From the NCBI GenBank assembly GCA_003175985.1, contig PSRJ01000129.1:1-64000 (forward strand): a stretch of 64,000 nt of DNA. The letters run 5' to 3'. Shown here one piece after another: positions 1-64,000 of the stretch (position 1 is the stretch's first letter; the number at the start of each line of letters is the position of its first letter). The notes beneath the pieces were generated by a model, which was not told the DNA's origin, did no database searches, and saw nothing but the letters and a program-made list of their open reading frames with translations. The stretch comes from Terriglobia bacterium (GTDB lineage: Bacteria > Acidobacteriota > Terriglobia > Bryobacterales > Bryobacteraceae). The translations under genes and the position numbers were made by a program.

Positions 1-596
1 CGCAGCAGATCCTGGTAGACTGCTGCCAGGTCCACATGCTCGTCCGCTGGTAGCGCCTCGAAAACTTCGCGGCGAAAAACTCCCAGGCCGTAATCGATGT
101 GGCGCATGGCTGAGGTCCGGTTCACTTTATCGTATGCCCGGATCGACCCTCCGGAGAACTCTACGTTGCTGCGGTCCCAGCGGTCCTCGTTGGGGAAGAT
201 CGTCATCAGCCCCTCCCTTTTGGATTCGAGAAAAGCGCATTCGACGGCCCTATAATCACACGGCAGATAGGAATCGCCATAGAGTACGAAAAAATCAGGA
301 CCTAGAAACGGCAACGCACGCCGGATCGCGCCGGCGGTGCCCAGCAACCGGGCGCCATCGAAGGAATACTCGACGCGCAGACAGAAGGCCGTTCCCTCCC
401 CGGCATACTCGCGAATCTGCTCACCGCGATATCCGGCGCATATCACCACTCGTTCCACGCCGCTCCGGCGCAACAAGCGGAGCTGATGCCCCAGGAATGG
501 TTCACTGTTGATTTCGATTAGCGCCTTAGGGATCGTTTCGGTCAGGGGGCGGAGGCGCGTCGCCAGACCTCCCGCTAATATCGCAACCGGCAGCAT
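1..596 (-). CDS. Sugar-1-phosphate nucleotidyltransferase, 3' part cut by window edge
   Basis: Expected to transfer a nucleotidyl group to a sugar 1-phosphate in the cytoplasm. Seen: reverse-strand translation starts at ATG 596 with MLPVAILAGGLATRLRPLT, the GG-x3-R-L phosphate-binding signature of the family, followed by GARLLGTAGAIRRAL and YGDSYL, where the Asp is in the usual metal-binding place. The frame stays open to position 1, so about 198 N-terminal residues are visible and the end is missing. The start is 3 bases after the stop of the GHMP kinase, so the two are translationally coupled. Kinase plus nucleotidyltransferase resembles the HddA/HddC pair of D-glycero-D-manno-heptose activation. 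The exact sugar and nucleotide cannot be fixed from this fragment. Confidence 0.85.
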   Translation of the reverse strand, partial: MLPVAILAGGLATRLRPLTETIPKALIEINSEPFLGHQLRLLRRSGVERVVICAGYRGEQIREYAGEGTAFCLRVEYSFDGARLLGTAGAIRRALPFLGPDFFVLYGDSYLPCDYRAVECAFLESKREGLMTIFPNEDRWDRSNVEFSGGSIRAYDKVNRTSAMRHIDYGLGVFRREVFEALPADEHVDLAAVYQDLL

Positions 597-599
597 CGG

Positions 600-1583
600 C
601 TAAGAGCGGGCCACCAGCGATGCGCCTTCGAAGTCAAAGCGCATGCGCACTTCACGCAGCCCTGTCTCCCGCATAACACGCCGCAGGCGCGTTTTGTCTT
701 CTGTATAAAACATGAGGAAGCCGCCACCCCCTGCGCCGATGAGCTTGCCGCCCAGAGCCCCGTTAGACCGCGCCAGATCGTAGTACTCGTCGATTTGCGA
801 ATTGGTCATCGCCCGCGAGCGCTGTTTCTTCAGCTCCCAGTGCTCGTGCATGATGGCGGCGAAACGGCGTAAATCCCCCTGTTCCAGGGCCGCCTTGCTC
901 TCGTAGCCGAAACGCTTGATCTGGTGGAGGTGATCGAGCATGCCGCTATCGCCTCCGCGGGTGCGGCTATCCTGCTCGGTCAGAATCGCGGAAGCCGAGC
1001 GGGTGAAGCCCGTAAAGAACAGCAACAGGTTGTCCTCCAGGTTGTAAAGCGTCTCCGGGCTGAGCTGCACGGGCTGTACGGTTACGCGGCCATCGCAGTG
1101 AAATACGAAAGAAGTGATGCCTCCGAAACTGGCGATATATTGATCCTGTTTTCCGATCGGTTCGCCGAGGATGTCGATCTCGATGCGGCAGGCATCTTCC
1201 GCCAATTGCTGGCGCGGCACAAACTCCTTGTTGTGCGCATGCAGCGCCCGTAGCAGCGCTACCGTGAAACTGCCGGAGGATCCCAGCCCCGTGCCGGCAG
1301 GAATATCCGACATGCTCACCACCTCGAGATGCGGCGCCGATACCGGCACCAGCTTTAGCGCCTCGCGCACAATGGGATGTTTGATTTCCTCCACCGACTG
1401 CACCAGCTCGGTCTTCGAGTACTTGACGATGAACTGCTGTTCGAAGGTGTCGTGGAGCGTAATATAGACGTACTTGTCAATGGCCGCCGACACCACAAAG
1501 CCGGAATGCTCGCGGTAATACGAAGGAAGATCCGTGCCGCCGCCTCCCAGCGAAATGCGCAGCGGGCTGCGAGTGATGATCAT
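600..1583 (-). CDS. GHMP-family sugar kinase (HddA-like heptose 7-phosphate kinase)
   Basis: A 327-residue ATP-dependent small-molecule kinase. Seen: N-terminal PLRISLGGGGTDLPSYY (residues 7-23), the GHMP ATP-binding motif PAGTGLGSSGS (95-105) and the C-terminal glycine-rich motif KLIGAGGGGFLMFY. These together are typical of D-glycero-D-manno-heptose 7-phosphate kinases and related GHMP sugar kinases. The frame is open further upstream, but that stretch is the oxidoreductase gene read in another frame. The ATG at 1583 overlaps the upstream TGA by four bases (ATGA), which fixes the start. Middle gene of a three-gene operon. Likely role, inferred from context: phosphorylating a sugar later nucleotidylated for surface polysaccharide or glycan synthesis. 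Confidence 0.88.
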   Translation of the reverse strand: MIITRSPLRISLGGGGTDLPSYYREHSGFVVSAAIDKYVYITLHDTFEQQFIVKYSKTELVQSVEEIKHPIVREALKLVPVSAPHLEVVSMSDIPAGTGLGSSGSFTVALLRALHAHNKEFVPRQQLAEDACRIEIDILGEPIGKQDQYIASFGGITSFVFHCDGRVTVQPVQLSPETLYNLEDNLLLFFTGFTRSASAILTEQDSRTRGGDSGMLDHLHQIKRFGYESKAALEQGDLRRFAAIMHEHWELKKQRSRAMTNSQIDEYYDLARSNGALGGKLIGAGGGGFLMFYTEDKTRLRRVMRETGLREVRMRFDFEGASLVARS

Positions 1584-2584
1584 AGCTCGGCGGCCCGTCC
1601 CTGCTCCCGATAAATACGCTCGATAATGTGCAGCGCCGCCTGCGCATCGGTGATGCCCGGCTGCGGCTGGCGTCCGAGCCGGATGTCTTCCAGAAATGCC
1701 TCGCACTCCTTCTCCCAGGAATCGTCGGCCATGGGGTATTCCCAGGCTTCGGTTTCCGGCGGACCCATTTCGGGAGACATCCGGTACCAGGTCAGCCGCT
1801 CCACACCGTAGCTGCCGCCCAACCCGGAAATCTCCAGTTTCCCCAGGCGGCCGGCGATTTCGAAGGAGAACAGGTTCTTCCACTCTGTCCAGCTGGCATG
1901 TAGAAAGGCCACTTGGCCCCGTGAAGTCTCGAGCAGCAAAAAGCCGTTGTCCTCCACCGGCATGTTCCAGAAGTAGGTATGGACGCGGCCCGCGACTCTT
2001 GGAAAATCGCCCAGAAACCAGCGCGCGAGATCGATCAGGTGTACGCCCTGATCGATCAGCTCCCCACCTCCCGAACGCAGCGGCTGGGCCCGCCATTCGC
2101 TCTCGTAGCCGGGACGTCCCCCATGCCCGTAACGGCCGCGAAGAAAAATAAGCTCCCCCAAAACCCCGGATTCGAAAATCTCGCGAGCCCTGCGGAAAGC
2201 GCGGTGGTAACGGTGATTGAAGCCCACGCGCACCAATGCCCCGGTACGCTGCGCGGCCTCCTTGACATCATCCAACTCTCCGGCACAGCGCGCGCCCGGC
2301 TTTTCCAACAGCACGTGCTTGCCGGCTCGCACGGCTTCCAGTGCGACCGGCGCAAGCATATCGTGCGTGGTGGCGGCTATGACCGCATCGACATCTTCAC
2401 GGGCAACGGCTGCACGCCAGTCGTCCACAGCGGTGGCGCCGCAACGGGCAGCTAACTCCTCGGCGCGAGCAATGGCCACATCGCAGCACACCGTGACTCT
2501 GGCACCCCGGAGGGCGGCGGTGCGCTTGCGCCCGATCAATCCGCATCCCACGATCGCGATGCGCAGGTGTTTTTCAGGGGACAA
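1580..2584 (-). CDS. Gfo/Idh/MocA-family NAD(P)-dependent oxidoreductase
   Basis: A 334-residue soluble dehydrogenase, probably acting on a sugar or nucleotide sugar. Seen: N-terminal Rossmann motif RIAIVGCGLIG (residues 8-18), the family motif EKPG after VLLEK, and GGELIDQGVHLIDLARWF, which supplies the Asp-x3-His catalytic arrangement. The length is normal for the family. It is the first gene of the operon and overlaps the GHMP kinase by four bases. Substrate unknown; the company of a kinase and a nucleotidyltransferase points to an activated-sugar pathway (inference). Confidence 0.88.
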   Translation of the reverse strand: MSPEKHLRIAIVGCGLIGRKRTAALRGARVTVCCDVAIARAEELAARCGATAVDDWRAAVAREDVDAVIAATTHDMLAPVALEAVRAGKHVLLEKPGARCAGELDDVKEAAQRTGALVRVGFNHRYHRAFRRAREIFESGVLGELIFLRGRYGHGGRPGYESEWRAQPLRSGGGELIDQGVHLIDLARWFLGDFPRVAGRVHTYFWNMPVEDNGFLLLETSRGQVAFLHASWTEWKNLFSFEIAGRLGKLEISGLGGSYGVERLTWYRMSPEMGPPETEAWEYPMADDSWEKECEAFLEDIRLGRQPQPGITDAQAALHIIERIYREQGRAAEL

Positions 2585-2632
2585 CAGGCAATTGTACTTG
2601 GTTTCAAAGGCAGGACGAACGGGCCGGACAGT

Positions 2633-2677
2633 ACACCGCGGCTGAGCTCATCCTGGCGAAGCCCGCTGCCGCGGTGT
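2633..2677. terminator. Inverted repeat between the heptose operon and the small ORF
   Basis: The 10-base arm ACACCGCGGC (2633-2642) pairs perfectly with GCCGCGGTGT (2668-2677) across a 25-base loop. It lies between two minus-strand units, downstream of the 2702-2851 gene. There is no T-run, so Rho-independent termination is doubtful; it may instead be an mRNA-end-stabilising hairpin or an operator. Confidence 0.3.
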
Positions 2678-2701
2678 CCTGTTCTGCCCGGGCACGATCC
2701 G

Positions 2702-2851
2702 TTATATTCGACCCATCAATAGCAGGATCACCAGAACTAACACGATCAGGCCCAGGCCGCCGCTCGGGTAATAGCCCCAACCACGGCTATACGGCCATGT
2801 CGGCACCGAGGCAGCTAGCAGAACAATCAAGATAATCAGGAGCAAAAGCAT
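2702..2851 (-). CDS. Small DUF3309-like membrane peptide (49 aa)
   Basis: Too short for usual ORF thresholds. Seen: ATG at 2851 preceded by a strong AGGAGG ribosome-binding site, then 49 codons to TAA. The translation starts MLLLLIILIVLLAASVPTWP, continues YSRGWGYYPSGGLG and ends in a second hydrophobic stretch and MGRI. Two hydrophobic segments around a tyrosine- and glycine-rich turn match DUF3309 proteins as I remember them; these are roughly 50-residue membrane peptides found in many soil and stress-associated gene sets. It is the last gene of a minus-strand run of envelope genes. Function unknown. Confidence 0.75.
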   Translation of the reverse strand: MLLLLIILIVLLAASVPTWPYSRGWGYYPSGGLGLIVLVLVILLLMGRI

Positions 2852-2929
2852 TTGTTTCCTCCTCCCCGAGTTCAACGAGCAACCACCCCACCCTTGTGTT
2901 GTTCTACACCTCGTGCTCGGGGGGGAATG

Positions 2930-3754
2930 CTAGGGAGTAAACGCCGGGGCGTCGCTGGCCGGAAACGACTCTTCGGAGGCTTGTTGCACAGTCCATTCCC
3001 GCGCGCTGGATTCCGGCCGCGTCACCCGAGGTTTACCTCCCATTGGCTGCCCTCCCGTCGTGACCTCGCCCGCTTCCAGCATCTGTTTCAGAGAACGGAG
3101 ATCGTCTTCGATCTGTTGCGTCGGTTCCTCGCCCCAAAGCTTTGCCCAGAGGGCTCCCAACATTCCCGTAGGCGGGTTGTATTGCAGTTCCACTGTGATC
3201 TCGGTGCCGCGCCCGCCGGGCGCGTCCTTGAACCAAACCGAGCCCGCGTGATCCACATCCGCACCAGGCAACGTCCGCCATGCGACTAACTCATTTTCGA
3301 TCCGGTTATGGATCACGGCATCCCATTCCACCGTACTTCCGGCGGGCGCCCGGACCACCCAATGACTGCGATTGCCATCCGTTTCCTGAACCGATTCCAC
3401 ATGCTTCATAAACTGCGGAAAAGTGCTGAGATTTCGGAAGAAACCATAAACTTCCGCGCGCGGCCGGTTAATCGTAATCGAACGGTCGACGCGGATACCC
3501 AGTTCGTAAGGAACACTGGTGGTTTCCGCTCCTTGTCCTTTCGGTGCCGTTCGTACTCCCAGAGCTTTCGAGACATAACACTGTCCGGTGATGCCGCGCC
3601 TGATGAGTTCGCTCCCTGCCAGGGCGAGCAAAACGCCGCCGGCCGATCTCCGTCTCGTACCTTCGAAAGTGAGAAGGCTGCCGCCGATTACGGAAATTAC
3701 CCGTTCGGCTTTTGTGATATTCACCGCATGCCTGTGATGTGTGATGAACTCCAT
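2930..3754 (-). CDS. DUF2892-like membrane domain fused to SRPBCC (cyclase/dehydrase) domain
   Basis: A 274-residue protein. Residues about 10-60 (TKAERVISVIGGSLL...GGVLLALAGSELIRRGITGQC) resemble the DUF2892/YgaP membrane segment. Residues about 85-235 form a SRPBCC hydrophobic-pocket domain: IRVDRSITINRPRAEVYGFF, then FMKHVESVQETDGNRSHW, then a C-terminal helix QIEDDLRSLKQMLEAGE. The last 40 residues are low-complexity. Proteins of this architecture are common near stress and general-maintenance genes. The SRPBCC fold binds hydrophobic ligands, but no ligand or reaction can be named. Confidence 0.82.
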   Translation of the reverse strand: MEFITHHRHAVNITKAERVISVIGGSLLTFEGTRRRSAGGVLLALAGSELIRRGITGQCYVSKALGVRTAPKGQGAETTSVPYELGIRVDRSITINRPRAEVYGFFRNLSTFPQFMKHVESVQETDGNRSHWVVRAPAGSTVEWDAVIHNRIENELVAWRTLPGADVDHAGSVWFKDAPGGRGTEITVELQYNPPTGMLGALWAKLWGEEPTQQIEDDLRSLKQMLEAGEVTTGGQPMGGKPRVTRPESSAREWTVQQASEESFPASDAPAFTP

Positions 3755-3871
3755 AAGGGCCCTTTCGATTATGTGAACTGTTCTTTCACAATAATTCTCC
3801 GGCGTCCGAGGAGCGGCGTCTGACTGTGTACCGCCTCACTGAAGCGCCGCCGCAAATGGACAGCCGGTAAC

Positions 3872-4399
3872 TCATTGGTCGGGGATCTTATCCAGCAGTT
3901 CTGTGACCACCGCCTCCACCGAAGTCTGCTTTGCCAGATCCTGGATTTCCTCGCTCGCATGCGGCACTCCGAGCTGCTTCGCGATCCGCTCGAGAAGTTG
4001 AAGGACTAACGTCATTTCACGCTCCGCCAACAGGTTGATCTGGAGATCGAGATGCGCCCGCTGATCGGCCCGGCGGCTCATGCGGTTCTGCTTGATTAGG
4101 ACAAAAGTAGCCAGGAAAATCGCTTCAATGGAAACCGACATGTTGAGCAGCGGGAACGGAAACGGATCGAATTGTGGTATTCCCTGGACGGCGTGAATAT
4201 TCACTCCGATCCAGAAGCCGTAAACCGCAATGTGGAGCACGACGAATTTCAGACTTCCTGCGAAACCTCCGATGGCATCCGCGATCCGTTCCGGCAATGT
4301 GCGATTGCGGATCGAATCCTCTTCCAGTTTGGCGACACTCTCGATGTTTTGCCGGATTGCCTCGGAAGCGCTGTTCGACTCCTCCCATTCGCTGCCCAT
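3872..4399 (-). CDS. DUF1003 membrane protein
   Basis: A 175-residue inner-membrane protein. Seen: a charged N-terminal half with RNRTLPERIADAIGGFAGS, a first hydrophobic segment (KFVVLHIAVYGFWIGVNI), the FDPFPFPLLNMSVSIEAIF signature leading into a second hydrophobic segment, and then QNRMSRRADQRAHLDLQINLLAERE. These are the recognisable DUF1003 motifs. The C-terminal tail is amphipathic and predicted helical. The family has no proven biochemical role. It lies 8 bases from the YihY gene and is probably co-transcribed with it. Confidence 0.9.
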   Translation of the reverse strand: MGSEWEESNSASEAIRQNIESVAKLEEDSIRNRTLPERIADAIGGFAGSLKFVVLHIAVYGFWIGVNIHAVQGIPQFDPFPFPLLNMSVSIEAIFLATFVLIKQNRMSRRADQRAHLDLQINLLAEREMTLVLQLLERIAKQLGVPHASEEIQDLAKQTSVEAVVTELLDKIPDQ

Positions 4400-4406
4400 A
4401 GCCGGC

Positions 4407-5354
4407 TTAGGCGAGCCTGGGACGGCCGAAGTTTCTTATCCGATCCAGCCTGGAGGTCTTTTCGCGATTGGCACGTTCGCGCGCGCGCGAGCCATGACGC
4501 TCGGCAAAAATATGTGTGAACTCGGCGCCGAGAAAAAAGACCTGGGCGGAGTAATATACCCAAATCAGCAGTACGACCAGAGAACCGGCAGCTCCGTACG
4601 CCGACCCCACACCGGCTTTCCCAAGGTAGAGCCCGATCAGAAACTTGCCAACCGAGAAGAGCAGCGAGGTCACCGCCGCGCCGATCCAAACGTCCTGCCA
4701 CTCGATTCTGACGTCCGGAACCACTTTATAGAGCAGCGCGAACAATCCCGTGAATGCCGCAAACGACAGCAGCAGACTCCCTATATGCAACATCGCTTCC
4801 GGCCCCGGCAATAAGCCGCCGAGAAATTTGCCCACGGCCGCGATGATCGCGCTGAAGATCAACGAAACCATCAGTAAGAAACCAATGCCCAGAACCATGG
4901 CAAAAGAGAAGAACCGGTATTTGATGAGACCCAGAACTCCGGAGCCTTCGTTTCCCTGAATACCCCAGACCATATTGAGCGAATCCCGCAATTCGCCGAA
5001 AACGCCCGAGGCGCCAAAGAGCAGGATCAGAAAACCAATAACAGTGGCGACCGACCCGGCGCCGGGTTTGCTGGCGGCCGCCAGCATCGATTGAATCGCC
5101 CGGGCTCCTTGCTCGCCAACCAGGTCTTGAATCTGCCACACGATCTGGCCTTCGACAGCCTGGCGGCCGAATACCAGCGCCGCGATTCCAATCGCAACTA
5201 CCAATAGAGGAGCCAGGGACATCATCGTATAGAACGAGAGCGCTGCCCCGAGCCGCGGGGCGTTGATCTTATTCCAGTTGGCCACCGTACGCTTAATCAG
5301 GTCCCACACCGAAGCAGTGCTCACGGGTTTCACTCCTGGCTCTTCAGTCTGCAT
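4407..5354 (-). CDS. YihY/BrkB-family inner-membrane protein
   Basis: About 315 residues with six hydrophobic segments. Seen: family motif APRLGAALSFYTMMSLAPLL near the N-terminus, IQSMLAAASKPGAGSVATVIG, FGASGVFGELRDSLNMVWGI, and the C-terminal SLVVLLIWVYYSAQVFFLGAEF block, all characteristic of YihY/virulence-factor-BrkB proteins. The family was once misnamed RNase BN; its transport function is unproven. A GTG at 5387 would add 11 residues. I prefer ATG 5354 because it leaves a normal-length N-terminus, but neither has a clear ribosome-binding site. Confidence 0.88.
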   Translation of the reverse strand: MQTEEPGVKPVSTASVWDLIKRTVANWNKINAPRLGAALSFYTMMSLAPLLVVAIGIAALVFGRQAVEGQIVWQIQDLVGEQGARAIQSMLAAASKPGAGSVATVIGFLILLFGASGVFGELRDSLNMVWGIQGNEGSGVLGLIKYRFFSFAMVLGIGFLLMVSLIFSAIIAAVGKFLGGLLPGPEAMLHIGSLLLSFAAFTGLFALLYKVVPDVRIEWQDVWIGAAVTSLLFSVGKFLIGLYLGKAGVGSAYGAAGSLVVLLIWVYYSAQVFFLGAEFTHIFAERHGSRARERANREKTSRLDRIRNFGRPRLA

Positions 5355-5412
5355 AACTTTAACGGTGGGGCGCCCGAGTCCGCCCACCTCGCGAGCGCCC
5401 CCTTTCCGCGCA

Positions 5413-5892
5413 TTACAAATTTTCGTTCCTGTCCTTATCGAACGTTTCTGCAGGTCCCCAGTGGCTATGAACCTGAGAGCTCCACGAGGGATCCGCCATA
5501 TCGGGCCAATTGTCCTTATCGAAGCCGGGAGCGGTTTCGAGCTTCTGCTTGTCTACGTTCAACACGAACTGATGCTCCCGCTCATCCAATGTCATCGCCC
5601 GCCATGGGATCGCAAACAATTTGTTTCCCATGCCCAGGAAACCGCCGAACGACAAAACAGCGTAAGCCACTCTACCGGTTGGAACATCGATCATGATCTC
5701 TTCGATCTTTCCCAAGTCTTCTCCGGCCGAATTGCGCACGCGGTCACCCGCAAGAGTGGTAGCGCCCATGACGCGCCGGTAACGGTGCGGTTCTCCTTCC
5801 TCCTCATCCCAGTCCCGGCGGACATCGCTCTCTGTATCCACGTGAGAAGCCGCCGCCGACATATTCAAATCACGGTCAAAATCGTACGCCAT
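5413..5892 (-). CDS. PRC-barrel domain protein
   Basis: A 159-residue soluble protein. Residues about 38-110 carry a PRC-barrel: RVMGATTLAGDRVRNSAGEDLGKIEEIMIDVPTGRVAYAVLSF in outline, with the GxDVxNxxGExLGxIxDLMID-like pattern clear, followed by NKLFAIPWRAM. The N-terminal 35 residues are acidic and the C-terminus is rich in Trp, Asp and Ser. In many soil bacteria such proteins are small stress-linked or photosynthetic-reaction-centre-like adaptors; no enzymatic function is implied. It sits in the minus-strand run of envelope/stress genes. Confidence 0.88.
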   Translation of the reverse strand: MAYDFDRDLNMSAAASHVDTESDVRRDWDEEEGEPHRYRRVMGATTLAGDRVRNSAGEDLGKIEEIMIDVPTGRVAYAVLSFGGFLGMGNKLFAIPWRAMTLDEREHQFVLNVDKQKLETAPGFDKDNWPDMADPSWSSQVHSHWGPAETFDKDRNENL

Positions 5893-5908
5893 GTTTTTTT
5901 ATCCCCTC

Positions 5909-6730
5909 TTATCTCATTTCATTCAGTTGAAGCGGCTGATCGAGCCGGAACGTCAGCTCGGTTTCCGCAGGCACTCGAATTTCTTTTCCTTTAGTCAGCA
6001 CTTGCACAGCGCCTCCGCCCACCGCGCCGGCAAGAGCACCCAGGAGTGCGCCCTTTCCGCCGCCGGCAATCGCGCCGATCACTGTGCCCAATGCTGCTCC
6101 GCCACCCACCAGTTCACCCGTGCGCCGGTTCTTGCCGATGCCTTGCGCGCCGTTTCTGGTCACGTCCGCGGTGCTCACCGCATACCTTCGCCCGTTGACT
6201 TGAACAGATTCCAGGTCCAGCACGAGACTGCCGCCGCTTAGAGTCCCGCCTTCATTTACGGAACGAATCACCAACCTCGAATCAGAGCCGCGGGGAACCG
6301 CGAGCCGGCCGTTTTCATCCATCACGTCGCGATTGATCGTGGCCGAGTAAGTTCGTCCCTCTACGGTCGTTTGTGCATTGATATCTTCGTTCGTGCGCAC
6401 AGCAACTTCGGTGCCGGCCGGCAACATCGCGAACGCTGCCCCATATCTGGAGTCTTCCCTCCGATAAGCATTGTTATTGTTATAACGATCGTATTCGTTG
6501 TTCGGATAAGTACGGGCAGGCGTATTTACCGAGTCGAAATCAAGACCTTGTACACGATTGGTATCGAAGCGCCGCCGTACTCCGTGCTCGTCTTGGAACA
6601 CGATTTCCTGCGGCGATCCGCTAATGAAGTTCCCGTACACCACAGAACCGTCGCGCAGTGTCAGCCGGGCCGCCGATAAGGCCAAAGGAATGACGATTGA
6701 GAGTGCGGTAATAATAGCGAGCTTCCGCAT
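5909..6730 (-). CDS. Secreted protein with C-terminal glycine-zipper segment
   Basis: About 273 residues. Start: ATG 6730 has GGAGG at ideal spacing (GGAGGTGATTCTT-ATG); a GTG five codons upstream is ruled out because it overlaps that site. Seen: signal peptide MRKLAIITALSIVIPLALSA; an N-terminal beta segment RLTLRDGSVVYGNFISGSPQ; an Asn/Tyr-rich linker; a domain beginning LPAGTEVAVRTNEDINA; a glycine zipper (GGGAALGTVIGAIAGGG and GALLGALAGAVGGGAVQ); and a final beta segment with IRVPAETELTFRLDQPL. The arrangement resembles acidobacterial YMGG-like glycine-zipper proteins, which probably associate with the envelope. Function unknown. Confidence 0.8.
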   Translation of the reverse strand: MRKLAIITALSIVIPLALSAARLTLRDGSVVYGNFISGSPQEIVFQDEHGVRRRFDTNRVQGLDFDSVNTPARTYPNNEYDRYNNNNAYRREDSRYGAAFAMLPAGTEVAVRTNEDINAQTTVEGRTYSATINRDVMDENGRLAVPRGSDSRLVIRSVNEGGTLSGGSLVLDLESVQVNGRRYAVSTADVTRNGAQGIGKNRRTGELVGGGAALGTVIGAIAGGGKGALLGALAGAVGGGAVQVLTKGKEIRVPAETELTFRLDQPLQLNEMR

Positions 6731-6863
6731 AAGAATCACCTCCACCGTTCAGAAGCAATCGCCGGACCACTAATGTGAGTAACTGGCGAATCCTCGTTAT
6801 TGGTGGTTTTGCCTCCCGCCGCGCCGGACGCAAGGTAATTCTACGTATCGGGAGGAAAAAACT

Positions 6864-7292
6864 TCAGGCCTTCTGCTTGGAGGCGCTCTTTTGCCCGCGC
6901 CGCAACTCCAGGATCAAGCCCATGACGAGCGTCTCGATCTGATCGCGAACGGCGCAATGCTCCTCAAAAGTCAGGCCCACTGGATCGGGTACTAACCATT
7001 CCCGTATGGCAATGTCCTCTTTCACCGGAAGTGGGATGCCGCTCATATTGACGATCAGGTCAAACTCAATGCGGGAAACGTTCGTCAAGCTCTTGGGAAA
7101 ATGCGCGCTCAGATTGAGGTTCTTCTCTTCCATTGCGCGCAGCGTATCCCTGGCAACCGTGGCGGCCGGCATCAGCCCCGCGCTGGCGGGCACGAGCACA
7201 TCCAATCCGTAAGCGGCGGCAAAAGCTTCGGCCATCTGACTGCGGCACGAATTGCCGATGCAAACAAAGAGAACCCGCTTCATGGGTTTCAC
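6864..7292 (-). CDS. Low-molecular-weight phosphotyrosine phosphatase / arsenate reductase-like protein
   Basis: A 142-residue cytosolic protein. Seen: the P-loop VCIGNSCRSQMAEAF with the Cys-x5-Arg motif (Cys11, Arg17) and a late VPDPVG carrying the general-acid Asp region. Length and motifs fit the LMW-PTP/ArsC superfamily; sequence alone does not decide between protein dephosphorylation and arsenate reduction. The GTG at 7292 overlaps the pdxT stop as GTGA and has GGAG five bases upstream; an internal ATG at 7283 is the alternative start. Last gene of the pdx operon. No ars regulator or efflux gene is adjacent, which weakens a dedicated arsenic role. Confidence 0.85.
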   Translation of the reverse strand: MKPMKRVLFVCIGNSCRSQMAEAFAAAYGLDVLVPASAGLMPAATVARDTLRAMEEKNLNLSAHFPKSLTNVSRIEFDLIVNMSGIPLPVKEDIAIREWLVPDPVGLTFEEHCAVRDQIETLVMGLILELRRGQKSASKQKA

Positions 7293-7867
7293 AACTTCTC
7301 CAGGAACAGAGCGTGAACCCGCGGATCGGTGGTCAGCTCCGGGTGAAACGTGGCGGCCATGTGCCGGCCTTCTTCAACCAGCACCGGATCGCCCTGGTAC
7401 CATGCAAGGACTTTGGTCTGCGGTCCGGTGCGCCGGATGATTGGGGCGCGGATGAACACGGCCTCCAGTTTACCGGGCGCGGTGCGCCGGTTGAATTCCG
7501 GCTCGGGGTCGAGTTCGGTGACACGGCTGTCCAACTGCCGGCCATACCCATTTCGCTCCACCCCGATATCCATCACGTTCAGGCTTTCCTGCGCGGGGTT
7601 TGAAACCTCGTGAGCCAGCAGGATGGCGCCGGCGCATGTGCCAAAAACGGGCTTGCGACCGGCAAATTCGGCGAGGGGCTGAAGGAGCTTGTCATAATGC
7701 AGGAGCTTCAGCATGGTCGTGCTTTCACCGCCGGGGATGACCAGGCCGTCGAGGGACTGCAGATCGGCGGCTTCGCGCACCAACACCGGCTCAGCGCCCG
7801 CGCGGGCCAACGCCGCCGCGTGCGCTGCAAAATCGCCCTGCAATGCCAATACTCCTACTTTTTTCAC
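7289..7867 (-). CDS. pdxT: Pyridoxal 5'-phosphate synthase glutaminase subunit PdxT
   Basis: Class-I glutaminase that hydrolyses glutamine and channels ammonia to PdxS in the DXP-independent vitamin B6 pathway. Seen: 192 residues, GVLALQGDF at the N-terminus, the GGEST glutamine-binding loop (47-51), nucleophile Cys78 in FGTCAGAILLA, and the His175-Glu177 pair in ATFHPEL. The GTG start at 7867 directly abuts the pdxS stop. Complete, with all catalytic residues. Confidence 0.97.
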   Translation of the reverse strand: MKKVGVLALQGDFAAHAAALARAGAEPVLVREAADLQSLDGLVIPGGESTTMLKLLHYDKLLQPLAEFAGRKPVFGTCAGAILLAHEVSNPAQESLNVMDIGVERNGYGRQLDSRVTELDPEPEFNRRTAPGKLEAVFIRAPIIRRTGPQTKVLAWYQGDPVLVEEGRHMAATFHPELTTDPRVHALFLEKL

Positions 7868-8758
7868 TCACCAGCCCCGCGTCTGCAGCAACTCCGATTC
7901 CGCCATCTTCGCTACATCCAGGCCTGGCATCGCGTCGCCCAGGGAGCGGCTAGCGTCGAGAAGCTTCTCGGGATTGGTGTAGTTCTTTGCGGCTTGCACG
8001 ATGGCCACGGCCCGCGCCGCCGGGTCGGTGGACTTGAAAATTCCGGAGCCGACAAAAACGGCCTCCGCGCCGAGCTGCATCACCAGGGCCGCATCCGCCG
8101 GTGTCGCGATGCCGCCCGCGGAGAAGTTGGGGACCGGCAGCTTACCGTGTTGCGCCACCCACTCCACAAGTTCCAGCGGGGCCTGCAGTTCTTTGGCCTC
8201 GTGTACCAGTTCTTCCCGGCCAAGCACCGTCAGCTTCTTCATCTCCTTGACGATGGTTCGGATGTGCCGTACGGCCTCGACGATATTGCCCGAACCGGCC
8301 TCGCCCTTGGTCCGGATCATGGCCGCCCCTTCGGCGATGCGCCGCAATGCCTCGCCCAGGTTACGGGCGCCGCACACAAACGGAACCTTGAAATCCGTCT
8401 TGTCGATGTGGTGCTCTTCATCCGCCGGCGTGAGGACCTCGCTTTCATCGATATAGTCCACGCCGAGCGCTTCGAGGATGCGCGCTTCCATAAAGTGCCC
8501 GATGCGCGCTTTGGCCATCACCGGAATCGAGACCCTGTGCATGATCTCCTCGATTTTGGAGATGCTGGCCATGCGTGCTACGCCGCCCTCTTTGCGAATA
8601 TCCGCGGGAACGCGTTCCAGCGCCATGACCGCCGATGCTCCGGCGTCTTCGGCGATCTTGGCCTGCTCGGCATTGGTCACGTCCATGATGACGCCGCCCT
8701 TCAGCATCTCCGCCAGGCCGACTTTCACTCGAAACTGTTCATTCGTGAATTGAAACAT
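7868..8758 (-). CDS. pdxS: Pyridoxal 5'-phosphate synthase subunit PdxS
   Basis: Forms PLP from ribose 5-phosphate, glyceraldehyde 3-phosphate and ammonia as a dodecamer decorated by PdxT. Seen: 296 residues, [20 protein letters not shown] near the N-terminus, substrate-binding Lys83 in [12 protein letters not shown], Lys151 in [11 protein letters not shown], and [14 protein letters not shown] in the phosphate-binding region. Highly conserved and full-length. Preceded by the MocR-type regulator and followed without a gap by pdxT, so the three genes should be co-transcribed. Confidence 0.98.
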
Positions 8759-8767
8759 TGCTCCTCC

Positions 8768-10231
8768 TTAAACCAGGGCTGGCGCCGGTTCGGCGTCCGC
8801 CGCATTCTCCATCGCCCCCGCCACGACGCGCCCCAGAGTCTCTACACCTTTCCGGATCTGTTCCGGCTCCAGGCCTGCAAAACTCAGGCGCAATGCGCCC
8901 GGTTCTCTTCGCGCTACTTCGAAGTACCGGCCCGGAAGGAATGCCACTCCTTCTTTTTGCGCGCGCGGTAACAACTCGCTGGCATCAAGCGGCGCGGGCA
9001 GACGCACCCAGAGGTTCATGCCCCCCTCCGGCTGGGTCCATCGCGTGCCCGTCGGCAGATACCTGCGGCACGCGTCGAGCGTCGCGCCTAAACGCTCCGC
9101 ACCCGCGGCCAGCACGCGGGCGCGATGCGCCTCCAGCCGGCCCGATTGCGCGAATTCCAGCAGCACGGCTTGCGAAAGCTGGTCCGTATGCAAATCCGCG
9201 GCCTCCTTGGCACAGCGGAGCCGTTCCATCAGCGGTTTCGGCCCCAGCGCCCACCCCACTCGCAAACCCGGAAAGCTCACTTTCGAAAAGCTGCGCAGCA
9301 GCACTGTGCCCCCGTCCCGGTCGATCTGTTTCAGCGGCGGCAAAGACTCCCCGTGATACCGAAGTTCGCCGTAGGCATCGTTCTCCACCACCGGTACACC
9401 GGAAGCATGGGCCAATTCGAGGAGGGCGCGGCGCGCGGAAAGGGGTAGAGTGACTCCCGTCGGATTCTGAAAATCGGTAGTCACCACCAGGAACCGGGGT
9501 CGTTCCCTGCGGAGTGCCTGCTCGAACAAGGTCAAATCCAACCCGTCGTTTCCCACCGGGATTCCGATCAGCCGCGCGCCCATCCCCGTCAACAGATTCT
9601 TCAATCCGGGGTAAATCGGGTCCTCCACCGCGACGGCATCACCCGGGCGGAGCAGAATGCGGCCGATCAGGTCGAGTGCCTGCTGGCACCCGTTCGTCAC
9701 GATGAGATCGTCGCCCGTTAGCGCTAATCCCTGCCGCCGCGCCGTTTCGAGCAGGTAGCGGCGCAACGGTTCGTACCCGCCCGGAGAGCCAAGCTGCAGA
9801 ATATCGGCGAGGTCGTCGCGGGCCAGCACGGCTCTGCAGGTTGTCCGCACTTCGTCCAACGGGAACAACGCGCCCGAAGGACTCGAGGTGACAAAGCGAA
9901 TCATCTCGCCCGCCGAGGAAACCTTGGGATTGGCGGGCGCGCTTTCGTTACGCTCCAGTAAGGAAGGCCAGTCTACTCCCGCGTTCCTGCTTTCCCGGCA
10001 CACAAAGCTTCCGCGCCCGACTTGACCCGAAATCAGGCCCTCGGTTTCAAGCTGTTCATACGCGGCCGAAACCGTGGTCCGGTTTAATCCAAGCAAGCCA
10101 GCCAATTCGCGGGTGGCGGGCAGCCTTTCCCCCTTTGCCAACCGCCCAGAACGGATTTGTTCCGCAATTTGCTCATAGAGTTGGCGGTAAAGAGGATATT
10201 GGGAGCGATGATCTAATGGACGCAGATCCAT
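8768..10231 (-). CDS. pdxR: MocR/PdxR-type GntR regulator with aminotransferase-like domain
   Basis: A 487-residue transcription factor. Seen: winged-helix GntR domain at the N-terminus (YPLYRQLYEQIAEQIRSGRL, LPATRELAGLLGLNRTTVSA) and a fold-type-I aminotransferase-like domain from about residue 110 with the PLP-lysine motif LRSFSKVSFPGLRVGW. Known: PdxR proteins sense PLP and control pdxS/pdxT. Here it lies 9 bases upstream of pdxS on the same strand, whereas many pdxR genes are divergent. ATG 10231 is chosen; ATG 10243 is possible. A TGGTATGCT extended -10-like element (10239-10247) would place transcription start almost on ATG 10231, which could mean a leaderless message (inference). Confidence 0.87.
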   Translation of the reverse strand: MDLRPLDHRSQYPLYRQLYEQIAEQIRSGRLAKGERLPATRELAGLLGLNRTTVSAAYEQLETEGLISGQVGRGSFVCRESRNAGVDWPSLLERNESAPANPKVSSAGEMIRFVTSSPSGALFPLDEVRTTCRAVLARDDLADILQLGSPGGYEPLRRYLLETARRQGLALTGDDLIVTNGCQQALDLIGRILLRPGDAVAVEDPIYPGLKNLLTGMGARLIGIPVGNDGLDLTLFEQALRRERPRFLVVTTDFQNPTGVTLPLSARRALLELAHASGVPVVENDAYGELRYHGESLPPLKQIDRDGGTVLLRSFSKVSFPGLRVGWALGPKPLMERLRCAKEAADLHTDQLSQAVLLEFAQSGRLEAHRARVLAAGAERLGATLDACRRYLPTGTRWTQPEGGMNLWVRLPAPLDASELLPRAQKEGVAFLPGRYFEVARREPGALRLSFAGLEPEQIRKGVETLGRVVAGAMENAADAEPAPALV

Positions 10232-10258
10232 CAGCCATAGCATACCATATTGGTCGGG

Positions 10259-11458
10259 TTACTGAATTGTCAGGGAATAAGCGCCCGCGGTGTTGGAGCG
10301 CGACCACACTTGAATGTAATAAGTCTGCTTCGGCTTCACCTGGAACGTGTGGATCAGGTTACTGCCCGCGGTTTTCACTTCCGGTCCGAAACCGCTGGTA
10401 TGGTGGTCGGGCGAATAGGTAGTCAAAGCCGGGATCAGCGTGGTGGACCGATTACGGATTTCGACGCGCGCAATCCCGCTCTCCGGGGCGGCAAAGGAGT
10501 AGAAGTCCGTGTCCGCGGCATCCATGATATTGGCTTCAATGGACTGCCCGATCGTGAGCGGCCGTGAACCCGGCAGGTCATCGTTCGGCTCGTATGCATC
10601 GAAGGCCTTGAGTGCCCGAACCACGGTGCGGTATTTGCCTGTGGATTTCTGAGAGCCCCAGACATGAACCACTAGAGTCGAGTTGGGCTGGGGCGAAAAG
10701 CGGGCGCTCAGCGAAGCGCCGGGCTGCTGCGCGGCCTGCGACCAGCCAAGAAACCGGTCTGTTCCATCGAAAACGCCTAGCGAAGGTATCAGAGTCGCGG
10801 ACAGGTTCTGGACCTCGACGGCCAGAATATCGCGGGGCGCCGGCGGCGCTTTGAAACGGAAACAATCGATGTCCTCCGCAGTGGCAACCTCCGCGCCGAA
10901 AGGCCGGCCCAATGCGACTACGTTGGCCATGAGGTGAGTATCGTTGGGTTCGGCTTCCTGGGTGACCGGAGGGGCGCTGTTCAGAATCTCCTCATGATCG
11001 GCAAGGTTCGCGCGCGTCTGTGGGTAGTCGCTGTCGCGCGAGAGCGCCTCGCGAAATGCTGCCCGCGCGTGCCCGTCGTCGTGTTGCTTGAGATATAAGA
11101 CGCCGAGATCGTTATAGACGGCAGGAAGCGAGACGGTCCGCGAAATCTTCTCCAGGGCGGAGAGTGCATTCCCGGAGTCGCCCCGCCTGGCCATCGCGGC
11201 GGCAGCGGCGAAATCCTGCTCCACCGCCGGCTGTACCGCCGAGTTGTAGAACCGGACGTGCTCTTCGCGGAGCGTAATACTGCTATCGATGTATCCTGCG
11301 AGGTTTTGGGCGGAAGGCCGGGTGATTCGTCCCAGGATGAGCCACACCAGCGTCGTAACGGAGGCAATCAGCAACAACACGCCGAACGGCCATAGCGGCA
11401 GTTGGCGGGTGCGGCGTTTGCGGCGTTTACGGATGGGAGCTAACCCCGGGGCGGCCAT
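10259..11458 (-). CDS. Membrane-anchored TPR protein with two PPC-like beta-sandwich domains
   Basis: A 399-residue protein. Seen: a basic N-terminus (RKRRKRRTRQ), one transmembrane segment at about 22-43 (PFGVLLLIASVTTLVWLIL), a TPR-like helical region at about 75-155 (AVYNDLGVLYLKQHDDGHAR, AAFREALSRDSDYPQTRANL), then two tandem domains that each begin EPND and contain a D-x-D/F-F-x-F strand (EDIDCFRFKAPP; DTDFYSFAAPE). That pattern fits bacterial pre-peptidase C-terminal (PPC) domains. Topology suggests periplasmic exposure after a single anchor. AAGGA precedes the ATG. No catalytic domain is present, so a scaffold or binding role is plausible but unproven. Confidence 0.72.
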   Translation of the reverse strand: MAAPGLAPIRKRRKRRTRQLPLWPFGVLLLIASVTTLVWLILGRITRPSAQNLAGYIDSSITLREEHVRFYNSAVQPAVEQDFAAAAAMARRGDSGNALSALEKISRTVSLPAVYNDLGVLYLKQHDDGHARAAFREALSRDSDYPQTRANLADHEEILNSAPPVTQEAEPNDTHLMANVVALGRPFGAEVATAEDIDCFRFKAPPAPRDILAVEVQNLSATLIPSLGVFDGTDRFLGWSQAAQQPGASLSARFSPQPNSTLVVHVWGSQKSTGKYRTVVRALKAFDAYEPNDDLPGSRPLTIGQSIEANIMDAADTDFYSFAAPESGIARVEIRNRSTTLIPALTTYSPDHHTSGFGPEVKTAGSNLIHTFQVKPKQTYYIQVWSRSNTAGAYSLTIQ

Positions 11459-11512
11459 GTTGTCCTTTTCGGCTATGCTCGTTAGAATTTCTATTCTACG
11501 CGGTAGATCGCG

Positions 11513-12634
11513 GTGGCTTCACCTCGTGTTAGTACTGGCAAGGCGTTGGCGCGAGTCGCATTAGCTCTCGCGATTGCGGTCCCGCTCTGGCCGGCTAAGA
11601 AGAAAAAGGAAGAGGAAACGCAGATCCTGCAACTCCCCAGGGAACTTCCCGCCGCGGTTGTGGGCGAAACCCGGCGCCTGGCCGTCTACGTGACGCCGCT
11701 TTCGGCAAAAGGCCTGCTTTCGCAGCAGGTTCGGGACGCGTTGAAGGCCCTCGACAAGCAGTCCCGCGGCAACTCTACGCTCCATATCCGCGCGTTTGTT
11801 GCCGGTTCGGGAGACCTGCGGCGCGTCCGCGACCTGGTCAGCGAGACGTTTACGGAGCGGCGCCTCCCGCTTCCCGCGCTCAGCCTGATTCAGGCCGGAG
11901 GCCTGCCGTTGGAGGGCGCGCAAATAGTATTGGAGGCCGTCGCAGGCGCGAAGAAAGACGCGCAGCCGGCAGTGGCGTTCTTTTCCGCGGAAGCTATTTC
12001 TTCGCCTAATCCCCGCGACTCGCTCGCGCCGCTGATCGAGAAGTCGTTAGCCGCGCTCCAGCATAACCTGGCGGTTTCCGGCGCCAATGCGGGCGACATG
12101 CTCCGCGTGACCTGCTTCCTCAGTTCTCTCGACAACGCAGCGGCGACGCGCGCCCGGCTGCAACAGGACTATCCTCGCGCCGCCCTGAATTTCGTGCAAA
12201 CTCAGAGGGCCCCGCAGTCCGCGCTGGCCGCCTGTGAAGGCGTCGCCGGGCTCCAGAAGAGCCCTGGCAAGCGGCTGGAACTGCTCGGTGCCAACGGAAA
12301 ACCGCCGGACGGGGGCGGATCGCAGATTGCCCTCATCGGCGCGCCGCACGTCGTGCTCACCGGCACCCAGGTCTCTTTCGGGTTTCAAGAACAGGACGGG
12401 CGCCTGGCTCTCGATCGCCTGGGCAAAGCTATGGAACCGCTCGGAGTCTCGCGCGCGGATGTGGCGTTCACTCATTTTTACCCGCTTTCTGCGCAACTCG
12501 AGAATCAGGTGCGCGCGTTAAGCCGGGCATTCTTCAATACCGGTCCCGCGCCGGCGGGCAGCGCGCTGCCGGTGGAAGGTCTCTCCTCGCAGGACGCCGG
12601 ATTCGCGGTCGAGGCCGTTGCTGTGAAAGACTGA
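11513..12634 (+). CDS. Secreted protein with three tandem Rid/YjgF-like domains
   Basis: A 373-residue protein with a GTG start and an N-terminal hydrophobic segment (ALARVALALAIAVPLWP), then a KKKKEEE linker. Three repeats follow with the Rid-family layout: about 55-145 (LAVYVTPLSAKGLLSQQ ... QIVLEAVAG), about 150-250 (LAALQHNLAVSGANAGDMLR, VTCFLSSLDN, PRAALNFVQTQRAP), and about 270-370 (VVLTGTQVSFGF, LDRLGKAMEPLGVSRADVAF, LPVEGLSSQDAGFAVEAVA). The Arg that cytosolic RidA uses to hold imine substrates is not obvious in the repeats, so deaminase activity is uncertain. Divergent from the PPC-domain gene. Domain assignment is by pattern recognition only. Confidence 0.62.
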   Translation: MASPRVSTGKALARVALALAIAVPLWPAKKKKEEETQILQLPRELPAAVVGETRRLAVYVTPLSAKGLLSQQVRDALKALDKQSRGNSTLHIRAFVAGSGDLRRVRDLVSETFTERRLPLPALSLIQAGGLPLEGAQIVLEAVAGAKKDAQPAVAFFSAEAISSPNPRDSLAPLIEKSLAALQHNLAVSGANAGDMLRVTCFLSSLDNAAATRARLQQDYPRAALNFVQTQRAPQSALAACEGVAGLQKSPGKRLELLGANGKPPDGGGSQIALIGAPHVVLTGTQVSFGFQEQDGRLALDRLGKAMEPLGVSRADVAFTHFYPLSAQLENQVRALSRAFFNTGPAPAGSALPVEGLSSQDAGFAVEAVAVKD

Positions 12635-12678
12635 AGGGCTTTCCGGCCGGTTTCCGCCGCGGTAGAATAGACAGCGTC

Positions 12679-13728
12679 GTGCCCTACGCATTACGGCTTC
12701 CCCTCATTGCGGCGCTTGGCTGTCTTTTGTGTGTGCCCGCGATTCCCCAACAACAGGAGCCCAACACACGCATCCAGGTGCAGGTCAACGAAGTCATCGT
12801 CCCGGTCACGGTTACCGATGACAAGGGCCGGTTCGTTTCCAACCTGCAGGCGCAGGACTTTCGCATCCTCGACGAGGGTAAGCCGCAGCGCATCCAGTTT
12901 TTCAGTCATACCGAGAAGCAGCCGATCGTGGTTGGATTCCTCGTGGACATGAGCAACAACACGCGAATCCACTGGAAAAGGTATCAGGAGTCCGTGATGG
13001 AGTTGGTTTGGAACCTGCTCCCGGGCGACAAGCGGTATAGCGGCTACCTGATCTCTTACGCCAATGACGCCGAATTGCTGGCCAATACGACCACCGATTC
13101 CGACAAAGTCGTGGACAAGATTCGTAGGATGAAGCCCGCCGGCGGGGCCGCGCTGTTCGACGCGATCTACATGGCTTGTACCAAGCGCGAACTGGTGAAG
13201 GGCGAGCCTTATGAGCCGCGCCGCGTGATTATCGTCGTGGGCGACGGGCACGATAACGCCAGCAAGAAAACCCTGGAAGAAGTGATCGAGATCGCCCAGC
13301 GCAACCTGGTGACGATCTACGCCATGAGCACCATGGCCTATGGCTTCGACAATGCCGATCGCGGCGTGCTGGAGCGCCTGGCGGAGGAGACCGGCGGACA
13401 CGTGGAGTACCCGCTCAACACGATTTTCAAGGACACCGCCACCGGCACCTATTTCTGCAATCCCTCCGACGAGGGCTGTTACGCGTACAAGGTCGGCACC
13501 GGCGGCTACGAAGCTGCGATTTCCGGCAGCATCATCAAAGCGGTGGGGGCGGTTTCGGGCGACATCACTACGCAGTATGTTCTGCGTTACACGCCTGACT
13601 ATGATCCCGACGATAAACCCAGGCAATTCCGCCGGATCAAAGTAGAAGTGAACCTTCCCGGCGTAATCGTTCGCGCGCGGCGCGGTTACTATCCCAACGC
13701 ACTGCCTGGCGCGGCCGGCGCGCAGTAA
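12679..13728 (+). CDS. Secreted VWFA-domain protein of the acidobacterial type
   Basis: A 349-residue protein with a GTG start. Seen: signal peptide LRLPLIAALGCLLCVPAIP; an N-terminal domain with VNEVIVPVTVTDDKGRFVSNLQAQDF and ILDEGKPQRIQFF, the hallmark of a VWFA family expanded in Acidobacteria (TIGR03436 as I recall it); then a VWA fold with FLVDMSNNTR in the metal-site position and VIIVVGDGHDNASKKTLEEV. The metal-site motif reads DxSxN rather than DxSxS, so metal binding may be altered. It ends with RYTPDYDPDDKPRQFRRIKV and RARRGYYP. Probable extracytoplasmic binding protein; ligand unknown. Confidence 0.82.
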   Translation: MPYALRLPLIAALGCLLCVPAIPQQQEPNTRIQVQVNEVIVPVTVTDDKGRFVSNLQAQDFRILDEGKPQRIQFFSHTEKQPIVVGFLVDMSNNTRIHWKRYQESVMELVWNLLPGDKRYSGYLISYANDAELLANTTTDSDKVVDKIRRMKPAGGAALFDAIYMACTKRELVKGEPYEPRRVIIVVGDGHDNASKKTLEEVIEIAQRNLVTIYAMSTMAYGFDNADRGVLERLAEETGGHVEYPLNTIFKDTATGTYFCNPSDEGCYAYKVGTGGYEAAISGSIIKAVGAVSGDITTQYVLRYTPDYDPDDKPRQFRRIKVEVNLPGVIVRARRGYYPNALPGAAGAQ

Positions 13729-13776
13729 CCAGCACGATTTCGTTTTTCCTTTTCAGCGGCCGATAAGCAAGGTAGG

Positions 13777-14589
13777 ATGGTTTCCATGCCCGCCAGCGTG
13801 GTCCCGATCGGTGCGCGCCGCGAAGGCACCTACGTGTTGCTGGCCACGGCCCTGCCCGGGCGCCCTTCGCAGACAATAGGCGTGTTTCTGATGGATCCGG
13901 CGCGCGACCGTGCCTGGGTGCGCTTCCGCTCGCACTATGACGAGCTGGCAGATCCCGAGGATGCTGAGGTTCTGGAATCGCTCGAGGATCATATTCGGAC
14001 CTGCGTCGCCGAAGTCGGAGCCGGCGTTTATCTCTCGCAGCTCGAAGACAACCTCTCCAATGCAGTGCGCGTGAGCGAGCGTCAGAGCGTCGCAGTCGAT
14101 TCCTTCACCCGCGTCCTGGACCGGCTCTATGGCGAAAATGTCGAAGAGCTGGATGTGAAGCCGTATCTCACTCACCTGCCGCTCTATAGTTTGCGAGCCG
14201 CGGCCGGCAGGCTGGGCGAGGAGATGGAATCGCAGGAAGAAGCGTGGGTTCGCGCTCCGGAGGGTGTGCGCCTTGGTCCGGATCTTTTCGTGGCCCATGT
14301 GGTTGGCCGGTCCATGGAGCCCCGAATCCCCGATGGAAGTCTCAACCTGTTCCGATTTCACCCGGCAGGTTCCCGGCAGGGGAAGATTCTTTTGATTCAG
14401 CGATTCGGCGCTGTCGACGAGACTGCCCGCTACACCGTGAAACGGTATACGAGCCAAAAATCGTATCAGGGCGACGAATGGCGGCACGAACGGATCCGGC
14501 TGGAGCCGCTCAATCCCGAATTTGAAGCGTGGGACGTGGAACCCCAGGATTTCGCCGTGGTGGCGGAGTGGCTCCGCGTCATCGAGTGA
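13777..14589 (+). CDS. S24/LexA-like peptidase-fold protein with unassigned N-terminal domain
   Basis: A 270-residue protein. The C-terminal half (about 168-268) looks like the S24 signal-peptidase-like fold: LFVAHVVGRSMEPRIPDGS gives nucleophile-position Ser179, and ARYTVKRYTSQKS gives general-base-position Lys222, as in LexA and phage repressors. The N-terminal half (TIGVFLMDPARDRAWVRFRSHYDEL and a helical region to about 140) is not a DNA-binding helix-turn-helix that I recognise. Its stop overlaps the mutY start by four bases (GTGA), so the pair is co-expressed. An S24 protein tied to a DNA-repair glycosylase suggests a damage-linked function, but autocleavage and target are unknown. Confidence 0.7.
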   Translation: MVSMPASVVPIGARREGTYVLLATALPGRPSQTIGVFLMDPARDRAWVRFRSHYDELADPEDAEVLESLEDHIRTCVAEVGAGVYLSQLEDNLSNAVRVSERQSVAVDSFTRVLDRLYGENVEELDVKPYLTHLPLYSLRAAAGRLGEEMESQEEAWVRAPEGVRLGPDLFVAHVVGRSMEPRIPDGSLNLFRFHPAGSRQGKILLIQRFGAVDETARYTVKRYTSQKSYQGDEWRHERIRLEPLNPEFEAWDVEPQDFAVVAEWLRVIE

Positions 14590-15584
14590 AGGCTCCGAGC
14601 GTCGCCCGGCTTCTGCTGGCCTGGTATCGCAAGGGCCACCGCGACCTGCCGTGGCGAAGCACCAAAGATCCTTATCGCATCTGGGTCTCTGAAATTATGC
14701 TGCAGCAGACCCGGGCGCAGGCCGTAATTCCTTATTACGAGCGATTCCTCCGCCGCTTTCCGAACCCGCAGGCTCTCGCCTCCGCCTCAGAGGATGAAGT
14801 GCTGGCCGCCTGGAGCGGGTTGGGCTACTACGCGCGCGCGCGCAACTTGCGGCGTGCCGCGCAGCGGATCTGTGTTACGGGAGGAGACTTCCCGCGGGAA
14901 TACGAGCCGATCCGCGCGTTGCCCGGAATCGGCGATTACACCGCTGCGGCCATTGCCAGTATAGCCTTCGGGGCGCGTCACGCGGTGCTCGATGGCAACG
15001 TCCTGCGGGTGGTTGCGCGCGTCGAAAACGACTCCGGCGATATCGCTTCGGCGCGCACCCGTGAGCGGTTTCGCGCGGTCGCGGGTGAGTGGCTCGACCC
15101 CAGCGATCCGGGCGAATTTAACCAGGCGTTGATGGAGTTGGGAGCGACTGTTTGTCTCGCCAAGAACCCGCTCTGCCTCGTGTGCCCCCTCAGCGAGCGG
15201 TGCCGTGCGCGCGCCGAAGGAACAGCGCATCAGTTGCCCGTGAAGCTGCGCAAAGTGGAACCGGTGCATATTCAAAGCACGCTGCTGGTGGTGCATCGCG
15301 GTGGGCGGGTGCTGCTACGCCAGCGGGAACGAGAAGCGCGCCGAATGGCCCGTTTCTGGGAATTGCCCGCTCCCGAACAACTGCCCGGCGCGCGGGTGGT
15401 GGAAATTCTCGGCACCTTCCGCCATACGATCACGCATCACCGCTACACTTTCGCTGTAGCCCAGGCTTCGGTTTCGGCACGCTGTGCCGGTTTTCGCTGG
15501 TTTACCGTCCGGCAGATGCGTGAAATCCCGCTCAGCACGACGGCCCGGAAGGCGCTCGCTGTAGCAAAAATCATCGTGCCATAA
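14586..15584 (+). CDS. mutY: A/G-specific adenine DNA glycosylase MutY
   Basis: Removes adenine mispaired with 8-oxoguanine. Seen: 332 residues from GTG 14586. Catalytic Glu36 lies in WVSEIMLQQTRAQ, the helix-hairpin-helix is LPGIGDYTA (112-120), catalytic Asp136 lies in AVLDGNVLR, and the [4Fe-4S] cysteines are C190, C197, C200 and C206 (C-x6-C-x2-C-x5-C). A shortened NUDIX-like 8-oxoG recognition domain follows (STLLVVHRGGRVLLRQRERE, FWELPAPEQL). The frame is open upstream inside the S24-like gene, but homology begins at the overlapping GTG. Confidence 0.96.
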   Translation: MKAPSVARLLLAWYRKGHRDLPWRSTKDPYRIWVSEIMLQQTRAQAVIPYYERFLRRFPNPQALASASEDEVLAAWSGLGYYARARNLRRAAQRICVTGGDFPREYEPIRALPGIGDYTAAAIASIAFGARHAVLDGNVLRVVARVENDSGDIASARTRERFRAVAGEWLDPSDPGEFNQALMELGATVCLAKNPLCLVCPLSERCRARAEGTAHQLPVKLRKVEPVHIQSTLLVVHRGGRVLLRQREREARRMARFWELPAPEQLPGARVVEILGTFRHTITHHRYTFAVAQASVSARCAGFRWFTVRQMREIPLSTTARKALAVAKIIVP

Positions 15585-15733
15585 TTCCCTTGATTTACAA
15601 GTGTTAGATACGTGTAAAATAGCTTTGACCCCTGGGTGATTTCCGTATCTTCTTGAGTAGACTAGTTTTGGACCTGCAAGGGGATTGCAGGACAAGCTTC
15701 AGAATTCTAACGCTTAGGTCGGGGAGTTGAGAA

Positions 15734-17065
15734 ATGCCTTGGAAAGAGTTGTGCGCCCGCATTAGTTTTGCCGTGTTCGTGTTCACGGCTACGCCGCTTT
15801 CGATGTACGGTTTCAGCACGGGCCCACCGGCACAGCGTACCGGTGCTCCCGTGGATGGCGGTACGAACTGCACTGCCTGTCACCGTACTTTCGCGCCCGC
15901 CAACTCGGGAACAGGGCGAATCACCATCAGCACTACCGCATACACGCCGGGGGTGAAGCAGAATATTTTGATCACCATCATGGATCCGGACGCGCAGCGC
16001 TGGGGTTTTCAACTGACCGCGCGGCTGCGCAGCGACGAAAATAGCGAAGCAGGCACGTTTACTGTGGCGTCGCCTTTGCGTGTTCGCTGCGCCGATGGCA
16101 GCGATGCCCCCTGTAACGGAGGCAAAGAGTTCATCGAACACACGCAGCCGGCGACACAGTTGGGGACGCGTGTTCAGGGCACCTTTACGGTAGAGTGGAC
16201 GCCGCCCGCGCAAGATGCGGGGGAGGTCATCTTCTACGCAGCCGGCAATGCCGCCAATGGCGACAGCACACCGAACGGCGATCATATTTACACCACCAGC
16301 CTGGTAATTCGCGCTCCCTGCGGCGCAACGACAAAGCCGGCAGTTACCGGCGTGACCGATGCCGGAAGCTTTCGGCCAAGCGTCAGTCAAGGCTCTTTGG
16401 TATCCATCTTCGGCGGCCCGTTCCTGGCTTCGGATTTTCGGTACGTCGCCTATGCTAACGACCTGGTATCCGGTAAGTGGCCCACCAGTTTCGGCTGCGT
16501 CGCCGTCGAGATCGGCGGCCTTCGGGCGCCCGTCTTCTTCGTTTCCAAGGGACAGATCAATGCGCAGGTTCCGGCTCTCTCGGCCTCTGGTTCGGTGGAT
16601 GTGGTCGTGATACTCAATCCTGGAGCGGCAAATGAGACTCGAAGCGCCGCCGGCAAAGCGCAGATTACGGCGTTCTCTCCGGCCTTGTTTATGATTGATG
16701 CCAAGCGCATCGCGGCGATCAATGCCTCCAACCAGAACAATGTGGTAGGCATCGATGGTCCGGCTAAACCCGGAGACGTGGTGACGTTTTTTGGAACCGG
16801 CTTTGGAGGAAGTGTGCCGGCCATGGCACCCGGCGAATTTCCATCCGGACCTACACCCCTGCAGACTTCGCTCACGATCACGATCGGCGGTGTCACGGTG
16901 ACTGCGGCGGACATTCTCTACTCCGGCCTTTCCCCCGCGGCGCCGGGGCTGTGCCAGTTCAACGTACGCATACCCGCGAGTGTGGCCGATGGAGACGCAG
17001 TCGTCAAAGTCCGCATTAGCGGCCTGGATACACAGGACGGAGCGACCCTAGCCATTAAGCGTTGA
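15734..17065 (+). CDS. Secreted CXXCH protein with Solibacter-type C-terminal domain
   Basis: A 443-residue exported protein. Seen: hydrophobic N-terminus (ARISFAVFVFTATPLSMYG); FSTGPPAQRTGAPVDGGTNC leading into a single CTACH haem-binding-type motif (Cys46-Cys49-His50); a reeler-like beta-sandwich region (about 60-195); and from about 205 a C-terminal module (GVTDAGSFRPSVSQGSLVSI, VTFFGTGFG, FSPALFM, APGLCQFNVRIP) that I recognise as the roughly 215-residue Solibacter C-terminal domain (TIGR03437). The upstream non-coding region holds a short hairpin, CCTGCAA-5-TTGCAGG, at 15673-15691. Function unknown; possible surface or electron-transfer role. Confidence 0.78.
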   Translation: MPWKELCARISFAVFVFTATPLSMYGFSTGPPAQRTGAPVDGGTNCTACHRTFAPANSGTGRITISTTAYTPGVKQNILITIMDPDAQRWGFQLTARLRSDENSEAGTFTVASPLRVRCADGSDAPCNGGKEFIEHTQPATQLGTRVQGTFTVEWTPPAQDAGEVIFYAAGNAANGDSTPNGDHIYTTSLVIRAPCGATTKPAVTGVTDAGSFRPSVSQGSLVSIFGGPFLASDFRYVAYANDLVSGKWPTSFGCVAVEIGGLRAPVFFVSKGQINAQVPALSASGSVDVVVILNPGAANETRSAAGKAQITAFSPALFMIDAKRIAAINASNQNNVVGIDGPAKPGDVVTFFGTGFGGSVPAMAPGEFPSGPTPLQTSLTITIGGVTVTAADILYSGLSPAAPGLCQFNVRIPASVADGDAVVKVRISGLDTQDGATLAIKR

Positions 17066-17089
17066 GGCGCACCGCGGTACGATGGCACG

Positions 17090-18439
17090 GTGGAGCAGTT
17101 CGCGCTCGATTTTGAGCTGGCGCCGCAGCGGCGCATCTATACCGTCAGCGAGTTGAATGCCGAGATCCGCGCCGTGCTGGACGCGGAGTTCGGCGACATC
17201 TGGGTATCCGGCGAGATTTCGGGTAGCAAGCTGGCTTCCAGCGGGCATTACTATTTCACCCTCAAGGAGCGGGAAGCGCAGGTGCGCTGCGTGGCTTTTC
17301 GCTCCGCTCATCGCTATTGGAAAATCAAGCCGCAGGATGGATTAGCGGTGCTGGCCCGCGGCCGGCTCGACGTTTACGAAGCTCGCGGCGAGTATCAACT
17401 CCTCGTAGAGGTGCTGGAGCCGCAGGGATTCGGAGCCCTGCAACTGGCATTCGAACAATTAAAGAAAAAGCTCGCGGCCGAAGGCCTGTTTGCAGCCGAG
17501 AGGAAGCGGGCTTTGCCGCGTTTTCCACGGCGCATCGGAATTGTCACATCACCCCGCGGGGCAGTCATCGCCGATCTGATCCACATCCTCTCCCGGCGGT
17601 TCCCCGGATTGCACATCCGGCTGTTCCCCGCGCTGGTGCAGGGGGAAGGATCGGTGGAGGAAGTTTGCCGCGGGATTGAATACTTCAGCCGTACCCGGTG
17701 GGCCGACGTCGTAATCGTGGGCCGCGGCGGAGGGTCGCTCGAAGACCTGTGGACCTTCAATGAAGAAGCAGTGGCGCGCGCCATAGCGGCATGTGCTCCA
17801 CCCGTGATTTCCGCCGTGGGTCATGAGACCGATGTCACCATCGCGGATTTTGTCGCCGACCTGCGCGCTCCGACCCCCTCCGCCGCGGCCGAGCTGGCCG
17901 TTCCGCAGCGCCAGGATCTGCTCGAGCGGATCGCCATCGCCCAAACCAAGCTCGTCCAGGGCCTGCGCTACCGGCTGGCGATGCTGGAGCGGCGCTTGCG
18001 GCAGCAGGGAATCGAGCGGGCCCTCGGCCTGCTCCATCGCCGGATCGGGCGCGGCTTGCAGCGTATCGATGAGCAGGAATTTCGCATGCGCGAGCGGCTG
18101 CGTGTCACCATGGGCGCCAGGGAACGCGCTCGCGGCGGGCTGGAAGCGCGGCTGCGCCGTTTTGACATGCGCCCGAGACTGGCGGCCGACCGGCGCCGCA
18201 TGGAGATGGCCCAGGCGGCCGCCGGCCTCAGCATTCGCGGTGGATTAGCCAGGCGGCGCAGCGCCTTCGAGCAGCTTGCGGCGAAGCTCTCGCAGTTAAG
18301 CCCTCTGCGTATTCTCGAACGCGGCTACGCCATCGTCTCGAATGAATCGGGAATCTTGAAGGACGCCGGCGCCGCGCCGCGCGATTCCCACATCCACGTC
18401 CGGCTGGCACGCGGTGAATTGGACGCTACGGTGCAATAA
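17090..18439 (+). CDS. xseA: Exodeoxyribonuclease VII large subunit
   Basis: Large catalytic subunit of the ATP-independent single-strand exonuclease VII. Seen: 449 residues from GTG 17090. N-terminal OB-fold (IWVSGEISGSKLASSGHYYF), then GIVTSPRGAVIADLIHIL, VVIVGRGGGSLEDLWTFNEE and GHETDVTIADFVADLRAPTP, the conserved catalytic-core blocks, followed by a long Arg-rich coiled-coil region (about 270-400) and a C-terminal RILERGYAIV segment. Length matches the Escherichia coli enzyme. The small subunit XseB is not next door; a TonB receptor gene follows. Confidence 0.97.
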   Translation: MEQFALDFELAPQRRIYTVSELNAEIRAVLDAEFGDIWVSGEISGSKLASSGHYYFTLKEREAQVRCVAFRSAHRYWKIKPQDGLAVLARGRLDVYEARGEYQLLVEVLEPQGFGALQLAFEQLKKKLAAEGLFAAERKRALPRFPRRIGIVTSPRGAVIADLIHILSRRFPGLHIRLFPALVQGEGSVEEVCRGIEYFSRTRWADVVIVGRGGGSLEDLWTFNEEAVARAIAACAPPVISAVGHETDVTIADFVADLRAPTPSAAAELAVPQRQDLLERIAIAQTKLVQGLRYRLAMLERRLRQQGIERALGLLHRRIGRGLQRIDEQEFRMRERLRVTMGARERARGGLEARLRRFDMRPRLAADRRRMEMAQAAAGLSIRGGLARRRSAFEQLAAKLSQLSPLRILERGYAIVSNESGILKDAGAAPRDSHIHVRLARGELDATVQ

Positions 18440-18492
18440 TCCACGTGGACTGTGCCGGGATTTATAATAAGCGGCGTTACGGGGGTTCTTTC

Positions 18493-21400
18493 ATGAAACG
18501 GCCAAGTCTGCTGTTCGTTTTGATGATCTGGCTTCCCGCCATTCTTTCGGGCCAGGCTCAGGTCAGTTCCGGCGATCTCACCGGCACCATCCTGGATGCC
18601 AAAGGCGCCGCAATTCGCGGCGCACGCGTCACAGCTTCCGCTCCCGAGCGCGGGCTCTCGCGGAGCGTGCAATCCGGCGAATTGGGCGATTACCGGATCC
18701 CCCTGTTGCCGCCCGGCGCTTACCGTGTACGCGCCGAGGCTCCGGGATTCAGCACTCGCGTTACCGAAGGCGTGGCGGTGCAGGTGGGTGAGACCGTCAC
18801 GCTCAATATCCAACTGGAAGTAGGCGCCGTAACCACGGAGGTGACGGTGGCGGCGGAGACGCCCGTCATCGAACCGCAGCGCACACAGCAGGCCAGCACC
18901 ATCGAATTCCAGCGCATCGAGAACCTCCCCATCAATCGGCGGAACTATCTGGATTTCGCGCTGCTTTCGCCCGGCGTCGTGGAGACCAATGATCTGGTCG
19001 ACAGCACGGATTATCGTGTCGTCCAGACGCCCCAGTCGGGCGTGAGTTTCGGCGCCGGGAACGGCCGCGGAAACAACTTCACCATCGATGGCGTGGAGAA
19101 CTATTACAACTCCGGCGGTGTGCGGCCCTCGGTGAGCCAGGAGGTCGTGCAGGAGTTCCAGATCAACCGCAACAGCGTTACCGCCGAGTTTGGCAATTCA
19201 TTTGGCGGCACGATCAACATCATCAGCCGCTCCGGTTCCAATGAAGTGCACGGCGACGTTTTCGGGTTCCTGCGGCATCGCGATATCCAGGCGAGAAACT
19301 TCTTCGATCCCGCGAAATCGGCCTTCACGCGCGCGCAGTATGGGGCTACGGCGGGTGGCCCCATAGCCCGCGACAAGACCTTTTTCTTCGCCGGTTTCGA
19401 GCGCCTCGACCGCCACGAATCGTCCTTCGTCCCGATCCTCCAGGATCGTTCGTCTTTCTCCTCGCTGACGCAGTCGCAGCAGCAATTGGCCAACTTCTTC
19501 GCGCAGGCGCCTGTGCCCTCGCTACAAGTGCTCGCCCCGCTGATGCGGCGCTACCTGACCACCACCAACTTCCCCGCCACGCTTGCGCTGTTCAACAACA
19601 ACAGCGGCGTCTTTCCCTTTTCCGAATTCAGCAACCAGGTATCGGCGCGGGTCGACCATCATTTCAGCCCGAACAACAACTTTTTCATCCGGACCAGTTT
19701 TACCGACGGCCGCAACCAGAACATTCAGGTCGGCGCGCTGGTGGGATTCAACCGGGGCCGCAGCCTCAGTGTTTGGGATGGGACCGTGATGGTAAGCAAC
19801 ACCCAGATCCTCAACCCGCAGTGGATCAGCGAAACCCGGCTGATGTTCAATTACGACAAGCTGTCCGTCATTCCCACCGACCCCTACGGGCCCGATATCA
19901 CCATCTCCGGCTACGGTTCGTTCGGCCGCGAGATCTTTCTTCCCTCCACCAGCTACGAGCGCCACCTGCAGTTCCAGCAGAATATCCAGCACACCACCGG
20001 CCGCCACAACCTCAAAGCGGGCTTCGATGCGAATCCCACGCGCGACCATGCCGTTTCCGAGACGTTCTTCGGCGGCCGCTTCGCATTCGGAGCGCAGGTG
20101 CCCCTGGGAGCGTTGCTGCCGCTTCTTTCGGGTGATCCGAACGCGACCACCGCGGTAGCCACGGCGCTGACCGCGCTCGGGCAGCAGGCGCTCATTCCCA
20201 ATCTGAGCCAGCCGATTACGGCGCTGCAAGCCTACAACCTGGGATTGCCGACGCTTTACCAGCAAGGCTTCGGCGACCCGAACTGGATCGCCTGGTTTAA
20301 GCGCTTCGGCTTCTTCGTCCAGGACGATTGGAAGATCACGCCGCGCTTCACCTTGAACCTGGGCGCGCGTTATGACGTGGAAGGCGAGCCTTCGCCTCTC
20401 AACACCGATACCAACAATATCGCTCCCCGCATCGGCTTTGCCTGGAGCCCGTTCGCCAACGGTAAAACGATTCTGCGAGGAGGATATGGCCTCTACTACG
20501 CCCAGATCAATGCGCAGATCGCGAATCTGCCCGCGGCGTTGAATGGCATCGCCATCGCGCAGATTGCCATCACGCCGCTCGGGATTCCGGGGCTCCTGAA
20601 TCCACGAACCGGACAGCCGCTCACTTCTTTCGACGTGTATCAGACGCTGCTGGCGCAAGGAGTCATCGGCCATCGCACGATCACCGTTCAGGATCTGGCG
20701 CAATTCAATTTGCATCCCGGCCCGAACGCCGCTGGCCAGGTGTTATTCGGCATCACGAAGGATTACGTCAACCCATACGCCCAGCAGGCCAGTTTCGAAG
20801 TGGAGCATGCGTTCGGCAGCGTGGCCTTTTCGGCGGGCTACGAGTTCAATCGCGGCATGCGCCTGCCCCGCATTCTCGACCGGAACATTTTCTACACAGG
20901 CAGAACCGCGAGCGGCCAACCCACTTTCGGGTTTTACCGGCCGGCGGTTCTCCAGAATAACATCGAGGAATCCACCGCGAGTTCGTTCTATCATGCGCTG
21001 ATGCTGCAGGCATCCAAACGGTTCAGTCATCATGTCTCGGTGAACGCGAATTACACCTTCAGCAAAATGATTGACGACGTCACCGACTTCAACAGCGACT
21101 TCGAGCCGCAGGATCAGCTCAACGCCCGCGCCGACCGTGCGCTTTCCAGCTTTGACCAGAGGCACCGGTTCGTGCTTTCGGCGGTTCTCGAATCGCCTGC
21201 CAAGGACAAGTGGCTGCGCGGTTTTACACTCGCGCCGATCATTCAGGCAAGCGCAGGCAGGCCCTTCAACATTCTGACGGGGTTCGACAACTTCGGCGAC
21301 AATCACCCCACCACCCACCGGCCCTTTGGAGCCGGCCGCAATATCGGCCAGGGCCCCGATTTCTTTACATGGGATCTTCGTTTGGCGCGCCGCTTCCCGT

Positions 21401-21621
21401 TTAGCATGGATGGCCGCCGCAACGTGGAATTCACGGCAGAAGGCTTCAACATGTTGAACCATACGAATTTCAAGAGCGTGAATAACACCGTAGGCACGCT
21501 CAGCCTGGCCGCGCTGCCCCGCCCGATTGCGGGCCACGCCGGTGTGCCGACCGAGCCTCTGGCATTCACTTCCGCCTTCGACCCGCGGCAGTTCCAGTTT
21601 GGGCTAAAAATCAATTTCTAA
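18493..21621 (+). CDS. Oar-like TonB-dependent receptor with carboxypeptidase-regulatory domain
   Basis: A 1042-residue outer-membrane protein. Seen: signal peptide from ATG 18493 (MKRPSLLFVLMIWLPAILSG); an N-terminal beta-sandwich (QVSSGDLTGTILDAKGAAIR, YRIPLLPPGAYRVRAEAPGF, about 25-110); a plug domain with RIENLPINRRNYLDFALLSP and FTIDGVENYYNSG; a long beta-barrel with Tyr/Phe-rich strands; and a C-terminal strand ending FGLKINF. This is the acidobacterial SusC/Oar style of receptor; the substrate is unknown. A TATAAT hexamer at 18463-18468 may be its -10 box. Confidence 0.88.
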   Translation: MKRPSLLFVLMIWLPAILSGQAQVSSGDLTGTILDAKGAAIRGARVTASAPERGLSRSVQSGELGDYRIPLLPPGAYRVRAEAPGFSTRVTEGVAVQVGETVTLNIQLEVGAVTTEVTVAAETPVIEPQRTQQASTIEFQRIENLPINRRNYLDFALLSPGVVETNDLVDSTDYRVVQTPQSGVSFGAGNGRGNNFTIDGVENYYNSGGVRPSVSQEVVQEFQINRNSVTAEFGNSFGGTINIISRSGSNEVHGDVFGFLRHRDIQARNFFDPAKSAFTRAQYGATAGGPIARDKTFFFAGFERLDRHESSFVPILQDRSSFSSLTQSQQQLANFFAQAPVPSLQVLAPLMRRYLTTTNFPATLALFNNNSGVFPFSEFSNQVSARVDHHFSPNNNFFIRTSFTDGRNQNIQVGALVGFNRGRSLSVWDGTVMVSNTQILNPQWISETRLMFNYDKLSVIPTDPYGPDITISGYGSFGREIFLPSTSYERHLQFQQNIQHTTGRHNLKAGFDANPTRDHAVSETFFGGRFAFGAQVPLGALLPLLSGDPNATTAVATALTALGQQALIPNLSQPITALQAYNLGLPTLYQQGFGDPNWIAWFKRFGFFVQDDWKITPRFTLNLGARYDVEGEPSPLNTDTNNIAPRIGFAWSPFANGKTILRGGYGLYYAQINAQIANLPAALNGIAIAQIAITPLGIPGLLNPRTGQPLTSFDVYQTLLAQGVIGHRTITVQDLAQFNLHPGPNAAGQVLFGITKDYVNPYAQQASFEVEHAFGSVAFSAGYEFNRGMRLPRILDRNIFYTGRTASGQPTFGFYRPAVLQNNIEESTASSFYHALMLQASKRFSHHVSVNANYTFSKMIDDVTDFNSDFEPQDQLNARADRALSSFDQRHRFVLSAVLESPAKDKWLRGFTLAPIIQASAGRPFNILTGFDNFGDNHPTTHRPFGAGRNIGQGPDFFTWDLRLARRFPFSMDGRRNVEFTAEGFNMLNHTNFKSVNNTVGTLSLAALPRPIAGHAGVPTEPLAFTSAFDPRQFQFGLKINF

Positions 21622-21623
21622 CC

Positions 21624-21905
21624 ATGGAACACATCGACACCTGGATCGAGCAGTACGAGCGTAGCCACCAGCATCCTCTGAACCGCGCCTGCCACAAAGT
21701 AGGAATCCCGGCGATCGCCCTTTCGATTGCGATGGCGCCGGTTCTGCTTGCCAAGCCGCGCTGGTGGCGTGTTCCCGCGGCTCTGTTCGCCGGCGGATGG
21801 GCGCTGCAGTTCCTGGGACACGCCATTGAAGGCAAGCCGCCGGAATTTTTGCGCGATCGCCGCTTCCTGTTCGTCGGGCTGCGCTGGTGGCTGCGCGATC
21901 TCTGA
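21624..21905 (+). CDS. DUF962/Mpo1-like membrane protein
   Basis: A 93-residue protein starting 2 bases after the TonB receptor stop. Seen: WIEQYERSHQHPLNRACHKVG at the N-terminus, two hydrophobic segments, and LQFLGHAIEGKPPEFL near the end. The His-x-P-x-N-x3-H and H-x-x-EG-x-P patterns are those of the Mpo1/DUF962 family, whose yeast member is an iron(II)-dependent dioxygenase acting on 2-hydroxy fatty acids. It is at the short end for the family but carries both histidine blocks. Enzymatic role in bacteria is inferred. Confidence 0.8.
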   Translation: MEHIDTWIEQYERSHQHPLNRACHKVGIPAIALSIAMAPVLLAKPRWWRVPAALFAGGWALQFLGHAIEGKPPEFLRDRRFLFVGLRWWLRDL

Positions 21906-21951
21906 ACGTTTGCGATACAATCTCATCCGAATCACGTAAGGAGATACTCGC

Positions 21952-23571
21952 ATGACCTCACGGCGCACATTCCTCAAGCACGGCACGATTCTGCTCGCGG
22001 CCCCGGTGAGTGGTATCTGGAATCGCGCATATGCCGCCGATCCCACCTACGTCACCGCGGAAACGGGTTTCGGCAAAGTTCGCGGTGTGGACGTGCAGGG
22101 GATCAAAGTCTTCAAGGGCATTCCGTACGGCGCCTCGACGGCCGGGAAAAACCGCTTCATGCCGCCCGCCAATCCCGCGGCCTGGACCGGTGTGCGGGAC
22201 GCGCTGCACTATGGCCCGAGCGCGCCCCAGAGCAATCCCGCGGTTCCCCGAACCAGTAACAACTCCGTGGCCGGGGAGGCTCTTCCGGGGGAAGGCGAGG
22301 ACTGCCTCGTGCTCAATGTCTGGACGCCCGCCGTGGGCGATGGCCGCAAACGTCCCGTGATGTTCTGGTGCCACGGCGGCGGCTTTGCCACCGGTTCCGG
22401 CTCGGCGCCCGGATATGACGGCGCCAACCTGGCCCGCCGCGGCGACGTGGTGGTTGTGACTGTGAATCACCGCTTGAACGTCCTGGGATTCACCGATCTG
22501 GTGGAATTCGGCGGCGCCGACTTTGGGCAGTCGGGCGATGCTGGCATGCTCGACATCGTCCAGGCGCTGCGCTGGGTGCGCGACAACATCTCGCGCTTCG
22601 GCGGCGATCCCAACACGGTCATGATCTTCGGCCAATCCGGCGGCGGGCGCAAGGTCGGCACGCTACTCGCGATGCCTTCCGCGAAGGGCCTCTTCCACCG
22701 GGCGGTGATCGAAAGCGGACCGACCATTAAACTGGTGGACCTCGACACGGCCGCCAAAGTAGCCGGACGCCTCCTCACCAAACTGGACCTCAAAAAGACG
22801 CAAGTACGCGAACTGCAAAACCTCCCCGTGGAGAAGATCATGGCGGCGTACTTTGACGTGCTGAAGGATATGGCCGGCATCGATCAGATGACTGCCGGCT
22901 TCTCGCCCGCAGTGGACGGCAAGGCCGTGCCGCAACACCCGTTCCATCCTGCCGCCTCGGCGGTTTCCACGGACGTGCCGCTGATGCTGGGCCACACACG
23001 CACGGAATTGACACTGCAAAGCGACGAGGCCGCCTTCTCGCTCGATGAGAACGGCATGCGCAGCCGCATCCAGAACCTGCTGGGCGAGAGCGCGCCTCAA
23101 GTGATCGACGTGTACCGCAAAGCCAATCCGAAGGCGCCGGCTTCGGAACTCTATTTCCTGATCGCCAGCGACCAACGCTACGGCGCGCCGATCATGAAAA
23201 TCGCGGAACGCCGCGCGGCTCTCGGCAAAGCGCCGGTTTATTTGTACTACTTCACCTGGGAAACGCCCGTGCAGGGCGGCCGGCTGAAATCACCGCACAC
23301 GATCGAAATTCCATTCGCATTCGACAACGTCAAGATCTCCGCGCGGCTTACGGGCGGCGGCCCGGAAGCCATGGCGCTGGCCGATAGAGTCAGCGACGCC
23401 TGGATCGCTTTCGCACGCACGGGCGATCCCAACACGGCGAAGCTTCCGCGCTGGCCGGCATTCAATCCGCAAGACCGCCCGACGATGGTCATCAACAATG
23501 CGAGCAAAGTGGAAAAAGACCCGATCCGTGAACAGCGTGTGGCGATGTGGCGCGCGCTCAGTTTGGCGTAA
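21952..23571 (+). CDS. Type-B carboxylesterase with twin-arginine-like signal
   Basis: A 539-residue exported alpha/beta-hydrolase. Seen: SRRTFLKHGTILLAAPVSG, a twin-arginine signal; FKGIPYG (54-60); EDCLVLNVWTP (116-126); oxyanion loop HGGGF (141-145); nucleophile Ser229 in IFGQSGGG, where most relatives have GESAGG; GHTRTE supplying the acid; and KSPHTIEIPFAF with the catalytic His. All triad elements are present. GGAG lies in the leader before ATG 21952. Substrate unknown; the neighbouring TonB receptor suggests catabolism of imported esters (inference). Confidence 0.92.
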   Translation: MTSRRTFLKHGTILLAAPVSGIWNRAYAADPTYVTAETGFGKVRGVDVQGIKVFKGIPYGASTAGKNRFMPPANPAAWTGVRDALHYGPSAPQSNPAVPRTSNNSVAGEALPGEGEDCLVLNVWTPAVGDGRKRPVMFWCHGGGFATGSGSAPGYDGANLARRGDVVVVTVNHRLNVLGFTDLVEFGGADFGQSGDAGMLDIVQALRWVRDNISRFGGDPNTVMIFGQSGGGRKVGTLLAMPSAKGLFHRAVIESGPTIKLVDLDTAAKVAGRLLTKLDLKKTQVRELQNLPVEKIMAAYFDVLKDMAGIDQMTAGFSPAVDGKAVPQHPFHPAASAVSTDVPLMLGHTRTELTLQSDEAAFSLDENGMRSRIQNLLGESAPQVIDVYRKANPKAPASELYFLIASDQRYGAPIMKIAERRAALGKAPVYLYYFTWETPVQGGRLKSPHTIEIPFAFDNVKISARLTGGGPEAMALADRVSDAWIAFARTGDPNTAKLPRWPAFNPQDRPTMVINNASKVEKDPIREQRVAMWRALSLA

Positions 23572-23604
23572 CTGATTACGTCAAGAATACTTGAAGTCGT
23601 GATT

Positions 23605-23632
23605 AGAGCCTTCAGCGGTCAGCTTTCAGCCT
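23605..23632 (+). repeat. Three TCAGC heptads at the 3' side of the four-helix-bundle gene
   Basis: TCAGC occurs at 23612, 23619 and 23626, an exact 7-base period (TCAGCGG TCAGCTT TCAGCCT). The stop codon of the minus-strand gene lies inside the outermost unit. The inverse array (GCTGANN, period 7) lies at the other end of the gene, so the two arrays form an inverted pair around the coding sequence. Confidence 0.7.
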
Positions 23633-23971
23633 TTGAAACAGTGCAGTGAGCATGCGTTTCAGCTCGATCGTGCGCTGCGACAGTTCCGCGTGCTCCTTTG
23701 GCTTGATGAGCTTCAGGTCCTTCGCGAGCAGCAGGTGATACTCCAACTTGCTCGCCGATCCCATTGCAATCGAGCAAAAGCGGGCAAATTCGGCATCGCC
23801 ATTCCTCCCGCATCCCTCGGCGAGATTGGCCGGAATCGAAGCACTGCATCGCCGCAGTTGACTGGTCAGCCCGTACAGTTGTTCCCGCGGAAAAGCGGTC
23901 GTGGTCTGGTACACCGCCAAAGTCAATTGGTGGGACTTCTGCCAGACCTTCAATTCATGGAAATCCTTCAC
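23612..23971 (-). CDS. Four-helix-bundle protein (23S rRNA intervening-sequence protein family)
   Basis: A 119-residue protein. Start: the family normally begins at KDFHELKVWQKSH, and GTG 23971 gives exactly that; the open frame upstream to 24022 is repeat DNA. Seen: LKVWQKSHQLTLAVYQTT, LTSQLRRCSASIPANLAEGC, EFARFCSIAMGSASKLEYHL and a last amphipathic helix with LSQRTIELKRMLTALFQRL. Known: relatives are encoded inside 23S rRNA insertions in some bacteria and as free-standing genes in many others; function is unresolved. Heptad repeats flank both ends. Confidence 0.88.
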   Translation of the reverse strand: MKDFHELKVWQKSHQLTLAVYQTTTAFPREQLYGLTSQLRRCSASIPANLAEGCGRNGDAEFARFCSIAMGSASKLEYHLLLAKDLKLIKPKEHAELSQRTIELKRMLTALFQRLKADR

Positions 23972-23978
23972 GGCCGTG

Positions 23979-23999
23979 GCTGACTGCTGAGCGCTGACT
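23979..23999 (+). repeat. Three GCTGA heptads at the 5' side of the four-helix-bundle gene
   Basis: GCTGA occurs at 23979, 23986 and 23993 with a strict 7-base period, the reverse complement of the TCAGC array at 23612-23632. The array ends 8 bases before the GTG start (in the direction of transcription). Confidence 0.7.
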
Positions 24000-24069
24000 G
24001 CTTCCCAGTTCAGTCTATGCACACAGTGCTATTCTGGGAAACCAATTCTCAAGTTCTGGGGACTCGAAT

Positions 24070-26076
24070 CTAGCGCAACACGTCGCTGGCTTCCGCTTCG
24101 CGCACCAGGCGGTCGGCATCGTCCGGCAGAAGGAAGCGCTGCTCCACTAGCCTCTTGGCGGCCGTTTGCACCTGTGCCACGTAGCCGGCGTGATCGTGGT
24201 AGCGCTCCTCCAGGGAGGGGCGCGGATCGCCCGCCGCCGCGCGCTCGGTTTTCGTTTTGGCGAATGGGATATAACCACCAACGAGTCCACAGTTCCGGCC
24301 TTTGGAATAGCCTTCCGCGAACACATTCCAGCCGACATAGGTGCCGAGCGGCGCCTGGTGCAGCACGCTGGCTACGCCCGATGTCTCGTTGCCGTCCGCA
24401 TCGACTTTTGGAACGAGGCTGATCATCACTTGCTTGACCACCGGCGGCTCCATCGAGATCGCTCCCGAGAGATCGTTGTAGCGGAATGACCTGCCGAAAT
24501 CGTAATCGTAGAACGGGTTGATATTCCCGTCGGGCAGCGGCACGCCCGAAATAATCGGAAATCCCAAAGCGGCCTGCGTCGGCAAAGTTAACTGGCTCTG
24601 ATCCAGCCGCGGATATTGGCTGGGCGGCGGCGGCGTGCCCTTCGCCACCCAATCGACCAGCGCTACCATAAGCGCGCGCAACGTGTCCGACGAGGGATTC
24701 GGATTGGCTGGTAGTTCACACCGGTTCGGCGGACGAGGTGTCGCCGTGCTGAAGCCACCGGGACCGCCGCCGTGTGTTACGCCCGGGAAATAATACCGGC
24801 GCACGTTGGGCGGCAGCGGAATATCCCTGTCGGCGCGCGTACCCACCAGGTTCGGCGAAGCGCGCAAATCCCAGAACTCCGAGGAGCCGAACGTTTCCAC
24901 GACCTTCGGACACGTCCCGCTGGCGCTGCACCGGTCCAGCAGCCCGCCCCGCGGCCGGCCGCGCACTTCATCGGTATAGTCGCTCCACCATAAGACTCCG
25001 TCGCTGCCCGGTTCGTACAGTCCGGCGGCGCCGCCCGGAGCCGCGAAGCGGAGATTCATCGCCAGTTGGCGCACGGCGATATTCGGATTCATGCCTTCGA
25101 AGACGATGCGGCCTGCTTCATCCTGGTTAAAGCCGAGGTGCACCAGTGTGCGCAGAAAGTTGCCCGACTGCGAATTGCCCCAGGCCGCCGCGAACTCCAT
25201 CTTCCGCGGCAGTTCGCTCGCGTCACCGCTTTTGAAATAGGCGTTCAGATCACGCGTGGCCGCGAAGCCGATGCCCAGCACCTGCGGATCTTTGGCGGTG
25301 TAGACCAACTCATAGAGGTATGCCGGATTGAAGCCGCCCTTGATGCAGACCTTGCCCGGATCGGGAGTCCCCGGGAAGGGGCTCTTGCTGCAATCGGCGA
25401 ATGACCAATCGGTGGCGCGAATCGGAAACAGCGCGCTGCCATCGTACGCCCGCCGCGTCAGGGTAGCCTTGGTGGTATCCAGGCTCAGCGGCTGCGGATG
25501 CGCCGTCCGTCCGATCAGGATGGGGAGCGTGCTGGTGTTCGCCGGCATATCGCTGAACTGGGCCAGCACGGGGCCGGTAATGCTGGTTCCGTCTTCGTTT
25601 TTCGCAACAGGCACGGTGATCGTCTGCAGGGTGTCGGCTGGAGCCAGGTCGCCCTGCCACCCGCTAGTGAGCACCACATGGCCGCGCTTCAGGTAATCGG
25701 CGATCGCGCCGGGATTGTTGGATGCGCGAGCCACCGCGGAATTTCCGCGGTTTGGCACCTCGTAAAGCAGAACGCCGCTGGCTTTGCCAAGATCGAGCGG
25801 CTTGATCAGCACGAACGTGGCGCTATACTCCACCATCCCGCGCGCATTGCGCGGAGCCAGTTGGAGGTCAGTGATGATCGCGTTGAGCGGCGCCTTGGGA
25901 TCGAGTTCGCCGTAGGCGCGGCCGATCAACCGCTCATAGCGCCCGGTTTCTCCGAACGATTGCCCCTGATAGGCGGGCGACTCCCTCCGCTCGATCACGA
26001 TCTTTGAGATTCGCGCCTGGGCCGCAGTTACCGACAGCAGCACACTCGCCAGGCCAGCCAGCAGAATTCGTTTCAT
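24070..26076 (-). CDS. Secreted alpha/beta-hydrolase-domain protein
   Basis: A 668-residue exported protein. ATG 26076 gives a clean signal peptide, MKRILLAGLASVLLSVTAAQA. Further upstream the open frame is non-coding. Seen: KIVIERRESPAYQGQSFGETG and YERLIGRAYGELDP near the N-terminus; VLLYEVPNRGNSAV; GWQGDLAPAD; and a hydrolase core with AAAWGNSQSGNFLRTLVHLG in the nucleophile-elbow position (G-x-S-x-S/G) and VTHGGG further on. This matches large secreted proteins annotated as alpha/beta hydrolase domain-containing in Acidobacteria and Proteobacteria. Substrate not identified. Divergent from the 26261 gene. Confidence 0.75.
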   Translation of the reverse strand: MKRILLAGLASVLLSVTAAQARISKIVIERRESPAYQGQSFGETGRYERLIGRAYGELDPKAPLNAIITDLQLAPRNARGMVEYSATFVLIKPLDLGKASGVLLYEVPNRGNSAVARASNNPGAIADYLKRGHVVLTSGWQGDLAPADTLQTITVPVAKNEDGTSITGPVLAQFSDMPANTSTLPILIGRTAHPQPLSLDTTKATLTRRAYDGSALFPIRATDWSFADCSKSPFPGTPDPGKVCIKGGFNPAYLYELVYTAKDPQVLGIGFAATRDLNAYFKSGDASELPRKMEFAAAWGNSQSGNFLRTLVHLGFNQDEAGRIVFEGMNPNIAVRQLAMNLRFAAPGGAAGLYEPGSDGVLWWSDYTDEVRGRPRGGLLDRCSASGTCPKVVETFGSSEFWDLRASPNLVGTRADRDIPLPPNVRRYYFPGVTHGGGPGGFSTATPRPPNRCELPANPNPSSDTLRALMVALVDWVAKGTPPPPSQYPRLDQSQLTLPTQAALGFPIISGVPLPDGNINPFYDYDFGRSFRYNDLSGAISMEPPVVKQVMISLVPKVDADGNETSGVASVLHQAPLGTYVGWNVFAEGYSKGRNCGLVGGYIPFAKTKTERAAAGDPRPSLEERYHDHAGYVAQVQTAAKRLVEQRFLLPDDADRLVREAEASDVLR

Positions 26077-26260
26077 GTTTCCGTACATTACTGCAACCCA
26101 GGCGGAAACACAACCGGCCCGACTTCTGGTTGGCCTCGGCATCGAGGGCGGCCAGCACCTCGGAGGTTGCTGGTCACGCGAGTGCGGCGCCCTCGCCGGC
26201 CCGCCCGCGCATGAGTAAGGCGGACCAGGTGATGCGACCTTCTTCCTGTATACTGCGGAC

Positions 26261-27667
26261 ATGATCTCCTCACTGTCGCGAACTCTCAGGACGCGACACG
26301 GTACGGATATCGCTGCTCACGCGTTTTTGCTGCTCCTGAGTCTCCTTCTCATCCGGCCCGCTTCCGCCCAGCCGTCTGCGCCACAGCAATATGTCATCGC
26401 TATCGGCGCCGCAGCGGATAGACTTGCCTCCGGCACGCTCTGGCTTTACAGCGATTCCTGGTATGGCGTTCAGCAATTCAAACTTGCAGCAATCGAAAAC
26501 GGTCTCGCTGTTGTGCCGCAGGATATAGACCGCTTGAAGCGGGAGGCGAACCCGCATCCGAACACCGACGCGTATGTCATAGTCATTCAGGCGGGCGAAC
26601 ATGTCTGGTTCCGGACCCCCGACATCCCGCCCGATAAATTCTGGGCTGATTTGACCGGAGCTTTAGGGCCCCTAGGGAACACCACACGACTCCCGACAGG
26701 CGAGTTCCAAGTCGTTCTCAACGGGCCGATAAAACGCCACATCACTTTTCTTTATCCGGACGGACGCCCCAAGGCAAACCTAGTTGTCAGCGCGTCGATT
26801 TACTTGTCGGACCACAACCATTGCGGCTTCCATCAGGGTCTGCCGTTGGGAGTCTTCCGAACGGACGCGCAGGGCACTATTGAAGTTGTGGCTCCTCTCG
26901 TGCCCCTTTACTTCGCTGGACTGGATTACTACACACCGGCAGGGACCGGACCGGCGGGGCCCGCGTACACAAGTAACGTGGGCATGAAGATTCCCGCCGA
27001 CGAAACGTTCGTCGTGAAAGTGGCTTGGGCGGTACCGGCCTTTACCGCTCAACTGCAGCTTCTCACAGCCACAGGACGGCCTCGGCCGAATGTCGACGTT
27101 TATGTCAACTGGAGCACCAACACATGTGGTGGTGCGGACCGAATTGCCGGGACGGATGGAAAGGGAATCGTACAGTTGCACTTGGATGCGACGATTACCG
27201 GGCTAACTCTAATCATCGGCGGCCCTTATAGCGGCGGAGACGCCGAGGGCGACAGGAATACCCGCCGACTAAGCGACGCGGAACTGAGTGAGCTGTTTTC
27301 AAAACACAAACTGGTGATTCGGTGGGACCCGATGCCGAGGCAGGTTCCTCCGATGCTCGCTCGCCCTTTGGGCTATTGGACCTCCGCACCGGTGAACTGC
27401 GGAGCCGTGAGCGGGAAGTGGGCCGATCCAGAGAACGGTGGAACCTGGGACTTGAGCCAGACCGGCGAGAGCATTAGCGGTTCATTGACGATACTTAAAG
27501 GGTACTGCGGCAGCGTAACCTGGCAGGTGGCCGGGCGGATGAACGGCAGAGTGGCAACTTTGACCGCCACAAAACCCGAACCTCCCGTGGACAAATGCGG
27601 CGCCGCCGCTGCGGCCTCGATCACCGCTGCCCGTGCGCCGTACTGCAACACCGCGGTGCCACGGTAA
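26261..27667 (+). CDS. Secreted protein of unknown function
   Basis: A 468-residue protein with a signal peptide at about 18-36 (AHAFLLLLSLLLIRPASAQ). I do not recognise the family. Seen: several beta-rich blocks: a first domain about 40-150 (QQYVIAIGAAADRLASGTLW); a carboxypeptidase-regulatory-like strand pattern about 165-240 and again 265-330 (LTATGRPRPNVDVYVNWSTN); then a C-terminal lipocalin-like or small beta-barrel segment (SGKWADPENGGTWDLSQTGE, ISGSLTILKGYCGSVTWQVA) with paired cysteines. Base composition is slightly less GC-biased than its neighbours. No partner gene indicates a role. Confidence 0.7.
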   Translation: MISSLSRTLRTRHGTDIAAHAFLLLLSLLLIRPASAQPSAPQQYVIAIGAAADRLASGTLWLYSDSWYGVQQFKLAAIENGLAVVPQDIDRLKREANPHPNTDAYVIVIQAGEHVWFRTPDIPPDKFWADLTGALGPLGNTTRLPTGEFQVVLNGPIKRHITFLYPDGRPKANLVVSASIYLSDHNHCGFHQGLPLGVFRTDAQGTIEVVAPLVPLYFAGLDYYTPAGTGPAGPAYTSNVGMKIPADETFVVKVAWAVPAFTAQLQLLTATGRPRPNVDVYVNWSTNTCGGADRIAGTDGKGIVQLHLDATITGLTLIIGGPYSGGDAEGDRNTRRLSDAELSELFSKHKLVIRWDPMPRQVPPMLARPLGYWTSAPVNCGAVSGKWADPENGGTWDLSQTGESISGSLTILKGYCGSVTWQVAGRMNGRVATLTATKPEPPVDKCGAAAAASITAARAPYCNTAVPR

Positions 27668-27714
27668 AGCAGGGCCTACAGGAAAATACTCATTACCTGT
27701 CGAAGTCCCTCCCC

Positions 27715-28947
27715 CTACTCGTACCTGAGCGCCTCAATCGGATCAAGCAACGCGGCCTTCCGTGCCGGATAATATCCGAAGAAAACGCCCACCAGCCCCG
27801 AGAAGGCAAATGCCAGCACGATGGCCGTCGGGCTGACCAGGGTGTTCCAGCCGGCGAAATGCGAAATCAATAGCGAGGCGCCGACGCCCGAAAGTATGCC
27901 CACTACTCCGCCGAGAATCGAAAGCGTAACCGCTTCCACCAGGAACTGCGAGAGAATGTCGCGGGTCTTGGCGCCGATCGCCAGCCGCAGGCCGATCTCG
28001 CGGGTACGCTCCGTCACGGAGACCAGCATGATGTTCATGATGCCGATGCCGCCCACAATCAAAGAGACGGAGGCGATCGCGCCCAGCAGGATCGACATCA
28101 CGCGCGCGGCGCTTTCCTGAGCGGCGAAGACATCGGACAAGTTGCGGACGGTGAAATCGTCCTCCTGCCCCTGTTGCAGACGGTGCCGCTGCTGCAGCAA
28201 CGCCGTGATCTCGCGCTGTGCCTCGTCCATCGAGCTGGAGCTTACGGACTGCACCATGATGGCCGCTACCGAACGCGAATTGGCCTGGCTTGCGCCGACA
28301 ATGTGGCGCTTGGCGGTCGAGATCGGCACGAGGATGACATCGTCCTGATCCTGTCCCTGCGGGGACTGCCCCTTGGCGCTGAGCACCCCATCCACGGTAA
28401 AAGGCACGTTCTTGATGCGAATGCTTTGGCCTACCGGATCGGTATCGCCGAACAGATTGTGCGCCACCGTCCGGCCCAGCAGAGCGACTTTAGCCCCCGA
28501 CGTCACGTCGTCCATCGTGAAGGGGTTCCCCTGCTCTACGGCCTGATCGCGGATGGTGAGGTAGTCCGGCGTGGTGCCTTGCACGGCGGTAGCCCAGTTA
28601 TTGCTTCCATTCATCACCTGGGCGCCGCCGCGGACGGTGGGAGCAACGGAAGCCACGGCCGGACACTCGGCAGCGATCGCCTTGGCGTCGTCCTCGGAGA
28701 GCGTCACGCCGGCGCCGCCGCCCAGGCGGATACCGTTCGACGTGATGCTGCCGGGAACCACCATAATCAGGTTGCTGCCGATCGCCTGAATCTGTTCCTG
28801 AATGCGTTCCGTGGCGCCGGAGCCCACGGCGACCATGGCAATCACCGCAGCCACGCCGATCACGATGCCGAGCATGGTGAGCGCCGAGCGCAGCCGGTTG
28901 ACGCGCAGGGCGCGCAGCGCAATCCGCATTGCCGCCAGCAGTTTCAT
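27715..28947 (-). CDS. MacB-like ABC transporter permease
   Basis: A 410-residue inner-membrane protein. Seen: first transmembrane helix SALTMLGIVIGVAAVIAMVAVGSG, a periplasmic MacB-type domain (about 45-270; GSNLIMVVPGSITSNGIRLG, PVGQSIRIKNVPFTVDGVL), and three C-terminal helices in the FtsX domain (SVTERTREIGLRLAIGAKTR, VEAVTLSILGGVVGILSGVG). The ATPase is a separate gene overlapping by four bases, so this lacks the fused ATPase domain of Escherichia coli MacB. With the adaptor gene it forms an efflux or lipoprotein-handling system; no outer-membrane TolC homologue is adjacent. Confidence 0.92.
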   Translation of the reverse strand: MKLLAAMRIALRALRVNRLRSALTMLGIVIGVAAVIAMVAVGSGATERIQEQIQAIGSNLIMVVPGSITSNGIRLGGGAGVTLSEDDAKAIAAECPAVASVAPTVRGGAQVMNGSNNWATAVQGTTPDYLTIRDQAVEQGNPFTMDDVTSGAKVALLGRTVAHNLFGDTDPVGQSIRIKNVPFTVDGVLSAKGQSPQGQDQDDVILVPISTAKRHIVGASQANSRSVAAIMVQSVSSSSMDEAQREITALLQQRHRLQQGQEDDFTVRNLSDVFAAQESAARVMSILLGAIASVSLIVGGIGIMNIMLVSVTERTREIGLRLAIGAKTRDILSQFLVEAVTLSILGGVVGILSGVGASLLISHFAGWNTLVSPTAIVLAFAFSGLVGVFFGYYPARKAALLDPIEALRYE

Positions 28948-29699
28948 ACGGCCACCGGCTCCTCTTCTTCGGCGGGCAGAGCGCGAAGCTCAGCGGCAGC
29001 GTCGCGCGGCCCTTCGATACGGACGTCGCGCTGCAGGCGGCCGTCGCGGAAATGGATATTGCGGCCGGCATACGCGGCGATGTCCGGCTCGTGCGTCACC
29101 ACGATCATGGTGATGCCCGCCTCGCGATTGAGCCGCTGGAAGATCGACATGATTTCGACGCTGGTGCGTGTATCGAGCGCGCCGGTCGGCTCGTCGGCGA
29201 GGATGATCCGCGGATTGTTCACCAAAGCGCGCGCGATCGCCACGCGCTGCTGCTGCCCGCCGGAAAGCTGGCTGGGGTGATGGTCTTCCCGGCCCGCCAG
29301 GCCTACTTCGTGCAACGCCGCCAGAGCGCGTTTTCGCCGCTCGGTCGCGGGTGTGTTGGTGTAAAGCAGCGGCAGCTCGACATTCTCCACGGCGCTGGTG
29401 CGCGCCAGAAGATTGAACTGCTGGAAAACGAATCCGACTTTTTGGCCGCGGATCTCGGCCAATTCGTCACGGCCAAGATCACCGACGCTGGTTCCATCCA
29501 ATTTGTAGGTGCCGGCCGTCGGCTTATCCAGGCATCCCAGAATGTTCATCAGGGTCGACTTGCCCGACCCCGAGGGTCCCATGATGGCCACGAATTCGCC
29601 GCGTTCGATGTCCAGCGATACCGTCTTTAGCGCGTGGACCCGCAATTCACCCAGCGTGTAATCCTTCACCAGGCTTCGGATCTCGATCATCGCGGCCAT
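28944..29699 (-). CDS. ABC transporter ATPase (MacB/LolD type)
   Basis: A 251-residue ATPase. Seen: Walker A GPSGSGKSTL (41-50), Q-loop VGFVFQQFNLL, signature LSGGQQQRVAIARAL, Walker B IILADEPTGALDT, H-loop VVTHEPD. Energises the adjacent FtsX-type permease. Overlaps the permease by four bases (ATGA) and starts 2 bases after the adaptor stop, a tight three-gene operon. Confidence 0.95.
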   Translation of the reverse strand: MAAMIEIRSLVKDYTLGELRVHALKTVSLDIERGEFVAIMGPSGSGKSTLMNILGCLDKPTAGTYKLDGTSVGDLGRDELAEIRGQKVGFVFQQFNLLARTSAVENVELPLLYTNTPATERRKRALAALHEVGLAGREDHHPSQLSGGQQQRVAIARALVNNPRIILADEPTGALDTRTSVEIMSIFQRLNREAGITMIVVTHEPDIAAYAGRNIHFRDGRLQRDVRIEGPRDAAAELRALPAEEEEPVAV

Positions 29700-29701
29700 C
29701 G

Positions 29702-31075
29702 TCAGAAGCCTCCGCGCCCGCCGCCCATTCCGGGGCGGCCGCCGCTGAAGGGCGAACCCGATGACCCGTTCGCTTCCTTCTTGGAGAACGAGGCCACAAT
29801 GACGCGGTCGCCTTCTTTGAGATCGCCGCGGGTGACTTCGGTATACGCGCCGTCGGAAAGGCCCAGCGAGATATGAACGGGCTTGGGTTTACTTTCTTCG
29901 TCCAGGATCCAGACTTCTTTCGAGCCGTCGCGTACTTTGGTTTTGCTCACGGTGTCAGCGGGCCGGTAGCGGAGCGCCGCGTTGGGAATTTTCAGCACGT
30001 TGGTGTGCTGATCCACAAGGATTTTGACGTTGGCCGTCATCCCCGGAAAGAGCTTCAGATCGGGATTGGAGACCGCCAGCACGACATCGTAGGTGACGAC
30101 GTTTTGCACGTTGATGGCGGCTTTGCGTATGGCCGAAACCGAGCCATGGAACACCTGGCCCGGATAGGCATCCACCGTAAATGTGGCCGGCATGCCCACC
30201 CGCACACGCCCGACGTCGGCTTCGGAGACGTTGGTATCCACCTGCATCTTGGTGAGATCCTGCGCGATGGAAAACAACGTAGGAGCCTGGAGGCTGGCGG
30301 CGACAGTCTGGCCGACATCGATGTTGCGCGAAACCACTACGCCATCCACCGGGGCGCGGATAAAGGTGTGATCGAGATCGGCCTGCGCCTGTGCGAGCGC
30401 AGCCTGCGCCTGGTCGACCTGCGCTTTGGCCGAAGCTAACTGAGTTTCCGCGACGCGGACTTGCGCCTGCGCGGCGCTCACGGAGCCTTGGGAGGCGGTC
30501 ACCTGGGCCTGGGCGGCGTCCAGGTTGGCCACTGCCTGATCGTAGGTCGCCTGCGCCGTATCGCCATCCTCGCGCGAGAGCACGCCTTCACTCACCAGTT
30601 GCGCGCGGCGGGCCAGCTTGGTCTTGGCGTCGGTGACGGCAGACTGGTAGCGCACCACATTCGCTTTGGCGTTCGCCACAGAGGCCTGGGCGCTCGAAAC
30701 ATCGGCGTGACTTTTTTCGATCACCGCCTGCGCGTTGATCACGGCCGTTTGTGCCACGTTTAGCGTGGCGCGGGCCTGGTCCACGCGCGCCTGGAAAATC
30801 TGCGGATCGATGCGCGCCACTACCTCGTCCTTATGAACTTTAGTGTTGAAATCGGCGTAGAGCGCCTGAATGTTCCCCGAAACCTGGGAACCGACCAGCA
30901 CCGTAACAACGGCATTGGGAGCGCCGGTAGCCGATACCGTGTACGCGATATCGCCGCATTCTACGGGAACTGTGCGGAACTGCCCCGCGCCGGAACGCCG
31001 GAAGGCGCCCCAGGCGCCCAATCCGACAACCAGGGCGGCCCCGCTCGCCGCCAGCACCACTGTACGCTTGGTCAT
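29702..31075 (-). CDS. MacA-like periplasmic adaptor (HlyD family)
   Basis: A 457-residue membrane-fusion protein. Seen: N-terminal hydrophobic anchor (VVLAASGAALVVGLGAWGAF), a barrel strand YTVSATGAPNAVVTVLVGSQ, a long alanine/glutamine-rich coiled coil (about 95-255, repeated AQA/ANAKA patterns), then the lipoyl half and a beta-barrel domain (DGVVVSRNIDVGQTVAASLQ, PATFTVDAYPGQVFHGSVS), and a Gly-rich C-terminus. The coiled coil is long for MacA. First gene of the operon. Confidence 0.9.
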   Translation of the reverse strand: MTKRTVVLAASGAALVVGLGAWGAFRRSGAGQFRTVPVECGDIAYTVSATGAPNAVVTVLVGSQVSGNIQALYADFNTKVHKDEVVARIDPQIFQARVDQARATLNVAQTAVINAQAVIEKSHADVSSAQASVANAKANVVRYQSAVTDAKTKLARRAQLVSEGVLSREDGDTAQATYDQAVANLDAAQAQVTASQGSVSAAQAQVRVAETQLASAKAQVDQAQAALAQAQADLDHTFIRAPVDGVVVSRNIDVGQTVAASLQAPTLFSIAQDLTKMQVDTNVSEADVGRVRVGMPATFTVDAYPGQVFHGSVSAIRKAAINVQNVVTYDVVLAVSNPDLKLFPGMTANVKILVDQHTNVLKIPNAALRYRPADTVSKTKVRDGSKEVWILDEESKPKPVHISLGLSDGAYTEVTRGDLKEGDRVIVASFSKKEANGSSGSPFSGGRPGMGGGRGGF

Positions 31076-31140
31076 ATCGCCCCCTAAGTATTAGGCGACG
31101 GGAGGGGCCGGTCGTATCGTAAAGAATCTTAAAGCTATGG

Positions 31141-32148
31141 TCAACGGATGTTACGAATCACGGCTTCCGTAAACTCGCCGGTGGACGCGCTGCCGCCGAC
31201 GTCGCTGGTCAGGTGTTCACCTTCGGCATAGGTATGCTCCAAGGCGCTCTGAAGCCGCGCGGAAGCTTCCCGCTCTCCCAGGTGCGCCAGCATCAGGACC
31301 GCCGATTGCATAAGCGCGGTAGGATTTGCCAGCTCCTTGCCGGCGATGTCGGGAGCGGTGCCGTGCACGGCTTCGAAGATGGCGCAGTGGTCGCCGAGGT
31401 TCGCGCCCGGTACGATGCCCAGGCCGCCCACCAGGCCCGCCGCCAGGTCGGAGATGATATCGCCATAGAGATTCGGCAGCACCAGCAGGTCGAACGCTTG
31501 CGGGCGCATAACCAGTTGCATGCACGCATTATCGACGATCAGTTCGCTGTACTCGATTGCGGGAAAGTGCGCGGCCACTTCACGGCAGCACTGCAGGAAC
31601 AGGCCGTCGCTCATTTTCATGATGTTGGCTTTGTGAATTGCCGCGACCTTGCAGCGTCCTTCCCGCTTGGCGTATTCGAAGGCCGCCCGCGCGATGCGCA
31701 TGGAGGCATGCTGGGTGATGATCTTGAGACTCTCCACCACGCCCGGAATCACTTCATGTTCCAGGCCGGAATACAGGTCTTCAGTGTTCTCGCGGAAGAT
31801 GGCGAGGTTGACAGGCACATCGTGGAAGCGGGTCTTCAACCCGGGCAGCATGCGCACCGGACGAAAATTGGTGTAGAGTCCGAGTTTCTTACGCAGCGCG
31901 ACATTGATGCTCTGATGACCGCCGCCAACTGGCGTGGTGGTGGGGCCTTTCAATCCCACATGGCTGTATTCGAGAGAGGCAAAGACTTCGCCGGGCAGCA
32001 GTTCTCCGTATTCTTCGAGAGCGGTAACGCCCGCCTCCACGCGTTCCCATTCGATCGCTACGCCCGTGGCTTCCACAGCCCGCATTGTGGCTTCGGCTAC
32101 TTCCGGGCCGATGCCATCTCCGGGAATGAGAGTCACGTGATGAGGCAC
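31141..32148 (-). CDS. NAD-type isocitrate/3-isopropylmalate dehydrogenase family, probably isocitrate dehydrogenase
   Basis: A 335-residue decarboxylating dehydrogenase. Seen: TLIPGDGIGPEVAEAT; HQSINVALRKKLGLYTNFRP, where the Ser in the substrate loop favours isocitrate over isopropylmalate; IFRENTEDLYSGLEHE; and NLYGDIISDLAAGLVGGLG. EAVHGTAPDIAGKELANPTA, with Asp-Ile in the cofactor pocket instead of Lys-Tyr, points to NAD. Catalyses the TCA step giving 2-oxoglutarate. Homoisocitrate dehydrogenase is the main alternative. Near, but not joined to, the kor genes that use 2-oxoglutarate. Confidence 0.88.
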   Translation of the reverse strand: MPHHVTLIPGDGIGPEVAEATMRAVEATGVAIEWERVEAGVTALEEYGELLPGEVFASLEYSHVGLKGPTTTPVGGGHQSINVALRKKLGLYTNFRPVRMLPGLKTRFHDVPVNLAIFRENTEDLYSGLEHEVIPGVVESLKIITQHASMRIARAAFEYAKREGRCKVAAIHKANIMKMSDGLFLQCCREVAAHFPAIEYSELIVDNACMQLVMRPQAFDLLVLPNLYGDIISDLAAGLVGGLGIVPGANLGDHCAIFEAVHGTAPDIAGKELANPTALMQSAVLMLAHLGEREASARLQSALEHTYAEGEHLTSDVGGSASTGEFTEAVIRNIR

Positions 32149-32174
32149 AAAGCTATTATAGAGTCAGGGCGGAA

Positions 32175-32816
32175 GTGGCTCCGGATTTAGTTGCGGAGCG
32201 GGGCGAGATGGTGGAGACGCAACTCCGCCACCGCGGGATTCAAGATGAGCGCGTGCTGCAAGTCATGCGCGAGATTCCGCGCGAGGAGTTCGTACGGCCC
32301 GAAGCCCAGGTCTTCGCGTATCAGGACGATCCGGTTCCGATCGGATTCCGCCAGACCATCTCACAACCCTACATGACGGCCCTTATGGCCGAAGTGCTCG
32401 AACTGAAAGGCACGGAAACGGTGCTCGAGGTGGGAACAGGCTCGGGCTATGCTGCGGCGGTTCTGGGCGCGCTGGCCGCGGAGGTGATCACCATCGAATT
32501 GATCCCGGCACTGGCCGATTTTGCGCGCGAGAACCTGACGCGTACAGGGCGCCATCGTAACGTACTGGTGATCGGCGGGGATGGATCATTGGGGTATCCG
32601 CCGCGCGCTCCCTACGATGCGATCTCAGTGGCTGCCGCTGCGCCGGAGATCCCCGCTGCCCTCCTGAGCCAACTGCGCGAACCCGGTCGGCTGGTGATCC
32701 CAGTGGGTCCCACCGACGATCAGGAACTGCGCGTGGTTTTCAAAACAGGCGGCAACCTCGACTCGCGCATCGCGACGCTCTGCCGCTTTGTGCCCCTGCG
32801 CGGCAGCCAGCATTGA
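32175..32816 (+). CDS. pcm: Protein-L-isoaspartate O-methyltransferase
   Basis: Repairs isoaspartyl damage with S-adenosylmethionine. Seen: 213 residues from GTG 32175. MVETQLRHRGIQDERVLQVM, VPIGFRQTISQPYMTALM (the conserved substrate loop), then SAM motif I VLEVGTGSGYAAAVL and GDGSLGYPPRAPYDAISVAA. Full-length, all signature motifs present. Divergent from the isocitrate dehydrogenase gene with only 26 bases between them. Confidence 0.95.
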   Translation: MAPDLVAERGEMVETQLRHRGIQDERVLQVMREIPREEFVRPEAQVFAYQDDPVPIGFRQTISQPYMTALMAEVLELKGTETVLEVGTGSGYAAAVLGALAAEVITIELIPALADFARENLTRTGRHRNVLVIGGDGSLGYPPRAPYDAISVAAAAPEIPAALLSQLREPGRLVIPVGPTDDQELRVVFKTGGNLDSRIATLCRFVPLRGSQH

Positions 32817-32850
32817 GAGGGCGATTCATACCGATCGGAGGGGAAATACG

Positions 32851-33327
32851 TCACCGAACGTCCGAAACGGTCCGCGATGGTGAAGCTTGCAGTGCGGCCG
32901 CCAGCGCCCCCGCGGCATCCAGGCTGGCGGTTGAGCCGTTCTTCACAAAAATTTCCATCACCATCGCTGGCGTGGAACCGAGATTCCTGAATCCGTGAGG
33001 AGTCCCACCCTTGATGTAGAACGCCTCTCCCACCGGCGCGTCCACGGGTTTGTCAGACCCAATCGTGACCTGCAGTTTTCCCGTCAGGGGAATGAACAGG
33101 TGAAACTTTACGTCGTCATGCTGATGCACGGCGCGCACTCCCATCGGCTTGATCTCGACCCGTGTGGCGCGTACGTCCGGGCGCTCCCACAATCTAACCG
33201 GAGCGTATCCCTGCGCAGCGCGGGCAGCATCTCTTTCGGCGTCGTTGCCCGCAGCGGGCGTCTGGGCCGAGCCTGGCAACGACAACAGCCCCGCAATCAC
33301 AGCGATTCCACAAGCGTATCTCCACAT
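32851..33327 (-). CDS. Secreted cupin-domain protein
   Basis: A 158-residue exported protein. Start: ATG 33327 has GGAGGGAGGAA just upstream and gives signal peptide MWRYACGIAVIAGLLSLPGS; longer readings run into the DUF1801 gene region. Seen: cupin beta-barrel with VHQHDDVKFHLFIPLTGKLQ (metal-type His-x-His) and GEAFYIKGGTPHGFRNLGS (second cupin motif with His). Substrate unknown. Convergent with pcm. Confidence 0.88.
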   Translation of the reverse strand: MWRYACGIAVIAGLLSLPGSAQTPAAGNDAERDAARAAQGYAPVRLWERPDVRATRVEIKPMGVRAVHQHDDVKFHLFIPLTGKLQVTIGSDKPVDAPVGEAFYIKGGTPHGFRNLGSTPAMVMEIFVKNGSTASLDAAGALAAALQASPSRTVSDVR

Positions 33328-33371
33328 AGATTCCTCCCTCCGGCGTCTAATTATAGTGGACCAACTGGCCG

Positions 33372-33773
33372 TTATCCATGTTCGACGCGCGCCTTGATAT
33401 CCGAGTACGCCGCATCGATGAGCCTGTTTAGGGCTGCCGCGTTTGTCGCAGTTCCCGGCCGCAGCTTCACATGGCGCATGAACTTGCCAGCGCCTTGCAA
33501 CAACCGTGCCGGATCCGGCAGCGCCGCGCCGTGGAAGAACCCCACGTTTACGTGCGAAGTGAATACATTGACGTAACCGAAGGGCGCATCTCCCAGGCAT
33601 GCAACCGGACAGCCGTCATGCACGAGCTCCCGGACTTCGTCCCCGCAGTTTCGCATCACCTCAAACCACCGATGCGCGATGGCCCCCAACTCACCCGCAT
33701 GCTCTTTCATCCACGCATCGATGGCGGGATCCCGCTCGATAGCGCCGTTGAATCGCAGCAAATCCGCTCTCAT
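33372..33773 (-). CDS. DUF1801 domain protein
   Basis: A 133-residue cytosolic protein. Seen: DEVRELVHDGCPVACLGDAP, FGYVNVFTSHVNVGFFHGA and LLQGAGKFMRHVKLRPG, the DUF1801 (YdhG-like) core pattern. Function of the family is unproven. Separate from the cupin gene by 44 bases on the same strand. Confidence 0.8.
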   Translation of the reverse strand: MRADLLRFNGAIERDPAIDAWMKEHAGELGAIAHRWFEVMRNCGDEVRELVHDGCPVACLGDAPFGYVNVFTSHVNVGFFHGAALPDPARLLQGAGKFMRHVKLRPGTATNAAALNRLIDAAYSDIKARVEHG

Positions 33774-34071
33774 CGTGACTCCAGTTTCTGGTTTCGAGAT
33801 CTATGGTTACATATCGCGGGTACTGGTGACCGTTCTGCAACTCCACGCTTTGCGCAGTTAGGAGAATGCCGAGAGGGGCGTTTGGCCTACCGCTTCCTCA
33901 CGGTCGCGGCTCGGTGTGAGCGCTCGTTTCAGAGCCGCGCGCGTAAGCAAGCGGACGACTCGCAGATCATTTTGGTTAGTAGAGTCAGATTCCCGCAGTC
34001 CCCTCCCCCGGATGTAGAATGAATGTGCTGCGCCATGCCGCCGAAGTGTGCGGCATAGGGAGGAATTGCGG
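33774..34071. other. Intergenic region with palindrome and 5' hairpin
   Basis: About 298 bases without a gene between the DUF1801 gene and the GltD-like gene. It holds the REP-like palindrome (33890-33954) and a perfect 7-base-pair hairpin, ATGCCGC-8-GCGGCAT (34035-34056), directly before the Shine-Dalgarno AGGGAGGA (34057-34064). I see no other coding potential. Confidence 0.6.
33890..33954 (-). repeat. REP-like imperfect palindrome, copy 1
   Basis: Arms CCGCTTCCTCACGGTCGCGG+CTCGG (33890-33914) and GAGCCGCGCGCGTAAGCAAG+CGG (33932-33954) pair imperfectly around a 17-base loop. The minus strand reads the same as copy 2 at 60707-60773, differing in the loop and a few arm bases. Lies in the non-coding region before the 34072 gene. 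Confidence 0.8.
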
Positions 34072-35853
34072 TTGCAACGGACCAATACGGATGACCCGAA
34101 CTACTTCCACAAAGTTGTAGATTGCCAGTGGGCATGTCCGGCCCACACCAACGTTCCGGAATACATCCGGCTCATCGCGCAAGGCAAATATACCGAAGCC
34201 TACATGTTGAACCGGGAATCGAACGTGTTCCCGGCCATTCTGGGCCGCACGTGCGACCGCCCGTGCGAACCGGCGTGCCGCCGCGGGCGGGTTGACGGCA
34301 AACCCGTGGCTATCTGCCGGCTCAAGCGCGTCGCCGCCGATCATCGCGACGATATTACCGGATTCCTTCCCCGCATTCCAGAAAAGAAAAACGGAAAACG
34401 CATCGCGTGTATCGGCGCAGGTCCCGCCTCTCTCACAGTGGCGAACGACCTTCTGCCGCTGGGCTACGAAATCGTCATTTACGAGAAGTACGATAAGCCC
34501 GGCGGGCTGATGCGCACGAACATTCCGGCCTTCCGTCTGCCTGAACGCGTGCTTACCGAGGAGATCGATTACATCCTGAATATGGGAGTCGATATCCGTT
34601 ACAACTCGCCGGTCACCAGCATGCGGGCGCTGCTCAAGGAAGGATACGACGCGATCTTCGTGGGCAGCGGCGCGCCACGCGGTAAAGAACTGGAACTCCC
34701 CGGCCGGCACGACACCGATCGGATCTACATCGGGATCGACTGGCTGGAGTCGATCGCGTTCGGTCACGTGGATTCGATCGGCGAGAAAGTGCTCATTATC
34801 GGCGTAGGCAACACGGCGATGGACTGCTGCCGTTCGTCGCGGCGCCTGGGAGCGAGGGAGATCAAGGTGATGGCGCGCCGCCCGCGCGGATTCTTCAAGG
34901 CATCGCCCTGGGAACTGGACGACGCTGAGGAAGAGGGTGTCGGGATCCTGGTGAATCATGCTCCCAAGCGCTTTGTCGTGGAAGACGGCCAGCTCAAGGG
35001 CATGGAGTTCGAACGGCTCGAGTGGGACAAGGGCGCCAAGAACTCCCAGGTTATCGACACCGTGTTTCTGCCCGCTGACGATGTGATTCTGGCGATTGGG
35101 CAGGAAAACGCCTTTCCGTGGTTCGAGCGCGATTTAGGCGTGGAGTTCAACAAGTGGGAAGAACCGGTTGTAGATAAGGTCACGATGCAAGCCTCCCTTC
35201 CCAATGTGTTCTTCGGAGGCGATGCGGCGTTCGGGCCGAAGAACATCATCTGGGCGGTGGAGCACGGCCACCAGGCCGCCATCTCGATCCACAATTATTG
35301 CGAAGGAACTCCGACCTCGGAACGTCCCGCCCAGGGCATGAACCTGGTCAGCCAAAAGATGGGGCTGGGCCAGTGGAGTTATCACAACGATTACAACCCG
35401 GCTACGCGACAGAAGATGCAGCACGTGGATCTCGCGGTACGCTTCGAGCAGCTCAACATCGAGGTGGAGCTCGGCTTCAATCCGGCGCAGACGGCGCGTG
35501 AAGTGCAGCGCTGTCTCAACTGCGATATCCAAACCGTCTTTTACGCGGCGCGCTGTATCGAATGCGATGCCTGTATCGACGTCTGCCCGCTGCTGTGCCT
35601 CACGATCGCGCCGGACGCCGAGGAAGAAGAGATCCGGCAGCGCCTTTCGGCGCCCGCCAACAACCTGGACCAAGACGTTTTTGCTTCCACCCCACTTCCG
35701 CAGACCAAACGGCTCATGCTCAAGGACGAGGATCTCTGCGTGCACTGCGGTTTGTGCGCCGAGCGCTGCCCTACCGCGGCCTGGGACATGCAGAAGTTTG
35801 ACCTCGAAATTCCATATGCAGGAAGGCCAGTACTTGCCACAATCAATAGTTGA
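34072..35853 (+). CDS. GltD-like FAD/NAD(P) oxidoreductase with ferredoxin domain, in kor operon
   Basis: About 593 residues. Seen: N-terminal Fe-S domain with cysteines C18, C22, C61, C65 and C69 in GRTCDRPCEPACRRG, like dihydropyrimidine-dehydrogenase/GltD proteins; FAD site IACIGAGPAS; NAD(P) site LIIGVGNTAMDCC; C-terminal ferredoxin-like clusters CIECDACIDVCP and CVHCGLCAERCP. Start: TTG 34072 has AGGGAGGA at correct spacing; GTG 34048 lies in a hairpin loop without a ribosome-binding site. It overlaps korA by 38 bases. Probable role: moving electrons between 2-oxoacid oxidoreductase and NAD(P)H or ferredoxin (inference from operon). Confidence 0.85.
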   Translation: MQRTNTDDPNYFHKVVDCQWACPAHTNVPEYIRLIAQGKYTEAYMLNRESNVFPAILGRTCDRPCEPACRRGRVDGKPVAICRLKRVAADHRDDITGFLPRIPEKKNGKRIACIGAGPASLTVANDLLPLGYEIVIYEKYDKPGGLMRTNIPAFRLPERVLTEEIDYILNMGVDIRYNSPVTSMRALLKEGYDAIFVGSGAPRGKELELPGRHDTDRIYIGIDWLESIAFGHVDSIGEKVLIIGVGNTAMDCCRSSRRLGAREIKVMARRPRGFFKASPWELDDAEEEGVGILVNHAPKRFVVEDGQLKGMEFERLEWDKGAKNSQVIDTVFLPADDVILAIGQENAFPWFERDLGVEFNKWEEPVVDKVTMQASLPNVFFGGDAAFGPKNIIWAVEHGHQAAISIHNYCEGTPTSERPAQGMNLVSQKMGLGQWSYHNDYNPATRQKMQHVDLAVRFEQLNIEVELGFNPAQTAREVQRCLNCDIQTVFYAARCIECDACIDVCPLLCLTIAPDAEEEEIRQRLSAPANNLDQDVFASTPLPQTKRLMLKDEDLCVHCGLCAERCPTAAWDMQKFDLEIPYAGRPVLATINS

Positions 35854-37690
35854 CCCCGACGTCACCTCACCCGAGCGGAAAGAGATCCGCATTAACGATT
35901 TCGCATTTAAGCTCGCCAACGTAAACGGCACCGGCTCGGCCAGCGCTAACGGTTTGCTGATGCAAGCCATCTTCCGGATGGGGATCCCGGTCTCGGGCAA
36001 AAATCTGTTCCCATCCAACATTCAAGGTCTGCCCACCTGGTATGAAATCCGCGTCAACAAGGCCGGCAACACGGCGCGCGCGCTGGATTACGACCTGGTG
36101 GTGGCGATGAACGGGCAGACTTACGAGCGCGACGTGCGCGAGGTGCGCGCAGGCGGCTACCTGCTCTACGATTCCACCTGGCCGCTGGACCCGCACCTGC
36201 GCCGCGAGGACATCGCCATTCTGGGCGTGCCGCTGGCGGCAATGTGCAATGAGAATTTCCGCGAGCCCCGCGAGCGCGTTCTCATGAAAAACATCGCCTA
36301 TGCCGGCGCGCTGGTTGCCATATTGCATATCGATATGGACGTGGTGGAAGAGCTGCTGGACGAGAAATTCGCCGGCAAGAAAGCCCTGCGCGAATCCAAT
36401 CGCAAGGCGCTGCGGCTGGGACTCGACTACGCCAAAGAATATTTCGCCCCGCTGCCGTTCCGCCTGGAAAAAATGGATGCGAACCGGGACAAGATCCTGA
36501 TCGACGGAAACACTGCCACGGCGCTGGGGTGCGTTTACGCCGGCGCAACCGTGGCCGCCTGGTATCCGATCACGCCCTCTACCTCGGTGATGGACGCGTT
36601 CAAGGAGTTTTGCGATAAGTACCGGCAGGATCCGGAGACAGGCAGAAACAACTGCATCATCCTGCAGGCCGAAGATGAGCTGGCGGCCATCGGCATGGTG
36701 ATCGGCGCTTCGTGGAACGGGGCGCGGGCGTTCACGTCCACGTCCGGCCCCGGCATCTCGCTGATGAACGAACTGCTGGGGCTGGCTTATTATGCGGAGA
36801 TCCCCGCGGTGATTATGGACATACAGCGCGTGGGACCTTCCACCGGAATGCCTACGCGCACCCAGCAGGGCGACCTGCTCGAATGCGCCTATGCCTCGCA
36901 CGGCGACACCAAGCACATCCTGCTGTTTCCGGCGAATCCGGCGGAATGCTTCGAGTTTGCGGTGAAGAGCTTCGATTTGGCGGAACGCTTTCAGACCCCG
37001 GTTTTCATGCTGTCGGACCTCGATATCGGGATGAACGACTGGGTTGTGCCGCGCTTGCGCTGGGATGACTCCTACCGTCCGGATCGCGGCCGCGTTGTGA
37101 GCGCCGAAGAGTTAGAGCAGATTTCGCAATTCCTGCGCTATAGCAATGAAGACGAGAACCACGTGGCGGCACGCACGCTCCCGGGAGTCGATTCGCGGGC
37201 GGCGTACTTCACCAGGGGGTCGGGCCACACCAAAACCGGCGCTTACACTGAAATTCCCGAGGAATACCAGGAAGTGGTGGACCGGCTGGCGCGCAAACAC
37301 AAAGCGGCCGCGAAGTTTGTTCCCGAGCCGCTGATCGTGAAGCGGCCGGGCGCGCAGATCGGCGTGGTGACGATTGGAGGCTGCGATCTGGCGGTGCGCG
37401 AAGCTCTGGATGGACTCGCGCGCATCGGTATTGAAGCCGATTTCCTGCGTGTGCGCGGGTTCCCGTTCGGAGAGAGTGTAGAGGCGTTCCTTCGCGATCA
37501 CGACGTCTGCTTCGTGGTGGAGCAGAACCGTGATGCGCAACTGAAAGTGCTGTTGACTAACGAAACGGGCGCAGTGAAAGAAAAGCTGCGGTCGGTGCTG
37601 GTCTACGGCGGTTTCCCGCTCAGCGCCAAGCACGTGATCGAAGGCATCGCCAGCCAGATGGGAGAGTGGAAAAATGCCGTCCATCAGTAA
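35816..37690 (+). CDS. korA: 2-oxoacid:acceptor oxidoreductase alpha subunit (KorA-like)
   Basis: About 624 residues, a fused gamma-alpha type subunit. Seen: gamma domain at the N-terminus (FAFKLANVNGTGSASANGLL, MQAIFRMGIPVSGKNLFPSN), then the alpha domain with GNTATALGCVYAGATVAAWY, PITPSTSVMDAFKEF, EDELAAIGMVIGASWNGAR and STSGPGISLMNELLGLAYYA. ATG 35816 lies within the end of the upstream gene; nothing recognisable precedes it in this frame. Partner of KorB, overlapping it by 17 bases. Likely substrate 2-oxoglutarate, by resemblance to bacterial KorAB (inference). Confidence 0.9.
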   Translation: MQEGQYLPQSIVDPDVTSPERKEIRINDFAFKLANVNGTGSASANGLLMQAIFRMGIPVSGKNLFPSNIQGLPTWYEIRVNKAGNTARALDYDLVVAMNGQTYERDVREVRAGGYLLYDSTWPLDPHLRREDIAILGVPLAAMCNENFREPRERVLMKNIAYAGALVAILHIDMDVVEELLDEKFAGKKALRESNRKALRLGLDYAKEYFAPLPFRLEKMDANRDKILIDGNTATALGCVYAGATVAAWYPITPSTSVMDAFKEFCDKYRQDPETGRNNCIILQAEDELAAIGMVIGASWNGARAFTSTSGPGISLMNELLGLAYYAEIPAVIMDIQRVGPSTGMPTRTQQGDLLECAYASHGDTKHILLFPANPAECFEFAVKSFDLAERFQTPVFMLSDLDIGMNDWVVPRLRWDDSYRPDRGRVVSAEELEQISQFLRYSNEDENHVAARTLPGVDSRAAYFTRGSGHTKTGAYTEIPEEYQEVVDRLARKHKAAAKFVPEPLIVKRPGAQIGVVTIGGCDLAVREALDGLARIGIEADFLRVRGFPFGESVEAFLRDHDVCFVVEQNRDAQLKVLLTNETGAVKEKLRSVLVYGGFPLSAKHVIEGIASQMGEWKNAVHQ

Positions 37691-38729
37691 GCCGACAGTC
37701 ATCCATCCCAGCCTGCGGCGGAACGAGTTGGGGCTCACGGTTCGCGACTACGAGGGGTCGATGTCCACGCTGTGCGCGGGCTGCGGGCATGATTCGATTA
37801 CCGCCGCGCTGGTGCGCGCCATCTGGGAATCGGCTCTGCCGCCGCACATGATCGCCAAAGTCAGTGGCATCGGCTGCTCGTCGAAGACGCCGGCTTATTT
37901 CGTCAGCGGCGCGCATGGCTTTAACGCCGCGCACGGCCGCATGCCTCCGATCGCCACTGGTGCGAATGCGGCCAACCGCGAGCTGACGTATATCGGCATT
38001 TCGGGCGACGGCGACTCGCTCTCCATTGGCCTCGGCCACCTCTGCCATGCCATTCGCCGCAACCTCAAGATGGTTTACGTCATCGAGAACAATGGTGTGT
38101 ATGGTCTGACGAAAGGACAATTCTCCGCCTCGGCCGACGTGGGCTCAAAGAGCAAACGGAAGGAGCCTAACCGGATGGCGCCCATCGATCCGGTAGCCCT
38201 GGGGTTGAGCCTGGGAGCGACCTTTATCGCGCGCAGCTTCTCGGGCGATAAAGAGCAGCTTGTGCCCATTCTGAAGGCCGCCATGACACACCGCGGCTTT
38301 GCCCTGGTGGACGTGCTTTCGCCCTGCGTCACCTTCAACGATCATGAAGGCTCGACGAAAAGCTACATGCATGTGCGGAACCAGGCGCGTGCGGCTACGG
38401 AGACGGATTTCATTCCGGAGGCCTCCGAGATTCTGGCGACCATCGGGCAGAATGGCGCGGTCAACGTAACCATGCACGATGGCAGCATGGTGTCGTTCAA
38501 AGGCGTGCCACCGGACTACGATCCGACGGATCGCGAAAAAGTGTTCAGCTTCCTGCAGGAGCGGCAGAGCAAAGGCGAAATCGTGACCGGCATCCTGTAT
38601 ATCGACGAGACCGTGCCCGATCTGCACGAACTGAGCGGCACGCCCAATTTCGCACTCACGAAGCTTCCCTACGAAAAACTCTGCCCGGGGGCAGCGGCGC
38701 TGGAAGAGTTGCAAGAGGAGTACCGGTGA
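37674..38729 (+). CDS. korB: 2-oxoacid:ferredoxin oxidoreductase beta subunit (KorB-like)
   Basis: A 351-residue subunit. Seen: Fe-S cysteines C34 and C37 in TLCAGCGHDS, C68 in GIGCSSKTPAYF and a later Cys in LSPCVTFND; thiamine-diphosphate motif ISGDGDSLSIGLGH to IENNGVYGLTKGQ. Carries out the oxidative decarboxylation chemistry with KorA. RNRMAPIDPVALGL and later blocks are conserved. Third gene of the operon. Confidence 0.93.
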   Translation: MPSISKPTVIHPSLRRNELGLTVRDYEGSMSTLCAGCGHDSITAALVRAIWESALPPHMIAKVSGIGCSSKTPAYFVSGAHGFNAAHGRMPPIATGANAANRELTYIGISGDGDSLSIGLGHLCHAIRRNLKMVYVIENNGVYGLTKGQFSASADVGSKSKRKEPNRMAPIDPVALGLSLGATFIARSFSGDKEQLVPILKAAMTHRGFALVDVLSPCVTFNDHEGSTKSYMHVRNQARAATETDFIPEASEILATIGQNGAVNVTMHDGSMVSFKGVPPDYDPTDREKVFSFLQERQSKGEIVTGILYIDETVPDLHELSGTPNFALTKLPYEKLCPGAAALEELQEEYR

Positions 38730-38859
38730 ACGATGAGCAGCCTGGCGTTATGAACTGCACGACGGCGAGAAGGAAAGGCGAAAATCATTTCCGGAACGCG
38801 AAGTAGAGTTCCGAGTCAAAGACCTTGGCTATCGCGGGAAGCTGGAGATGTGAGAGCGA
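38730..38859 (+). other. Short gap with a possible coding remnant
   Basis: Between the korB stop and the end of the radical SAM gene. One forward frame reads YELHDGEKERRKSFPERE, EFRVKDLGYRGKLEM then TGA, which looks like the tail of a protein, but no start codon or upstream part exists. Treat as a possible remnant of a lost gene; no function. Confidence 0.25.
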
Positions 38860-40221
38860 TCATACAAGAGCGAACTGCTCTTCGGTGGGTTCCGCTCAAC
38901 AGTACCAGGGCTCAGTCAGATAAGGAATAGTGGCACGGGACGGGCGCGGATCGCCCTCCGGGAACGGGCCGGCTTCAGCAAGCTGCAAGATCAGGCGGAA
39001 CAGTTCCTGGCGGGTGCGGCGGCCCTCCTCGCGCTTGAGCAATTCCTGAATCGAGGCGTGCAGAATGTCGAGGCCGCTCTCGCGGCTACGCCAGGGATAA
39101 CACAGCGCATGCGCATCAAACGGTTCCACGAGGGCGCGGATCTCGGGCTGTTCCAACAGTAAAGAGCCTTCGGGAATCAACAGACGGATCGCGAGTTGGA
39201 TGGGCGCCACCTGATCCGCGAGGTCAAGTTCCACGAGATCTCGCAGAAAGCGTTGGTACGATTCGCGCGTGGTCCATGGTGTGAATGGTATGAACGTAGG
39301 CGCCAGGGGCAGGCCGGCCGCGCGGCTGAGCGACAACGCCTCGAGAAAATCGGCGCGCGTGTGGCCTTTGGAGAGCTTCTCGAGCACAGCGTCGTCCAAA
39401 GACTCTACCGCACTGGTCACAAACAGGCAGCCCGTCGCCTTGAGCGCGGGGAGCAATTCGCGGTGCTTGAGCATGTGCTCGATCTTGATCGTCACATCGT
39501 AGGTGAGCGTGGGCCATTCGCAGTGCAAGCTCTCGATGACCTTCAGAGCGTGCCCCGGGCCATTGAAGAAATCGGGGTCTCCGAAGGTGACGTGCTGCGC
39601 GCCCAAGGCGATCTGGCGGCGTATGTCTTCGAGAACGATTTCCCGCTGCACGATGCGGAACGAACCGCGATAGACCGGAACGACGGGGCAATGGCGGCAC
39701 CAATGCTTGCAGCCGCGGCTTGCCTCTGTGTATCCGACACGTTTGGTATCGCCGTTCACTACCAGTTGGGCATAGCTGGCAAGCGGCGGCAGTCCGGTGC
39801 GGTCGGGCACGCGGAACTGCTGCCGCCCGAGAGAGATCAGCGGCTGGGGCGCGGCCTCGCGCACCAGATCGGCAAGGGGTTTCTCAAACTCACCGCCGAT
39901 CACGGCGTTCACGCCGGCGCGGCACAACAGGTCTTGATTCAGCGGAGCATAGAGGCCGTATGCGCAGAGATACGCGGAGGGGTTGATCGACCGCACACGT
40001 TCCACCACACGCAGGATCAGGCGAGTGGCCGTATGCATCGGCAGAAAAAAGCCGATGAACTCCGCCTCGCTCGCAGCCTTCACCGGAAGGGGGCCTCGCG
40101 AAAGATCGGCTAGCACGACATCGTGGCCATCCTCTTTCAACCAGGCGGCCGGAGAAGCTAATCCAAAAGGCTGGCGTCCCAGTTCATAGGTGGAAATCAG
40201 GAGGACCCGCACTGATCCCAT
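38860..40221 (-). CDS. B12-binding radical SAM selenoprotein with CUAEP tail (UGA at 38896-38898 recoded)
   Basis: Read conventionally the protein ends ...YLTEPWYC at TGA 38898. Reading that TGA as selenocysteine continues C-U-A-E-P-T-E-E-Q-F-A-L-V to TGA 38862, giving 453 residues with Sec442. C-U/C-A-E-P is the tail motif of a known family, CUAEP/CCAEP-tail radical SAM (seleno)proteins, as I recall it. Seen: B12-binding fold at 1-125 (VRVLLISTYELGRQPFGL, VNAVIGGEFEKPLADL); radical SAM cluster Cys171-x3-Cys175-x2-Cys178 in SRGCKHWCRHCPVVP; GAQHVTFGDPDFFNGPG. Start ATG 40221, 46 bases from divergent nadA. A SECIS-like hairpin follows the TGA. Substrate unknown. Confidence 0.82.
38866..38882 (-). 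promoter_or_regulatory. Candidate bacterial SECIS hairpin
   Basis: On the minus-strand mRNA, AAGAGC-AGUUC-GCUCUU forms a perfect 6-base-pair stem with a 5-base loop whose second base is G. The loop begins 20 bases after the in-frame UGA. Bacterial SECIS elements require a stem with a G within the first two loop bases about 16-37 bases from UGA, so both conditions hold. It lies inside the extended coding tail. Confidence 0.72.
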
Positions 40222-40267
40222 TATGACGGGTTTGCTACACTGGTCTCGAACCCCACAATCTCCCCCA

Positions 40268-41197
40268 ATGCCAGCCGTAGCCAGTATCGCCGAAGAGATT
40301 CTCGATTTAAAGCAGGTGCGGAAAGCCATTATTCTCGCCCATCATTACCAGGAGCCGGAGATCCAGGAATTGGCGGACGTGGTGGGCGACAGCCTCGAGT
40401 TGGCCGGCAAAGCGCGCGAGGTAGACGGGAAGGTGATCGCATTTTGCGGCGTCTGGTTTATGGCGGAGACTGCCAAGGTTTTGAACCCGAGCCGCGTAGT
40501 GGTGGCGCCGGATCGGGAGGCCAGTTGCAGTCTGGTGGAAAGCTGTCCTGTGGAGCCGATTCGCGCGTTCCGGCGGCAGAATCCGGATCACGTGATCGTG
40601 AGTTACATTAACACCTCAATCGAGGTGAAGGCCGAGAGCGACATCCTATGCACGTCGCGGAATGCCGTGAATATAGTCAACTCAATACCGCCCGAAAAAC
40701 CGGTCCTGTTCCTTCCGGACCGGAACCTTGGGAATTACGTGCAGCGGCAGACCGGCCGGCAAAACATGCAGATCTGGCAGGGCACGTGTATGGTGCACGC
40801 TACCTTTCCGGCGCGGCGGGTGATCGAGGCCAAACTGGAGCATCCGGAAGCAATGGTAGTGGCCCACCCGGAGTGCCCGGAAACCGTTTTGGCTCTGGCC
40901 GATTTCGTGGGTTCCACTTCCGCCATCATCGAATGGTGCGCGGATAGTCCGGCATCGGAATTCATCGTGATGACGGAGAGCGGCGTCAATTACTCGCTGA
41001 AGCGAGTGGCGCCTTACAAACAGTTTTATTACGTGGCCAACGAGAACTGCAATTGCAGCGAGTGCCCGTACATGAAACTGAATACCCTGGAGAAGCTGCG
41101 TGAATCTCTGCTCACGCTCGAGCCGCGGGTAGAGGTAGCGCCCGAAATCGCCCGGCGCGCGCTGATTCCGCTGGAGCGTATGCTCGCGGTGAGATAA
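40268..41197 (+). CDS. nadA: Quinolinate synthase
   Basis: Condenses iminoaspartate with dihydroxyacetone phosphate to quinolinate for NAD synthesis, using a [4Fe-4S] cluster. Seen: 309 residues from ATG 40268. KAIILAHHYQEPEIQELADV, GDSLELAGKA, FCGVWFMAETAK, DREASCSLVESCP, PDRNLGNYVQRQTG, WQGTCMVHATFP and a late CNCSECPYMKLNTLEKL carrying the cluster cysteines. Upstream open frame is intergenic. Followed after 1 base by moaA. NadB and NadC are not in the window. Confidence 0.96.
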   Translation: MPAVASIAEEILDLKQVRKAIILAHHYQEPEIQELADVVGDSLELAGKAREVDGKVIAFCGVWFMAETAKVLNPSRVVVAPDREASCSLVESCPVEPIRAFRRQNPDHVIVSYINTSIEVKAESDILCTSRNAVNIVNSIPPEKPVLFLPDRNLGNYVQRQTGRQNMQIWQGTCMVHATFPARRVIEAKLEHPEAMVVAHPECPETVLALADFVGSTSAIIEWCADSPASEFIVMTESGVNYSLKRVAPYKQFYYVANENCNCSECPYMKLNTLEKLRESLLTLEPRVEVAPEIARRALIPLERMLAVR

Positions 41198-41198
41198 G

Positions 41199-42197
41199 AT
41201 GGCTGCCCTCCCATTGACCGATTCCTTTGGCCGCGTGCACGATAACCTCAGGGTCAGTGTCACCGACCGTTGTAATATCCGGTGCTTCTATTGCATGCCC
41301 GAAACGGATGTGCATTTCGTGGAGCGCCGCGAGATTCTGGATTTCGAAGAGATCGAACGCTTCGTCCGGATCGCCGTGGGGCTGGGCATTCGCAAGTTGC
41401 GGGTTACGGGCGGCGAACCGCTGGTGCGGCGCGATCTGCCAACACTGATTCAGCGGTTGTGCGCGATTCCCGGCATTCAGGATCTGGCGCTTACAACCAA
41501 TGGTGTGCTGCTGCCCAAGCTGGCGGAGCCACTCTATCGGGCGGGCTTGCGGCGCATCAACGTCCATCTGGACACCCTGGACCGGCAGCGGTTTTTGCAG
41601 ATCACGCGGCGGGACGAGATCGACAAGGTGCTGGAGGGTTTGGCGCTCTGCAGGCAACTCGGCTACTCCAAGATCAAGATCAATGCGGTGGCCGTAAAGA
41701 ATCTGGTGGAGCCGGACATCGTTCCTTTGGCGCGTTTCGCGCGCGAAAACGGCTTCGAGGTGCGGTACATCGAGTTCATGCCGCTGGACGCGCAGAGCCT
41801 GTGGGACCGTAGCAAGGTGCTGCTGGCGGACGACATTGTGGCAATGCTCAGCCGCGAGATCTCGCCCTTGGTCCCGGTGCCGGATCCCGACCCGCGCGCC
41901 CCTGCTTCTGAATATCAGTTTGCCGACGGCGTGGGACGGATCGGACTTATCGCTTCCGTCAGCCGTCCCTTCTGCCTCAACTGCAACCGGCTGCGTCTGA
42001 CTGCCGACGGCCACCTTCGCTATTGCCTGTTTGCGATCGAAGAAGACAATGTGAAAACATTGCTGCGCTCAGGCGCCCCGGACGATGAGATTGCCGCATT
42101 GATTCGCCGCAATGTGGCCGGCAAGTGGATCGGCCACGAGATCAATTCGACACGGTTTGTGGCGCCGCCGCGGCCAATGTATTCGATCGGCGGCTGA
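41199..42197 (+). CDS. moaA: GTP 3',8-cyclase MoaA
   Basis: Radical SAM enzyme of molybdenum-cofactor synthesis. Seen: 332 residues, N-terminal cluster VTDRCNIRCFYCMPET (Cys25, 29, 32), LRVTGGEPLVRRDLPTL, VHLDTLDRQRFLQITRRDEI, C-terminal cluster FCLNCNRLRLTADGHLRYC, and a C-terminal Gly-Gly. Complete. Starts right after nadA. A ModA-like protein is encoded about 2 kb downstream, but not in the same operon. Confidence 0.96.
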   Translation: MAALPLTDSFGRVHDNLRVSVTDRCNIRCFYCMPETDVHFVERREILDFEEIERFVRIAVGLGIRKLRVTGGEPLVRRDLPTLIQRLCAIPGIQDLALTTNGVLLPKLAEPLYRAGLRRINVHLDTLDRQRFLQITRRDEIDKVLEGLALCRQLGYSKIKINAVAVKNLVEPDIVPLARFARENGFEVRYIEFMPLDAQSLWDRSKVLLADDIVAMLSREISPLVPVPDPDPRAPASEYQFADGVGRIGLIASVSRPFCLNCNRLRLTADGHLRYCLFAIEEDNVKTLLRSGAPDDEIAALIRRNVAGKWIGHEINSTRFVAPPRPMYSIGG

Positions 42198-42199
42198 GT

Positions 42200-42330
42200 T
42201 CCCCGCCAAATTTCCAGGGCATGCCTCTGCGCATCGAGTACACCGGCAAGGTTTCCGGCGGCGCGATCAAATTCACCCGAAAGTGGCCGATGTAGCTACG
42301 GAAGAGCTCGTCGCAAAACGCCAGAAGTGA
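42200..42330 (+). pseudogene. Frameshifted 3' remnant of an exported-protein gene
   Basis: Between moaA and the 42346 gene. Frame 1 reads PPNFQGMPLRIEYTGKVSGG and AIKFTRK (to 42283); a one-base frame change then continues VADVATEELVAKRQK to TGA 42330. Together this resembles the C-terminal 'TGKVSGxxIKFTRKVxDxATEExVAKR' ending I have seen in acidobacterial secreted proteins. No upstream part is preserved, so it is dead DNA of a lost gene. Confidence 0.5.
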
Positions 42331-42345
42331 GCTTCTCCGCAAGGC

Positions 42346-43779
42346 TTATTCGTAAATTCCGTCGAGAAGCGCCTGGCAGACGTATTCCTGCAGTTCCCAG
42401 GTCGGCGCGAGTGTGAAGGTGCGATTGAAACTGTAGGGCTTCGTCAACACCTTTGCGTCCTCAATCGTGAGTTCCACATTGAGGTGGCCCAGATCCGGCC
42501 TGCGATAGCGTTCGATCAGGTGCATCGCGTCGCTGTGGGGCTTTCCGGTGGAATCGAGCCAGGTCTTGTCGTTGAAACCGACAGTGTCGACAACAAGAGT
42601 ATCGCCTTCCCACTTGCCGATGGACTGGCCCGTCCAGCTCTCGGGCTCGATGTCCAGGTTATGCGGACGCCCGTCGAGGAAGAAGCGCCGGTAACTGTGC
42701 GTGTTCCCTTCCCACAGCAGGACGATCTGCTCTTTTCTCTGGACGATCTTGTAGGGCAGGGGATTGATGCGCACCGCGCCGTTGGGCAGGCAGAAGCGCT
42801 CGGGATCATCCTTGCCTTTGTTGGCTTTTCGCTCGTCGTAGAGCTTCTGCGCCGCGGGCTGATACGGCGGGTCGTTGGGCAACAACGTACTGGTGGGAAC
42901 CCAAACACCAGACAAATCCACCTTGCCATCTTCCGGGCTGCGAGGTGTCGGACCCGAGGGCGGCGCAGGCGGCTTGCGCGCCGCGGGAGGGGGAACGCCC
43001 TCGGCCTTTCGCTTTGCCGCGGCCGAATCCAGCTTGTAAGCGGCATCCAGGTGGCCGGGGTCCTGGTTGTTCTCGTTGCACACGTACTCAGTCATTTCGA
43101 AGCTCGGTTCGAGAGTCGTGGTTCGATGGAAGGTCAATGGTTTTGTGAAAACGCCCGGGTCCTCGATCGTGACATCCATTTCCATGTTTCCGTAGTCGAT
43201 GCGATGGAACGTTTCGATCACGTGCATGGCCTTGGTATGAGGGGTACCGGGAAAATCGAACCAGGATTTTTCGAAGAAGCTGACGGTGTCCACTACCAGC
43301 GTGTCGCCATCCCAATGCGCGCGCGAGTCGCCGTAGAAAGTGGGTTTCAGATTATTTGGGTGACTGCTGCCGTCGAGAAAGAACTGGCGGTACATGTGGG
43401 TGTTGCCTTCGAACAGCATCACAACCAGTTTGGGTGTGGCAAAGAAAGCGGTATGGTAAGGGGCTGCGCGCGGCGGTCCACCGGGCAGGCACCGGGCCTC
43501 GTAATCTTCCGCGCCTTGCTTGGCCCTGCGTTCCTCGACAATCTTGGCGGCCCAGGGCAGCATGTCCGCTCCCGGCTGGCCGCTCCCGCCGAACCCGTTC
43601 CAGATTCCGGTAATGTCGGGCTTCCCATCGGCCATACGCGGTAACGGACCCGGCGGACCCTTCTTGGGAGCGCCGCGTCCGCGGCCCCGGCCATCCGGTG
43701 GAGGCGCGGCCGGATTTTGGGCCAGAGCGGCGCCTAAAAGAAATGCCGCAATCCCTAAGCACAAGGCTGTATGGCGCAC
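42346..43779 (-). CDS. Secreted protein with two tandem 'WEGDTLVVDT' domains
   Basis: A 477-residue exported protein. Start: GTG 43779 after AGGAGG, giving signal peptide HTALCLGIAAFLLGAALAQ; the longer frame upstream lacks support. Two homologous halves of about 200 residues each: first with EGNTHMYRQFFLDG, HWDGDTLVVDTVSFFEKSW and VIETFHRIDYGNMEMDVTIE; second with EGNTHSYRRFFLDGRPHN, KWEGDTLVVDTVGFNDKTW and LIERYRRPDLGHLNVELTIE. The same domain occurs singly at 59904 and 60666. I know no biochemical function for it. It lies 13 bases after the DUF6152 gene, forming a two-gene unit. Confidence 0.8.
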   Translation of the reverse strand: MRHTALCLGIAAFLLGAALAQNPAAPPPDGRGRGRGAPKKGPPGPLPRMADGKPDITGIWNGFGGSGQPGADMLPWAAKIVEERRAKQGAEDYEARCLPGGPPRAAPYHTAFFATPKLVVMLFEGNTHMYRQFFLDGSSHPNNLKPTFYGDSRAHWDGDTLVVDTVSFFEKSWFDFPGTPHTKAMHVIETFHRIDYGNMEMDVTIEDPGVFTKPLTFHRTTTLEPSFEMTEYVCNENNQDPGHLDAAYKLDSAAAKRKAEGVPPPAARKPPAPPSGPTPRSPEDGKVDLSGVWVPTSTLLPNDPPYQPAAQKLYDERKANKGKDDPERFCLPNGAVRINPLPYKIVQRKEQIVLLWEGNTHSYRRFFLDGRPHNLDIEPESWTGQSIGKWEGDTLVVDTVGFNDKTWLDSTGKPHSDAMHLIERYRRPDLGHLNVELTIEDAKVLTKPYSFNRTFTLAPTWELQEYVCQALLDGIYE

Positions 43780-43792
43780 GTGGGTCCCCCTC

Positions 43793-44203
43793 CTACTGAT
43801 TCGGTGCGGCGCCCTCGTTGAAAGAGGATCCAGCAAACACGCGGCGGCCGTCGGCCAGTACAACGCTCCGGGCATTCGCGTTGCTGGAGCTATCTTTCGC
43901 CATCAAACCTTCGACAGTGACCGAGTCTCCGACCTTCAACGAATCCTTCCGCCAGCCCTGCTTCAGCAGCACGGGAATCGCGCCCAACTCGAAATTCCAG
44001 TTCGTGACTTTGCCGTCGGCGTCTTTCACATCCACGTAAAAACGCGCATGGGGATTCATCCACTCCATCTTGGTAACCACTCCCGTAACCTTGATGGGCT
44101 TGTTGGAATCGTACTCGGCGGCAAATGAATGATGCGCGGCGAGAGGAATCGCTCCGGCCATTAAGCTGAGACCAGCGGCCAAAACGGTTGTGTAGAGTCT
44201 CAT
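43793..44203 (-). CDS. DUF6152-family secreted protein
   Basis: A 136-residue protein. Seen: signal peptide YTTVLAAGLSLMAGAIPLAA, mature start HHSFAAEYDSNKPIKVTGVV, the block MEWMNPHARFYVDVKD and VTNWNFELGAIPVLLKQGWR. HHSFA followed by NPH is the family pattern and is shared with the protein at 61518-61931 (35% or so by eye). Probable small periplasmic beta-barrel; role unknown. First gene of the unit with the WEGDTLVVDT protein. Confidence 0.82.
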   Translation of the reverse strand: MRLYTTVLAAGLSLMAGAIPLAAHHSFAAEYDSNKPIKVTGVVTKMEWMNPHARFYVDVKDADGKVTNWNFELGAIPVLLKQGWRKDSLKVGDSVTVEGLMAKDSSSNANARSVVLADGRRVFAGSSFNEGAAPNQ

Positions 44204-44310
44204 GTGACGTGCCCTCCAGATTCAAATTTTGGCCGGCGCCGAACCCCCTTCGGGCGGCTAACGGCAATAACAAAATTCAATGCCGAGATCCCCGCGAGCC
44301 GAATGTGCGT

Positions 44311-44340
44311 ACGCTATCATGCTGGTCTCGCCGGTGTCAA
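44311..44340 (-). promoter_or_regulatory. Sigma70-like promoter for the DUF6152 unit
   Basis: Minus strand: perfect -35 TTGACA (44335-44340), 18-base spacer, -10 TAGCGT (44311-44316; three of six consensus). It would give a leader of about 100 bases to ATG 44203. An inverted repeat overlaps the -35 on its upstream side and could be an operator. Confidence 0.42.
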
Positions 44341-44413
44341 GCGAACAGCGACAGGATTGGGTTCGCTTCGCTCCTTCCCGATCGCACCCTTGTCCCGGTC
44401 CTTAGGAAGTGAT

Positions 44414-44485
44414 ATGACAGAGACGTTGCTTGCGGGCTGGCGCGACGCCGCTCGCTTGGAACGCGCGCCTGGCGCCGTCCGCTGA
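44414..44485 (+). CDS. Possible 23-residue leader ORF
   Basis: ATG 44414 follows TTAGGAAGTGAT, a plausible Shine-Dalgarno, and encodes MTETLLAGWRDAARLERAPG and AVR, then stop, 18 bases before the ModA-like gene. Could be a leader peptide or chance. No homology recognised. Confidence 0.25.
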   Translation: MTETLLAGWRDAARLERAPGAVR

Positions 44486-44503
44486 GTCCGCCAGATCGAG
44501 GAA

Positions 44504-45292
44504 ATGAATATGCGCCGTTTTTGTTCGCCCGCTGTCATCATGATGCTGGTGCCGGGGCTCCTCCCTGCTCAAGGGCCCGATGCCGGTTATGCCGCTGCCG
44601 ACATTCGAGTATTGGCGCCTGGCGTGGTGTATAACGCCGGCTTGTTGGATCTGGCCGCGGCTTATACCAAGGAGACGGGCAAAAAGGTTGCCATCACGTT
44701 AGTCGGGATGGGGCGCATCGTCACTGCCGTCAAGACCGACAATCCGCCGGCGGATGTAATCATGTTGCCCTTCGAGCTGATGACCACCTTGTCTCTGGAC
44801 GGCGGCGTCGTTGCGGGAACGTTCTTGCCCCTGGGCCGCTCTGAAATGGGTCTTGCCGTGCGCGCGGGCGCTCCGCACCCCGATATCTCGACAGTCGAAA
44901 AACTGGCCGCCGCGCTGCGTGGCGCCAAAGCCGTGATGCGTTCGAACCCCGCCGGCGGCAGCATGGTGGCGAAGGTAATCGAGGACAAAGTAGTCAAGCG
45001 GCCCGAGTTCAGCGGCGTCAATAGTCCCGTCAGCACGCAAGGCGAGGGCGGGCAGGCACTGGTGCGCGGGGAAGGCGACATGGCCCTTCAGGCGATCTGC
45101 GAAATCCTTCCCTACAAACAGATCGAACTCGTGGGACCTCTCCCGCGTCAGCTCGGGGCCTGGATCGATATGGCCACCGCGGTTTCTTCCAGAGCGACAC
45201 ATCGCGACGACGCATCCGCCTTTATCAAGTATTTGCTGCGCCCGGAGTCAAACCCGGTATGGAAGGCGAAAGGTCTCGACCGGTTCCTGTGA
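44504..45292 (+). CDS. ModA-like periplasmic substrate-binding protein
   Basis: A 262-residue exported protein. Seen: signal peptide to about residue 22 (CSPAVIMMLVPGLLPAQG); then IRVLAPGVVYNAGLLDLAAA, the ModA-like first strand and helix, VITAVKTDNPPADVIMLPFE in the position of the ligand-adjacent loop, and AVMRSNPAGGSMVAKVIE. A lone binding protein; no modB or modC permease or ATPase gene is adjacent. May bind molybdate or another oxyanion, or act outside transport. GAGGAA precedes the ATG. Confidence 0.75.
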   Translation: MNMRRFCSPAVIMMLVPGLLPAQGPDAGYAAADIRVLAPGVVYNAGLLDLAAAYTKETGKKVAITLVGMGRIVTAVKTDNPPADVIMLPFELMTTLSLDGGVVAGTFLPLGRSEMGLAVRAGAPHPDISTVEKLAAALRGAKAVMRSNPAGGSMVAKVIEDKVVKRPEFSGVNSPVSTQGEGGQALVRGEGDMALQAICEILPYKQIELVGPLPRQLGAWIDMATAVSSRATHRDDASAFIKYLLRPESNPVWKAKGLDRFL

Positions 45293-45380
45293 TGTCGGGC
45301 AGGCGCGCCGGTTGGCGCAGTGCTAACGCGGTCTTCTTTGGATCAGCTCTAAACACCTTGCCCCCGAAGCGTGTCGCTCG

Positions 45381-46013
45381 TCAGCGCACCACTCCCAGGT
45401 CCTTCAGACCGTTCAGAACGAACTGCACTGCAATAGCGGTGAGCAGCAGACCCATCATCCGCGTCAGAATGCGGATGCCGGTTTCCCCCAAGAACGACCG
45501 GACGCGATCCGCAGCCGCGAGAACGACAAACGAGATCGCCGACGTGAACGCGATCGCGGAAAAGATTATGCCGCCGTGTTTCCAGTCTGCGGCCTGCGAC
45601 ATAAGAACCATTACGGTCGAGATGGATCCCGGCCCGGCCAGCATGGGTATACCCAGCGGAATGATCCCCACATCCTCCTTCTCCAGGCTCTCTTCGGTAT
45701 CTCCGGGTGTTTCTTTCGTCGGCGAACGTCGTGCTTGAATCATGTCGAGCCCGATAAGCCCGAGGATGATGCCACCCGCAATTTTGAATGCGGGGAGCGT
45801 AATTCCAAACAAGTTAAAGATGTAGCTTCCCGCGAGGCCGAATACGGCCAGGACTGTGAAGCAGGTCCAGGCTGCCCGCAGAGCCATGCCGCGGCGTCGC
45901 GCACGGGTGGAATCGCTCGTCATCACCAGGAATGCTGGAATGGCCGCGAACGGGTCCACCAGGACGAAGATCGACGTGAAAGCGATCAGCGAAAACTGGA
46001 GCAGCTCAGCCAC
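45381..46013 (-). CDS. MarC-family inner-membrane protein
   Basis: A 210-residue protein with six hydrophobic segments. Seen: SLIAFTSIFVLVDPFAAIPA at the N-terminus, FKIAGGIILGLIGLDMIQAR, PLGIPMLAGPGSISTVMVLM, and the C-terminal GIRILTRMMGLLLTAIAVQF. These are the conserved MarC/UPF0056 blocks. Known family role is uncertain (earlier link to multiple antibiotic resistance was withdrawn). Convergent with the ModA-like gene. Confidence 0.92.
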   Translation of the reverse strand: MAELLQFSLIAFTSIFVLVDPFAAIPAFLVMTSDSTRARRRGMALRAAWTCFTVLAVFGLAGSYIFNLFGITLPAFKIAGGIILGLIGLDMIQARRSPTKETPGDTEESLEKEDVGIIPLGIPMLAGPGSISTVMVLMSQAADWKHGGIIFSAIAFTSAISFVVLAAADRVRSFLGETGIRILTRMMGLLLTAIAVQFVLNGLKDLGVVR

Positions 46014-46253
46014 GGAGGTTGCCGGTGCTTACCATAGAACCGTGTCGGTCTTAAGGACTGCAAGCAAGTGGACGTCATCATAGCGCGTTTCCGGAGAAGT
46101 TGCAGGAAGTCGGTGGGTGAAGTGGCGTTCTGCAATCCATCAGCAACCCAGTCGCTTTCCTCGCGCCAAACTGAACAATCGATTCAGAAGAATTGAATTG
46201 TGCCGTTCCCCGAGCGCTGTTACGCTGCGGTCGAGATACAGGAGGCCGGATCT

Positions 46254-47858
46254 ATGTCGATCGAGCATATGCTGCGGCGAAGCTTCGTGACGGGTACCGG
46301 CGCGGGGCTTGCCGCCACGGCGCTCGGCGCTCAAACCGCGCAGGCGCCGGGACACGGAAGTTCTCCCGCGCCCGGCGAATTTTATGTAACGGCATTTGGC
46401 GCGAGAGGCGATGGAAAGACGTTAGACACGGCGGCCGTCAATCGCGCGATTGAAGCTGCCTCTGCCGCCGGCGGCGGCGCCGTAACCTTTCCCAGCGGCA
46501 CGTATCTCTGTTACTCGATCCATCTCAAGAGTAAAGTGACGCTCTACCTGGCGCGGGGCGCCACCATTCTGGCGGCGAATCCGCCGGGAGCCGGTACGGC
46601 GGGCGGCTACGACGACGCGGAGCCCAACGCCTGGGACAAGTTCCAGGATTACGGTCACAGCCACTGGCGAAACAGCCTGATCTGGGGCGAGGGTTTGAAC
46701 GACATCGGCATCGAGGGCCCCGGCCTGATCTGGGGCAAAGGGCTTTCGCGGGGTAGCAGTTCCGATCCCGGTCCTAAAGCCGAGGACCCCCGCGTCGGTA
46801 ATAAGGCGATCAGCCTGAAGAATTGCCGGAACGTGACTTTTCGGGATTTTTCGATTCTGCAAGGCGGGCACTTCGGCATTCTCGCGACCGGCGTCGACAA
46901 CTTCACTATCGACAATCTCAAAATCGACACCAATCGCGACGGAATCGATATCGACTGCTGCCGGAACGTGCGCATTTCTAACTGCAGCGTCAATTCTCCA
47001 TGGGATGACGCAATTTGTCTGAAGAGTTCGTTCGGCCTGGGGTACGCCCGCGCCACAGACATGGTGACGATCACCAATTGCCTGGTGAGCGGCAGCTTTG
47101 CGATGGGTTCTCTGCTCGATGGAACATTCCAGCCACTACCCGCGGGCGTTTCGATTCCCCGTACCGGGCGGATCAAGTTCGGAACGGAATCGAATGGCGG
47201 CTTCAAGAACATCACCGTATCGAACTGCGTATTCGACGGCTGCCAGGGGCTGGCTCTCGAATCAGTAGACGGCGCGATTCTGGAAGACGTCACGGTGACA
47301 AATATCACCATGAGGGATATCAGCAGTTCACCTCTTTTTCTGCGGTTGGGGCGGCGCATGCGAGGCCCGGAGGGAGTGCCGGTGGGCGTGTTGCGGCGGG
47401 TCCTGATCAGTAACATTTCCTGCTCCAATTCTGCTTCCCGCTACGGCTCGATCATCAGCGGGATTCCGGGCCACCTGATCGAGAACATCAAAATTCGAGA
47501 TGTCTACATCCAACACCAGGGCGGAGGCACTGCGGAAGCTGCGGCAATCCGGCCCCCTGAAGAGGAGACTGGCTACCCCGATCCGCACCGCTTCGGGGAT
47601 ATCCCCGCCCAATTCTTCATTCGCCACACGCGGAATCTCGAAATTAGCAATATCGAATTCGAAGTGCTGAAGCCGGATCTGCGGCCTGTGTTCCTGCTCA
47701 CCGACGTTCAGGATGCGAGCCTGTTCCGGATCAAAGCGCCGCGAATCTCCGAGCGCGGGGCATTCGCATTACGCGATGTACGGAACTTCAACATCACTGC
47801 CAGCAAGCCTCTGATTGGCGACACGCAGATCGACCGCGCGGAAGACTCCAATCTGTAG
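46254..47858 (+). CDS. Glycoside hydrolase family 28-like secreted enzyme
   Basis: A 534-residue exported enzyme. Start: ATG 46254 with CAGGAGG nine bases upstream; upstream frame discarded. Seen: Tat-like signal (LRRSFVTGTGAGLAATALGA); pectate-lyase-like N-terminus (YVTAFGARGDGKTLDTAAVN, VTFPSGTYLCYSIHLKSKVT); right-handed beta-helix repeats; the GH28 active region NTNRDGIDIDCCRNV followed by SPWDDAICLKSSFG, carrying the Asp residues; and GTESNGGFKNITVSNC. Probably cleaves galacturonan- or rhamnose-type plant polysaccharide; the substrate is not certain. Confidence 0.87.
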   Translation: MSIEHMLRRSFVTGTGAGLAATALGAQTAQAPGHGSSPAPGEFYVTAFGARGDGKTLDTAAVNRAIEAASAAGGGAVTFPSGTYLCYSIHLKSKVTLYLARGATILAANPPGAGTAGGYDDAEPNAWDKFQDYGHSHWRNSLIWGEGLNDIGIEGPGLIWGKGLSRGSSSDPGPKAEDPRVGNKAISLKNCRNVTFRDFSILQGGHFGILATGVDNFTIDNLKIDTNRDGIDIDCCRNVRISNCSVNSPWDDAICLKSSFGLGYARATDMVTITNCLVSGSFAMGSLLDGTFQPLPAGVSIPRTGRIKFGTESNGGFKNITVSNCVFDGCQGLALESVDGAILEDVTVTNITMRDISSSPLFLRLGRRMRGPEGVPVGVLRRVLISNISCSNSASRYGSIISGIPGHLIENIKIRDVYIQHQGGGTAEAAAIRPPEEETGYPDPHRFGDIPAQFFIRHTRNLEISNIEFEVLKPDLRPVFLLTDVQDASLFRIKAPRISERGAFALRDVRNFNITASKPLIGDTQIDRAEDSNL

Positions 47859-47941
47859 TACTCCGGCGCTCGGGCGCATTCCGGCACAGTGGGGTCCCGA
47901 ATTCTTGAGTTCAGCTAAACGATGGTTTTAAGTCTTTTCCG

Positions 47942-47970
47942 TTGACGCTGCGGGTGAGCGGCGGTAGAGT
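47942..47970 (+). promoter_or_regulatory. Promoter of the interrupted TonB receptor
   Basis: -35 TTGACG (47942-47947), exactly 17 bases, -10 TAGAGT (47965-47970), then AGGAGG (47985-47990) nine bases before ATG 48000. A well-formed vegetative-type promoter, so the interrupted gene is probably still transcribed. Confidence 0.5.
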
Positions 47971-47999
47971 CCACTCAGAGTTACAGGAGGTCTGAAGCT

Positions 48000-50900
48000 A
48001 TGTCGCGCCTCGGCGCTGTGCTGCTCGTGGGAGCCGCTTTCTGCGGGACGCTATTCCCGCAAGGTCTGGGGACGGTATTGGGGACTATAACCGATCCGTC
48101 CGGCGGACTGATTCCGGCAGCCACGATCAAAATCACGGAAGACGGAACCTCACTCACGCGAATGACGGCCAGCGATACGCAAGGCTATTATGTCTTCCCA
48201 TCCCTGCGGCCGGCCGGATACACGCTCAGCGTGGAGGCGCAGGGTTTCGCGCCTTACACGCGCAAAGGAATGATTCTCCAGGCTGACCAAAGCCTGACTG
48301 TGAACGTGGCACTGTCGGTGCAGCAGGCCAACCAGACCATCACTGTGTAAGCGCCGCCGCCCCAGGTGGATACCAACACATCGACGCTCAGCGAAGTGGT
48401 GGATTCCCGCCGGATCGTTGACCTGCCGCTAAACGGACGCAATGCGGCAAGCCTGGCTTTGATTACGGCAGGAACTGTCCTGGGGCCGCCGACCGGGGCC
48501 GACGAAGGGAACAGCAAAACGTTTCCCGTGTCGCAGGCTGTGAGCGCAAACGGTTCCCGCCAGAATCAGACCAGTTACCGCTTGGACGGGGCCAGCAACA
48601 ACGATATCTATACCAACACGAATCAGCCTTTCCCGTTCCCCGACGCGCTGCAGGAATTTAGTGTCCAGACCAGTAACTACTCCGCCAAGTATGGGGGTAA
48701 TGCAGGCGGTGTGGTGAATATCGTGACTCGATCCGGCGACAACGAGTTTCATGGAGACCTTTTCGAATTCAACCGCAACGCGGTCTTCAATGCGCGCTAC
48801 TTCTTTGCCCCGCAGCGCGATCAACTGAAGCGGAATCAATTTGGAGGAACCGTGGGCGGTCCTTTGATGATTCCGCGCCTTTATAACGGCAAGAACAAGA
48901 CGTTCTTTTTCGCGGGCTACCAGGGTACCAGGATTCGCAACACGGGAAACGGAGTCTCGGCGAATGTTCCCACTTCCGATGTGTTGAACAATGGCGATTT
49001 CTCGCTGGTCAGTCCCGGAAAGACAATTATTGATCCGCAGACAGGGCAGCCTTTTCCCCAGAATCGCGTTCCAGTGACTCGGTTCGATCCCGCAGCTCTG
49101 GCTGTGACTAAGTATCTTCCGGCAGGCGCCGGAAGCGGTCAGATCTTTTACAGTTCTCCGATCGCACAGAGCTTTAACGAAGTTGTCTCGCGCGTAGACC
49201 ACACGATTACGGAGCGGGATCGTATGTCAGCCCGCTACTTCTTCGATCGCTTCAACAACTCCCCGTTTCTGGACCGGAAGAATTATTTGAGCGCTTCGAA
49301 TTTCACAAAGATTGATGCGCACAACGGGATGATCAACGAGACTCACACCTTCAGTCCCAGTTTCTTTAACGATTTTCGTCTTAGCGTGGCGCAGGAAGTA
49401 TCGAACCGCGGTCCGGCGGCGGGAAGCATCAACGCGAACGATCTCGGCGTCAAAATTTATCAGCCGCCCGGCTACAAGACCATCCAAGACATCAACGTCA
49501 CCGGATTTTTCCGAATTCAGCAGCAGAACCCGGCGACGTTCACGCGCGATCAATACACTTTGAACGATTCCATCTACTTGGTTAAGGGCAAGCACTCGCT
49601 GGCATTCGGAGCCGAAATCAACCGCGCCTGGATCCTGATCCGCAACCAATTTAACCTGCCGGGAACGTGGCAGTTCGACCCGACAGTCACGAATTCCTCT
49701 CTGGCCAGTTTCATGCTTGGCTATCTCCATCAATTCGTTCAGGGCAATGGCGAACAGAAGGATAATCGGGTAAATAACTTCGCTCTATTCATCCAGGACG
49801 ATTGGCGGGTAACCCGGAAACTTACACTGAACCTGGGCCTGCGTTACGACCCCTTCTTCCCATGGAAAGAGACCAAGGGCCGGGTAGCGATCTTCAGACC
49901 GGACGCTTATGCGACCGGAATCAAGTCTCAGGTGTACGTCAATGCCCCGGCCGGATTGCTATTCCCCGGCGATCCCGGAATTCCGGAAAACGGCCTGCGT
50001 AGCAACTTACGGAACTTCGGGCCGCGATTCGGTTTCGCTTACAATGTAACCGGCGATGGTAAAACCAGCATCCGCGGCGGAATCGGTGTATTCTACGACG
50101 CGCAGCAAAACGGAATTTACAACAACCGGTTCGTGGACCTGGCTCCGTTCAGCTTCCAGGTGAACCAGACCGGCACTGCGACCGCGCCGCTGCCCGGCTC
50201 GTTCAGCAACCCCTATGGGGGACAAGTCAGTCCCATTCCGCAGCCTTATCCGCCGCCGAAGAATTTCATTTTCCTTCGGCCGCCAAGCTTCCAGTCGACC
50301 AGCAGTTCCTATGACTCTGCCAACGGCCTGCAATACCAGACGCCGGTGTCTTACGCATGGAATCTCACTGTGGAGCGTCAAATCGGGGCGGACTGGCTCG
50401 TGCGGGCGGCCTATGTCGGCTCGCACGCCAGTCACCTGCTTGAGACACTACAACTATCACCGAAGGTTTTTGGGACCAGCCGCAATTACTACCCGGAATA
50501 CAGCGATATCGGCGAAGCTGCGCAGGATATCAATTCGAGCTATAACTCGCTGCAACTGACCGCGCAAAAGCGGCTCTCGCAAGGATTCACGGTACTCGCC
50601 AACTACACGTGGTCCAGGTCCATTGATGATCTGCCGTTCGGGCAAAGTATTACTACGGTCGTCAGCGGCAGCGTTTCACCGATCCCGTGGTATTTGCCGG
50701 GAAGGCATCAGTTCGATCGCGGGCCTTCGGAATTCGACCATGGTCACCGTTTTGTAGGCAGCTTCGTTTGGGACATGCCAAAGCTCGCCGGCCGTCCGGG
50801 CGCGTTACGGCATCTGGCTGGTGGCTGGCAGTTGACGGGGCTCTTCTCTGCGCAATCCGGTCCGCCCGTTACGGTGCAGGCGGGGAGAGACCAATCCGGC

Positions 50901-51332
50901 ACGGGAACGGGACAGGACCGCGCAGTGTATGTGGGCGGCCAGGATCTATACGGCCCCGGCGCCTGTAAGGGCACGACGGCGATTTGCGTGGACTACCTCA
51001 ACCCGGCCGCATTCATACTACCCGCCGCGGGCGCCTATGGCAACGTGGGAAAGGGCGCGCTTCGGGGACCTGACCTGATCACGATGGATGCCGGTTTGTT
51101 CAAGGAGATTCCGCTGCATAAAGAGAACGTCAAATTCCAGTTCCGCGCGGAATTTTTCAACTTGTTCAACCGGGTGAATTTTTATCCGCCCGGGGCAAGC
51201 CTCGATCCCTCCAGAAACAACGAAGGGATCCCGAACAACCAGGCGGCGCAGGTCTCAGCGACCAATTTCGGGAGTATTAAGGCAGCTTTTGATCCCCGCA
51301 TCGGGCAGCTTGCCCTGAAACTCATATTCTGA
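48000..51332 (+). pseudogene. Oar-like TonB-dependent receptor interrupted by an in-frame TAA
   Basis: A full-length receptor gene in one reading frame except for TAA at 48348-48350. Before it: signal peptide and carboxypeptidase-regulatory domain (LGTVLGTITDPSGGLIPAAT, ending VQQANQTITV). After it, in the same frame: APPPQVDTNTSTLSEVVDSR, RIVDLPLNGRNAASLAL (plug), YRLDGASNNDIYTN, and a complete beta-barrel ending IGQLALKLIF. A Glu (GAA) or Ser (TCA) codon would fit the family here, so one base change explains the stop. Without readthrough the product would be a 116-residue secreted domain. The second part has no good ribosome-binding site at GTG 48366. Confidence 0.82.
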
Positions 51333-51373
51333 GCGGGCGCGGCAGTATTCGAACTTCGCTCGGCCTGGCCCGC

Positions 51374-52189
51374 TTATCGGCTCATGGGTGCTACGCCTAC
51401 TCCCGCAAGCTTGGCTCGCTCGAGCGATGACTTCACCATGCCGGATGCGATTGCGTCCTGGATCAGCCGGTTGAGGTGAGCTAATTTCGCCGTGTCACCT
51501 TTCGCCACGACGATGGACTGACCGACTTCGGAAAAGTTGTCCTTCAAGACACGCACACCCGGAAACTTCGCGGCGGCGGCTTCGGAGCGCTCCCGATTCT
51601 GTCCGAAGGCGTCGATCTCGCCGGCTGCCAGCATTCGCGCCATCTCCGGATCGGCGGGTGTATCTTTCATTAAAACGACTCGCGCGTTTTTGAGGTTGTC
51701 GCTGAGAAAAATCTGCTGCGTCTGGCCGGTGGTGGCCCCCACCTTGACGCCCGGACGGTCTACCGCGGCAGACGTCTGGAACGGGCCATCGGCACGGACC
51801 AGGTAAGCATTGAACATGAGGTAGAAGGGATTCGTAAAATCGACCGCGCGGGCGCGAGTCTCATCGTAAGCCAGGAATCCGATATCCGCCATATGGGCGT
51901 TCACGGCATCCATAACCGCCGCCGCGTTCTCTCCGGGAATCAATCGATAGGGCACTCCGATCCGGCTTGCGATCTCCTTCAGCATGTCCGGCACGGGGCC
52001 GGTGTACTCGCCTGTGTCCGGCGCGCGTACAGCCTGGACCGGATTCCGTCCGAGAAAGGCGCCGCGCAGTGTTCCGGTGGGCGCAAGGTCAGCCTTCGCA
52101 TCCGCCGCAGCGACGGGTGGGACGGCGGAAGCCCACATCGCCAGCCAGAATGCGGCAACTTTACAGGGAAGCCGATCGCTAATCGTCAT
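51374..52189 (-). CDS. Periplasmic solute-binding protein, amino-acid-binding (SBP_bac_3) type
   Basis: A 271-residue exported protein. Seen: signal peptide (KVAAFWLAMWASAVPPVAAA), lobe-I strand TLRGAFLGRNPVQAVRAPDT, the FTGxxxDLL-like PVPDMLKEIASRIGVPYRLI, ADIGFLAYDETRARAVDFTN, and YLMFNAYLVRADGPFQT. Domain order is that of family 3 binding proteins. No permease or ATPase is adjacent. The ligand cannot be predicted. Confidence 0.85.
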   Translation of the reverse strand: MTISDRLPCKVAAFWLAMWASAVPPVAAADAKADLAPTGTLRGAFLGRNPVQAVRAPDTGEYTGPVPDMLKEIASRIGVPYRLIPGENAAAVMDAVNAHMADIGFLAYDETRARAVDFTNPFYLMFNAYLVRADGPFQTSAAVDRPGVKVGATTGQTQQIFLSDNLKNARVVLMKDTPADPEMARMLAAGEIDAFGQNRERSEAAAAKFPGVRVLKDNFSEVGQSIVVAKGDTAKLAHLNRLIQDAIASGMVKSSLERAKLAGVGVAPMSR

Positions 52190-52280
52190 AGGGCGATTAT
52201 AGATGGGACCGAGCCGACAGAAAAGAAGGGCTGGCCGCCCTCCACATGCACGTGGTGAAAACCAGGCTGTGAAAGCCCCA

Positions 52281-52311
52281 GTATCAAACCGCTCAATACG
52301 GGCTTGATACG
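52281..52311. promoter_or_regulatory. GTATCA/TGATAC dyad before the cytochrome-PQQ unit
   Basis: GTATCAA (52281-52287) and TTGATAC (52304-52310) form an inverted pair with 24 bases between half-site starts. The segment TACGGGCTTGATACG (52297-52311) is almost repeated before the 56456 receptor gene. It lies in the 261-base divergent region between the solute-binding protein and the cytochrome gene. Confidence 0.5.
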
Positions 52312-52450
52312 TTCCGGCGGAATGCCCCGGTATGCTATATGAGAACGGAGGATATCGAATCGATCGAGGGCTTAGAACTGTAGCTACCTTGCCCGGTCCC
52401 CAAGAGGCCGGTAAAGTTCATCGACATAGCCTAGAAGATAAGTAGTTTCT

Positions 52451-53329
52451 ATGCGCATCCGAAGACATTTCCTAATCCACAGCGCGGCGGCGCTTGCTGT
52501 CCTTCTTCCGAATGCCATCGCGCAAACTCCCACAGGCGCGCGACCGCCGGCAGGGACCGGCGCTCCGGGCGGATATGCCTATCCTTCGCGGCCGGCTGGC
52601 GATCCGGCCTCGATCGCGCGCGGCAAAACACTCTATGACACCAACTGCAGCTTCTGCCATGGAGAAGACGCGCGGGGAGGCGCGCAAGGCGGCCCGAATC
52701 TGATTCGCTCGGACCTCGTGCTGCGCGATCAGAAGGGCGAACTCCTGACCCCCATCATTCAAAATGGCCGCCCGGATTTGGGAATGCCGAAATTCACGTT
52801 ATCCAACAGCGACGCTTCGGACCTGGCCGCCTTTCTGCACAGTTTCGGGATCAACAGCCGCGATCCCGCTCGCAAGAGGCCGCCCAGCATCGTGGTGGGA
52901 GACGCGAAATCCGGAGAAGCGTACTTCAAATCGAAATGCGCTTCGTGCCATTCGGTCACCGGCGATTTGAAAGGGATCGGGGCGCGAATCAGCGATCCAC
53001 GAACGCTCCAGCAGACCTGGTTAATGCCCGTTGTGTATGGCGCACGCGGCGGAGCCGGCGCGGGCGCTTCCGCAGCGATCCATGTTCCGCCCGTCACGGC
53101 GACGGCGACTCTGGCCGACGGCAAGAAAATCGAAGGCACGCTGGGACGGATTGACGATTTCATTGTTACTCTCACGGAAGCCGATGGAACGGCCCGGTCG
53201 ATTCGGCGGGATGGGGATACTCCGAAAGTAGAAGTTCATGATCCGATGCAGCCGCATAAGGACCTGCTGCGAGTGTACTCGGATAAAGACATTCACGATT
53301 TGACGGCTTATCTGGTGACATTAAAATGA
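52451..53329 (+). CDS. Secreted dihaem cytochrome c
   Basis: A 292-residue periplasmic electron carrier. Seen: signal peptide (HFLIHSAAALAVLLPNAIAQ), first haem motif CSFCH (66-70) followed by GEDARGGAQGGPNLIRSDLV and a MPKFTLS region that supplies the Met ligand, second haem motif CASCH (163-167) in AYFKSKCASCHSVTGDLKG. A 95-residue C-terminal extension (ATATLADGKKIEGTLGRIDD) is probably a beta module. Overlaps the PQQ dehydrogenase by four bases, so it is the likely electron acceptor of that enzyme. Confidence 0.92.
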   Translation: MRIRRHFLIHSAAALAVLLPNAIAQTPTGARPPAGTGAPGGYAYPSRPAGDPASIARGKTLYDTNCSFCHGEDARGGAQGGPNLIRSDLVLRDQKGELLTPIIQNGRPDLGMPKFTLSNSDASDLAAFLHSFGINSRDPARKRPPSIVVGDAKSGEAYFKSKCASCHSVTGDLKGIGARISDPRTLQQTWLMPVVYGARGGAGAGASAAIHVPPVTATATLADGKKIEGTLGRIDDFIVTLTEADGTARSIRRDGDTPKVEVHDPMQPHKDLLRVYSDKDIHDLTAYLVTLK

Positions 53330-54990
53330 CGCGATTCGGTAATCTGTTCCGGAGTCTCGCCGCGCTCCTTATTCCGGCTTTCCTGCAAGGCCAAACGCTC
53401 GATCCAACGCAGTTGTTCAAACCGCTCGGGACAGCGGACGGTTGGAATAGCTATTCAGGAGATTATTCCGGTAAACGGTACAGTGCGCTGACACAGCTTA
53501 ATCAATCGAGCGTCAAGAACCTGGCGCTTGCCTGGAGCACGAAGCTGGTCGCCGGTTCGCAAGGCCGGCCTCCGGGTTCGAATCTCATCATCGGCGGCAT
53601 TGGGACCGCGGAAGCGGGCGCCGTCGCCAGCATCAAGGCGTCGATTCTGCAAGTAGACGGTATCCTTTACGTTTCTACGCCGGATAATGCCTGGGCGGTT
53701 GATGCTCGGGACGGCCATGAGATCTGGCACTTTGTCTGGAAGACGCGCGGGGGAACGCATATCGGCAACCGCGGCCTGGGCATGTGGCACAACCGCCTGT
53801 TCATGGAAACGCCGGATGACGTTCTGATCGCGCTCGATGCGAAAACAGGCAAGGAGATCTGGCACAAGGACATCGCCGATTTCGACCTGCAATACTTCTC
53901 CACGACCGCGCCCATCGTGATCGAAAACCACATTATTGTCGGGACAGGCAACGATCTGGATGAGCCGGGAGTGCTCCAGTCGTTCGACCCCGAGACCGGA
54001 AGCGTGCAATGGAAGTATTACGCCGTGCCGATGAAGACGGGAGATGCGGGGTTGGAGACCTGGGCCAACCTCGACGCGGCCCGCCACGGCGGAGGCAACC
54101 TCTGGGTTCCGGGGTCGTACGATCCCGAGACTCATCTTTATATAGTGGGGACCGGCAATCCTTCCCCCGCTTACACCTCGCAGACTCGCGGTGAAGGCGA
54201 TAACCTGTACACCTGTTCGATCGTGGCGATCAACGTCGAAACCGGCAAGATGGCCTGGTATTATCAGACATCTCCGCACGACACCCACGACTGGGACTCG
54301 GCGCAGACGCCGGTGCTGGTGGACGGGGAAATCAATGGAAAGATGCGGAAACTCGTGCTGCAAGCGAGCCGCAACGGTTACTACTTCACGCTTGACCGTC
54401 TCACCGGCGAACATCTGGTCACCAGCCAGTTTTCCGAGACGGTAAACTGGGCCAAAGGCATCAACGCCAAGGGCCAGCCGGTTCGCGATCCGGCTAAGGA
54501 TTTCCATATCGCCGGCTCTCTGGTCTCTTCGGCCAACCAGGGCGCTACCAATTGGCCGCCTCCCTCGTTCAGCCCGGATACGGGTCTCTTCTACGTGCCG
54601 GTACAGGAAAGCTATGCGATGTACTATCTCGCCGAAACCGATCCCCGCGGAGCTATGGGACTCGGCGGTAAAGAAGAACTGAATCTCGGCACCGTCCGGA
54701 GCTACCTGGCTGCGATCGACTATAAGACGGGGAAAACGGTCTGGCGTCATTTGTACCCGCAACTGGGCGGCTCGGGAGCAGGCGGAGTGCTCTCCACGGC
54801 AGGCAAACTGGTGTTCGCGGGCGACCCGTCGGGAAACCTGGTGGCGTATGACGCGGTTACCGGGAAGCCACTCTGGCACGCCTACCTCGGGACTCAGGTA
54901 TCGAACGCGCCGGAAACCTATTCGCTCGACGGCCACCAGTACGTGCTCGCGGCGGCAGGGGATACGATGTATTCCTTCGTGCTGAACTGA
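53326..54990 (+). CDS. PQQ-dependent dehydrogenase, methanol/ethanol type
   Basis: A 554-residue periplasmic quinoprotein. Seen: signal peptide (GNLFRSLAALLIPAFLQG), W-docking propeller repeats, WNSYSGDYSGKRYSALTQLN at the start, WAVDARDGHEIWHFVWKTRG, SPHDTHDWDSAQTPVLVDGE holding the catalytic Asp region, NQGATNWPPPSFSPDTGLFY and GAGGVLSTAGKLVFAGDPSG near the end. The vicinal Cys-Cys of methanol dehydrogenases is absent, so it belongs to the wider dehydrogenase family. The overlapping cytochrome gene suggests direct electron transfer. Substrate unknown. Confidence 0.92.
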   Translation: MTRFGNLFRSLAALLIPAFLQGQTLDPTQLFKPLGTADGWNSYSGDYSGKRYSALTQLNQSSVKNLALAWSTKLVAGSQGRPPGSNLIIGGIGTAEAGAVASIKASILQVDGILYVSTPDNAWAVDARDGHEIWHFVWKTRGGTHIGNRGLGMWHNRLFMETPDDVLIALDAKTGKEIWHKDIADFDLQYFSTTAPIVIENHIIVGTGNDLDEPGVLQSFDPETGSVQWKYYAVPMKTGDAGLETWANLDAARHGGGNLWVPGSYDPETHLYIVGTGNPSPAYTSQTRGEGDNLYTCSIVAINVETGKMAWYYQTSPHDTHDWDSAQTPVLVDGEINGKMRKLVLQASRNGYYFTLDRLTGEHLVTSQFSETVNWAKGINAKGQPVRDPAKDFHIAGSLVSSANQGATNWPPPSFSPDTGLFYVPVQESYAMYYLAETDPRGAMGLGGKEELNLGTVRSYLAAIDYKTGKTVWRHLYPQLGGSGAGGVLSTAGKLVFAGDPSGNLVAYDAVTGKPLWHAYLGTQVSNAPETYSLDGHQYVLAAAGDTMYSFVLN

Positions 54991-55026
54991 TCAGCTCCGC
55001 AGAAACCGGCTTCCATCCGCGGGCGG

Positions 55027-55035
55027 TGATATAAT
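55027..55035 (+). promoter_or_regulatory. Extended -10 promoter for the regulator gene
   Basis: TG-A-TATAAT (55027-55035) is a perfect extended -10. No -35 resembling TTGACA lies 16-18 bases upstream. Transcription would begin near 55042. Confidence 0.5.
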
Positions 55036-55148
55036 CGCAGCGCGGGAGGGGCGGGGGTACGTCGGGTCCATCAGTTGATCTCAATCATCCGGCGAACGGT
55101 GTCTGGGTACCGGAGACAGAGGCCGAGCGGAAGGCAATTCGCGAGCAG

Positions 55149-56237
55149 TTGGACCGGATTCTCACCAGCCCTCTTTTCAAGAACAGCAAACGCTATCCGA
55201 ACCTGCTGCGCTACGTTGTCGAGCGGTCGCTCGACGCAAATCCCGGCCACCTGAAGGAGAGAACGCTGGGTGTCGAGGTATTCGGCCGCGAGCCGGATTA
55301 CGACACCAATTTGGACCCCGTGGTCCGGACCTCCGCGGTCGAGATCCGGAAAAGAATCGCGCAGTATTATCACGAGCCAGGACACGAGACGGAAATTCGG
55401 ATTGAATTCCCGCCCGGCACCTATGCTCCGGAGTTCCGGCATCCGCAAAGACCCGCGGTGGAAACGGCGGCGCCCGCGCCCCGGTGGCGCACCCTTCCTC
55501 TGGTGGCGCTTGTATCAGTCGTGCTGCTTGTCGCGATTCTGTTTGTGGTGCGCCCGTGGTCAGCCAGGCCTGCGCTGGAAGCCTTCTGGGCGCCCGTTCT
55601 CAATTCTCCCGATCCGGTGCTGGTCTATATTGGCGGCTACTCGATGGATCAGCCGCAGGAACCCGTGAGCCTGGCCGATCTCCAAAACTCCGAGCGGGTT
55701 GCCTATGCCGATGCCACTGCCCTGGCACGGATCGTTTCCCTGTTGAGCACTCACCACAAGCTGTATCGAACCCGGCTGCAAATCTTCGCGAAACTGGACG
55801 ATTTGAAAGACGGCCCCGCCGTCCTGATCGGGGCGTTTAACAATAGCTGGACCCTGCGCCTGACCGGCCAGTTACGATTCGGTTTTGCGCGGAACCCGCA
55901 GACCCATCTCAGTTGGATTCAGGACAGGACGAATCCCACCGCCATGAAATGGTTCCACGACATGACGGCTCCGTTCGTGAATGTGCAGGAAGATTATGCG
56001 ATCATCTCGCGCGTAGTGGACCCAACCACCGGGCGGGTGGTGGTCACGGCCTCCGGATTAGCGAAGTTCGGAACCGAAGCCGCCGGAGAGTTCCTCACGA
56101 ACCCCGTTTACATGGACCAAATCTCCCGGCAGGCACCCAAGGACTGGCAAGGGCGCAACATGCAGCTCGTGATCCGGACCAATGTTGTGGGACGGAGTGC
56201 GGGACCTCCCCAGATCATCGCCTCGTACTTCTGGTAA
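55149..56237 (+). CDS. Membrane-anchored regulator-like protein of an acidobacterial family
   Basis: A 362-residue protein from TTG 55149. Seen: N-terminal conserved block YPNLLRYVVERSLDANPGHL, KERTLGVEVFGREPDYDTN and VVRTSAVEIRKRIAQYYHEP, a family I have seen in many acidobacterial proteins and believe to be DNA-binding; one transmembrane segment (about 112-135, LPLVALVSVVLLVAILFVVR); then a C-terminal periplasmic domain. Coding likely begins earlier: in-frame SVDLNHPANGVWVPETEAER and KAIREQ lie directly upstream, but no ATG, GTG or TTG exists between the in-frame TAA at 55032-55034 and 55149. Located between two units sharing a dyad. Confidence 0.68.
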   Translation: MDRILTSPLFKNSKRYPNLLRYVVERSLDANPGHLKERTLGVEVFGREPDYDTNLDPVVRTSAVEIRKRIAQYYHEPGHETEIRIEFPPGTYAPEFRHPQRPAVETAAPAPRWRTLPLVALVSVVLLVAILFVVRPWSARPALEAFWAPVLNSPDPVLVYIGGYSMDQPQEPVSLADLQNSERVAYADATALARIVSLLSTHHKLYRTRLQIFAKLDDLKDGPAVLIGAFNNSWTLRLTGQLRFGFARNPQTHLSWIQDRTNPTAMKWFHDMTAPFVNVQEDYAIISRVVDPTTGRVVVTASGLAKFGTEAAGEFLTNPVYMDQISRQAPKDWQGRNMQLVIRTNVVGRSAGPPQIIASYFW

Positions 56238-56259
56238 GGCGCCGGGCGGCGTAATCGAT

Positions 56260-56279
56260 GTATCACTACGGCTTGATAC
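56260..56279. promoter_or_regulatory. GTATCA/TGATAC dyad before the long TonB-PQQ unit
   Basis: GTATCA (56260-56265) and TGATAC (56274-56279) form an inverted pair, 14 bases between half-site starts. TACGGCTTGATACG matches 52297-52311 except one base. A CCGGTA follows at 56294 (22 and 20 bases from TGATAC in the two copies). Confidence 0.5.
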
Positions 56280-56455
56280 GCCCCCGTAAACTACCGGTAA
56301 CCCACTGATTTAAATTAACTTCTCCACTATCTTCGTAGCGCAACAGTAACTAGCTTGCAAAGCAGATCAATCCAGGCTATTCACTGTCCAAACCGATGCA
56401 GTTTAACGAACTTGCCCCGAAGGCTGGGACTGCGGGGGCAAAGGAGGGGTTACAT

Positions 56456-59400
56456 ATGTTGGGTGTGCGTTGGGGGCAAGCCGCGATCGCTTCGATCCTG
56501 GCACTGAGTTTGAATGGTGTTTTGTTCGCCCAGGGGACGGCGGACATCGTCGGAACGGTAACTGACCCGACCGGGGGAGTGCTCGCGGGGGCGAAAGTCA
56601 ACGCGAAGAACCTGGATACCGGGCTGAGCCGCGCCGTCGAAACAAATACGGCCGGCGACTACTCTCTATCTCTTTTGCCGGTCGGCAACTATGTAGTCTC
56701 GGTCGAGATGGCGGGGTTCAAAATGTTTACGAACCCGAAGTTAACACTCGCCACCGGCGACCGCGCCCGCGTGGACGCCCAGATGCAGGTCGGCGACGTT
56801 ACACAAACGTTGGAGGTGCAAGGCCAGGCAGCCGCGTTGCAAACCGACAGCTCGACCGTCGGCGCCCTCGTGACGACGCGCGCGGTGGAAGATCTGCCCG
56901 TAAACGGCAGGAACTTCATCCGCCTCGTGCAACTGGTGCCGGGAGCCACGGAAAGCGTGCAGAGCTCGCTGGGAGGAGGGACCCGGCCCGATGACCGGCG
57001 CCAAACTTCCACAGTTTCCGCCAATGGGCAGACCGACTCAGCCAATAATTTTCTTCTCGATGGCATGGACAACAACGAGAGGGCGATCGCCACGATTATC
57101 GTGAAGCCTTCGATCGACGCACTCCAGGAAGTGAAAGTCGAGACCAACATGTATTCGGCCGAGAGCGGCCGCGCCGGCGGCGCCGTAATCAACATGGTCA
57201 CCAAAGCGGGCACTAACGGCTTTCACGGGACGGTTTTCGAGTTCCTGCGGAACGACAAACTCGACGCCAAGGACTTCTTCAATGTTCCGCAGGCGGGCAA
57301 TCCCCTGGCCGGCGTCAAACCGCCATTCCGGCAAAATCAGTTTGGGGGCAGCCTGGGCGGACCGATCCAGAAGGACAAAACCTTCTTCTTTGCGGACTAT
57401 GAGGCCTTTCGTAAAGTGCGAGGGATTACACAGCAGGCGACGGTGCCCAGTGCATGCGAACTAGGCAAGGCCGCCTGCAATGGGGTGACGCAGCTTGGTA
57501 ACTTCTCCGATACGACAACCGTGATTTACGATCCTCTGACGCACCAGCCTTACGCTGGAAACATCATTCCTCGCGCCAGCATCGACGCGGTCGGCGCAAA
57601 TTATGCGGCTTTATTCCCCACGCTCCCGAGTTCTTCGTGCACGGGGATCACGTGCTTGTTTATTTCGAGCCCCAGCCAGACCCAGTTCGCACATACCGCG
57701 GATCTGCGAATCGATCACCAGTTCAGCTCGAAAGACAACTTCTTCGCACGGTACTCGATCAACAACACGGACACAAATTCGCCTCCGTTTCTGCCTCCGG
57801 TTTCCGTCGCCGGCATAACCATCCCTGCTCCCAGCGGGAGGGACCAGCAGAATTTTCCGGGCACCGCGTATCAGCGGCAGCAGAGCCTGTCATTGAGCCA
57901 TACGCACGTTTTCTCACCAGCACTGCTGCTCCAATTACGCGCGCAATTGGCGCGCTATGTGACCGACTCGGAAAGCGGCAACGTGGGAATCAACGTGAAC
58001 ACGGCCTTCGGCGGCCCGGCCAATGTGAATACCTCGGTCCCGGGCACCAGCGGGCTGGCGCTGCTTCAGTTCCAGAACGGGGGTTATGCAAACCTGGGCG
58101 ATGCCTTCGCGCTGCCTACCGCCTATTGGGACACCAACTATCAGTACGCCGGAACATTCACCTGGGTCAAAGGAAGTCATTCGATCCGCTTCGGGGCGAA
58201 TCTACTACGCCGTGACTGGAGCACGTTCCAGCTTCTGTTTAAGGCGAATTTCAACATCAACAGCGTGCAGACCAACTCCACCGGCACCGGCGCGGGCACT
58301 GGCGGCAATTCCTTCGCTTCGCTACTCACCGGCTACTATAATCAGGCGACGAGAAATATGGCACTGGTTGCGCCGCAATACCGGGACTGGGAAATCGGCG
58401 AATTTCTGCAGGATGACTGGCGGGCGACACGCTGGCTCACACTTAACGTAGGCGTCCGCTACGATATCTTCACGCCCTTCAAAGAAAAACATAACGCGAT
58501 TTCGAACTTCGATCCGACGAATGGCGCCGTGTTGGCGGGCGGGCAAATTCAAGTCGCGGGACAGAACAGCGTCAGCGACACGCTCAATATCGGGACGCAA
58601 CATGGAGACGTGCAGCCGCGTCTTGGATTCGCGGCAACCCTGGGGCACGGAATGGTCTTGCGCGGCGGCTTCGGGACCAGCTATTGGCCGAACAATGTGG
58701 CCTCGCCGGCAAATCTCAAGAATGCGCCGTTTGTAGCCACGTACACCATCAATCAAACGCCTGCCACACCGGCGCTGAAGTTGAGCGGCGCGGTTCCGCC
58801 GCCAACGCCGAATCCTACTTGCCTCGTCGCCGCTTGTGGGGCTCCCGCAGGCAGTAACTTCACGGTCGCTGCCGCCACCCAACTGGATTACCATTACACA
58901 CTCGCCTACATGTTCAATTTGATGCTGGAGAAGGAAATCGGCGCGAACGTGTTGTCGGTTGGATACGTGGGCGAACCGGTTCGTCACCTGGGCAGAACGG
59001 TTCCCAATATCAATACAAACCTTCCGCCGCTCGGCCCGGGAGGGTGCGGAGTGACAACCGCCCTCGCGTTTCCCAGCCCCTGCCAGCCTTATTATGCGCA
59101 GATCCCCTTTGTGAATTCCGTTCAGTTGCTCGAAACGAATGGCGTCAGCAACTACAATGCGCTTCAGGTTCAATTTCAAAGGCGGTATCGCGCGGGATTG
59201 ACCTTCGCCACTAATTACACGTTTTCGCAATCCCTTTCGGATGTCGGAGGGCCGGGCGGAGCGTGTGTCGGTTGCGCGCAGGTGCTGAATAACTTCGGCC
59301 GCGATTACGGCCCCAGCGATTTCATGGTAAAGCACCGCTTCACCATCAGCGCGAATTATGAGCTGCCGTTCGGCAAATCCCGGCGGGGTGTGGCCGCCTA

Positions 59401-59881
59401 CCTCATCAAAGGCTGGCAGCTTAACGGCATTTACGCCTTTGCCACGGGCCAGCCCTTCACGGTACTGGACGGCTCCGCGCGCCAGAACTCGATTGGTATC
59501 ACACAGGACCGGCCCGATGTCGTCCCGGCGCAGAGTTTCCAGCAAAACATCAACCAGTGGATTGACACCCGCCAGTTCCGCCAGCAGACGTTCGGGACCG
59601 CCGGAAACGAAGGACACAACGCGTTCACAATGCCCTCCAACCGGCGGCTGGATTTCTCGATCTTCAAAGACTTCGCCATTCGCGAATCGGTGAAACTACA
59701 GTTCCGCGCCGAAGCGTTCAACATTACGAACACGCCCAGCTTCGGTCTACCGGTCGGCACTATCAGCGGTTTCGATGCGGCCGGTGTCCCGACGCAAGCC
59801 GGCAACTTCGGCCGCATCACGACCATGAACGCGTTCTATACACCGCGAGATATCCAATTCGCGTTGAAGCTGATCTTTTAA
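56456..59881 (+). CDS. Oar-like TonB-dependent receptor
   Basis: A 1141-residue outer-membrane protein. ATG 56456 is preceded by AGGAGGGGTTACAT; a longer frame from ATG 56396 has no such site. Seen: signal peptide (GQAAIASILALSLNGVLFAQ), carboxypeptidase-regulatory domain (TADIVGTVTDPTGGVLAGAK, YSLSLLPVGNYVVSVEMAGF), plug domain (VEDLPVNGRNFIRLVQLVPG, NFLLDGMDNNERAIATIIVK), then an about 900-residue barrel ending DIQFALKLIF. Complete, unlike the copy at 48000-51332. First gene of the run to the window edge. Substrate unknown. Confidence 0.9.
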   Translation: MLGVRWGQAAIASILALSLNGVLFAQGTADIVGTVTDPTGGVLAGAKVNAKNLDTGLSRAVETNTAGDYSLSLLPVGNYVVSVEMAGFKMFTNPKLTLATGDRARVDAQMQVGDVTQTLEVQGQAAALQTDSSTVGALVTTRAVEDLPVNGRNFIRLVQLVPGATESVQSSLGGGTRPDDRRQTSTVSANGQTDSANNFLLDGMDNNERAIATIIVKPSIDALQEVKVETNMYSAESGRAGGAVINMVTKAGTNGFHGTVFEFLRNDKLDAKDFFNVPQAGNPLAGVKPPFRQNQFGGSLGGPIQKDKTFFFADYEAFRKVRGITQQATVPSACELGKAACNGVTQLGNFSDTTTVIYDPLTHQPYAGNIIPRASIDAVGANYAALFPTLPSSSCTGITCLFISSPSQTQFAHTADLRIDHQFSSKDNFFARYSINNTDTNSPPFLPPVSVAGITIPAPSGRDQQNFPGTAYQRQQSLSLSHTHVFSPALLLQLRAQLARYVTDSESGNVGINVNTAFGGPANVNTSVPGTSGLALLQFQNGGYANLGDAFALPTAYWDTNYQYAGTFTWVKGSHSIRFGANLLRRDWSTFQLLFKANFNINSVQTNSTGTGAGTGGNSFASLLTGYYNQATRNMALVAPQYRDWEIGEFLQDDWRATRWLTLNVGVRYDIFTPFKEKHNAISNFDPTNGAVLAGGQIQVAGQNSVSDTLNIGTQHGDVQPRLGFAATLGHGMVLRGGFGTSYWPNNVASPANLKNAPFVATYTINQTPATPALKLSGAVPPPTPNPTCLVAACGAPAGSNFTVAAATQLDYHYTLAYMFNLMLEKEIGANVLSVGYVGEPVRHLGRTVPNINTNLPPLGPGGCGVTTALAFPSPCQPYYAQIPFVNSVQLLETNGVSNYNALQVQFQRRYRAGLTFATNYTFSQSLSDVGGPGGACVGCAQVLNNFGRDYGPSDFMVKHRFTISANYELPFGKSRRGVAAYLIKGWQLNGIYAFATGQPFTVLDGSARQNSIGITQDRPDVVPAQSFQQNINQWIDTRQFRQQTFGTAGNEGHNAFTMPSNRRLDFSIFKDFAIRESVKLQFRAEAFNITNTPSFGLPVGTISGFDAAGVPTQAGNFGRITTMNAFYTPRDIQFALKLIF

Positions 59882-59903
59882 TACGATCATAGGGAGGAGC
59901 GGT

Positions 59904-60659
59904 ATGATCGACCCACAGCGTCACCTGAAGCGTTTGATCGCAATTGCGGCGGTCATTTATCCGATCTCGCAGGGCGCGGTGTTCGCACAGAGCCCCGCGA
60001 CAAACCGCCCGGATCTCTCCGGTTTCTGGGAACGCAAAGACGATGTGGGCAGCGGGAGCTTCGGGGGCACGCTGGAGCGGATCCCGAAAGCAGCAATCCA
60101 GCCGGAAATCATTGCCGCCAACCGCGAGGCCGCCGCGCGGCAGGCGCGAGGGGAAGTCGTCTCCCTGGGCTCGAAGTGGTGTCTCACGAACCAGTACCCG
60201 TTTTTCATGCAACATTCGGCGGCATGGGATATCGTTCAAAGCGACAACGAAATCGTACAGGTGCCGGAAGTTCACACCTTTCCGCGGCACATCTACATGG
60301 ATGGCCGGCCGCATCCGGATGCGGCACATCTCCAACCATCGGTCAATGGCCATGCTGTGGGCCATTGGGAGGGCGACACGCTGGTAGTGGATTCGATCGG
60401 CTTTTCCGGCGGCGCTGGAACGCCCGGCGGAGGCCGCGTGGGACCGAAATCGCACCTCGTCGAACGGTTCCGGCTGCTGGATGGCGGCAAGCGGCTATCA
60501 GTGACATTTACGTGGGAGGATCCAAGCATTTACTTGAAGCCGCACACCTATGAGTTGACGTATTACGAGTCCGATCCCGGAACCTACGCGTTTGAAGAAT
60601 ACTGTCACGCGGATGATCCCGTGCAAAGCGGCTCGGTGGTCGAGCCGCCACAGAAGTAG
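59904..60659 (+). CDS. Secreted 'WEGDTLVVDS' domain protein, first of two
   Basis: A 251-residue exported protein. Seen: signal-like N-terminus (LIAIAAVIYPISQGAVFAQS), PDLSGFWERKDDVGSGSFGG, HTFPRHIYMDGRPHPDAAHL, GHWEGDTLVVDSIGFSGGAG, HLVERFRLLDGGKRLSVTFT and EDPSIYLKPHTYELTYYESD. Same domain as each half of the 42346-43779 protein and the next gene. GGGAGGAGCGGT precedes ATG 59904. Function unknown; co-transcribed with the receptor upstream and the following genes. Confidence 0.82.
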   Translation: MIDPQRHLKRLIAIAAVIYPISQGAVFAQSPATNRPDLSGFWERKDDVGSGSFGGTLERIPKAAIQPEIIAANREAAARQARGEVVSLGSKWCLTNQYPFFMQHSAAWDIVQSDNEIVQVPEVHTFPRHIYMDGRPHPDAAHLQPSVNGHAVGHWEGDTLVVDSIGFSGGAGTPGGGRVGPKSHLVERFRLLDGGKRLSVTFTWEDPSIYLKPHTYELTYYESDPGTYAFEEYCHADDPVQSGSVVEPPQK

Positions 60660-60665
60660 AACGAA

Positions 60666-61472
60666 ATGGCAACGCGACGTAACAGAATAGTGAAAGAGGT
60701 CAAGGACCGCTTGCTGACGCGCGCGGCTCGGAGGCGCATAGGCACTTACCGAGCCGCGACCGTGAGGGAGCGGTGGGCCACAGCGGTTGGGGTGGCGCTG
60801 CTCGTGGCCTTGTGTTTTCCGTCCGCACAGGGGCAATCACTACCGGCCGCGCATCCTTCCCTGTCGGGTTACTGGGAGCTTCACTTCGACAGCAAAAACG
60901 TGCCTCCGGCCTCCCTGACTCCGCAATTCGCCACCGAGGACAAGAGCGTTCAGTACAAAAAGGACATGACAGAACTCCGTTGGTGCCATTTCATGGGCGT
61001 GCCCTACTCGATGGAGTATTCGCCTATCGATATCCTTCAGAACCGCAACGGGAAAGAGATCGCCATCACATCGTCACTGCGAAATCCAACACGGCACATA
61101 TATACCGACGGGCGAACACACGTGAATCCCGACGTCTTCGATCCCGTCTCCAACGGCCACTCCATAGGGCACTGGGAAGGCGACACTCTGATCGTCGATA
61201 CTGTGGGTTTTTCAAATGAAGGGGTCACCGGCATCCCGGGTGGGGGCCGCCGGACCACCGACTCGCACCTGACAGAAAGATATCGCTTGCTGGACAACGG
61301 AAATCGCCTGTCCGTGATTTTCACCTGGGAAGATCCTAAGATCTTCGCCCGCCCTCACACTTACGAATTCCAGTACTACAGGGCTCCCAAGGGCACCGAG
61401 GCACGAGAGTTCGACTGCAACGCCAACGATGAAGAGAGGGCCAAGTTTCTGCTGGGCACGCCGGGCAGGTAG
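60666..61472 (+). CDS. Secreted 'WEGDTLIVDT' domain protein, second of two
   Basis: Encodes up to 268 residues from ATG 60666, but the first 33 codons lie mainly in a REP-like palindrome. GTG 60762 in that palindrome gives an ideal signal peptide: RERWATAVGVALLVALCFPS and AQG. I therefore suspect the true start is GTG 60762 (237 residues). Seen: PSLSGYWELHFDSKNVPPAS, TRHIYTDGRTHVNPDVFDPV, GHWEGDTLIVDTVGFSNEGV, HLTERYRLLDNGNRLSVIFT. Same domain as the preceding gene. Downstream: DUF6152 and DUF6644 genes. Confidence 0.78.
   Translation: MATRRNRIVKEVKDRLLTRAARRRIGTYRAATVRERWATAVGVALLVALCFPSAQGQSLPAAHPSLSGYWELHFDSKNVPPASLTPQFATEDKSVQYKKDMTELRWCHFMGVPYSMEYSPIDILQNRNGKEIAITSSLRNPTRHIYTDGRTHVNPDVFDPVSNGHSIGHWEGDTLIVDTVGFSNEGVTGIPGGGRRTTDSHLTERYRLLDNGNRLSVIFTWEDPKIFARPHTYEFQYYRAPKGTEAREFDCNANDEERAKFLLGTPGR
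60707..60773 (+). repeat. REP-like imperfect palindrome, copy 2
   Basis: Left arm CCGCTTGCTGACGCGCGCGG+CTCGG (60707-60731) and right arm CCGAGCCGCGACCGTGAGGG+AGCGG (60749-60773), 17-base loop, 20 of 25 positions paired. Copy 1 at 33890-33954 is the same element inverted. It supplies GTG 60762 and the Arg codons of the likely signal peptide of the 60666 gene. Confidence 0.82.
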
Positions 61473-61517
61473 CGCTTTTGCTGGCAATGAAACTGTAATT
61501 AAGAATTGGAGTTCACA

Positions 61518-61931
61518 ATGAACACGAAAACATTCGCTCTGGCCTCGTTACTGATGGCTATGCCGGCGTTCGGACATCATTCGTTCGCCATGTTCGAGCT
61601 GACGAAGGATGTGACGTACGAAGGAACCGTGGTGGAGTACCGTTGGGAGAATCCCCACACGCACATCATCGTAAAGGTGGATCCGGGCGCGGCGGACCCA
61701 TCTACCATTGGGACCTGGGACGTCGAAGGGGGCGCCACGAACATCATGGGCCGCCAGGGGTGGACGCGGGCGACGTTCAAGGCGGGTGACCACGTCAAGA
61801 TCGTTGCGCATCCCATGAAAGACGGCACCAAGGGAGCGTCGCTGTTCTACGCGGTCCTGCCTGATGGAAAACGCCTGTACCACGATATCGCCCGGCCCAA
61901 AGCGGAGGGCGGAGCGGGATCCAATCCGTAG
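61518..61931 (+). CDS. DUF6152-family secreted protein
   Basis: A 137-residue protein. ATG 61518 follows GGAG at good spacing. Seen: short signal peptide (TFALASLLMAMPAFG), then HHSFAMFELTKDVTYEGTVV, YRWENPHTHIIVKVDPG and GATNIMGRQGWTRATFKAGD. Same family as the protein at 43793-44203. Role unknown; it is fourth in the receptor-to-dehydrogenase unit. Confidence 0.85.
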   Translation: MNTKTFALASLLMAMPAFGHHSFAMFELTKDVTYEGTVVEYRWENPHTHIIVKVDPGAADPSTIGTWDVEGGATNIMGRQGWTRATFKAGDHVKIVAHPMKDGTKGASLFYAVLPDGKRLYHDIARPKAEGGAGSNP

Positions 61932-61946
61932 CAGTAACCCGCGACC

Positions 61947-62438
61947 ATGTCGATCGTCAGTTGGTGCCACTGGCTCCAGAACACTCCGTTTGCGACCGGC
62001 ATTCGCCAGTCCGATCTCTTCTTTCCACTGATCGAGGGGAGTCACATTATCGCGCTTTCGCTGTCTGTCGGGCTGATTGTCGTCTTCGATTTGCGTCTTC
62101 TCCGCGTGGCGTTTCGCGGCCAGCCCGCATCCCTGATCATGGAACAATTTGTTCCGTTTTCCTTGCCAGGGTTCGTTATTATGTTCGCGACGGGAGTGCT
62201 CCTCTTTATCTCCCAGGCGGAGAAGGTCTATCTCAACCCGTTCTTTCGATTCAAGCTGGCGTTTCTGGTTCTCGCTGGAATCAATGCTTCGGTGTATCAG
62301 GTGAAGTACTATCCGAAGATGCGGGAGTGGGACAAGAGCGGGCTTGTACCGTGGGGCGCGAAGTTGTCCGGCGCGCTGTCTCTGTTGGTATGGGCCGCCG
62401 TCATCGCGTTGGGGCGAACCATGGCTTACGAGTTGTAG
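61947..62438 (+). CDS. DUF6644-type membrane protein, first of two
   Basis: A 163-residue inner-membrane protein with about four hydrophobic segments: PLIEGSHIIALSLSVGLIVV, SLPGFVIMFATGVLLFISQA, FKLAFLVLAGINASVYQVKY and GALSLLVWAAVIALG. The conserved layout, including a His in the first segment, matches the next gene. DUF6644 assignment is from memory. A haem or quinone role next to a PQQ dehydrogenase is a reasonable inference, not proven. Confidence 0.75.
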   Translation: MSIVSWCHWLQNTPFATGIRQSDLFFPLIEGSHIIALSLSVGLIVVFDLRLLRVAFRGQPASLIMEQFVPFSLPGFVIMFATGVLLFISQAEKVYLNPFFRFKLAFLVLAGINASVYQVKYYPKMREWDKSGLVPWGAKLSGALSLLVWAAVIALGRTMAYEL

Positions 62439-62453
62439 GGCCGGACACTCGAT

Positions 62454-62930
62454 ATGGATCTTCAGCGCTTCTGGGAGTGGTTTTACAGTTCGCCGGCGAT
62501 TGACGTACTTCGCAATGCGAAGTACGCAATCCCGCTGATCCAGTCATTCCACCTGTTCGGCCTCACTCTGGTGCTGGGAACGGTAGTAATCTTCAATGCC
62601 CGGCTGTTGGGGATCGGAATGGGCAAGATCACCCCGCCGGTCATCGCGAACCAACTCTGGCGCATTACGCTAATCGGCCTTTTGCTCTCGATCACAACCG
62701 GCATCCTGGTTTTCATTCCCGACCCCGCGCGCTATGCCTCGAACACCGCGTTCAAAACCAAGCTGGTCATTCTCATCGCCTCAATCCTGTTCCACTTCAC
62801 GTTTTTCCGGAAGGCGATCCGATCGACCACGCCCACGCCGCGCGGCCGGGCTGCCGCAGTAGCGGCCGTGTCACTCACGCTGTGGTTCGGCGTGGGCTGG
62901 GCGGGAAGGGCGATTGCGTTCCTCGGATGA
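62454..62930 (+). CDS. DUF6644-type membrane protein, second of two
   Basis: A 158-residue inner-membrane protein, paralogous to the gene upstream: AIPLIQSFHLFGLTLVLGTV, WRITLIGLLLSITTGILVFI, KTKLVILIASILFHFTFFRK and SLTLWFGVGWAGRAIAFLG. The His in the first segment (IQSFH) aligns with IEGSH in its neighbour. Overlaps the PQQ-type gene by four bases (ATGA at 62927), so the products probably work together. Confidence 0.75.
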   Translation: MDLQRFWEWFYSSPAIDVLRNAKYAIPLIQSFHLFGLTLVLGTVVIFNARLLGIGMGKITPPVIANQLWRITLIGLLLSITTGILVFIPDPARYASNTAFKTKLVILIASILFHFTFFRKAIRSTTPTPRGRAAAVAAVSLTLWFGVGWAGRAIAFLG

Positions 62931-64000
62931 GAAGAGTTATGGGGCCGCTGCGTTTTCTCCCGCTGTTGTTCCTGGCCGGTTCGCTGGCCGCGAGCCAGCG
63001 CGATTGGCCGGGTTACGGAGGTGGTCCCGAGGGCATCCGCTACTCGCCGCTCAGCCAGATCAGGATTTCCAACGTGCGGCGACTTCATCTCGCCTGGAGC
63101 TACGACACAGCCGATGGCACAAATGCCTCTCAGACGCAGCCTATCGTCGTTCACGGCGTGCTTTTCGGCGTCACTCCAAAACATAAAGTGATCGCCTTGA
63201 ACGCGGACACCGGGAAACAATTGTGGCGGTTCGATTCCGGGATGGAAGGCCGCGGACCCAACCGCGGCGTCGTCTACTGGTCGAGCGGCAGCGAGGAGCG
63301 GGTGTTTGCATCCGTTCGCAGTTATGTTTACGCCCTGGATGCACGCACCGGAGAACCCATCTCCACATTTGGGGATCACGGGCGCATTGACCTGCGCCAG
63401 GGCCTCGGCCGCGATCCCGAAGCGCAGTCCATCGTCCTAACCACTCCCGGAGTCGTTTACCAGGACCTCCTGATCGTTGGCGGACGGACCCCGGAAGTGT
63501 TGCCGGCACCGCCCGGAGATATTCGAGCATACGATGTCCGAACCGGCGCGCTTCGCTGGGCGTTCCACACCATACCGCATCCCGGCGAGTACGGTTATGC
63601 AACCTGGCCCGCGGATGCCTGGACGTATTCGGGATCCGCGAACAACTGGGCGGGCATGGCCCTCGATGAGAAACGGGGGATCGTGTATGTGCCGATCGGT
63701 TCGGCGGCCACCGATTTCTATGGCGCGAACCGGATTGGAGACAACCTGTTCGCCAATACCTTGCTGGCGCTGGATGCCCGAAGCGGACGGCGCATCTGGC
63801 ATTTCCAGGCCGTGAAGCATGACATTTGGGATCGGGACTTTCCTTCGCCGCCGGCGCTGGTCACTTTGAAGCGCAATGGCAAGCCAGTAGATTCCGTCGC
63901 ACAGGTGACCAAGCACGGTTGGGTTTACATCTTCGACCGGAGCAATGGGACGCCGTTGTTCCCGGTGGAATACCGCAGATATCCGCCCAGCCTTGTGCCC
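62927..64000 (+). CDS. PQQ-dependent dehydrogenase, glucose/quinate-like, 3' part cut by window edge
   Basis: Open from ATG 62927 to the window end, 358 residues visible. Seen: N-terminal signal peptide (VMGPLRFLPLLFLAGSLAAS), RDWPGYGGGPEGIRYSPLSQ, VIALNADTGKQLWRFDSG, GPNRGVVYWSSGSEERVFAS, YALDARTGEPISTFGDHG, YSGSANNWAGMALDEKRGIV, FQAVKHDIWDRDFPSPPALV carrying the catalytic Asp, and HGWVYIFDRSNG. The layout is that of membrane- or haem-linked PQQ glucose/quinate-type dehydrogenases. The two preceding membrane proteins may supply its anchor or electron relay (inference). Confidence 0.88.
   Translation, partial: MRRVMGPLRFLPLLFLAGSLAASQRDWPGYGGGPEGIRYSPLSQIRISNVRRLHLAWSYDTADGTNASQTQPIVVHGVLFGVTPKHKVIALNADTGKQLWRFDSGMEGRGPNRGVVYWSSGSEERVFASVRSYVYALDARTGEPISTFGDHGRIDLRQGLGRDPEAQSIVLTTPGVVYQDLLIVGGRTPEVLPAPPGDIRAYDVRTGALRWAFHTIPHPGEYGYATWPADAWTYSGSANNWAGMALDEKRGIVYVPIGSAATDFYGANRIGDNLFANTLLALDARSGRRIWHFQAVKHDIWDRDFPSPPALVTLKRNGKPVDSVAQVTKHGWVYIFDRSNGTPLFPVEYRRYPPSLVP

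Follow-up and report, generated by a model that had tools for sequence, protein, structure and literature searches.

Does the TGA at 38896..38898 on the minus strand end a radical SAM gene, or is it read as selenocysteine (Sec)? This is the question raised by the gene at 38860..40221 (minus strand) of the window, the whole 64-kb stretch of DNA analysed here, whose host is a soil bacterium. A preliminary description had proposed the second reading, with a conventional end at ...EPWYC and a read-through end of C-U-A-E-P-T-E-E-Q-F-A-L-V before another TGA. The sequence agrees with it in the frame, in both TGA codons and in the residues on either side of the first, and the comparisons reported here support the reading as Sec. 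Based on them, the gene very probably encodes a selenoprotein, having a Sec-UGA, a SECIS element and a product with a Cys-Sec end. Sequence comparison shows the family, the selection on the frame past the UGA, the hairpin, and the presence of SelB, SelD and tRNA-Sec in the genome.

Family membership and the C-terminal tail

The start codon at 40219-40221 fits the NF040546 profile and, with the terminal TGA at 38860-38862, gives a protein of 453 residues with Sec as residue 442; starting at the alternative upstream ATG (40327-40329) would lengthen the protein by 36 residues, all of them outside the family profile. The protein reads ...TEPWYC before the Sec-UGA, and the 11 residues beyond it, AEPTEEQFALV (38863..38895, minus strand), form a tail that ordinary gene calling misses. 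The read-through product scores 608.3 bits against NF040546 (cut-off 500), covering positions 1-467 of the 468 in the profile. This is the NCBIfam entry "CUAEP/CCAEP-tail radical SAM (seleno)protein", so that the family referred to in the preliminary description exists under that name. Also, the Pfam Radical_SAM domain is matched at 48.6 bits and B12-binding at 27.3 bits, the latter below its cut-off of 32.1. The protein shares with NF040546 the whole length, the CxxxCxxC motif for the radical SAM [4Fe-4S] cluster (CKHWCRHC, 39688..39711, minus strand), the C-U-A-E-P tail and the in-frame UGA with its SECIS, and nothing sets it apart. By profile, motif and tail, the gene is assigned as a further member of an already catalogued selenoprotein family.

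Of 396 genomes scanned in the phylum, 61 were above the NF040546 cut-off, most with exactly one in-frame TGA, and the GTDB contigs, also scanned, yielded 80 loci, the titles of which name Acidobacteria, Gemmatimonadota, Latescibacterota, Chloroflexi, Proteobacteria and actinomycetes, among others. The tail motif is found in 109 sequences, the window's included, as C-U-A-E-P in 63 and as C-C-A-E-P in 46. The UGA of the window gene has a Cys codon opposite it in 46 homologues and another UGA in 62, and its reading as Sec is also backed by the hairpin and the Sec machinery considered below. In the alignment of 45 homologues, the residues C, U/C, A, E and P are invariant together with the preceding E-P-W, and conservation of the residues after the TGA extends across phyla. 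Alignment A1 shows the three Cys of the cluster motif as invariant and, besides these and the tail pair, Cys264 (A1 numbering, one less than the count from ATG 40221). That Sec read-through gives the radical SAM enzyme a conserved 12-residue end is well supported.

The preliminary description had warned that standard gene callers would cut off the tail, and this is the case for a reference protein: the RefSeq protein of Thermomicrobium roseum (L163:6935-8371, NC_011961.1) is named for the CUAEP tail, and its CDS ends in WFC at the Sec UGA. Read past this UGA, the T. roseum sequence gives UAEPLEDPSGPV, with a five-pair hairpin. No paper on CUAEP or CCAEP proteins was found in the literature searched, and the NF040546 accession is absent from the main text of a review of prokaryotic selenoproteins published in 2026 (PMC13188914).

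The hairpin downstream of the UGA

A 6-bp hairpin (38866..38882, minus strand) follows the UGA, in which AAGAGC (38877-38882) pairs with GCTCTT (38866-38871) around the loop AGTTC (38872-38876), with the stem beginning 14 nt and the loop 20 nt after the UGA, exactly where it had been placed from the sequence. Agreement with the bacterial SECIS rules, which had also been proposed, holds as well, the second loop base being G, as it is in 61/61 Sec genes, and the pairs being kept by covariation. The hairpin alone has a folding energy of -7.4 kcal/mol (z -2.2), with 5 of 200 shuffles as good; since this single-sequence fold is only modestly unusual, the proof of the hairpin is comparative.

When the six pairs are counted at a fixed distance from the UGA, all of them are present in 51/61 Sec genes, whereas only 1/46 Cys genes has them, and at least five are present in 58/61 and 7/46, respectively, so that most of the Cys homologues have lost the hairpin. 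Across the 61 Sec homologues 96% of the cells are paired, against 34-62% when the partner is slid. Moreover, among 32 differing sequences, changes on both sides are observed in four of the six pairs; these double-sided changes amount to 42 cells, compared with 13.6 in shuffles (0/500 shuffles as high), and the pairing falls from 94% to 46-50% when the partner is shifted by one base. On this comparative evidence, the hairpin is assigned as a bacterial SECIS element. The peptides E-E-Q-x-A-L, E-G-Q-L-D-P and E-D-Q-F-G-P are those encoded by alternative stems, and the direction of cause would run from the RNA stem to the tail peptide.

An ordinary stop, leaving the tail untranslated and the protein ending in ...EPWYC, is what the usual annotation assumes, even for the T. 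roseum RefSeq protein (WFC, then UGA, then AEP), but it is highly improbable given that selection acts on both the tail residues and the hairpin in different phyla, that Cys homologues translate the tail, and that the hairpin is mostly lost where the codon is Cys.

Exchange between Sec and Cys

In a tree built without the tail (a quick tree, with SH-aLRT support only), 13 changes are required to explain the Sec/Cys label, and 7 or more of them fall on well supported branches. On average, 6.1 of 7 independent label-differing pairs show the hairpin tracking the UGA and 0.0 show the opposite. The aligned Cys homologues (CCAEP) suggested as a check in the preliminary description exist even within the genus of the window: the UGA form is found in G398 and in G399, the latter with the hairpin, and TGC takes the place of TGA in G396 and G397.

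Selenocysteine machinery of the genome

The presence of SelA, SelB, SelC and SelD in the genome had been predicted from the UGA. The prediction is borne out for SelB (366 bits), for SelD (363 bits) and for a tRNA-Sec with the UCA anticodon, whereas no SelA was found by profile or protein search of the assembly, which is 92% complete in 405 contigs. Either of two results would, according to the preliminary description, have refuted the reading, namely a genome without selB or selC and homologues that keep no residues after the TGA, and neither was observed. The frame of the SelD gene (L009, G000:C151:35826-36749) contains a UGA, at residue 11 of the matching segment, and SelD is probably itself a selenoprotein. 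The tRNA-Sec lies at a contig end (C185:1-75), so that its first bases are lost and the gene is incomplete in the assembly; its anticodon loop is CUUCAAA, and its 3' end resembles those of relatives.

The C185 tRNA is a weaker Rfam match than another tRNA on contig C268, the best match of this genome to the Rfam tRNA-Sec model (58.5 bits). The latter was rejected as selC because its anticodon is UAU and ARAGORN calls it tRNA-Ile. This tRNA (G000:C268:7828-7913; L006:1501-1586) is shaped like a tRNA-Sec, with a 9-bp acceptor stem, and passes the tRNA-Sec threshold of Rfam. It agrees with the allo-tRNA(UAU) type known from soil bacteria, Acidobacteria among them (PMC7609411), and annotation could mistake it for tRNA-Sec or tRNA-Ile.

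A comparison of genomes of the phylum shows SelB above its cut-off in 44/46 Sec-type genomes versus 5/10 Cys-type genomes (Fisher p 0.001), and SelA in 45/46 versus 5/10 (Fisher p 0.0004), the genomes in both cases being related and not independent. All 45 other Sec-type genomes of this comparison have SelA. Within the genus, SelB is found in 5/5 genomes and SelA in only 2/5: two of the four congeners searched, G397 and G399, likewise lack it, whereas it is present in G396, G398 and other members of the family. The pattern in G000, G397 and G399 could correspond to a loss of SelA or to a region that assembles badly. A position of selA in the gap beside selC was considered and rejected, since in two congeners the selA region is not near a tRNA-Sec. 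In two congeners this region is shared with EF-P-like and dehydrogenase E1-like genes (named from sequence), and nothing of it was found among the loci of the present genome that were examined.

The absence of SelA from this assembly and from the genomes of two congeners, together with the Cys form carried by the SelA-less G397, would fit a selenoprotein gene by descent in a strain that has lost selA and makes only the truncated product. However, SelB, the UGA-containing SelD gene, the UCA tRNA, an intact tail and an intact hairpin all persist, the assembly is neither complete nor contiguous (as given above), and G399, also lacking SelA, keeps the UGA form with its hairpin. This makes such a loss unlikely, and we infer that this strain does insert Sec. 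The hairpin 14-30 bases downstream would recruit SelB with its Sec-tRNA(UCA) to the ribosome at the UGA, and after the insertion of Sec 11 more residues would be translated up to the second UGA. The product would be a B12-domain-type radical SAM enzyme with a Cys-Sec pair in its C-terminal tail.

Predicted structure and nearest known systems

An AlphaFold model calculated with 45 homologues has a pLDDT of 93.5 and a pTM of 0.92. The linker before the tail falls to a pLDDT of 57, and the stretch ending in the C-U motif is back up to about 84, which suggests that the tail may dock on the enzyme. The best fold matches in the PDB are AprD4, OxsB, MgmA and TsrM, and the modelled fold is of the B12-domain radical SAM type, cobalamin binding being only predicted. 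The top match is the radical SAM diol dehydratase AprD4 (PDB code: 6fd2), with a TM score of 0.72 and 18% identity. AprD4 acts in an aminoglycoside pathway and is not known to have a Cys-Sec tail.

The nearest characterised family is ArsL (NF040542), the arsinothricin radical SAM protein with an RCCLKC tail, which has the same scaffold over about 390 residues. Nevertheless, the window protein scores 259 bits against NF040542, far under the cut-off of 450, its tail is CUAEP and lacks RCCLKC, and, in contrast to ArsL, its gene has no arsenic genes next door. An ArsL-type protein from Priestia is 34% identical to the window protein and also has a C-terminal tail, with a Cys-Cys pair like the Cys-Sec of the window, whereas the family-invariant Cys264 is Val in it. 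ArsL has been proposed to transfer the 3-amino-3-carboxypropyl group of SAM onto As(III) (PMC8552651). The Priestia locus, on a plasmid (L164:2330-7275, RCCLKC), contains an ATP-grasp gene, an ArsR-family regulator and an aquaporin, together with a carboxymuconolactone-decarboxylase-family protein ending in CCQ. Its ATP-grasp protein and that of the CUAEP-family loci are only distantly alike (22-30%).

Two roles for the tail are conceivable once Sec is inserted. In one of them the tail is non-catalytic and the Cys-Sec pair acts as a regulatory or protective redox switch. The low confidence of the linker is in line with this possibility, and a C-terminal Cys-Sec pair borne on a flexible linker is reminiscent of the mobile tail of thioredoxin reductase; against it, the tail motif and the E-P-W before it are invariant in 45 homologues, more strictly than most of the protein. 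A redox switch is thus possible but doubtful. The other role, a catalytic one, is put forward just as tentatively: the Cys-Sec tail might reach the active site by folding back and serve there as soft nucleophile or as redox or metal ligand, the reaction being ArsL-like and yielding a modified amino acid.

Gene neighbourhood and possible function

The neighbours in the window are nadA-moaA and a 2-oxoacid:ferredoxin oxidoreductase. The nadA and moaA genes (window 40190-42197) run divergently to the radical SAM gene, an arrangement also seen in several loci of Bryobacterales, the clade of the window. An ATP-grasp ligase gene is found nearby in 38/64 loci, nearly always adjacent; it encodes an ATP-grasp domain together with an L-amino-acid-ligase C-terminal domain, with a distant likeness to BacD and DdaF. 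No such neighbour is present within the 64-kb window. Among the actinomycete relatives, L119 has 4-HPPD-like and PaaK-like enzymes beside the gene, and L121 has a 2-ketoarginine-methyltransferase-like gene, an aminotransferase and an amino-acid-dioxygenase-like gene; these neighbours look like natural-product genes. The ligase and the natural-product-like neighbours point to modified amino acids, and in many relatives the adjacent L-amino-acid ligase might join the modified amino acid to another amino acid. A role in arsenic chemistry was considered from the neighbourhood and rejected, as the neighbour families most frequent at the 80 loci, inspected by eye, include no arsenic-like gene.

Finally, the covariation confirms a selenoprotein family that is still cut short in databases, even in the named reference of T. 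roseum. Moreover, the repeated switches between Sec and Cys, together with the ligase neighbour, make the function of the family testable.
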